NCBI GenBank assembly: GCA_947630585.1
Contig: CANRIE010000108.1
Span: 1-36,148 of the forward strand
Length of the DNA: 36,148 bases
From: an uncultured Bacilli bacterium
GTDB lineage: Bacteria; Bacillota_I; Bacilli_A; RF39; UBA660
Direction: 5' to 3'
The notes beneath the pieces were generated by a model. It was not told the origin of the DNA. It did no database searches and saw only the letters and a list, made by a program, of their open reading frames with translations. Numbering within the stretch: the stretch's first letter is position 1; each line of letters opens with the position of its first letter. Positions 1 through 36,148 of the stretch are shown in pieces. A program made the position numbers and the translations under genes.

Positions 1-115
1 TTGGTATTTAAAAGGATTAAAAAATGCTAATCAAATTAAAGAAATGGTCTATCAAACAACCAAATTGTGTGATATAATAGACTTGTTAAATAATTTTAGG
101 GAGGAATTTAAATGA
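1..115 (+). CDS. 3' end of an upstream CDS, truncated by window edge (...WYLKGLKNANQIKEMVYQTTKLCDIIDLLNNFREEFK*)
   Basis: Open frame from base 2 to TGA at 113-115, overlapping the next gene's ATG at 112 as ATGA; family not recognised. Confidence 0.5.
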   Translation, partial: WYLKGLKNANQIKEMVYQTTKLCDIIDLLNNFREEFK

Positions 116-951
116 AACCAGTAAGTTATAAAAGAATATTTGCTTATTTAATTGATGTAATTATTATTGCTTTTGTAGGTGTTTTAATTGGATATATTGT
201 ACCTGTTTCTGATAAATATGAAGAATCAAGTGATGAATTAATGGAAGTAATTTCTGATTACACAGATAAAAAAATTGAAGAAGATGAATATATAAATAAA
301 GTAAATGATATTAGTTATACTCTTAATAAAGAAAGTGTACCTTTAAGTATTATTTCGGTTGTTTTATATACAATTTATTTTGTAGTAATACCATATTATA
401 ATAATGGTCAAACGTTTGGTAAAAAAATAATGAAATTAAAGATAGTTTCAAATAAAGGTAAAAAATTAAGTATGAATAATTATTTAATTAGAGCTTTAAT
501 TGTTGATTCAATTTTATCAAGTATAATTGGAGTAATAACAATTTTAGTTTTATCAAAAGCGAGTTATATAGAGACATATAATATAGTATCTTACGCATTT
601 ACGTGTTTATATATTATAACATTTGCAATGATATTATTTAGTAAAGATGGTAGAGGATTACATGATTATTTAGCTAGAACGAAAGTAGTCGTGGTTGATG
701 ATTTAGGTAATCCAGTACAAGAAGAAAAAGTAAAAGAAGAAAGTAAAGATGAAGAAGTTGAAGATGCTGATATTGTAGAAACTAAAGAAGTAGAAGAAAA
801 AGAAGAAACTAAGAAAGAAGTTAAGGAAGAAAGAGAAGAAAAAAAAGTAACTAAAAAAGAAACTCCAAAAAAAGTCCAAAATAAAAATACTAAGAAAAAA
901 AGTGAAACTACTAAAAAAAGTTCAACTAAAAAAACTACTAAAAAGAACTAA
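112..951 (+). CDS. RDD-family membrane protein with a long Lys/Glu-rich C-terminal tail
   Basis: Starts MKPVSYKRIFAYLIDVIIIAFVG, has GQTFGKKIMKLKIV and a DGRGLHDYLARTKVV motif typical of RDD; SD gggagg upstream. Confidence 0.8.
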   Translation: MKPVSYKRIFAYLIDVIIIAFVGVLIGYIVPVSDKYEESSDELMEVISDYTDKKIEEDEYINKVNDISYTLNKESVPLSIISVVLYTIYFVVIPYYNNGQTFGKKIMKLKIVSNKGKKLSMNNYLIRALIVDSILSSIIGVITILVLSKASYIETYNIVSYAFTCLYIITFAMILFSKDGRGLHDYLARTKVVVVDDLGNPVQEEKVKEESKDEEVEDADIVETKEVEEKEETKKEVKEEREEKKVTKKETPKKVQNKNTKKKSETTKKSSTKKTTKKN

Positions 952-976
952 TTAGCCTTGAAGTTAATTAGTTCTT
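943..976. other. Perfect 12-bp inverted repeat (AAGAACTAATTA / TAATTAGTTCTT) between RDD gene and prfB
   Basis: Direct read; stem 943-954 / 965-976, loop 955-964; no U-run follows. Confidence 0.7.
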
Positions 977-998
977 CTAATAAGAAAGGATTGATATT

Positions 999-2100
999 AT
1001 GGAATTAAATGAATTAAAAATTGAAATTAAAAAGTTACAAGACCAACAAGAAGAATTATGGGGGTTACTTTGACATTCAAAAGAAAGAGATTAGAATTAA
1101 GGAATTAGAAGATATTACTAAACAAGCAACTTTTTGGCAAGATAAAAAGAAAGTTGATGAAATTATGCTTGAATTAAATAATTTAAAAGATATTGTTTAT
1201 AATAATATTGAATTAAGAAATAAAATTCAAGATGATTTAGAACTTATAGATATATTAGAACTTGAAAGTGATAATAATGTTCAGACTAAGATTGAAAGTG
1301 ATGTTGAAAGTATTAAGGAAGAACTTAATAGTTTGAGGATGTTTACTTTGTTAAATTCTGAGTATGACAAAAATAATTGTATCTTAGAAATTCATGCGGG
1401 AGCAGGTGGGACAGAAGCTTGTGATTGGGCTAATATGTTATATAGAATGTATCAAAGATATTTAGAAAGAAAAAAATTTAAATATGAGGTTATTTCTTAT
1501 TTAGAAGGTGAAGAAGTTGGCATTAAAAGTGTTGCTTTAAAAGTAGAAGGATTATATGCTTATGGCTATTTAAAATGCGAAAAAGGAGTTCATAGATTAG
1601 TTAGATTATCGCCATTTGATGCCAATAATAAACGTCATACCTCATTTGCATCTATTGATGTAACGCCAGAATTTAATGAAGTATCAGATATTGAAATTCT
1701 TGATAAAGATTTAAAAATAGATGTTTATAGAAGTAGTGGAGCCGGAGGACAACATATAAATACAACTGATAGTGCAGTTCGAATAACCCATTTGCCAACT
1801 AAAATTGTTGTCTCATGTCAAAATCAGAGAAGTCAAATTCAAAATCGGGAAGAAGCTATGAATATGCTTAAAAGCAAACTAAAACAATTAAGTCTTGAAG
1901 AGCAAGCTAAAACTTTAAATGGAGTTAAAGGCGAAAGTTTAAATATTGAATTTGGTTCTCAGATAAGAAGCTATGTCATGCATCCTTATTCCATGGTAAA
2001 AGATCATCGAACAGGGTGTGAAACGGGAAATGTTAGTAAAATTTTAGATGGATACTTAGATGAATTTATCGAAAGTGAATTAAAAAATAATGTTAAGTAG
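999..2100 (+). CDS. prfB: Peptide chain release factor 2, expressed by programmed +1 frameshift
   Basis: ATG at 999 gives MELNELKIEIKKLQDQQEELWGLL then in-frame TGA at 1071-1073; reading continues in the +1 frame at GAC 1072 (DIQKKEIRIKELE...). Slip site GGGGG TTA CTT TGA C; GGQ motif in SSGAGGQHINTTDSAVRITH. The ORF-track start at 1021 is an artefact of the shift. Confidence 0.95.
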
Positions 2101-2135
2101 TATTTAGGTACTACTTTTTCTTTGGTGGTGATAAA

Positions 2136-2726
2136 TTGAAAATTCGAAAATATATTTATTTAGTAATAGCTTTATTTTTTGCAGCTTTAAACTTTAATAT
2201 AATATTAAAGCCTTTAAAATTAGTAGTAGGAGGAACCCAAGGTGTTGCACTTATTATAAATCATTTAATAAATATTAGACCATCCTTAATAATTTTAATA
2301 ATTAATATTATAATGCTAATTTTAAGTTTTATCTTTTTGCGTCATGAAACAACTTATGGAACAATTATAGCAACATTTATATATCCATTGTTAGTTAGAT
2401 TAACTAGTAATATTCCTTCTTTAAATTTTAATAATACATTTAACATTATTTTAGTTATTATAGCTGGAATTGTCTGTGGAATTACAGGAGGGATAATATA
2501 TAAATTGGGATTTTCTAATGGAGGAATTAGTATTATACCTTTATTAACTAATAAATATTTCCATATAAAAATTTATATTACAACATTTATTATGAATTTA
2601 ATAATAGTTATACTTGGATGTTTCTATTTTGGTATTATAAAAACAATTTATTCTATTATAGTTATTATATTACAAAGTTTTTTGATAAAAAAGGTGTTAA
2701 AAATTAGTAAAAAAATACATAATTAA
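2136..2726 (+). CDS. YitT/DUF161-like multi-pass membrane protein, short form without the C-terminal DUF2179 domain
   Basis: NIILKPLKLVVGGTQGVALIINHL and TGGIIYKLGFSNGGISIIPLL motifs; TTG start. Confidence 0.7.
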   Translation: MKIRKYIYLVIALFFAALNFNIILKPLKLVVGGTQGVALIINHLINIRPSLIILIINIIMLILSFIFLRHETTYGTIIATFIYPLLVRLTSNIPSLNFNNTFNIILVIIAGIVCGITGGIIYKLGFSNGGISIIPLLTNKYFHIKIYITTFIMNLIIVILGCFYFGIIKTIYSIIVIILQSFLIKKVLKISKKIHN

Positions 2727-2830
2727 AATTATGAATAATAGAATTAATATGGAGAATAAATGAAAAAAAAGAATTTGTGTGAGCAAATTAATACAAAGTG
2801 TAAAAATGTTATAAAAAATGCAAATAATTC

Positions 2831-2859
2831 TTGCTTTTTAGAATGTAATACGTTATAAT
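2831..2859 (+). promoter_or_regulatory. Sigma-70-type promoter TTGCTT-17-TATAAT
   Basis: Hexamers at 2831-2836 and 2854-2859, 17-bp spacing, upstream of the surface-protein/sortase operon. Confidence 0.65.
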
Positions 2860-2881
2860 TTAAGTCGAGAGGAGAAATAGT

Positions 2882-3412
2882 ATGAAAAAAATAGTAATGA
2901 TGTTATTAGCTGTTGCATTAGTTTTTTCTGGTGTAAGACCTGTTAGTGCTTTAACTGAAAGAGAAGTACTAGACAAATTAGAAAAATCTTATACAATCAA
3001 TGGACAAGTATTTCAAATTTCACCAGCATTAAAGAAAATTGCTGAAGATTATGCAGCAAAATATGTTATTTCTGATGATGATTTAAAAGTTCTTGATGAA
3101 AAAATTGATGAAGCAATTAAAATCGTTAAAGATGCAAAAGTAACTAAAATCGAAGATTTATCTGCAGCTGCAAAGAAAGAATTAAAAGATTTAGTTGCTG
3201 ATGTAAAAGCAAATACATCTATTAATGTTACATATGAAGATGGTACATTAGTTGTTTATACTCCTGAAGGAGAAGTATTTGAAAAAGTTACTAGTCTTGT
3301 TAAACAAACTGGAACTGAATCAAATACAATTGCTATTCTTGCTGGTGTATCATTTGTAGTTATGTTAGCAGGTGCATTTGTAGTAGTTAGAAAAGTTAGA
3401 ACTACTGACTAA
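2882..3412 (+). CDS. Secreted, helical acidic surface protein with C-terminal sorting-signal-like tail
   Basis: N-terminal signal peptide; C-terminus VKQTGTESN-TIAILAGVSFVVMLAGAFVVV-RKVR (polar motif, TM, basic tail); followed directly by a sortase. Confidence 0.75.
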   Translation: MKKIVMMLLAVALVFSGVRPVSALTEREVLDKLEKSYTINGQVFQISPALKKIAEDYAAKYVISDDDLKVLDEKIDEAIKIVKDAKVTKIEDLSAAAKKELKDLVADVKANTSINVTYEDGTLVVYTPEGEVFEKVTSLVKQTGTESNTIAILAGVSFVVMLAGAFVVVRKVRTTD

Positions 3413-4044
3413 TGAAAAAAATAAAAATTATAAAGACATTTGCTACTAACGTAGCAATTTCTTTTTTCTTTGCAGCAATTTTTGTTTTTACAACTTATAT
3501 GTTGTTTGACAAAAAGATTAATCATTATGCATCTTTAGTTAATTCTTTTGCTATTAAACAAAGTAGTAGTAAAGAAAAAAAAACAACTTATGATTTAGCA
3601 AGTAAATCGTTAATAAATAGACCATTATATGGAAAGAAATTTGCAACTTTAAAAATACCTGAAATTAATATGAGTTTATCAGTTTATCATGGAGATACCT
3701 TAGATATAATGCGTTATGGAGTTGGACATTATGGTGGTTCCTACTTTCCTGGAGAGACAGGAACAATTATATTAGCAGCTCATAATGATGTTGGATTCTT
3801 TCATGAAATTGATAGATTAGTAGAGGGAAGTAAAATAACAATTGAAGCTGACTATGGAACTTTTGAATATGAAGTCGATAGTTATAAAGTTGTTAAAGAA
3901 ACGGACCTTGATGCGTTTACAATTCAAGAAGATGAAGAAAAATTAATTATGTATACATGTTACCCAATTAGACATGGTGTTGTTGGAAGAAGAACTGAAA
4001 GATATGTTGTCTATGCTCATAGAGTAGGTGATACTAATGAGTAG
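3412..4044 (+). CDS. Sortase, class D-like
   Basis: LKIPEINMSLSVYHG, AAHND (catalytic His), LIMYTCYP (catalytic Cys), RRTERYVVYAHRV (Arg); start overlaps previous stop (TAATG). Confidence 0.85.
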   Translation: MKKIKIIKTFATNVAISFFFAAIFVFTTYMLFDKKINHYASLVNSFAIKQSSSKEKKTTYDLASKSLINRPLYGKKFATLKIPEINMSLSVYHGDTLDIMRYGVGHYGGSYFPGETGTIILAAHNDVGFFHEIDRLVEGSKITIEADYGTFEYEVDSYKVVKETDLDAFTIQEDEEKLIMYTCYPIRHGVVGRRTERYVVYAHRVGDTNE

Positions 4045-4870
4045 AAAAACTAAAAAAATAATCGGATACATATTAGGGTTTATTTTAACAATCTTATTAG
4101 TTGCTTTTATTACTCTAGCAATTATTAAAGTTAATGTTTTTAATGTTAAGAATATTAAAAAAGATTTTGAAAAGAATAATTATTATTCACTTGTTTATAC
4201 AAAAGTTTTAGAAAATATGCAAGATTATATGAGATCATCTGGTTTAGATAAAGAAATACTAGATGGATTATTTACAGAAGATGATATAAGAAGAGATGTT
4301 AATAAATATCTTGATAAATTATATCTTGATAGTGCTATTGAATTTGATGAAAATTCTTTAAAAGAAAAACTAGCTAAGAATATTGAAGATTCTCTTGCTA
4401 AACAAAACTTACAAGTTACAGATAAAAATGCCATTGATGAGTTTGTTACAGAAATGGTAAAAATATACAAAGTCGAAACTAATCTATATAATATAGTTGA
4501 TAATTTTACTAATTATGTTCAAAAAGGTGATAATGTTATCAATATGGCTTTAATTGGATTAATGATTGTATGTATAGTACTTTTAATAACAATAATTCTA
4601 ATGAAAGTTCATTGTCTTGGAACAATTACTTTTGGAGTTGGATTAATATTAGCATTTATTAGATTTGTAATATATGAGAAGATTGATTTTAAAAATATAC
4701 TTATTTTATCAAAAGAGTTTTCAAAAGTATTAACTAGTATCTTAACTAATATTGCTAATAATCTAGCCATCTTTGCAATTTTATTTTTGGTAGTAGGATT
4801 AATAATAGCAATTATAGAAGCAATTATGAGAGCTAAAAGGCATGCACGGTATAAAAAAGTTCATGAATAG
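4037..4870 (+). CDS. Membrane protein of unknown function in the sortase operon
   Basis: N-terminal TM, ~130 aa probably exported helical segment, several C-terminal TMs; ATG 4037 overlaps the sortase stop (ATGAGTAG); ORF-track start 4028 less likely. Confidence 0.7.
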   Translation: MSRKTKKIIGYILGFILTILLVAFITLAIIKVNVFNVKNIKKDFEKNNYYSLVYTKVLENMQDYMRSSGLDKEILDGLFTEDDIRRDVNKYLDKLYLDSAIEFDENSLKEKLAKNIEDSLAKQNLQVTDKNAIDEFVTEMVKIYKVETNLYNIVDNFTNYVQKGDNVINMALIGLMIVCIVLLITIILMKVHCLGTITFGVGLILAFIRFVIYEKIDFKNILILSKEFSKVLTSILTNIANNLAIFAILFLVVGLIIAIIEAIMRAKRHARYKKVHE

Positions 4871-4903
4871 AAAGGGAAAAATGTTAAATTCCTTTTTTTT
4901 TCT
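4870..4903 (+). terminator. Probable intrinsic terminator after the sortase operon
   Basis: aaagggaa...ttcctttttttttc. Confidence 0.55.
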
Positions 4904-4959
4904 ATGTAAAAAATATTATTTTTGTGCTATAATAGTTTAGATTTTTAAAGAGGTGGAGT

Positions 4960-7770
4960 ATGGATAAAATTGTGATTAAAGGGGCTCGCGAAAACAATTT
5001 AAAAAATATTGATTTAGAGTTACCTAAAAATAAATTAATAGTTATGACAGGATTATCAGGAAGTGGAAAAAGTAGTTTAGCTTTTGATACTATTTATGCC
5101 GAAGGAGAAAGACGTTATGTTGAAAGTTTGTCAGCTTATGCTAGACAATTTTTAGGAGGTTCTGAAAAACCTGATGTTGATAGTATTGAAGGATTATCAC
5201 CAAGTATTTCAATTGACCAAAAAACAACAAGTAAGAATCCTCGGTCAACTGTTGGGACTGTTACGGAGATTTATGATTATTTAAGACTTATGTTTGCAAG
5301 AATTGGAGTTCCATATTGTCCTAATCATCATATTCCAATTACTAGTCAATCAGTTGAAGAAATTGTAAATAAAGTTGAAGAGTTTCAAGAAGGCACGAAA
5401 ATAATTATATTAGCTCCCGTTGTTGATAGTGAAAAAGGAACGCATAAAGATACCTTAGAAAATTTAAGACGAGAAGGATACATTAGGGTTCGTATTAATG
5501 GTGAAATGTATGATTTATCAGAAGAAATTAATCTTGAAAAAAATAAAAAAGATAAAATTGATGTTGTTGTAGATAGAATTGTTATTAAAGATGGAGTTAG
5601 AAGTCGTCTTTATGAATCAATTGAAACAGCAACTAATCTTGCAAATGGTAAAGTCTTAATTAATATTGTTGGTGGGGAAGAAATATTATTTTCAACAACT
5701 TATGCTTGTCCTTATTGTAATTATTCAATTCCAACTTTAGAACCAAGAATGTTTAGTTTCAATGCCCCATTTGGAGCTTGTCCCGAATGTAAAGGGTTAG
5801 GAGTAAAATTAAAAATAGATGAGGCGTTAGTAATTCCTGATGCTACTTTAAGTTTAAATAATAAATGTATTAAGACTTTGAATGATGACCAAGATTCAAT
5901 TGAATATAAAAGATTAAAAGCTGTCTGTGATTATTATAAAATTGATATGGATAAACCATTTAATAAATTAAGCAAGAAAAATCAAGATATTATTCTTTAT
6001 GGTTCACCTGATATTTTAACTTTTAATATTACAAGTAGAAGTGGCAATGTAACTAAAAATAAAGATTATTTTGAAGGAGTTATCAATAATCTTGAAAGAC
6101 GTTATATGGAAACATCAAGTGAATGGATCAGAGATTGGCTAGAGCAATACATGATTGAACTTCCTTGTGAAGTTTGTCATGGGGCAAGACTTAATGATAG
6201 TGTTTTAAATGTAAAAGTTCAAGATAAAAATATCTATGAAGTTACTTGCATGTCAATTAAAGAAGCCATAAATTGGTTTAATAATTTAAAATTAAGTGAA
6301 GAACAAAAGAAAATTTCTGAGTTAATTATTAAAGAAATAATAAATAGACTTACGTTTTTAAAAAATGTTGGACTTGAATATTTGACAATGTCTAGAATGA
6401 GTGGAACTTTATCAGGAGGAGAAGCTCAAAGAATTAGATTAGCAACCCAAATTGGATCAAGATTAACGGGAGTTTTATATGTCTTAGATGAACCTAGTAT
6501 TGGACTTCATCAAAAGGATAATGAGAAATTAATAAACTCTTTACTTGAAATGCGTGATTTAGGAAATACTTTAATTGTTGTTGAACATGATACAGATACA
6601 ATGCTTGCAAGTGATTACTTAGTTGATATTGGGCCTGGGGCTGGAGAAGCCGGAGGGTATGTTGTTGCAGCAGGAACTCCAGAAGAAGTTATGAAAAATG
6701 AAAAAAGTATTACAGGTCGTTATTTAAGTGGCAAAGAATGTATCGAGGTTCCTAAAAAGAGACGAAAAGGAAATAGTAAGTTCATTGAAATAAAGGGAGC
6801 TTGTGAAAATAATTTACAAAATATTGATGTTAAAATTCCCCTTGGAACATTTACTTGTGTAACAGGAGTATCAGGAAGTGGCAAGAGTAGTTTAGTAATG
6901 CAAATTTTAGCTAATGCTTGTATGAGTTATATTTATAAATCTAAAGTTAAACCTGGTCGTCATCAAAAAATAGTAGGACTTAATAATTTAGATAAAGTCG
7001 TTATTATAACTCAGAATCCAATTGGAAGAACTCCAAGAAGTAATCCAGCAACTTACACCGGAGTCTTTGACGATATAAGAGATTTATTTACGAATACCAA
7101 GGAAGCCAAGATGCTAGGGTATGGCAAGAATAGATTTTCCTTTAATGTTAAAGGTGGAAGATGCGAGGCTTGCAGGGGAGACGGAGTTAAGAAAATTGAA
7201 ATGCATTTTTTACCAGACGTGTATATTCCTTGTGAAGTATGTCATGGAACACGTTACAATAGTGAAACGTTATCAATCAAATACAAAGATAAAAACATTG
7301 CAGAAGTTCTTGATATGCGAGTAACAGAAGCCTTAGAATTCTTTGAGAATTTTCCAAAGATTAAAAATAAACTTCAAGTTATGGAAGATGTTGGGCTTGG
7401 TTATGTTAAATTAGGTCAAAGTGCAACAACCTTATCTGGAGGAGAGGCAGGCCGAGTTAAACTTTCTAAAGAACTTCAAAAGAAAGCAACTGGTAAAACT
7501 TTATTTATCCTTGATGAACCAACAACAGGACTTCATATGGCAGATATTAAAAGATTACTAGCTATTTTAAATCGGATTGTTGAAAATGGAGATACCGTTT
7601 TAGTAATTGAACATAATCTTGATGTTATAAAATCAGCTGATTATATAATTGATTTAGGACCTGATGGAGGAGAAGGAGGAGGAACAGTTGTTGCAACGGG
7701 AACTCCAGAAGAAGTAGCTCAAGTTAAAGAAAGTTATACAGGAGAATTCTTAAAAAAAATCTTGAATTAA
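4960..7770 (+). CDS. uvrA: Excinuclease ABC subunit A
   Basis: GLSGSGKSSLAFDTIYAEGERRYVESLSAYARQFL, two ABC signatures, CxxC zinc motifs. Confidence 0.98.
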   Translation: MDKIVIKGARENNLKNIDLELPKNKLIVMTGLSGSGKSSLAFDTIYAEGERRYVESLSAYARQFLGGSEKPDVDSIEGLSPSISIDQKTTSKNPRSTVGTVTEIYDYLRLMFARIGVPYCPNHHIPITSQSVEEIVNKVEEFQEGTKIIILAPVVDSEKGTHKDTLENLRREGYIRVRINGEMYDLSEEINLEKNKKDKIDVVVDRIVIKDGVRSRLYESIETATNLANGKVLINIVGGEEILFSTTYACPYCNYSIPTLEPRMFSFNAPFGACPECKGLGVKLKIDEALVIPDATLSLNNKCIKTLNDDQDSIEYKRLKAVCDYYKIDMDKPFNKLSKKNQDIILYGSPDILTFNITSRSGNVTKNKDYFEGVINNLERRYMETSSEWIRDWLEQYMIELPCEVCHGARLNDSVLNVKVQDKNIYEVTCMSIKEAINWFNNLKLSEEQKKISELIIKEIINRLTFLKNVGLEYLTMSRMSGTLSGGEAQRIRLATQIGSRLTGVLYVLDEPSIGLHQKDNEKLINSLLEMRDLGNTLIVVEHDTDTMLASDYLVDIGPGAGEAGGYVVAAGTPEEVMKNEKSITGRYLSGKECIEVPKKRRKGNSKFIEIKGACENNLQNIDVKIPLGTFTCVTGVSGSGKSSLVMQILANACMSYIYKSKVKPGRHQKIVGLNNLDKVVIITQNPIGRTPRSNPATYTGVFDDIRDLFTNTKEAKMLGYGKNRFSFNVKGGRCEACRGDGVKKIEMHFLPDVYIPCEVCHGTRYNSETLSIKYKDKNIAEVLDMRVTEALEFFENFPKIKNKLQVMEDVGLGYVKLGQSATTLSGGEAGRVKLSKELQKKATGKTLFILDEPTTGLHMADIKRLLAILNRIVENGDTVLVIEHNLDVIKSADYIIDLGPDGGEGGGTVVATGTPEEVAQVKESYTGEFLKKILN

Positions 7771-7803
7771 AAAAAAGTATCCACCAACTTGGTGGATATT
7801 TTA
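7771..7803. terminator. Bidirectional terminator TATCCACC-aactt-GGTGGATA
   Basis: Stem 7778-7785 / 7791-7798 flanked by A-run and T-run between convergent genes. Confidence 0.8.
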
Positions 7804-9423
7804 GCGATGATAACCATCTTTCTTTAAAGCTGATATTAATAATCTAAGTTTTTCGTTTTCGGCTGTTAATCTTTTAATTTCTGCCATTGCTTCTTTGATA
7901 TCTGAGAAAAAAGCTTTATCTGTTTGCTGTTTTGAAGAACGCTTTTTAATTTCTTGCAAATGAGCAATATAACCACCTTCTCCATTTGTTCCAAAGACTA
8001 TATTTTCAAGAACTGAATCATAACTTGCAGGGGCATTTAAATCAAAGAAACTCTCAGGAGTTATATTTTGAACTCTATTAGCCATTTCTGTGCAAAAACT
8101 TTCAACATCTTCTGTTGGAGTGTAATCACAAATAGCTTTATAAACTTTTCTAATTGCATTAGCATCAAAATAATTTTTGGTTATATACAATTCAGATAAG
8201 AAACGTTTAGAAGTTATATCATAGATTGCCTGATTAGAAAGTGGTGGATCAAAATATTTAAATACTTTTAATATTTCATCAGATGTTAACTCTGAAAATA
8301 AAGTATGACCACTTTCATCAGGAGTTATCATGTTTAAACCTAATTTAGGAAGAAGTGTAATACGAGGATTATTATCATCAAATTTACATTTAATTATTTT
8401 TTTCAATAATTTTCTACTTGGTTCTCTATGCCTTAATTCTTGTTTTAAAATCTCTTCGTAATTATCACCAAATTTAGCTCTTAAAATACTGCTTGGTTTA
8501 TCAATATAATTATAAATAGTATCATCAGCATTAAATAAGAATAAATCATGATATTTTCTTATAAATTCTCTACCTTTTAAACTTTCATTATTATTAGAAT
8601 TAAATAGTTTAGTATTATTTAATATTGCTAAATCAGATTGAGAAACATAAATATTTCTATGTAACAAACTTTCTTGAATATTTAAAAGTTTATTTGCTTG
8701 CTCTTTAGTTAAATTACTGCAAAAAGTGGTTGGATTTTTAGAATTATAGCAAATATCCATAATTACATTCCATAATTCACTTGCTTTTTCATCGGTTATT
8801 TTATTTAAAATAATATTTACAAATTTAGTTATTAATTCATTATCTGATAAAATATAATTGGAAAATAACCATGAACTACTAGTTCGATCAAGAGTATTTA
8901 AAATATGAGTTGGTTCACTTATTATATTATGAATAGCAAGATTTAATTCATTATTTTGTTGATTAGTCATAAAAGTTCTAAATAAATAATTAAGAAGTGT
9001 TAAATTATGACCTTTAGTTGGAGAATCAAAGACAATACTATATATTCTTCTATCTCTACTATTATTTAGTAGTTTGTAAAAGGCCTCTTTATTATACATA
9101 AGAGCATAATCAATTGCACAATAACCTTCTTTAGAAGGTTTGAATAAATCAAATTTACTTAATAATTCAATATGTTTTAAAGTCTTTTTTCTAGTTGGAG
9201 GTTGAACTTTAAAATCAATTACCATTTCTTCAGTATAAATACCATTAATAAGTTGATCTACTAAATAATTATAATTATTTTTAATTGCAATCTGTAATAA
9301 ATTAAGTCCATAATAATCTTCAATTTTGGCAATATCATCAAAAGAGACTTTTAAATATCTCAAAGCATCTTTTAATTCAATTTCTCCAGTTTCAATTTTT
9401 TTAGCCAAATCATTTATATCCAT
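7801..9423 (-). CDS. Ankyrin-repeat-like protein with C-terminal coiled coil
   Basis: YGLNLLQIAIKNNYNYLVDQLI and EGYCAIDYALMYNKEAFYKLL ankyrin-like units; C-term EIKRLTAENEKLRLLISALK; start taken at MDINDL, track start is 9435. Confidence 0.55.
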   Translation of the reverse strand: MDINDLAKKIETGEIELKDALRYLKVSFDDIAKIEDYYGLNLLQIAIKNNYNYLVDQLINGIYTEEMVIDFKVQPPTRKKTLKHIELLSKFDLFKPSKEGYCAIDYALMYNKEAFYKLLNNSRDRRIYSIVFDSPTKGHNLTLLNYLFRTFMTNQQNNELNLAIHNIISEPTHILNTLDRTSSSWLFSNYILSDNELITKFVNIILNKITDEKASELWNVIMDICYNSKNPTTFCSNLTKEQANKLLNIQESLLHRNIYVSQSDLAILNNTKLFNSNNNESLKGREFIRKYHDLFLFNADDTIYNYIDKPSSILRAKFGDNYEEILKQELRHREPSRKLLKKIIKCKFDDNNPRITLLPKLGLNMITPDESGHTLFSELTSDEILKVFKYFDPPLSNQAIYDITSKRFLSELYITKNYFDANAIRKVYKAICDYTPTEDVESFCTEMANRVQNITPESFFDLNAPASYDSVLENIVFGTNGEGGYIAHLQEIKKRSSKQQTDKAFFSDIKEAMAEIKRLTAENEKLRLLISALKKDGYHR

Positions 9424-9581
9424 ATTATCCCTCACTTACTTTAGTTTAATATTATCACAATTAATAAATATTAGCAATAATATTTAAAAAAATTTAATAC
9501 TAAAAATGTAAAGTAAATTTATGAAAATTACTTTCTTTTTGAAATAAGATTTGCTATACTTCTAAAGAGGAAGTGGTTTGA

Positions 9582-10205
9582 TTGGAAAAACTTAAAGTGG
9601 CTATATTTTTATTGGTTATTTCTATTTTAGCAGCAATTTCCTTATTTGAATCTTATTTCGAAAGAGGATATATAGGTGCTTTAATAGCAGCTTTGTTTAT
9701 TTTATTATTAGTTTTTATCGTAATATATATATTATTAGATGATATACAATTTAAGAAATTTAATTTAAAAAAAGAGAGAAAAATTAAAAAATATGGTGTT
9801 ATTAAAGATGTTTTAAAAAATAATACAGTTGGAGGATATAACGTTGTTGTTAGTTATACAATAAAAAATAAAAATTATCAAACTAAAAGTGAAAGTTTAT
9901 TTTTTAATCCTCTACCACTTATTAAAGAATTTAATATAAAAGAAATACCTATTTATATTTTAGTAAATTCTAATAAAGTTTTAATTGATATTGATTATTT
10001 TAGTTACTATATGGAAGAAAAAAATAATCAAGCTAAATATTTATTTAATATATCAAATAAAAATAAAATTTATATGGGAAAAAGTATACCTATTTATTTT
10101 GAAACTCTAAATGATTTAGAATTTATACCAGTTTATATTTTACCCAATAATCCTAAAAAGTGTTATGTAGATGTTTCAGTTTTAAATAATGAAGGGGGAA
10201 TTTAA
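9582..10205 (+). CDS. Membrane protein, unknown (DUF3592-like possible)
   Basis: Two N-terminal TMs, then a soluble domain with GYNVVVSYTIKNKNYQTKSE; TTG start after gaggaag. Confidence 0.5.
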   Translation: MEKLKVAIFLLVISILAAISLFESYFERGYIGALIAALFILLLVFIVIYILLDDIQFKKFNLKKERKIKKYGVIKDVLKNNTVGGYNVVVSYTIKNKNYQTKSESLFFNPLPLIKEFNIKEIPIYILVNSNKVLIDIDYFSYYMEEKNNQAKYLFNISNKNKIYMGKSIPIYFETLNDLEFIPVYILPNNPKKCYVDVSVLNNEGGI

Positions 10206-10207
10206 TT

Positions 10208-11011
10208 ATGAATCGGGTTGCAATTGATTTAGGTTTTATTCAAATTTATTGGTATTCTATAACTATGTTATGTGGAGTAATATTTGGAGGAAGCCTTGCG
10301 TATTTAGAACTTAAAAGAAACAAAAGAGATACTAAGTTTTATTTAGATATGATTTTTTATGTTATAGTATTTGGTTTTTTAGGAGCAAGACTTTATTATG
10401 TTTTATTTAACTTAGATTATTATTTAGAAAATGTGGGTGAGATACTTGCTATTTGGAATGGGGGATTAGCAATTCATGGAGCAATTATAGCAGGTATTAT
10501 AACCATATTTATTTATAGTAAAATTCATAATAAGAAAAAAAGTGAAGTTATAGGTTATTTAGATGCTACAACATTAGGCTTAATTTTAGGTCAAATAATT
10601 GGAAGATGGGGAAATTTCTTCAATAGTGAGGCTCATGGTGGGGAAACAACAAGAGCATTTTTAGAAAGTATCCATATCCCAGACTTTATAATTAAAGGAA
10701 TGACAATTGATGGAGTAGTATATCATCCAACGTTTCTTTATGAATCATTTTTAAATTTAATTGGTTTAATAATATTACTTATAGTGTGCCGAATTAAAAA
10801 AGTTAAAGTTGGAATGCCACTTGCTGTTTACTTAATGTGGTATGCAGTAGTCAGATTCTTCATTGAAAGTATGCGAACTGATAGTTTAATGTTAGGTTCC
10901 TTAAAAATGGCTCAAGTAATTTCCATTTTCTTCTTTATAATTGGTATAATAATCTTTATAATTTCTAAAAAATATGGTATAAATTATAATAAGGAGAGTG
11001 ATAAAAAATGA
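10208..11011 (+). CDS. lgt: Prolipoprotein diacylglyceryl transferase
   Basis: GARLYYVLFN, WNGGLAIHGAI, GRWGNFFNSEAHGG, HPTFLYES. Confidence 0.95.
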   Translation: MNRVAIDLGFIQIYWYSITMLCGVIFGGSLAYLELKRNKRDTKFYLDMIFYVIVFGFLGARLYYVLFNLDYYLENVGEILAIWNGGLAIHGAIIAGIITIFIYSKIHNKKKSEVIGYLDATTLGLILGQIIGRWGNFFNSEAHGGETTRAFLESIHIPDFIIKGMTIDGVVYHPTFLYESFLNLIGLIILLIVCRIKKVKVGMPLAVYLMWYAVVRFFIESMRTDSLMLGSLKMAQVISIFFFIIGIIIFIISKKYGINYNKESDKK

Positions 11012-11910
11012 ATTACGATTGTATAATTGTTGGAGGAGGAATTGCTGGAATAACAGCTAGTATTTATTTAAAAAATGCTAATAAAAAAGTTCTATTAATT
11101 GAAAAAGGAACGATGGGAGGAATATTAAACAAGGTAAGTACTATTAAAAACTATCCTGGTTTTAAAGAAATAGCAGGACCTGACTTAGCTTTTAATCTAT
11201 ATGAACAAGCCAAAGTTAATGAGATTGAAATTGTTCTTGATACTGTAATTGATATTGAAAATAAAGATAATCTTAATAAAGTTATTTTAAAAGATAAAGA
11301 ATATACTTGTAAATATCTAATTTTGGCAACGGGGAAGGAAGCTCGGAAATTAGGACTTCCTAACGAAGATAAATTAGTAGGCCATGGTGTTAGTTACTGC
11401 GCTTTATGTGATGCAAATTTTTATAAAGGCAAAGATGTATGCGTGATTGGAGCCGGGGACTCTGCCTTACTTGAATCTTTATATCTTGCTAATATTTGTC
11501 GAAGTGTAACTATTTTAAATAAATATCCTAAATTTAAAGGACAAGAGGGAATGCTTAAAGATTTATTAAAACATGATAATGTTAAAATTCTTTATAATAG
11601 TTTAACAACATCCTTAAAAGAAGAAGATGAGAGATTAGTTGGCATTACTTATCAACAAGATTCTAAAGACAAGGAACTTAAAACAGATGCTATATTTGTC
11701 TATATTGGAAGTACACCTAATATCTTATCAGGGTTAGATTTAGAACTTGATGGTAAATACTTAAAAGTTGATGAAAATAAAAAAACGAACCTTGATAATA
11801 TCTATGCAGTAGGTGACGTTATTAGTAAAGATTTATATCAATTAGTTGGAGCAGCAAATGACGGCATGATTGCAGCAACCTCAATTATTAAACGTTTAAA
11901 TAAGGAGTAA
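11008..11910 (+). CDS. trxB: Thioredoxin-disulfide reductase
   Basis: GGGIAGITASIYL, CALC redox motif, CVIGAGDSALLESLYL, YAVGDV. Confidence 0.9.
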   Translation: MNYDCIIVGGGIAGITASIYLKNANKKVLLIEKGTMGGILNKVSTIKNYPGFKEIAGPDLAFNLYEQAKVNEIEIVLDTVIDIENKDNLNKVILKDKEYTCKYLILATGKEARKLGLPNEDKLVGHGVSYCALCDANFYKGKDVCVIGAGDSALLESLYLANICRSVTILNKYPKFKGQEGMLKDLLKHDNVKILYNSLTTSLKEEDERLVGITYQQDSKDKELKTDAIFVYIGSTPNILSGLDLELDGKYLKVDENKKTNLDNIYAVGDVISKDLYQLVGAANDGMIAATSIIKRLNKE

Positions 11911-11912
11911 CT

Positions 11913-12836
11913 ATGTCTTTTACAACCAGAGTTAAAAATGAAATAAGTAATAATTATAGTAATAAAAATGCCAATATAGCTGAGTTATCAGCCATAGTTA
12001 GAAATTCTTATCATCTTGAAAATGGTTTAGAATTAATAACAGAGAATTCAACAATCTGTAAGCATTTATATAATTTATTTAAAGAAACTTATAATATAAA
12101 TGTTAAAACAGAGATTATAAATAATAAAACAAAACGGGTATATTGGGTTTTTATTCCTGATAAATTAGATATTATTTTAAAAGATTTAGGAGTTTTAGAT
12201 AACAACCATGAATATTTAAAAACACCACCTACTTATATATTAGAATCAGAAGATGAAAAACGAGCTTATTTAAAAGGAATTTTTCTAGCAACGGGAAGTT
12301 GTAATGATCCCAAAACCTCAATGTATCATTTAGAATTTAAAATAGATTATTTAGAAGAAGCAAATTTTGTTTCAAATTTACTTAATGAATTTTATTTAAA
12401 TAGTAAAGTTATTAATCGTGATAAAGGTTATATGGTATATGTTAAAGAAGCTGAGAAAATTGGGGATTTTTTAAGAATAATTGAAGCAAGTCTTGCCGTT
12501 ATGTATTATGAAGATATTAGAATTTATAGAGATCACAAGAATATGACTAATCGGCTTAATAACTGTGAACAAGCTAATTTTGAAAAAAGTATGTTAACAT
12601 CAAGTAAGCAAGTTGAAGATATTAATTTAATTAAAGATGTAATAGGGATTGAGGCTTTAGATACGAAAATCGAGGAAGCAGCTAGGTACCGGTTAAAATA
12701 TCCTGAATCATCATTAGAAGAATTAAGTCAAATTATGACTCTTGAAACCGGTGTTCCTATTACTAAGTCAGGTTTAAATCATCGTTTTCGTAAGATTAAA
12801 GAGATAGCAAACAGGATAAGAGAAAATCAAAAATAA
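11913..12836 (+). CDS. whiA: WhiA sporulation/division regulator (LAGLIDADG-like + HTH)
   Basis: MSFTTRVKNEIS, AYLKGIFLATGSCNDPK, C-terminal KYPESSLEELSQIM...GVPITKSGLNHRFRKIKEIA. Confidence 0.93.
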   Translation: MSFTTRVKNEISNNYSNKNANIAELSAIVRNSYHLENGLELITENSTICKHLYNLFKETYNINVKTEIINNKTKRVYWVFIPDKLDIILKDLGVLDNNHEYLKTPPTYILESEDEKRAYLKGIFLATGSCNDPKTSMYHLEFKIDYLEEANFVSNLLNEFYLNSKVINRDKGYMVYVKEAEKIGDFLRIIEASLAVMYYEDIRIYRDHKNMTNRLNNCEQANFEKSMLTSSKQVEDINLIKDVIGIEALDTKIEEAARYRLKYPESSLEELSQIMTLETGVPITKSGLNHRFRKIKEIANRIRENQK

Positions 12837-12839
12837 TGC

Positions 12840-12868
12840 TTGCTTAGAAGGAGTAAAAATAGTATAAT
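12840..12868 (+). promoter_or_regulatory. Sigma-70-type promoter TTGCTT-17-TATAAT upstream of lemA
   Basis: Hexamers at 12840-12845 and 12863-12868. Confidence 0.6.
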
Positions 12869-12891
12869 GATTATAGTTAGGAGGAAAAAAT

Positions 12892-13440
12892 ATGTGGCTA
12901 TGGATTATTTTAGGAATCGTAGTAGTTATTCTAGTTTATGTATTTGCAACTTATAATAGTTTAGTAGGACTAAGAAATCGGGTTGAAGAAGCTTTTTCAA
13001 CAATGGATGTTTATTTAAAGAAAAGATGGGATTTAATTCCTAATATTGTTGAAACTGTTAAAGGTTATGCTAAACATGAAAAAGAGACTTTAAGTGATAT
13101 AATGTCTTTAAGAAATAGTGCTTATGATAAGATGTCAGTTAATGATAAAGTTGATGTTAACAATAAATTATCACAAGGAATAACCAAGTTAATGGCAATA
13201 GCTGAAGCGTATCCTGATTTAAAGGCAAATGAAAACTTTAAAGATTTAAGTGGACAACTTGCTAAAGTAGAAGAAGATATTGCTAATGCTAGAAAATATT
13301 ATAATGGAGCTGTTCGAATCATGAATGATAAAGTTGCAATGTTCCCAAGTAATATAATTGCTAGTATGTTCGGTTTCAAAAAACAAAAAATGTTTGAAGC
13401 TAACGAAACTGAAAGAGAAAACGTTAAAGTTAAATTTTAG
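12892..13440 (+). CDS. lemA: LemA family protein
   Basis: YNSLVGLRNRVEEAFSTMDVYLKKRWDLIPNIVETVKGYAKHEKETL. Confidence 0.93.
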   Translation: MWLWIILGIVVVILVYVFATYNSLVGLRNRVEEAFSTMDVYLKKRWDLIPNIVETVKGYAKHEKETLSDIMSLRNSAYDKMSVNDKVDVNNKLSQGITKLMAIAEAYPDLKANENFKDLSGQLAKVEEDIANARKYYNGAVRIMNDKVAMFPSNIIASMFGFKKQKMFEANETERENVKVKF

Positions 13441-13457
13441 AAAAGGAGGGATTTATT

Positions 13458-14657
13458 ATGAATAAGTTAATTAATAAATCTCTTGTTTTCTTTTTATTAT
13501 TGTTTTCATGTTTAAATGTTAAAGCTTTAGAAATAGATCAAGGTTTTAATAATATCTTTATTCCAACAATTTATTATGCTATTCCAATTATCTGTTTAAT
13601 TATATCTTTAATAATACTTGGTATATGTAAAATTAAAAGTCGAAAAAATATTGGTAAGGAAATAATACCACTTGAGTTTTATCAACCAGATAGTTTAAAC
13701 AGTTTAGATGTTGGAAGATTATATAAAGGTGAAGCAAACGAAAAAGATGTTATTTCATTACTTATATATTTAGCAAATAAAGGCTATCTTAAAATATCAG
13801 ATAAGGATAGTAAAGAGAATTTTAAAATAATAAAAATTAAAGATTATGATGGTAATAACAATGAAGAAAAATTATTTTTAGATGGTTTATTTAAAAATGC
13901 TATAAAAAATGAAGAAGGGGAGGAATTTATTACTGTAACTAAATTAAAATATAGGTTTTATAGTACAATTCATAATATCTTAATTAATGTAAATAACGTT
14001 TTTAATGTTCAAAAACTAATTAAAAAAGATTATTCTAAACAAGAATTAAATTTAAAGAAAGTTATTCTTTATTTAATAATTATAGTAATATTATCTTTGA
14101 TATTAATACCAATTTTAAATGGAGGTATAGTAATAATTATAAAAAATATTAGTTATTTAATAGGATTAATTCTTGGAATAACAATAGTTATTTTGATGAT
14201 ATATATAAGAAAAATTATTAAAATTGAGCCTAAACGAACTGATTATGGTAGGAAAATGTTTGCTAAAATAAATGGATTTAAAATGTTTTTAGAAACTGCT
14301 GGGAAGGATAAATTAGAAAAACTAGTTAGTGAAAATCCAAGGTATTTCTATGATATATTACCATTTGTTTATGTTCTTGGAGTATCAAATAAATGGATAA
14401 AGAATTTTGAATACTTAAAATTACAAAGTCCAACTTGGTATTTAGGATTATCTGATTTTAAAGATAAAATTAATAGTACTTTTGAAATTAGTACGAAATA
14501 TATGACATTTAAGTCTAATCTTTATTGCGACAGTTTATCAAGTCTTGAAACAAGTTCTTCTGGTTCAAGTGATTCCGGTGGTGGAATATCAGGAGGAGGC
14601 TCCGGAGGTGGGGTGGAGGCTCATGGTAGAAAGAGGTTTTATGAAAAAATTAATTAA
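13458..14657 (+). CDS. DUF2207-family paralog 1: lacks the N-terminal exported domain; frameshifted Gly-rich C-terminus
   Basis: Signal peptide then directly the TM/cytoplasmic region shared with the next two genes (IEFYxPxxxNSLxVGxLYKG, NPRYFYDILPFVYVLGVSNKWIKNFE); tail reads GGGSGGGVEAHGRKRFYEKIN instead of ...GGSW. Confidence 0.8.
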   Translation: MNKLINKSLVFFLLLFSCLNVKALEIDQGFNNIFIPTIYYAIPIICLIISLIILGICKIKSRKNIGKEIIPLEFYQPDSLNSLDVGRLYKGEANEKDVISLLIYLANKGYLKISDKDSKENFKIIKIKDYDGNNNEEKLFLDGLFKNAIKNEEGEEFITVTKLKYRFYSTIHNILINVNNVFNVQKLIKKDYSKQELNLKKVILYLIIIVILSLILIPILNGGIVIIIKNISYLIGLILGITIVILMIYIRKIIKIEPKRTDYGRKMFAKINGFKMFLETAGKDKLEKLVSENPRYFYDILPFVYVLGVSNKWIKNFEYLKLQSPTWYLGLSDFKDKINSTFEISTKYMTFKSNLYCDSLSSLETSSSGSSDSGGGISGGGSGGGVEAHGRKRFYEKIN

Positions 14658-17145
14658 TAGATTGATTGCTATAGCAGTTATTATAGCAAGCCTTCTAGTT
14701 TTAAATGTTAAAGCTTATGAATATGATTATGAGATAACGAAATTTGATATAGAAATGATAGTAAACTCTGATAACTCATTTGATATTAAAGAAACAATAG
14801 GAGTATATTACAATGTACCAAAGCATGGTATTTATAGAACAATTCCTTTAGAAAATAATATTAAAAGAGCAGATAATACTACTTCTAAAACTTATGCTAT
14901 GGTTGAAAATGTAAGTGTTAATCAAAAATATACAGCAAATAAAGAAGGAAATTATGAGTATGTAATTAGAATTGGATCTGAAGATGAAACTTTAACTGGT
15001 AGTCAAGAATATGTAATTAATTATAAATATGTTTTAAATTATGCTAATGAAGAAGGTTTTGATGAGTTATATTATAATATAATCGGAACTGATTGGGATA
15101 CAACGATAAAAAATGTAACTTTTAAAATCACGATGCCAAAAGATTTTGATAAAAGTAAATTAGGATTTTCTAAAGGAAAATCTGGTTCAACTAATAGTAC
15201 AGGAATTACTTATCAAGTAGATGGAAATATTATAACAGGAAGTTTTGATGGAACATTAAAACCCTCAGAAGGCTTAACAGTAAGGTTAGAATTACCTAAA
15301 GGTTATTTTGAATCTAATAATGATTATATAAATGATAGTAGATATGAATATGTAATAAATAACTATGATATAGAAATGAAAGTAAATCTTGATAATACAT
15401 TTGATATTAAAGAAACAATTGATACCTATTTCAATCAAGAAAAACATGGTATCTATAGAAAACTACCTTTAAGAAATGAAGTTGAAAGATTAGATGGTTC
15501 TAAAACTATAAATCGAGCTAAAGTAACGAATTTAAAAGTTAATCAGGAATATACAACTAGTAAAAAAGACAATTATTTTAGAATTCAAATAGGAAATCCT
15601 AATAAAGTAATTAAAGGAGAAAATAAATATATAATTAATTATAAATATAATTTAGGAAGTGATAAAAATAATAAATATGATGAGTTATATTATAATATAA
15701 TTGGAACCGAATGGGATACAAAAATAAAGAATGTAACTTTTAAAATAACAATGCCTAAAAGCTTTGATGAAAGTAAATTAGGTTTTGCTAAAGGGGAAGA
15801 TGGTTCAACCGATAGTAGAGGCATAACTTATCAAGTAGATGGAAATGTTATAACAGGGAGTTACAATAAATCTTTAGCACCATATGAAGGATTAACAATT
15901 AGATTAGAGTTACCTGAAGGATATTTTGAAGGAGTTGACTTAATTGTTGATTTAAATATTTTACTAATGTTTATTATTCCAATTGCTAGCCTAGTTATTT
16001 CAATCTTTTTATGGTATAAATTTGGAATAGATGATAAAGTAATTGAAACAATTGAATTTTATCCACCTAAAGGCTATAATAGTTTAGAAGTTGGATATTT
16101 ATATAAAGGTATTGCTGAAAATGAAGATGTAATCTCTTTGCTAATATATCTTGCTAATAAAGGGTATATTAAAATAGCAGAAACTGAAGCAAAATCATTA
16201 TTTACATCAGTAAAAAGTTTTGAAATAACTAAATTAAAAGAATATGATGGTGATAATATAAATGAAAAATTATTTTTTAAAGGATTATTTAAAACCGGTG
16301 ATAAAGTAACAGAAAGTGATTTAAGGAATAGTTTTTATGTTACAATGAATGAGATATTAGGAAATATTAATACAAGTGTAAATAATAACCAAATTTTTGA
16401 TAAGGAAACATCTAAAAAAACAATTATTATAGTAATTCTAATGATTATTACCTTTATAACGATGATATTAGTACCAAGTATGGATTATTCATCAGGTATT
16501 ATTAGTATAATAATGACTATATTTACATGTTTATTCCTTTTACCTTTTTATGCTATTGGGTTATTTGCTAAATTACCTTTACTATTTAGAATTGTTTGGT
16601 TAGGGTTTATGATATTCTTGTCCTCATTTTTCGTTTTTGAGACAACAATTTGGCAAGCAATTCAAAATGATTATATATATTTATTTGCAGTAATAGTAGA
16701 TTTATTAAGTTTAATAGGTATGGGAGTAGCTTGTAAATTAATGGCTAAACGGACTAAATATGGACTAGAAATGTTAGGGAAAATAAAAGGATTTAAAACA
16801 TTTTTAGAAACGGCAGAAAAAGAAAAATTAGAGGCTTTAGTCTTAGAAAATCCAACTTATTTTTATGATATCTTGCCTTACACATATGTTCTTGATGTAT
16901 CTAATAAATGGATGGAAAAATTTGAAAGTATTGCCGTTGAACCTCCAACTTGGTATGATAGTTCTGATACTTTTGATATAGTAACGTTCTCTTCATTTGT
17001 AAGTACAACTATTGCATCAGCTACATCTAGTATGTCATCTAGTCCTTCATCATCAAGTGATAGTGATTCTGGAGGCGGTGGTGGCTCATCTGGTGGAGGT
17101 TCATCAGGAGGCGGCTCCGGAGGCGGAGGCGGTGGCTCATGGTAG
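14641..17145 (+). CDS. DUF2207-family paralog 2 with two tandem N-terminal domains and SGGGSGGGGGGSW tail
   Basis: ATG at 14641 (MKKLINRLIAIAVIIASLLVLNVKAYEYDYEITKF) follows SD agaaagagg; domain units YEITKFDIEMIVNSDNSFDIKETI... and YVINNYDIEMKVNLDNTFDIKETI...; ORF-track start 14545 lies inside the preceding gene. Confidence 0.88.
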   Translation: MKKLINRLIAIAVIIASLLVLNVKAYEYDYEITKFDIEMIVNSDNSFDIKETIGVYYNVPKHGIYRTIPLENNIKRADNTTSKTYAMVENVSVNQKYTANKEGNYEYVIRIGSEDETLTGSQEYVINYKYVLNYANEEGFDELYYNIIGTDWDTTIKNVTFKITMPKDFDKSKLGFSKGKSGSTNSTGITYQVDGNIITGSFDGTLKPSEGLTVRLELPKGYFESNNDYINDSRYEYVINNYDIEMKVNLDNTFDIKETIDTYFNQEKHGIYRKLPLRNEVERLDGSKTINRAKVTNLKVNQEYTTSKKDNYFRIQIGNPNKVIKGENKYIINYKYNLGSDKNNKYDELYYNIIGTEWDTKIKNVTFKITMPKSFDESKLGFAKGEDGSTDSRGITYQVDGNVITGSYNKSLAPYEGLTIRLELPEGYFEGVDLIVDLNILLMFIIPIASLVISIFLWYKFGIDDKVIETIEFYPPKGYNSLEVGYLYKGIAENEDVISLLIYLANKGYIKIAETEAKSLFTSVKSFEITKLKEYDGDNINEKLFFKGLFKTGDKVTESDLRNSFYVTMNEILGNINTSVNNNQIFDKETSKKTIIIVILMIITFITMILVPSMDYSSGIISIIMTIFTCLFLLPFYAIGLFAKLPLLFRIVWLGFMIFLSSFFVFETTIWQAIQNDYIYLFAVIVDLLSLIGMGVACKLMAKRTKYGLEMLGKIKGFKTFLETAEKEKLEALVLENPTYFYDILPYTYVLDVSNKWMEKFESIAVEPPTWYDSSDTFDIVTFSSFVSTTIASATSSMSSSPSSSSDSDSGGGGGSSGGGSSGGGSGGGGGGSW

Positions 17146-17157
17146 AAAGGAGTTAAA

Positions 17158-19002
17158 ATGAAAAAAATAAAAAATATAATATTAATACTTGTAATAATGC
17201 TATTACCAAGTTTAAATGTTAAAGCCTATGATTATGAAATAACAAAATTTGATATTGAAATGGTTGTTAACCCTGATAATTCTTTTGATATAAAAGAAAC
17301 TATTGATACCTATTTTTATATAAAAAAACATGGTATTTATAGAATATTACCTTTAAAAAATGAAGTTAAAAGATTAGATGGGACAACTTCTACTAATCGA
17401 GCCAAAATAACTAATATAAATGTTAATAATCAGTATACAACTTATAAAACAGGTAATGACTTTGAAATTAGAATTGGAAATCCTGATTATGAGTATACTG
17501 GATCATCACAATATGTAATTAGTTATCGATATAATATAGGAAATGATAAAAATAAGTATTTTGATGAATTATATTACAATTTAGTTGGTACAAGATGGGA
17601 TGATACAACGATTTCTAATGTAACTTTTAAAATAACAATGCCTAAAAGTTTTGATAAAAGTAAATTAGGATTTTCAGCAGGTTCTTATGGGACGATAGGA
17701 ACAAGAAAAGTTAACTATCAAGTAAATGGAAATGTTATAACAGGAAGTTATAATGGTACTTTAAATCCTCGTGAAGGATTAACAATAAGATTGGAACTAC
17801 CTGATGGTTATTTTATCAAGCAAAACACTGATATAAAATATTTAATATGTTTTATATTTCCTATTATTATGTTAATAATATCAGGATTTATTTGGTATAT
17901 ATATGGTCGTGATGATAAGGTAGTTGAAACTATAGAATTTTATCCACCAGAAGGTAGAAATAGTTTAGAAATAGGTTTTCTTTATAAAGGAAAAGCTAAC
18001 AAAATTGATGTGATTTCTTTATTAATATATCTTGCTAATAAGGGTTATATCAAAATTCAAGAATATCAAGAAAAGAAAATGTTTTTTAAAGTAGATACTT
18101 TTAAAATTATTAAATTAAAAGAGTATAATGGCAATAATAAGGAAGAAAAATTATTCTTAGAAGGTCTATTTAAAAAATCTAAAACTGAAAATGGAATTCA
18201 ATATGTAACAAAAGATGATTTATATAATAAGTTTTATAAAACAATAACTAAGATTTTAAATAACGTTAATTCAAAAGAAAATAAAAATTTAATTTATGAA
18301 AAGAAAACTAAATTGTCATTTATAATAATTTTATTTTATATTATATCTATATTATTATCTTTTATTCCGTTTATAGATACTTATACGTTAGAAATTGAAT
18401 TTATATGTTCGGCACTGCCTATGGGAGCGGGAATGTATTGTTTAGCATTTGTAATAACTAAAGATAATATAAGAATAAGGGCTAAGATTAATGCAAGTTG
18501 TATATATATTTCTGAAATATTAGCAGGATTATCACTTGCAGTAATGCACTTAGGTGAATTGCCCGAATTTATTTTTATATTTATAATTGGTCATCTTTCA
18601 GCATTTGGTATAATTATATTTTATACTTTATTAGATAAAAGAAATAAATATGGAACTGAAATATTAGGAAAAATAAAAGGATTTAAGACTTTCTTAGAAA
18701 CAGCTGAAAAAGACAAATTAGAATCATTAGTATTAGAAAATCCAACTTATTTTTATGATATTTTACCATTTACTTATGTTCTTAGAGTATCAGATAAATG
18801 GATAAAGAAATTTGAAAGTATTTCAATGGAAGCTCCTAATTGGTATGATAGTAATAGTGCTTTTGATATAATAAGATTTAATACTTTCATCCATACTACT
18901 ATGATTGTTGCTTCAAGTACAATATCTTCAAGTTCTGGTGGCTCATCAGGAGGAGGATCATCAGGAGGTGGCTCTGGAGGTGGAGGCGGCGGCTCATGGT
19001 AA
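17158..19002 (+). CDS. DUF2207-family paralog 3 with a single N-terminal domain and SGGGSGGGGGGSW tail
   Basis: Signal peptide, one YEITKFDIEMVVNPDNSFDIKETIDTYF unit, same TM/cytoplasmic region and tail. Confidence 0.88.
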   Translation: MKKIKNIILILVIMLLPSLNVKAYDYEITKFDIEMVVNPDNSFDIKETIDTYFYIKKHGIYRILPLKNEVKRLDGTTSTNRAKITNINVNNQYTTYKTGNDFEIRIGNPDYEYTGSSQYVISYRYNIGNDKNKYFDELYYNLVGTRWDDTTISNVTFKITMPKSFDKSKLGFSAGSYGTIGTRKVNYQVNGNVITGSYNGTLNPREGLTIRLELPDGYFIKQNTDIKYLICFIFPIIMLIISGFIWYIYGRDDKVVETIEFYPPEGRNSLEIGFLYKGKANKIDVISLLIYLANKGYIKIQEYQEKKMFFKVDTFKIIKLKEYNGNNKEEKLFLEGLFKKSKTENGIQYVTKDDLYNKFYKTITKILNNVNSKENKNLIYEKKTKLSFIIILFYIISILLSFIPFIDTYTLEIEFICSALPMGAGMYCLAFVITKDNIRIRAKINASCIYISEILAGLSLAVMHLGELPEFIFIFIIGHLSAFGIIIFYTLLDKRNKYGTEILGKIKGFKTFLETAEKDKLESLVLENPTYFYDILPFTYVLRVSDKWIKKFESISMEAPNWYDSNSAFDIIRFNTFIHTTMIVASSTISSSSGGSSGGGSSGGGSGGGGGGSW

Positions 19003-19073
19003 CTTTTAAAAGGAAAATTGTAATTTGTTGTTTTAACTTTAAGGTCGAATCCTCATTTAAGAGATAAAACATA

Positions 19074-19110
19074 AAAGAGAAAGTTCCAATTTAGCTTTCT
19101 CTTTATTTTA
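19074..19110. terminator. Bidirectional terminator, 10-bp perfect stem
   Basis: AAAGAGAAAG 19074-19083 / CTTTCTCTTT 19095-19104 followed by T-rich tract. Confidence 0.75.
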
Positions 19111-19321
19111 CTCGTCTTTTATTTAAGTCTAAACCTAATAATTCTAACTTTATAATAACTTGTTTAATTTCAGAATCAATAAGTCCAATTGATTTTAAAT
19201 TCTTACGATTTAAAACCCATAAATCATTAATTTTTAATATATTATTTTCTTTAAATAAATTAGTAATTTTATCATTTAAGTTTAAATAACTAATATCTTC
19301 ATCCAAATATTTACTACGCAT
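19103..19321 (-). CDS. Free-standing RNA polymerase alpha C-terminal-domain-like (HhH) protein, ~72 aa
   Basis: ISYLNLNDKITNLFKENNILKINDLWVLNRKNLKSIGLIDSEIKQVIIKLELLGLDL matches the alpha-CTD pattern; ATG 19321 with SD GAGGG, one base after the carD stop; track start is 19354. Confidence 0.65.
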   Translation of the reverse strand: MRSKYLDEDISYLNLNDKITNLFKENNILKINDLWVLNRKNLKSIGLIDSEIKQVIIKLELLGLDLNKRRVK

Positions 19322-19322
19322 T

Positions 19323-19805
19323 TTAAAGACCCTCTTGAAGTTTATTAAAAACATATTCTTCCATTTCTGAGTAACTCATTGAAAGAACAACTGATAACTC
19401 TGGAAATAAATATTTTTCAGCTAGTTCCATATAATTCTTATCTTTATCACTTATTTTCCGTTTATGATCAACACGATTTTTATTTCTTAAATAAGTAGTT
19501 TTAATAACTTTAAGTAAATCTTCGTGAGTACCTTCAGCTAATAATCTCTTATATTCACTTTCAATTAACTTATCATCAATTGCGATAATATCTAAACTAT
19601 TAATACTATCAACAATTTTTCGTCCTTCATCTAAACTTATTAAACTTCTAATGGAAGGATTATTAACTGGAATACTTAACTTTAAAGAATTATCATTAAT
19701 TGGTACTAATATATAATAATCAGTATCATTCATATATTTTTCTTTAATGTTTTCAACTTGACAGACATCCTTTAAATATATTACATAATCTCCAACATTA
19801 TACAT
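19323..19805 (-). CDS. CarD/CdnL-like transcription factor
   Basis: MYNVGDYVIYLKDVCQVENI...YYILVPINDNSLKLSIPVNN, then helical KRLLAEGTHEDLLKVIKTTYLR; SD GGAGG before ATG 19805 (track start 19832). Confidence 0.8.
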   Translation of the reverse strand: MYNVGDYVIYLKDVCQVENIKEKYMNDTDYYILVPINDNSLKLSIPVNNPSIRSLISLDEGRKIVDSINSLDIIAIDDKLIESEYKRLLAEGTHEDLLKVIKTTYLRNKNRVDHKRKISDKDKNYMELAEKYLFPELSVVLSMSYSEMEEYVFNKLQEGL

Positions 19806-19908
19806 TGTTAACCTCCTAAATAAGACTATCACTAGTGCTTTTTAACAACCTTATTATAACACTTTTTAAGAAAAAATGTAAGTAAAAATTTGAAAAAGTG
19901 ACTAAAAA

Positions 19909-19932
19909 AACTATTATTTCAATAGTTATTTT
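19909..19932. terminator. Hairpin AACTATT-atttc-AATAGTT with flanking T-run
   Basis: Stem 19909-19915 / 19921-19927; corresponds to the hairpin downstream of clpP. Confidence 0.55.
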
Positions 19933-20123
19933 CTCTTATCAAAAAGTTTATCAATTAATCCATATTCTAAAGCTTCTTTACTATCTAAGAAATAATCACG
20001 TTTGGTGTCTTTAGTTATTTCTTTAATACTTTTTCTGGTGTTTAGAGATAGAATTGTATTTAGTTTTTCTTTCAATTTCAAAATTCTTTCAGCAACAATC
20101 TTAATCCACGTTGCTTGACATTG
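19921..20123 (-). pseudogene. Fragment copy of the clpP 3' end (about 66 codons plus stop)
   Basis: Ungapped alignment with 21004-21206, 16 mismatches in 203 bp by eye count; reads [63 protein letters not shown] with no internal stop. Confidence 0.9.
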
Positions 20124-20211
20124 CTTATGTAAAAAAACATTTTTTTTCTTTTTAAGTAGTAGTAAAACTAATAAAAAAATGTTAAAATAGCATCGAAAGG
20201 AGATAGATTAA

Positions 20212-20961
20212 ATGAAAAAAAATAAAATAATAAGAGTTTTAGGTATAATAGTTATGGTTTTATTGGTTGGAGTTGGCTGCGATAAAAACGATATAAACGA
20301 TATACTTAATAATATATATGATTCAGATAATAGTAATAGTGATTCAAATACGCAAAATACTAGTAATGATTTAGAAAAATTAAAAGAAATTTTGAAACAA
20401 GATGCCTTTGGAAATTTTGATCAAAGTGTTGAAAATTATTTTGAAGGATATTTGGGACCTATTGTTGACGTAATGGTAAAAAATAATTTTACAACTATAG
20501 AAACTTTAAAAGTTGAAGATTTAACTGAAGAAGATATTGCAGAAATAATTTGTTTAACTGTTGATTATAAAATGACAAGTATATATCCACATTATGAAGG
20601 GCAAGAAAAAATTAATTATCCAAAAAGTGATGTAGCTGAAATTGTTAAAAAATATTTTAATATTGATGATTATAGTTTTTCTAAATTTACAAATTCCAAA
20701 GAGTATGAATGGTCAGATAGTAGTATTAATTTAGAAACAGATGGAACACTTGTATGCACGAAAAGATATGCTTCTCAGACAATTGAAGTAACAGATGTTA
20801 CTTATAATCAAGATACTCAAAAAGTATTGGTAGATATTGATGCAATCAATCCTGGGCAAGCTGGTGCTTCTAATATAGATTTTGCTGGAACTATTGAATT
20901 AAAGTATAATGATGGTAACTTTAATGTTATTAGTTTAAATTTTGAAAATGTCACAAATTAA
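20212..20961 (+). CDS. Lipoprotein of unknown function
   Basis: Signal peptide with lipobox LLVGVGC|DKN, low-complexity Ser/Asn/Asp linker, soluble domain; SD aaaggag. Confidence 0.75.
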   Translation: MKKNKIIRVLGIIVMVLLVGVGCDKNDINDILNNIYDSDNSNSDSNTQNTSNDLEKLKEILKQDAFGNFDQSVENYFEGYLGPIVDVMVKNNFTTIETLKVEDLTEEDIAEIICLTVDYKMTSIYPHYEGQEKINYPKSDVAEIVKKYFNIDDYSFSKFTNSKEYEWSDSSINLETDGTLVCTKRYASQTIEVTDVTYNQDTQKVLVDIDAINPGQAGASNIDFAGTIELKYNDGNFNVISLNFENVTN

Positions 20962-20981
20962 AAATTTAATAATATAAAAAA

Positions 20982-21016
20982 AATAACTATTGGATTAGTT
21001 TCTAATAGTTATTTTC
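20982..21016. terminator. Hairpin AATAACTATT...AATAGTTATT between lipoprotein gene and clpP
   Basis: 10-bp stem 20982-20991 / 21004-21013 followed by T-rich tract; overlaps clpP stop. Confidence 0.65.
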
Positions 21017-21590
21017 TTTTATCAAGGATTTTATCAATTAATCCATATTCTAAAGCTTCTTTACTATCCAAGAAATAATCACGTTCGGTGTCTTTAGTTA
21101 TTTCTTTAATACTTTTTCCGGTGTTTTCTGATAGAATGGTATTTAGTTTTTCTTTCAATTTCAAAATTCTTTCAGCGACAATCTTAATCTCGGTTGCTTG
21201 ACCTTGAACACCACCTAGGGGTTGATGAATCATAACTTCTGCATTCGGCAAGATATAACGTTTACCTTTTTTACCACAAGAAAGCAGGAAAGCTCCCATT
21301 GAGGCTGCCATTCCAATACAAATTGTTGAAACATCACTTTTAATAAAATTCATGGTATCCATAATAGCCATTCCTGCTGTAATCGAGCCACCTGGTGAAT
21401 TAATATATAAACTAATATCATCATGATTAATTGAATCTAAATACAAAAGTTCGGATACAATTATATTAGATAAATTATCATCAATTTCTCCACTTAATAA
21501 AATAATTCTATCTTTAAGTAATCTTGAAAAAATATCATAACTACGTTCTCCGTTAGTTTCTTTATCGACAATCACTGGTACTAAACTCAT
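21009..21590 (-). CDS. clpP: ATP-dependent Clp protease proteolytic subunit
   Basis: [42 protein letters not shown] (Ser), [13 protein letters not shown] (His), [19 protein letters not shown] (Asp). Confidence 0.97.
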
Positions 21591-21806
21591 TTTATCACCT
21601 ATAACTAGGTTATGTAAGAAAGATAATTTTATACCTAAAAATGTAAATAGTATTGTATAAAAAAATTAAATAATTTATAATATTAAAACATTGTTAAAGA
21701 AGTAGTTAGTTGACATTATAGATAACAAATTTAATAAATCTAATTGATTTTTAATTTACTTCTTAAAAATTACATGATATACTTATAGTATGGTTGGAGG
21801 ATAGAT

Positions 21807-23462
21807 ATGTTAGAAAGTATAAAAGTGTGGGTATTTGATAAGGAAACAATAGTTAAGAAAGGAATAACTTTACTTGAACTTAGTAAAATGTATGATGAAT
21901 TATTTTTACATAAGATTATTGTTGCTAAGGTAGATTCTGAATATCATGAATTAAATGATACAATTAATAAGCCATGTCATATTGAGTTTTATGATTTATC
22001 ATCTAGTTTTGCTAATCGAGTTTATTTAAATGGATTAGTTTTCTTAGTTAATTATTGTTTTCAAGAATTATTTAAAAAGAAAGGTTACTTATTAACAAGA
22101 CATTCAGCTGATAAAGGATTGTATATTGAAGCAACTTGCAATTTAACAAGAGAAATGGTATATGATTTAGAGAATAAAATGAATGAAGTAGTTAGAGATA
22201 ATTTAAAAATTCATAAAGTAACAATTTTAAGAGATGATGCCATTGCTTATTTTAATGAAATAGGTGATTATAAAAAATCAGGATTACTTGGTTATATGAC
22301 TAATACGTATGTTAATTTATACAGAATGGGAAATAGTTACAACTATATGTTTAGTTTAATGCCAAGTGAGACATCATCTTTGAATGAATTTAAATTAACT
22401 TATTTAAATGAAGAGGGATTTATTTTAAGATATCCAACTCCTTATAGTGGGGCTGAAATACCAAGATATAAACATCATGCTAAGTTATTTGAAGTATTTA
22501 ATGATTCTAAAGATATGTGTCGTCTTATGAATTTAGAAACATCAGTTGATTTAAATAATATTATAACAACTGGGAAAATTGGTGATTTAATTAAAATAAC
22601 TGAAACTTTATATAGTAACCGACTTTTAAATATAGCTAAGAAGATTGCTAGTGATAAAAAAGTAAAAATTGTTCTAATAGCAGGACCATCTTCAAGTGGT
22701 AAAACAACAACAACTAAGAAATTATCAATGTATTTAAGAAGTTTTGGATTAAAACCAGAAGTAATTTCCATGGATGATTTCTTTGTCGAAAGAGATGATA
22801 CTCCAAAAAAAGCAAATGGAGAATACGACTTTGAATGTTTAGAAGCTGTTGATATTAAGTTATTTAATAATACAATGGATAAGTTGTTGAAGGGTGAAAG
22901 TGTTGTATTACCAGTATTTAATTTTGTAACTGGGAAAAAAGAATTTGATAAAGCTAATGAAATGCAACTTGATAAAAATGAAATTTTGTTAATTGAAGGT
23001 ATTCATTGTTTAAATCCAACAATTTTAGCAAATATTGATTCAGGAAGAAAGATGAAGATTTATTTATCGGCTTTAACGGAGATTAATATTGATAAGGATA
23101 ATCGGATTCCAACAACAGATAATAGATTAATTAGAAGAATTGTAAGAGATTATTATACAAGAGGTTATACACCTGAAGAGACTTTAGGATTATGGAGTAG
23201 TGTTCGCGAAGGGGAAGAAAAACATATATTCCCATTCCAAGATGAAGCAGATATTACTTTAAATACGGGGTTAGTTTATGAATTACCAGTTTTAAAAGTA
23301 TATGCTATGCCACTTCTTTATACTGTAAAACCCGATAGTCCTTATTATGAAGATGCTAAAAGACTTATTAGACTTTTAGATTTATTCTTGCCAGTTCCAA
23401 GTGAAGAAGTTCCTAACGATTCAATTTTAAGAGAATTTATTAGACATAGTTACTTTGATTAA
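21807..23462 (+). CDS. Uridine kinase-like nucleoside kinase with N-terminal TGS/ThrRS-like domains
   Basis: N-terminal TGS-like segment, RHSADKGLYIEA; kinase Walker A IAGPSSSGKTTTTKKL and LIEGIHCLNP. Confidence 0.85.
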   Translation: MLESIKVWVFDKETIVKKGITLLELSKMYDELFLHKIIVAKVDSEYHELNDTINKPCHIEFYDLSSSFANRVYLNGLVFLVNYCFQELFKKKGYLLTRHSADKGLYIEATCNLTREMVYDLENKMNEVVRDNLKIHKVTILRDDAIAYFNEIGDYKKSGLLGYMTNTYVNLYRMGNSYNYMFSLMPSETSSLNEFKLTYLNEEGFILRYPTPYSGAEIPRYKHHAKLFEVFNDSKDMCRLMNLETSVDLNNIITTGKIGDLIKITETLYSNRLLNIAKKIASDKKVKIVLIAGPSSSGKTTTTKKLSMYLRSFGLKPEVISMDDFFVERDDTPKKANGEYDFECLEAVDIKLFNNTMDKLLKGESVVLPVFNFVTGKKEFDKANEMQLDKNEILLIEGIHCLNPTILANIDSGRKMKIYLSALTEINIDKDNRIPTTDNRLIRRIVRDYYTRGYTPEETLGLWSSVREGEEKHIFPFQDEADITLNTGLVYELPVLKVYAMPLLYTVKPDSPYYEDAKRLIRLLDLFLPVPSEEVPNDSILREFIRHSYFD

Positions 23463-23506
23463 AATAAAAAATAATGGAGAAATTAATAAAGAAAGGAATG
23501 ATAAAA

Positions 23507-24514
23507 ATGAAAGTAGCCATTAATGGATTTGGTCGAATTGGTCGACTAGTTTATAGAATTATGAATGAGGAGTATCCTAATTTGGAGGTTGTTGCAATCA
23601 ATGATTTAACTGATGCAGAACAACTTGCTTATTTGTTAAAGTATGATACGAATCATAGAAATTACAGGATAAATGATATTTCATTTGATGATGAGAATAT
23701 TATTGTTGGAGATAAGAAGGTTCGAGTTTTAGCAGAGAAAGACCCTAGTTTATTACCTTGGAAAGATATGGGAGTTGATTTAGTATTTGAATGTACTGGT
23801 CATTTTACAAGTTATGATAAAGCTGTTGCTCATATTAAGGCAGGAGCAAAACATGTAATTGTATCAGCTCCATGTAAGGGCGATGTTAAAACTATCGTTT
23901 ATAATGTTAATAATGAAATTTTAACAGGAGATGAAGATGTTATATCAGCTGCAAGTTGTACAACTAATTGTCTTGCCCCAGTTTTAGATATTATAGAACG
24001 TGAATATGGAATAGAGTCTGGTTATATGACAACAGTTCATGCTTATACTAATGACCAAGTAACACTTGATGTTGCTCATAAAAAAGGAATTAATGCAAGA
24101 CGTGGTAGAGCTTGTGCAGCAAATATTGTCCCAACATCAACTGGGGCTGCATCAGCAATTGGCAATGTTATTCCAAGTTTGAAAGGAAAAATGCAAGGTA
24201 TTGCTTTAAGAGTACCAGTTCCAACTGGATCTGTTGTTGACTTAGTTTTAAAATTAAAGAAGAAAGTAAGTGTTGATGAAATAAATAAAACATTTGAGAG
24301 ACATCAAAATGAAACTATTAGAATTACTTCTGATCCAATTGTTTCAAGTGATGTTATTGGAAGTAGTTATGGAAGTGTCGTTGATGCTTTATCAACAGAT
24401 GTTTTAGAAACTGAAGATGGTGATTTGGTTAAAATTCTTGCTTGGTATGATAATGAAATGGGTTATTCATATCAAATGGTAAGAACTGCTAATTATTTTG
24501 CTAATAAAGATTAA
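23507..24514 (+). CDS. gap: Glyceraldehyde-3-phosphate dehydrogenase
   Basis: MKVAINGFGRIGRLV, SAASCTTNCLAPV, WYDNEMGYSYQMV; SD gaaagga before ATG 23507 (track start 23474). Confidence 0.97.
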   Translation: MKVAINGFGRIGRLVYRIMNEEYPNLEVVAINDLTDAEQLAYLLKYDTNHRNYRINDISFDDENIIVGDKKVRVLAEKDPSLLPWKDMGVDLVFECTGHFTSYDKAVAHIKAGAKHVIVSAPCKGDVKTIVYNVNNEILTGDEDVISAASCTTNCLAPVLDIIEREYGIESGYMTTVHAYTNDQVTLDVAHKKGINARRGRACAANIVPTSTGAASAIGNVIPSLKGKMQGIALRVPVPTGSVVDLVLKLKKKVSVDEINKTFERHQNETIRITSDPIVSSDVIGSSYGSVVDALSTDVLETEDGDLVKILAWYDNEMGYSYQMVRTANYFANKD

Positions 24515-24535
24515 TGAAGAAAGGGTGTAGATAAA

Positions 24536-24970
24536 ATGGAGGGAATTTTGTATTTCATTAGAGACAAAATAAGTGGAACTCATTATTTTATCTATGCCTT
24601 TATTTGTTTTCTTTTCTTATTTGCAATTGTTGGATATTTATTTAAACAAAAATATGCTAAGATTGAGTTTAAATTAGGAACGGGTGGGCAACAAGCAGCT
24701 CCACCTACTAAAAAAGATTTAAAGAAAGCTTCCAAAAATGCTAAAAAGAAGGGGAAAAGCAAAGGTGGTACACCAGCTAATGCTCTACCAGTTAATAATC
24801 AACAACCTGTAGCATTACAGCCTCAAGTTAGTCAAACTCAGACTATTCAACAACCTCAAACGGGTGGTTTACAACAACCAACATCTTTACCTAATTTAAA
24901 TCAAACTACACCGAGCGTCCAAACCTCACCAACCCAAGCAAGTAATGGAATACCAGAAATTATTAAATAA
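24536..24970 (+). CDS. Small single-TM protein with basic linker and Gln/Pro/Thr-rich tail
   Basis: TM FIYAFICFLFLFAIVGYLF, then KKDLKKASKNAKKKGKSKGG and Q/P/T-rich tail. Confidence 0.55.
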   Translation: MEGILYFIRDKISGTHYFIYAFICFLFLFAIVGYLFKQKYAKIEFKLGTGGQQAAPPTKKDLKKASKNAKKKGKSKGGTPANALPVNNQQPVALQPQVSQTQTIQQPQTGGLQQPTSLPNLNQTTPSVQTSPTQASNGIPEIIK

Positions 24971-24973
24971 TTG

Positions 24974-25062
24974 AAGAGTCAATGACTCTTTTTAATTTTA
25001 TCCATCGTTATAGTGGATAAAAATTAAATTAAAAAAAATATCCCCAATTTTAGTGGATATTT
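24974..25062. terminator. Cluster of three hairpin terminators
   Basis: AAGAGTC-aat-GACTCTT; TTTATCCA...TGGATAAA (24997-25021); AAATATCC...GGATATTT (25036-25062). Confidence 0.65.
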
Positions 25063-25140
25063 ATTATGAAATAAGTCAAAATATATTATTTAATTTCCTA
25101 TTGTCATAAGTAAATAATATTTTGCAATTTCGAATATAAT

Positions 25141-25719
25141 TTATCTAATTCTTCTTGATTGACTATCAGTTATTTCATCATTAGCATTAGCTTTAACTTG
25201 AGTTTGGCGTTTTTCAAGTTTTTCTCTCATTTCCTTTAATCTTTTTTCTACTTGTTCAAACGCTGCTAATTCCCTTTTTCTTGCTATTTCTTCTCGTTTA
25301 GCATCTTCTTTACATTTTTCATTATATTTTTCTTCAATTTGGTCTAAAATTTCTTGAACTCTAGGTGTAATTATTTCGCCATCATCCATTTTTATCTGTC
25401 TTTCGGCACCCTCTTCTAAAGCGGTTGTCATTTGAGCATCAGTTGCTTCAAGAAATTCCCCATTACCTATTTTCTTTTCAATTTCCCGTTTTCTTTCTAG
25501 TTCCTGTTCTAATTCCCGTTCTCTTAATTTTCTTTCTCTCCATATTTCAATAGCCGTTAAAGTATCTTGATCATAACTTAAAGAATAATTATCCATAAAA
25601 TCTCTTGGATTTGCAATTCCTAATTCGCGATAGCGTCTTTCAAATTCGTTTTCATACTTTGTATCTTGCTCAATATTTTTAGGACGTTCATAGTTTCCCA
25701 TTCTTTCAAATCTACTCAT
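25141..25719 (-). CDS. Highly charged coiled-coil protein, unknown
   Basis: Long Glu/Arg/Lys helical sequence; ATG 25719, with an in-frame mini-ORF upstream (see findings). Confidence 0.55.
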   Translation of the reverse strand: MSRFERMGNYERPKNIEQDTKYENEFERRYRELGIANPRDFMDNYSLSYDQDTLTAIEIWRERKLRERELEQELERKREIEKKIGNGEFLEATDAQMTTALEEGAERQIKMDDGEIITPRVQEILDQIEEKYNEKCKEDAKREEIARKRELAAFEQVEKRLKEMREKLEKRQTQVKANANDEITDSQSRRIR

Positions 25720-25871
25720 AATTATTTATCGAGACATATCTCGATTTTCACCTCTTTCTCTAACTTATTAGTTTATATAAATATTGTAACATATATTCAA
25801 GAAAAATAAATTTGTTTTAAATAAATTTACATTATTTCTATACTAATTGACATAATTATTGTATAATTTAA

Positions 25872-26261
25872 TTGGTGTTAGATATGAGTAATAAAAATTT
25901 TACGATTTTAAAAATCAGTTTTAACTACCTAGTTTTAGCTTTAATATTTAAGTTTATTGATTACTTATTAGGGATAAGTTTTAATACGTTAGCATCTTTT
26001 CTAATTGTTTCAATTATTATTGCTTATTTTGTTATTAAGTATTTAGTTTATGTTGAAATTGAAAAAGGTAATATAACAAGGAAGGATATTTTAATTTACT
26101 TTATGATCTATGCTACTATAATTAATTTTTTATTAGGACTTCATATCTTTTATACTATATCCTTAATAATATTTTTGTTCTTATTTAAAGATAAGAAAAC
26201 GAAAAAAGAAGATATAATTAAGAAAAATATAGAAGAGTATAGGAATAGGGAAATAAAATGA
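25872..26261 (+). CDS. Small multi-TM protein, unknown
   Basis: Four hydrophobic segments, basic C-terminus; overlaps start of the next gene. Confidence 0.55.
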   Translation: MVLDMSNKNFTILKISFNYLVLALIFKFIDYLLGISFNTLASFLIVSIIIAYFVIKYLVYVEIEKGNITRKDILIYFMIYATIINFLLGLHIFYTISLIIFLFLFKDKKTKKEDIIKKNIEEYRNREIK

Positions 26262-26905
26262 AAAAGAAATATTTATTGTTAATAGGAATTATTTTAGTTA
26301 TTGGACTAATAATTTATTTATTGTTATATAGTTTAAATTATATCCCCCATAAAATGTATAGTAATAACGATTTTAATATTAAAACATATAAAAGTTTAGT
26401 TGATAAAGATTTAGATTCTATTGATGACCAAACTGATATTTTAAATAATGTTCGAGAATATATAAAAAAGAGACCTAAATATAAAAGTAAATATTATAGT
26501 ACAGGTTATCCCAATGATAATTATGGTGTATGTACTGATGTTGTTGCTTTTTCATTACTTGATGCTGGCTATGATTTAAGAGAATTAGTTAATCAAGATA
26601 TTCTTAATAATAGAGAAATGTATGATATAGATAAAGTTGATAAAAATATTGATTTTAGAAGAGTTAGAAATTTAAAAGTTTATTTTAAAAATAATGCTCT
26701 TAGTTTAACTAAGGATTTATCTAAAATAGAAGAATGGCAAGGTGGAGATATAGTGATATTTGAAAATCATATTGGAATAGTTTCCGATAAAAGAAATAAA
26801 GAGGGGATTCCATTTTTAATTCATCATGCCAATATTTATCAAAAGTATTATGAAGAAGATATTTTAAAAAGATATAAGATTGTTGGACATTACAGAATGA
26901 GTTAG
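26258..26905 (+). CDS. DUF1287-like protein (NlpC/P60-related amidase fold), membrane-anchored
   Basis: YGVCTDVVAFSLLDAGYDLRELVNQDI, WQGGDIVIFENHIGIVSDKRN, PFLIHHAN motifs; N-terminal TM. Confidence 0.7.
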   Translation: MKKKYLLLIGIILVIGLIIYLLLYSLNYIPHKMYSNNDFNIKTYKSLVDKDLDSIDDQTDILNNVREYIKKRPKYKSKYYSTGYPNDNYGVCTDVVAFSLLDAGYDLRELVNQDILNNREMYDIDKVDKNIDFRRVRNLKVYFKNNALSLTKDLSKIEEWQGGDIVIFENHIGIVSDKRNKEGIPFLIHHANIYQKYYEEDILKRYKIVGHYRMS

Positions 26906-27010
26906 AAAAGTGCACAACAATAACACAAAAAATTGCACAATAGAGTTGTAAAATCTGATAATTTATGGTATTTATATTGATGGTTATAATTTTAAAAGAA
27001 AGGGTAATTT

Positions 27011-27220
27011 ATGACTAAAAAAAATATATCGAAGTTTTTAAAAATATTAGCAATTATATTATTAATAGGTTTTATAGTATTTCTTATTTTTGATTATTTA
27101 AATTATAATCCTAATGAAACTTCATTTCCATTTTATACTTTTATAATTGCTAGAAGTTTAGAGTTTATATTGCCAAGTATTATCTTATTTATAGTAGCAA
27201 TAGTTTTAAAAAGGAAGTGA
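27011..27220 (+). CDS. Small two-TM protein, unknown
   Basis: Hydrophobic ORF with SD gaaaggg. Confidence 0.45.
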   Translation: MTKKNISKFLKILAIILLIGFIVFLIFDYLNYNPNETSFPFYTFIIARSLEFILPSIILFIVAIVLKRK

Positions 27221-27224
27221 AAAT

Positions 27225-28379
27225 ATGGATTTTTGCTTAAGCAATGAGCATAGAAAATATATGGGATTAAAACCATTAAGTGAGAATAGTGAATTAGTTG
27301 TTGTAAAAAGTTCAAGGTCAGATGAAAAAGTATTTGTTTTTATGGAAGACAATAAGATTATAAAAATAATTAAACAAGGTATATCTTATGATTCTTTTCT
27401 TTATCAAGAAAGTGATTGTTCTTATGAAACAGACCCTGAAAGAACAATTATTTATCCTAAAACAAATCGAGGTAAACCTAAAAAGTTTAATTATTCAACT
27501 TTATATTATATTGATTGTGAAAATAATTATTTTTTCATGTATCAACATGATAAATTTAAAAGAGGGTATGTTATAATTGGTAATTATACTAATCAAAGAA
27601 CTTATTATGAAGATAATTTATTATCAGGAATTAATACAATAGAAAAGTTTTATGTTTGGTGTGATAATTTTGTTAAAGAATCAACTAATGAAGATTTAGA
27701 AGAAGTTCAAAAATTTGCTATTGAACCTCGACGTCATGTTAATTACAAAGAAGGAGATTATTTTAGAATTAAAATCGGAAGAAGATTATATACTTATGGT
27801 AGAATTTTGATGGATACTTATAAGAGAGTAAAAAAAGGTATGAAATATATGGGAGGTGGTATTGGAAGATGTTTAATTATTGAAACTTTTCATATTTTAA
27901 CATCAAGATGCGATGTAACTGTTGAAGAATTAAAAAAGTTAAAAGTTTTCCCATCTCAACATATATTTGATAATAATCTTTATTACGGAAGTTATGAAAT
28001 AATAGGCCACGAAGATTTAGAAGGAGACGTGAATTATCCAATTATGTATGGAACTTCATGTCGAGAAAAAATATATTTTCAACGAGGAGATCTTTATAAG
28101 GAAATAGATTATGAACCAGGAAAAGTTATTAAGAGGCCAATAAATGATAAATATTTTGCTTGTTTTGAAAATGGCGGAGTAGGTTTTAAATTAAATAATG
28201 ACCAAGAAACTATTAAGAAATGTATTGAAGAAAACTCTAATAAAAGTTATTGGGAAAAATATTATGGTATTGCATCGGGGGATTTACGTTCTCAAGAAAA
28301 TATTCCGTATTTAAAAGAAATATTGAAACAATTTGATTTAGAGTATTTATTAGATAATATTTCTAAATACAATTATTAA
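27225..28379 (+). CDS. Protein with an Imm26-like segment, unknown function
   Basis: GDYFRIKIGRRLYTYGRILMD resembles Imm26 (GDxFxIxLxxxxYxYGRIL); ATG 27225 with SD aaggaag. Confidence 0.5.
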   Translation: MDFCLSNEHRKYMGLKPLSENSELVVVKSSRSDEKVFVFMEDNKIIKIIKQGISYDSFLYQESDCSYETDPERTIIYPKTNRGKPKKFNYSTLYYIDCENNYFFMYQHDKFKRGYVIIGNYTNQRTYYEDNLLSGINTIEKFYVWCDNFVKESTNEDLEEVQKFAIEPRRHVNYKEGDYFRIKIGRRLYTYGRILMDTYKRVKKGMKYMGGGIGRCLIIETFHILTSRCDVTVEELKKLKVFPSQHIFDNNLYYGSYEIIGHEDLEGDVNYPIMYGTSCREKIYFQRGDLYKEIDYEPGKVIKRPINDKYFACFENGGVGFKLNNDQETIKKCIEENSNKSYWEKYYGIASGDLRSQENIPYLKEILKQFDLEYLLDNISKYNY

Positions 28380-28392
28380 GTTGAGTGATTTT

Positions 28393-29268
28393 ATGGTATT
28401 AATGGTAAGTGGTAGAACGGATATTGTTGCTTTTTATACGGAATGGTTCATGAATCGTTATAAAGAAGGATATGTCGATGTTAGAAATCCTTTTAATCCA
28501 AAACTTGTAAGTAGGATTAATTTTAGTAATGTTGATTTAATTATGTTTTGTACTAAAAATCCTTATCCGATTCTTAAATATTTAAAAGAGATTACTATAC
28601 CTATCTTATTTCATGTAACTTTAACTCCTTATAAAAAAGATATTGAACCGAATGTTATCGATAAAAGTAAAATAATTGAAGGTATAAAAGGATTATCTAA
28701 GATAGTTGGAATTGATAACTTATATATAAGATATGATCCTATTTTTATAAGTCCTAAATATAATCTTGATTATCATAAAAGGGCATTTAGTAAAATGTGT
28801 TCTTTATTAGATGGATATGTGAAACACATAATTGTTTCATTCCTAGATGATTATAAAAATGTAAGGAAAAATAAAAATATTTTAAATTATCAAGAATTGA
28901 GTGAATCCGATTACAAAGAAATAGGAGTTAGTTTTAGCAAGATAGCAAGGGATCATGGAATGACTATTCAAACTTGTTTTGAAGATAATAATTTAGCCCA
29001 ATATGGATTTATTAAGGGAGAATGTTTATCAAAAGAACTTGCTTATAAGTTAACGGGGAAAGTATTTAAAAAATGGAAAGCTAGAAATTGTGGTTGTGTT
29101 GAGATGGTTGATATAGGTGTATATAATTCTTGCAATCATTTATGTAAATATTGCTATGCTAATTATGATGAGGCGAAAGTTAAAAATAATATATTAAATC
29201 ATGACCCAAATTCATCTTTATTAGTTGGAAAATTAGAAAATGATGATATAATAAAAGAAAGAGTTTAA
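28393..29268 (+). CDS. DUF1848-family protein with C-terminal CxxxCxxC motif
   Basis: VSGRTDIVAFYTEWFMNRYKEGYVDVRNPFNPKLVSRI, FCTKNPYPIL, C-terminal YNSCNHLCKYCYANY; ATG 28393 (track start TTG 28381). Confidence 0.75.
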   Translation: MVLMVSGRTDIVAFYTEWFMNRYKEGYVDVRNPFNPKLVSRINFSNVDLIMFCTKNPYPILKYLKEITIPILFHVTLTPYKKDIEPNVIDKSKIIEGIKGLSKIVGIDNLYIRYDPIFISPKYNLDYHKRAFSKMCSLLDGYVKHIIVSFLDDYKNVRKNKNILNYQELSESDYKEIGVSFSKIARDHGMTIQTCFEDNNLAQYGFIKGECLSKELAYKLTGKVFKKWKARNCGCVEMVDIGVYNSCNHLCKYCYANYDEAKVKNNILNHDPNSSLLVGKLENDDIIKERV

Positions 29269-29283
29269 ATGAAAGGATTAAAT

Positions 29284-29640
29284 ATGAATGAAATTAAATT
29301 GATTGTTAATAATCATGAATTAAAAGTTAAATTAGAAGACAATAAGGCAAGTAGGGAGTTTTATAAGATACTTGAAAATAGAGAGATTGAAGTGCATGCT
29401 CATGATTATGGAAAGTTCGAGAAAGTTGGGGATTTAGGTTTTACTCTACCAACAAGTGATACTAAAATTACTACGAAGCCAGGTGACATAATTCTTTATC
29501 ATGGAAATGAGATTACAGTTTATTATGATGAAAATACGTGGGAATTTACAAAACTTGGGGAAATAGAGGATATAACCCAAGATAAATTAAAAAGAATATT
29601 AGGGTGCGATGATGTTATGCTAACATTTAAAGGTAAATAA
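29284..29640 (+). CDS. Cyclophilin-like fold protein
   Basis: DYGKFEKVGDLGFTLPTSDTKITTKPGDIILYHGNEITVYY; ATG 29284 after SD gaaagga. Confidence 0.7.
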   Translation: MNEIKLIVNNHELKVKLEDNKASREFYKILENREIEVHAHDYGKFEKVGDLGFTLPTSDTKITTKPGDIILYHGNEITVYYDENTWEFTKLGEIEDITQDKLKRILGCDDVMLTFKGK

Positions 29641-29641
29641 T

Positions 29642-30313
29642 ATGAAAAAGAAGTATTATTTATTTGAAATGAAGGGGGCGTTTCTCCAAATACTATCTAT
29701 AGTTATTTTAATTATAATGGGACTCTTAACATTTCTAATTTATAAACCAATTAATGTAAGTGATATTGATTTTATTATTATCTTTTTAATAATGATACCA
29801 TATTTAGTTGTTCATGAAATATTACATAGTATCTCGTATGTTTTAAATGGTGCTAAGTTTAAAAATGTAACTTATGGTGTTCATCTTGAAAAAGGAGTTT
29901 TATGTTGTTTATGTAAACAAAATATTAGTAAAAGAAATATTTTAATATCTTTAATAACACCTTTTGTCGTAATTGGAGTTATTACTTATATAATTGGATT
30001 AATTACTAGTAACTTTGTTTTAATAGTTTTATCAGTTATAAATATAGCTGGTTGTAGTGGTGATTTAGTTATGTTTTTCGATTTTTTAAGGCTTAAAGAT
30101 TTTGAATACTCTGAGTATGATAATCCAATGGCTTTTGGTATATATTCGAAAAAAGATTTAAGTAAGAAAAAGATGTTAGGACTTAAGTTTATTGAAACTA
30201 AAGATAAATTAGAAATTAAAGATTTAAAGAAAGTTACCGTTAGTAAATTTAGTATTATCGTTTTAATTATGTATTTTGTGCTTGGAATAATTAATATAGT
30301 TTTATATATATAA
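29642..30313 (+). CDS. DUF3267-like membrane metalloprotease
   Basis: VVHEILHSISYVLNGAKFKNVTYG (HExxH) with multiple TMs. Confidence 0.7.
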   Translation: MKKKYYLFEMKGAFLQILSIVILIIMGLLTFLIYKPINVSDIDFIIIFLIMIPYLVVHEILHSISYVLNGAKFKNVTYGVHLEKGVLCCLCKQNISKRNILISLITPFVVIGVITYIIGLITSNFVLIVLSVINIAGCSGDLVMFFDFLRLKDFEYSEYDNPMAFGIYSKKDLSKKKMLGLKFIETKDKLEIKDLKKVTVSKFSIIVLIMYFVLGIINIVLYI

Positions 30314-30378
30314 ACCCTTGAGATATTTCCTGTTAAAAATTTAAAAATATAGTATAGTGGTATCCGAAGGGAGAGATT

Positions 30379-31233
30379 ATGAAGCAAGATAAAATTGGAA
30401 AATTTATAGCTGATGCAAGAAAAAAGAAAAAAATGACGCAGGCAATGTTAGCTGAAAAATTAGGAGTATCAGATAGGACAATTGGAAATTGGGAGAATGG
30501 CAGGAATATGCCTGATTTATCATTATTTAAGCCACTATGTGAATGTTTAGATATTTCAATTTATGAATTATTAAATGGAGAAAAAATATCTGATGATAAT
30601 GATATTAAGAAAGAAGAAGCTATTTACAAAACAATTGACTATACTAAAAAGACAATAACTCATGAAAAACGAATTTTTAAAACAATTTTAGTAACAATAA
30701 TTATTCTTGTAGGAACATTAATAACCTTATTTCTAATTGACATTAATAGAATGAGAAATAATAAACCTGTTTTCTTTAGTACTTGGGGTTATTTATACAC
30801 ACCAGCTATAAATTTAGATAGTGCAAAAATTGAAAATACAATTAAAAATTACTTAATTGAAGAAGCTGAAGAAGGTAAGCACCATGATAATGAAAAAGCT
30901 TTTGTTAGTATGAAAACTTATTTAATAAGGGAACAAAAAGATAAATATTATCTTTATACTTGGGTTTTAGAAAATAGTTATTACGTGGAAAACTCGGAAA
31001 TTAAATTAGATTCAGGATATTCAATGCCATTTAAGTTTGAGGTTATGAAAAAAGATGATGAATTTATAGTAACTAATAAATTGTTTCCAAGAGATGGTAG
31101 TTATTATAAAACTGATATGAAAAAAATATTTCCAAATGATGTTTTAAAAGAGATGGATAATTTTTATTATGATGGTACAGAAGAGGAATTAAAGACTGAT
31201 ATTGATAATCAAATTAAGTTATATTTTCATTAA
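30379..31233 (+). CDS. XRE-family HTH regulator with single TM and extracytoplasmic domain
   Basis: IGKFIADARKKKKMTQAMLAEKLGVSDRTIGNWENGRNMPDLSLFKPLCECL, then TM FKTILVTIIILVGTLITLFLI. Confidence 0.85.
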   Translation: MKQDKIGKFIADARKKKKMTQAMLAEKLGVSDRTIGNWENGRNMPDLSLFKPLCECLDISIYELLNGEKISDDNDIKKEEAIYKTIDYTKKTITHEKRIFKTILVTIIILVGTLITLFLIDINRMRNNKPVFFSTWGYLYTPAINLDSAKIENTIKNYLIEEAEEGKHHDNEKAFVSMKTYLIREQKDKYYLYTWVLENSYYVENSEIKLDSGYSMPFKFEVMKKDDEFIVTNKLFPRDGSYYKTDMKKIFPNDVLKEMDNFYYDGTEEELKTDIDNQIKLYFH

Positions 31234-31311
31234 AAATTGAAGATAAAAAAATAAATAAAAAGTAATTAGAAAAGAAAGAAAAATTAAAAAAATAAAAATA
31301 AATGTCAATTA

Positions 31312-31370
31312 CAACTTTGCTACGAATATTATTAAATATAAAGAGTATTCGAGCAAAGTTTCTTTTTTTG
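31312..31370 (+). terminator. Long stem-loop (AACTTTGCTaCGAATA...TATTCGAGCAAAGTT) plus U-run
   Basis: 15-bp stem with one bulged A, followed by TTCTTTTTTT; between XRE gene and nrdD. Confidence 0.7.
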
Positions 31371-31440
31371 AACGAAAATAAATGATACAAAAATAATGGT
31401 CAAAAAAAGGGTAAAAAATTAATTTGTAAATATTTTTAAA

Positions 31441-31458
31441 TTGTTGCAATTGCAACAA
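31441..31458. promoter_or_regulatory. Perfect 18-bp palindrome TTGTTGCAATTGCAACAA upstream of nrdD, putative operator
   Basis: Direct read; 22 bp upstream of the extended -10 element TGCTATAAT (TATAAT 31480-31485). Confidence 0.7.
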
Positions 31459-31515
31459 TACAATCGACTTTTAATTTGCTATAATGGACTTACTTAGTAG
31501 GAAGGAGTAGATAGA

Positions 31516-33708
31516 ATGAAAATAATTAAACGTGATGGAACATTCGTAGATTTTGAACCTGAAAAAATCGAGAATGCTATCCAAAAAGCTAATGCGGAGG
31601 TTGAGGAAGAAGAGAGAGTTTCGGATATTCAAATTAGGAATATCGTTAAATATATTGAAAAATTAAATAAGAAAAGGATTTTGGTTGAGGATGTTCAAGA
31701 TATAATTGAAAAGAGAATTATGGCTCTTGGAAAATATGAACTTGCTAAAAAATATATAACTTATCGTTATACAAGAGAGTTAGTAAGAAAGAGTAATACA
31801 ACAGATAAAACTATTAAAGAGTTAATAGATGGAGAATCTGAATATTGGAATACGGAAAATTCTAATAAGAATGCTAAAATAGTTACAGTTCAAAGAGATT
31901 ATTTAGCAGGAATTACAAGTTCTGATATTACCAGAAGATTCTTATTACCAGAAGATATCGTGGCAGCTCATGATTCTGGAATTATTCATTTCCATGATGC
32001 TGATTACTTTGCTCAAAATGCACTTCATAATTGTGATTTAATTAATCTTGAAGATATGCTTCAAAATGGAACTACTATTAATGGAGTTATGATTGAAAAA
32101 CCACATAGATTTTTAACGGCTATGACAATTGCAACCCAATTAATTACAGCCGTTTCATCTAGTCAATATGGAGGATGTACAATTTCTCTAACCCATTTAG
32201 CACCATTTGTAAGAGATAGTTATAAATTTTACTTAGAAAAATACAAGAAACGGAAATTTAAAAAAGAAGAATGTGAAAAATATGCTAAAGAAGATTTAAA
32301 GAAAGAAATAATTGATGGAGTTCAAACTTTCCAATATCAAATTAATTCCATGACAACAACTAATGGTCAAGCACCATTCTTAAGTGTTAATATGTATCTT
32401 GGAGAAACTTCGGAATATAAAGAAGAACTTGCTATGATTATTGAAGAAGTGTTAAATCAAAGAATTCTAGGTATGAAGAATGAAAAAGGTGTTTATATAA
32501 CTCCAGCATTCCCTAAACTTTTATATGTTCTTGAAGAAGATAACATTCATAAAGATAGTAAATATTACTATTTAACTGAACTTGCTGCTAAATGTACAGC
32601 TAAGAGAATGGTACCAGATTATATATCTGAAAAAGTAATGAAAGAATTAAAGAAAAATGAATATGGAGAAGGAGAATGTTATCCTTGTATGGGATGCCGT
32701 AGTTTCTTAACTCCTGATAGATCTATTTCATTAGGTAATATTGCTCATGCAAAAAATTATGTTGAAGGAAAAGGAAAATACTATGGTAGATTTAATCAAG
32801 GTGTTGTAACAATTAATCTTCCTGATGTTGCTTTATCATCTGAAAAAGATATGGATAGATTCTATGAAATATTAGAAGAAAGATTAGAACTTTGCCATAG
32901 GGCTTTAAAAATTAGACATGAAAGACTAAGCCATGCTTTAAGTGATGTTGCACCTATCCTTTGGCAACATGGAGCTTTAGCAAGACTTGAAAAGGGTGAG
33001 TCTATTCATGAATTATTACATCATGGTTACTCAACCATTTCCCTTGGATACGCTGGATTATACGAATGTGTTAAATATATGACAGGACACTCTCATACAG
33101 ATGGTGGCAAAGGCCATGACTTTGCAATTGATGTTATGGAAAGATTAAATGCAGCTTGTAAGAAATGGAAAGAAGCCGAAGATATTGATTACTCAGTTTA
33201 TGGAACTCCAATTGAATCAACAACTTATAAGTTTGCTAAAAAATTAAAAGAAAGATTTGGAATAATTAAAGGTATTACTGATAGAGATTATATAACTAAT
33301 TCTTATCATGTACCTGTATTTGAAGAAATAGATGCTTTTGAGAAATTAAGACTTGAAAGTGAATTTCAAAAGTTATCACCAGGTGGAGCCATTTCTTATG
33401 TTGAAACTCCTAATCTTCAAAATAATATTCCAGCTGTTCTTGAAATAATTAACTTTATTTATGACAATATCATGTATGCAGAACTTAATACTAAGAGTGA
33501 TTATTGTCAAGAGTGTGGCTATGACGGAGAAATTTTACTTGATGATAATTTAGAATGGTATTGTCCAAATTGTGGCAATAGAAATCATGATACTTTAAAT
33601 GTTGCAAGAAGAACATGTGGTTATATTGGAACTAACTTCTGGAATAAAGGAAGAACTCAAGAAATTAAAGAAAGAGTTTTACATGTTGATAATAAAGCCG
33701 ACGAATAG
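31516..33708 (+). CDS. nrdD: Anaerobic (class III) ribonucleoside-triphosphate reductase
   Basis: ATP-cone N-terminus, GIIHFHDADYFAQNALHNCDLINLEDML, C-terminal CQECG...CPNCGNRNHDTLNVARRTCGYIG. Confidence 0.96.
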   Translation: MKIIKRDGTFVDFEPEKIENAIQKANAEVEEEERVSDIQIRNIVKYIEKLNKKRILVEDVQDIIEKRIMALGKYELAKKYITYRYTRELVRKSNTTDKTIKELIDGESEYWNTENSNKNAKIVTVQRDYLAGITSSDITRRFLLPEDIVAAHDSGIIHFHDADYFAQNALHNCDLINLEDMLQNGTTINGVMIEKPHRFLTAMTIATQLITAVSSSQYGGCTISLTHLAPFVRDSYKFYLEKYKKRKFKKEECEKYAKEDLKKEIIDGVQTFQYQINSMTTTNGQAPFLSVNMYLGETSEYKEELAMIIEEVLNQRILGMKNEKGVYITPAFPKLLYVLEEDNIHKDSKYYYLTELAAKCTAKRMVPDYISEKVMKELKKNEYGEGECYPCMGCRSFLTPDRSISLGNIAHAKNYVEGKGKYYGRFNQGVVTINLPDVALSSEKDMDRFYEILEERLELCHRALKIRHERLSHALSDVAPILWQHGALARLEKGESIHELLHHGYSTISLGYAGLYECVKYMTGHSHTDGGKGHDFAIDVMERLNAACKKWKEAEDIDYSVYGTPIESTTYKFAKKLKERFGIIKGITDRDYITNSYHVPVFEEIDAFEKLRLESEFQKLSPGGAISYVETPNLQNNIPAVLEIINFIYDNIMYAELNTKSDYCQECGYDGEILLDDNLEWYCPNCGNRNHDTLNVARRTCGYIGTNFWNKGRTQEIKERVLHVDNKADE

Positions 33709-33717
33709 GATTTTGAT

Positions 33718-34224
33718 ATGCGTTATAATATAATCAGAAAAATGGATATTGCTGATGGTCCAGGGGTTCGGGTATCAATATTCCTTCAAGGATGTGAATT
33801 TCATTGTAAAAATTGTTTTAATCAAGAAACTTGGGACTTTTCTAAAGGTAAAGAGTTTACTGACGAAGTCATTGAAAGAGTTATAGAACTTGCTAATAAA
33901 GAATATATTCAAGGCCTATCAATTCTAGGTGGAGAACCACTTCATCCTAAAAATATAGATGGATCAATTAAACTAGCTCGTGCTTTCAAAGAAAAGTATC
34001 CCGAGAAAGATATTTGGATATGGACAGGTTTCTTGTATGATGATATAGTAAATAAAGATATCTTAAACTATGTTGATGTTATAGTTGATGGAAGATATCA
34101 AGATGAATTACATGACTTTAGATTAAAATATCGTGGTTCATCTAATCAAAGAGTAATTGATGTTAAAAAAAGTCTTAAGAAAAAAGAAATTTGCTTACTT
34201 GATGAAGCAATGCAACTTACTTAA
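33718..34224 (+). CDS. nrdG: Anaerobic ribonucleotide reductase activating protein
   Basis: DGPGVRVSIFLQGCEFHCKNCFNQETWDF radical-SAM motif, LSILGGEPLHP. Confidence 0.95.
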   Translation: MRYNIIRKMDIADGPGVRVSIFLQGCEFHCKNCFNQETWDFSKGKEFTDEVIERVIELANKEYIQGLSILGGEPLHPKNIDGSIKLARAFKEKYPEKDIWIWTGFLYDDIVNKDILNYVDVIVDGRYQDELHDFRLKYRGSSNQRVIDVKKSLKKKEICLLDEAMQLT

Positions 34225-34233
34225 TAGTTAATT

Positions 34234-34265
34234 AGATTAGTGTAGAAATATGCTAATCTTTTTCT
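34234..34265 (+). terminator. Intrinsic terminator after nrdG
   Basis: AGATTAG-tgtagaaatatg-CTAATCT followed by ttttct. Confidence 0.65.
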
Positions 34266-34280
34266 GATTTAAATAAACAT

Positions 34281-34311
34281 TTAATCAAAACCTTAATCAA
34301 ATTTAATCAAA
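34281..34311. repeat. Three direct copies of TTAATCAAA
   Basis: At 34281-34289, 34293-34301 and 34303-34311, spaced 12 and 10 bp, just upstream of a TATAAT at 34339-34344. Confidence 0.6.
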
Positions 34312-34380
34312 TAGTTTCAAAATTTTTACTTTGGTAGTATAATAATTAATGAAACAAAACATGTGAAAGTGGGTGAAATA

Positions 34381-35460
34381 ATGAAAATTAATTGTGATGG
34401 TATTATTCATAATCCACTTGGAGGAGCCTCATATATGTTTGAAAAAGAAATAATACCATATATTTTAAGGCAATATACAAAAAATATAATAAAAATTAGT
34501 GTTGGTGCTCAACCTAATTCTTCACCACATTTTGGTACCTTAGAAACAATAGCACTATCCTTTGGATTAGCATCAAATATTATGAAATATGATAAAAACA
34601 AGAAAGTTATAATTTTATATGAGGTAATTGATTCAGCACCAAGTGAAACAACAATAATAAATGGAATAAAATACCAAAAAAGTTTAAAATATACTGGAAA
34701 AATAAATGAATTTTTTAATGAATATTTAGAAATTTTAAATTATTATAAAAGTTTAACTGGTATTGATTATGAGATAAGGTATCAAAAGGAGTTTAATAGT
34801 CAACCTGAAATATCTAATATTATTAAAAAAATCATTAAAAATAAAGAATATATTAGTCCACGACTTGATCCGAAATATAATAAAATAAGAATTAGAATGC
34901 CTTGCCCAAAATGTGGACTAACTGATAAAAATAGTATTTTAAACAAATATGAAAATAATAGGATAATATTTAATTGTCCTATACATGGCGAGTATTATGC
35001 AAATTTGGATAAAGACACATCTATGCTAGAATATAATTCTCCATACCGAAATTTAATTAGATGTATATATTATACATTAGTTAACAATAATTCCAATTAC
35101 AATTATCAAATTCTTAGAGTAACAGGAAGTGATTATGCAGGATTTTATCAAGAGGAAATGAGATATAAATTGGCTTCTTATTTAGGATATCCTGCACATA
35201 CATTATCAATGATATTTTATGCACCACTTGTATTAGACTGGTCAGGAGCAAAAATGTCAAAATCTTTGTATGTTAAGGAAGGAGCTTATTCAGATATTCC
35301 AGCTGCTTTTATTAATTATAAATATTTAAAAAAAGCATATGGATTAGAAGGTTTAAAAAAATTGTATGATATTATTTGTAATTGGTTTGAAAAACCTTAT
35401 ATGCTTTTTAGACATTATACAATTTATTATTTTATAAAGGAGTTTGAAGAAAATGAATAA
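34381..35460 (+). CDS. Compact class I aminoacyl-tRNA-synthetase-like (LysRS-I-like) protein without recognisable anticodon-binding domain
   Basis: HIGH-like SSPHFGTLET, KMSKS in WSGAKMSKSLYV, zinc-type CPKCG...CPIHGEYY insert; ATG 34381 (track start GTG 34363). Confidence 0.7.
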   Translation: MKINCDGIIHNPLGGASYMFEKEIIPYILRQYTKNIIKISVGAQPNSSPHFGTLETIALSFGLASNIMKYDKNKKVIILYEVIDSAPSETTIINGIKYQKSLKYTGKINEFFNEYLEILNYYKSLTGIDYEIRYQKEFNSQPEISNIIKKIIKNKEYISPRLDPKYNKIRIRMPCPKCGLTDKNSILNKYENNRIIFNCPIHGEYYANLDKDTSMLEYNSPYRNLIRCIYYTLVNNNSNYNYQILRVTGSDYAGFYQEEMRYKLASYLGYPAHTLSMIFYAPLVLDWSGAKMSKSLYVKEGAYSDIPAAFINYKYLKKAYGLEGLKKLYDIICNWFEKPYMLFRHYTIYYFIKEFEENE

Positions 35461-35872
35461 TGCAATTTTTGTTAGTATTAATCCTATATCAATAGATAAG
35501 ATTGAAAAGAAAATTAAAACATATGAATTTAGAAATTATATTCCTAAAAAAAAATTTAATAAACTTTATGTGTATGTTACTTCTCCAATTTGTGAATTAA
35601 AATACATAATACAAATAGCAAATATAATTAGTACACCTCAAAAAATAGAAATTGGAGGAGATGGGAATGAATTGTTCAATGATGGAAAGAAATCAAAATA
35701 CGCATATCAAATTAGTAAAGTTTATAAATTAACTATTCCAATTAAATTATCTTCTTTAAAAGAAAAATTTAATTTTACTCCTCCACAAAGTTATGCATAC
35801 GATGAAAAATATCATGATCTTTCAATTTTTTTGGCTAAGAGTGAAAAAAAATTAATATGGGAAAGACAATAA
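35453..35872 (+). CDS. ASCH/PUA-like domain protein
   Basis: AIFVSINPISIDKIEKKIKTYEFRNYIPKKKFNKLYVYVTSPICELKYIIQIANII; ATG 35453 overlaps upstream stop (ATGAATAA), SD aaggag (track start TTG 35444). Confidence 0.65.
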   Translation: MNNAIFVSINPISIDKIEKKIKTYEFRNYIPKKKFNKLYVYVTSPICELKYIIQIANIISTPQKIEIGGDGNELFNDGKKSKYAYQISKVYKLTIPIKLSSLKEKFNFTPPQSYAYDEKYHDLSIFLAKSEKKLIWERQ

Positions 35873-36148
35873 TTTATAATTAAAATTATTATAATAATAA
35901 AATATACTTTTTTTTAGAAAAGCTGAATAATTCAATTCAATCTAAAATAATTGCTATTGGAAAAAGATGATGTTGCAAGTAATAGTATGAGTGATGCTAT
36001 GCTTCTGATGTAAATGAGGAATTTTGAAAAATTAGTCGGGTAATAATCCTGACAGCGAAAATATGCTAAAATTTTAACAAATCAGATTAGTAATAAGCGT
36101 GTTAATACGCTAATTTAGCCATTTTTTGCAAAAAAAATAAATACATAT

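Follow-up and report, generated by a model that had tools for sequence, protein, structure and literature searches.

We have identified a two-gene module in which a stripped-down class I aminoacyl-tRNA synthetase (aaRS)-like enzyme is coupled with an ASCH protein, which has a nucleotide/RNA-binding fold, and the pair may constitute an amino-acid-activating ligase that acts on a nucleotide- or RNA-type acceptor with the assistance of ASCH, a reading to which we give a probability of about 45%. The module was found in a stretch of 36,148 nucleotides from an uncultured Bacilli bacterium, which is called the window as a whole. Three features together suggest that an amino acid is activated and then passed to RNA or to a nucleotide-like acceptor: namely, the intact core with no anticodon-reading domain, the ASCH partner, which can occupy the C-terminal side in fusions, and the recurrent nucleotide-handling neighbors of the related genes.

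Gene Pair and Conserved Motifs

As the original prediction described, the window contains an aaRS-like CDS followed by an ASCH CDS with the expected motifs (Table 1), and the stop codon of the former indeed overlaps with the start of the latter, by 8 nt (ATGAATAA). The CDS of the enzyme was correctly described, except that the predicted length of 360 residues counted the stop codon and is actually 359. The HIGH-like motif is PHFG (residues 49–52, within QPNSSPHFGT), the KMSKS signature appears in SGAKMSKS (AKMSKS at 290–295), and zinc-type residues are located in CPKCG (175–179) and CPIHG (199–203). These motifs had been read in advance as PHFG, AKMSKS, and CPxCG/CPxHG, and the following residues turned out to be invariant in 13 diverse homologues: Q44, N46, P49, H50, G52, and T53; C175, C178, C199, H202, and G203; and G249, D251, G289, K291, and K294. 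The class I signatures and the CPxCG/CPxHG residues were unchanged across Bacilli, Actinobacteria, and Pantoea.

Table 1. Positions of the module and its surrounding features in the window
Feature	Position	Strand	Remark
aaRS-like CDS, class I LysRS-like catalytic core	34381..35460	+	ATG start; 359 aa + stop
ASCH protein CDS, ZmASCH/PDC-M11B type	35453..35872	+	139 aa
Left edge of acquired segment	34266..34279		synteny with two sister genomes stops
Likely promoter, TTCAAA-16-TATAAT	34316..34343	+	TATAAT kept in relatives
Three TTAATCAAA direct repeats	34281..34312		real; not conserved in close relatives

Both genes of the pair are under purifying selection, as a comparison of the window with its relative L017 gave dN/dS ratios of 0.05 (aaRS-like gene) and 0.20 (ASCH gene). 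A decaying fragment of lysyl-tRNA synthetase (LysRS) with a chance neighbor would match the short length of the enzyme and also the frameshifts in several of its relatives (including L078), which may be assembly errors in these draft metagenome-assembled genomes. These dN/dS ratios, the invariant catalytic residues, and the pairing and fusions across phyla described below nonetheless speak against such decay, and this reading, already disfavored by selection and linkage, is highly improbable.

Fold of the aaRS-like Protein and Its Relation to Class I LysRS

An AlphaFold2 model of the aaRS-like protein built with 14 related sequences (pLDDT 84.7, pTM 0.86) was searched with Foldseek, and the best match in PDB was class I LysRS (1irx; E 4.8e-10, probability 1.00), with the alignment covering about 305 columns of the 507-residue chain. 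Because the TM-score was moderate, we claim a LysRS-I-like class I core and not a close kinship. The aaRS-like protein as modeled is a LysRS-I-like class I catalytic core that ends right after the core; indeed, the C-terminal anticodon-binding helical domain of LysRS-I is absent from the 359-residue enzyme when compared with 1irx, in agreement with the core-only architecture proposed originally. The enzyme also resembles class I LysRS (PF01921, TIGR00467, 1irx) in its HIGH and KMSKS signatures and in a collinear match to PF01921, which was below the threshold (12.8 bits against the cut-off of 27). It differs from class I LysRS, however, not only in the missing domain but also in falling below every family cut-off, in its mobile and sporadic occurrence, and in its partnership with ASCH. 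Neither the enzyme nor the ASCH protein of the window, each searched alone, reached any Pfam or NCBIfam cut-off.

In its own genome, TIGR00467 gave no match at E<=0.001, and neither there nor in the sampled Bacilli did any class I LysRS exceed the cut-off. A complete LysRS encoded elsewhere in the genome, for which the original prediction had proposed a search, was found to be of class II (532 bits). An end-to-end match to a characterized synthetase, named in advance as evidence to the contrary, was not obtained; the sole alignment of that kind was with the uncharacterized PHROG 35625 profile (enzyme residues 21–347 to profile positions 20–352 of 371, E 8e-8), and no characterized member of this enzyme family was found. 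PHROG 35625 (“tRNA synthetase”) and PHROG 19935 (“RNA-binding protein”) of the Streptomyces phages Picard and Mojorita represent the same family, also with an overlapping ASCH gene, but they exist as annotations only, and the Bacilli copies carry another ASCH subfamily.

Several aaRS paralogues with no anticodon-binding domain are known, such as GluQ-RS, MshC, and EpmA, which share with our enzyme the bare catalytic core and use alternative acceptors; these are, however, housekeeping or pathway-specific enzymes that derive from other synthetases and are not known to have an ASCH partner. Also, a PyrN structure was listed among the Foldseek matches of our model. PyrN has a MetRS-like core with a cupin domain, either fused or separate, and couples Glu to N6-hydroxy-lysine without tRNA (PMC8664883), which indicates that such cores can take a small-molecule acceptor in place of tRNA. 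The hydrazine synthetases of the PyrN/Spb40 type are thus similar to our pair in having a stripped aaRS core, a fused or separate partner, a place in biosynthetic clusters, and a small-molecule acceptor, but they combine a MetRS-like core with a zinc cupin, whereas a LysRS-I-like core is combined with ASCH here. Indeed, no cupin was recognized beside the enzyme in the window, and the best fold match was LysRS-I, so that the enzyme is not of the PyrN type.

The ASCH Partner

The predicted ASCH/PUA-like identity of the second ORF was substantiated by the matches of the window protein to the PADLOC candidate PDC-M11B (E 1.3e-11) and of its family profile to ZmASCH in PDB (E 1e-12), while the window sequence alone hit ZmASCH (5gus) only weakly in phmmer (E 0.026). 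ZmASCH, a single-stranded RNA nuclease, and PDC-M11B are thus the closest ASCH relatives. Tyr47, Gln127, and Ser128 of ZmASCH have conserved equivalents in our ASCH family, but the equivalent of Lys53 is not conserved, and no aaRS partner is known for ZmASCH. In the family alignment, K22, E25, and R27 are nearly invariant and form a K-x-x-E-x-R motif. YqfB, an N4-acetylcytidine amidohydrolase with the ASCH fold, shares the Lys and Arg of its K-x-x-T-x-R motif with this family, and an amidase of the YqfB type (Lys21, Thr24, and Arg26) was considered as a candidate; nonetheless, it was rejected, since the essential nucleophile Thr24 is replaced by Glu, and ASCH is unlikely to act as an N4-acylcytosine amidase. 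The role in RNA recognition originally suggested for ASCH was not supported and stays conjectural. The structure of ASCH alone predicted from one sequence was too poor for use (pLDDT 48).

The PUA-like fold of ASCH and its conserved equivalents of Tyr47, Gln127, and Ser128, together with the lost anticodon domain, are also what would be expected if the enzyme, like GluQ-RS, acted on a cellular tRNA bound by ASCH and placed an amino acid onto one of its modified bases. GluQ-RS was, however, not among the 50 best fold matches of the model, and the best one was LysRS-I and not a GluRS; the family is, furthermore, mobile and sporadic (9 of the 289 genomes in the order). A search of the surroundings of the module also gave no T-box, no dedicated tRNA, and no further RNA family; the only tRNA genes, near L015, L018, L076, and L077, are ordinary ones. 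We therefore regard a GluQ-RS-like function as improbable.

A second ASCH gene (ASCH2), which encodes 232–233 residues and apparently two ASCH units, was noticed downstream of the first one at four loci (L018, L019, L021, and L027); no remnant of ASCH2 follows the window copy, and a single ASCH related to ASCH2 is found elsewhere in the same genome near ftsA/ftsZ-like ORFs (L101). One ORF of another genome (G129, L026:8665-9630) joins, in a single frame, an ASCH2-like N-terminus and the C-terminal domain of a carbamoyltransferase; it adjoins NUDIX and AAA_17 genes, with only a remnant of the upstream aaRS-like gene. Both this locus and L074 continue into a uvrB-like gene, an indication that they share an insertion site.

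Distribution and Linkage of the Two Genes

Relatives of the enzyme occur in the order of the source genome (9 of 289 genomes) and in its family (16 of 389), some of them as fragments or marginal matches, and were also found on genome contigs. Their occurrence is sporadic and extends from Bacilli to plasmids of Macrococcus and Streptomyces, the phages Picard and Mojorita, other viral contigs, and one Pantoea plasmid, where the sampling outside Bacilli consisted of plasmids, phages, and viral contigs. The clade including the window (with L017, L018, L019, and L003) was recovered in both trees.

ASCH was in the same operon as the enzyme at every locus examined except for Pantoea. It is encoded downstream of the enzyme in the window group and Macrococcus, upstream in L007, L024, L076, and L077, several genes upstream in L078, and a few genes downstream in L022/L023, and an ATGA overlap of the two genes was seen in all of the 14 two-gene actinobacterial copies checked. 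In two lineages, furthermore, ASCH is fused in frame to the C-terminus of the enzyme with no internal stop: five actinobacterial copies (L014, L015, L016, L036, and L038) and one from Bacilli (L025). Independent copies are somewhat fewer than the loci, because L039 is Picard itself (the same record length and sequence as L050) and L043 and L044 look identical. The genomic survey of co-occurrence proposed with the original prediction thus revealed that the pairing is kept across phyla, even as fusions, and the enzyme and ASCH may tentatively be regarded as one functional unit. The reverse linkage is weaker; at eight loci, ASCH of the window type has no accompanying enzyme. Such solo ASCH genes are more common in genomes carrying the module (4 of 8, compared with 4 of 286; Fisher p 1.5e-5, with kinship ignored).

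This enrichment is among the observations that would suit a defense or toxin–antitoxin module, in which the enzyme would make a toxic aminoacylated product or alter tRNA, with ASCH as an antidote, sensor, or effector, so as to protect the mobile element or its host from phages. Indeed, the copy of the temperate phage Picard is flanked by regulators on one side and by the serine integrase on the other, many copies are on plasmids, and ASCH matches PDC-M11B; related ASCH domains are also found in predicted PIN-GNAT-EVE toxin–antitoxin operons (PMC7641849). One copy (L025) is next to a recombinase, a helicase-nuclease, and a DUF5655 gene, and another (L021) is next to a PHP/ATPase gene and, as judged by eye, a YhcG-like ORF. 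At two further loci (L097 and L098), where neighbors were read by eye from ORFs as in part of L021, solo ASCH adjoins AbiE-like toxin–antitoxin ORFs, and it even appears fused to an AbiEii-like ORF in L098. Also, the aaRS frame is broken with ASCH intact at five loci; this difference of five to none is, however, not significant given the gene lengths and the draft assemblies. A toxin would not usually be fused in frame to a labile antitoxin, no PADLOC model matched the enzyme in contrast to ASCH, and copies with 51–53% identity reside inside a nucleoside biosynthesis cluster. A defense role is the strongest rival to the ligase proposed here, and we consider it rather unlikely.

Acquisition of the Module and Its Upstream Region

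Synteny of the window with two sister genomes, G046 and G084, extends to positions 34266 and 34279, respectively, beyond which these genomes continue with other genes. Acquisition of the module at a variable site behind nrdDG is therefore most likely, consistent with the predicted horizontal transfer. The genes at this insertion site differ from one sister genome to the other. The end of the contig, at 36148, is 3' of the ASCH gene, and the mapped boundary of the acquired segment is its left edge. Among the relatives, L019 adjoins a split tyrosine integrase. The position of the module behind a terminator of nrdDG is also borne out, in that a stem-loop with a T-run is visible by eye at around 34233–34263, although the terminator scan gave no flag there.

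The module likely has its own promoter, as proposed. Matches to the promoter consensus are by themselves no more than expected by chance, and it is the recurrence of the TATAAT box in relatives, some 40 bp ahead of the ATG codon of the aaRS-like gene, that carries the assignment. The upstream direct repeats are real as three copies of TTAATCAAA, but they are absent from the closest relatives and are therefore probably not part of the module. Apart from the module, three tandem paralogous membrane proteins with Gly/Ser-rich tails were noticed at 13458–19002 of the window.

Gene Neighborhoods and the Proposed Mechanism

The copies with 51–53% identity were found in two Bacilli genomes of about 1 Mb (G063 and G143; L022:475-11563 and L023), inside a cytosine-nucleoside cluster of the blasticidin/mildiomycin type. 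The genes are ordered as DegT, BlsE-like radical SAM (TIGR04466, 2e-49), DegT, a 311-residue protein, APH, cytosylglucuronate (CGA) synthase (TIGR04467, 6e-49), CMP-N-glycosidase-like (E 1e-13 to 4jen), aaRS-like, MazG-like, ABC-F, and ASCH; the 311-residue protein is Fem/GNAT-like by eye only and is a candidate for a second aminoacyl-transfer gene. Among the ORFs of the window, none was recognized as CGA synthase, BlsE-like radical SAM, or CMP hydrolase. The steps in mildiomycin biosynthesis that match those of the L022/L023 cluster have been assigned to MilB, MilC, MilD, and MilG (PMC11784345). A nine-gene operon in another genome (G848, L078:627-7671) encodes NUDIX, thymidylate-kinase-like, ASCH, three methyltransferase-like, AlaDH, AlkZ-like glycosylase, and aaRS-like proteins and may serve to make a small molecule that damages DNA. 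The enzyme is accompanied by a methyltransferase, LOG, a transporter, and HAM1 with no ASCH on the Pantoea plasmid, and by an MFS exporter, a regulator, two ATP-grasp proteins, and ASCH on the Macrococcus plasmids, while the pair is stand-alone cargo in the window group, Streptomyces plasmids, and phages.

Leucylation is known to inactivate blasticidin S, and the pair might similarly inactivate a nucleoside-like drug by aminoacylation and spread alone as a resistance cassette. The ABC-F ribosome-protection gene flanked by the pair in L022/L023, the APH gene upstream, and the common stand-alone copies on Streptomyces plasmids would be in line with such self-resistance. The acceptor is not apparent from the fold and motifs, however, and no single drug fits because the contexts differ, with ABC-F in one operon and an AlkZ-like gene in another; self-resistance is accordingly an improbable account.

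In the amino-acid ligase that we favor, the LysRS-I-derived core would activate an amino acid with ATP to form an aminoacyl-adenylate and pass it to an acceptor that is presumed to be non-canonical, given the loss of the anticodon-reading domain. The acceptor would most likely be a small molecule of the nucleotide/nucleoside type or a (modified) base in RNA, and ASCH, often fused or overlapping at the C-terminal side where the anticodon domain would sit, may recognize or process it. Such a unit could be a portable tool that is recruited into operons for nucleoside-type or other small molecules or is carried alone on prophages and plasmids. Nonetheless, the many stand-alone copies on mobile elements without pathway genes suit defense or resistance, and the solo ASCH genes at eight loci, the missing Thr24, and the candidate aminoacyl-transfer gene in L022/L023 also count against the ligase.

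Conclusions

We found no open-access paper that describes a LysRS-I-derived synthetase paralogue without the anticodon domain or that mentions an ASCH domain and a tRNA synthetase together. Synthetase paralogues lacking the anticodon domain have repeatedly given new chemistry, as in mycothiol, queuosine glutamylation, and N–N bond formation, and the enzyme described here probably attaches amino acids to an acceptor that is not ordinary tRNA. More open to doubt is the wider proposal that a LysRS-I core and ASCH make up a new two-component family of amino-acid ligases, which would conjugate amino acids to nucleotides or nucleobases in the making of nucleoside-type antibiotics and, when carried alone, for mobile immunity or resistance. 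As a mobile family with one conserved partner, it offers a direct handle on the function of the ASCH domain and also directs attention to an unexplored gene cluster of the cytosine-nucleoside type in Bacilli with small genomes.
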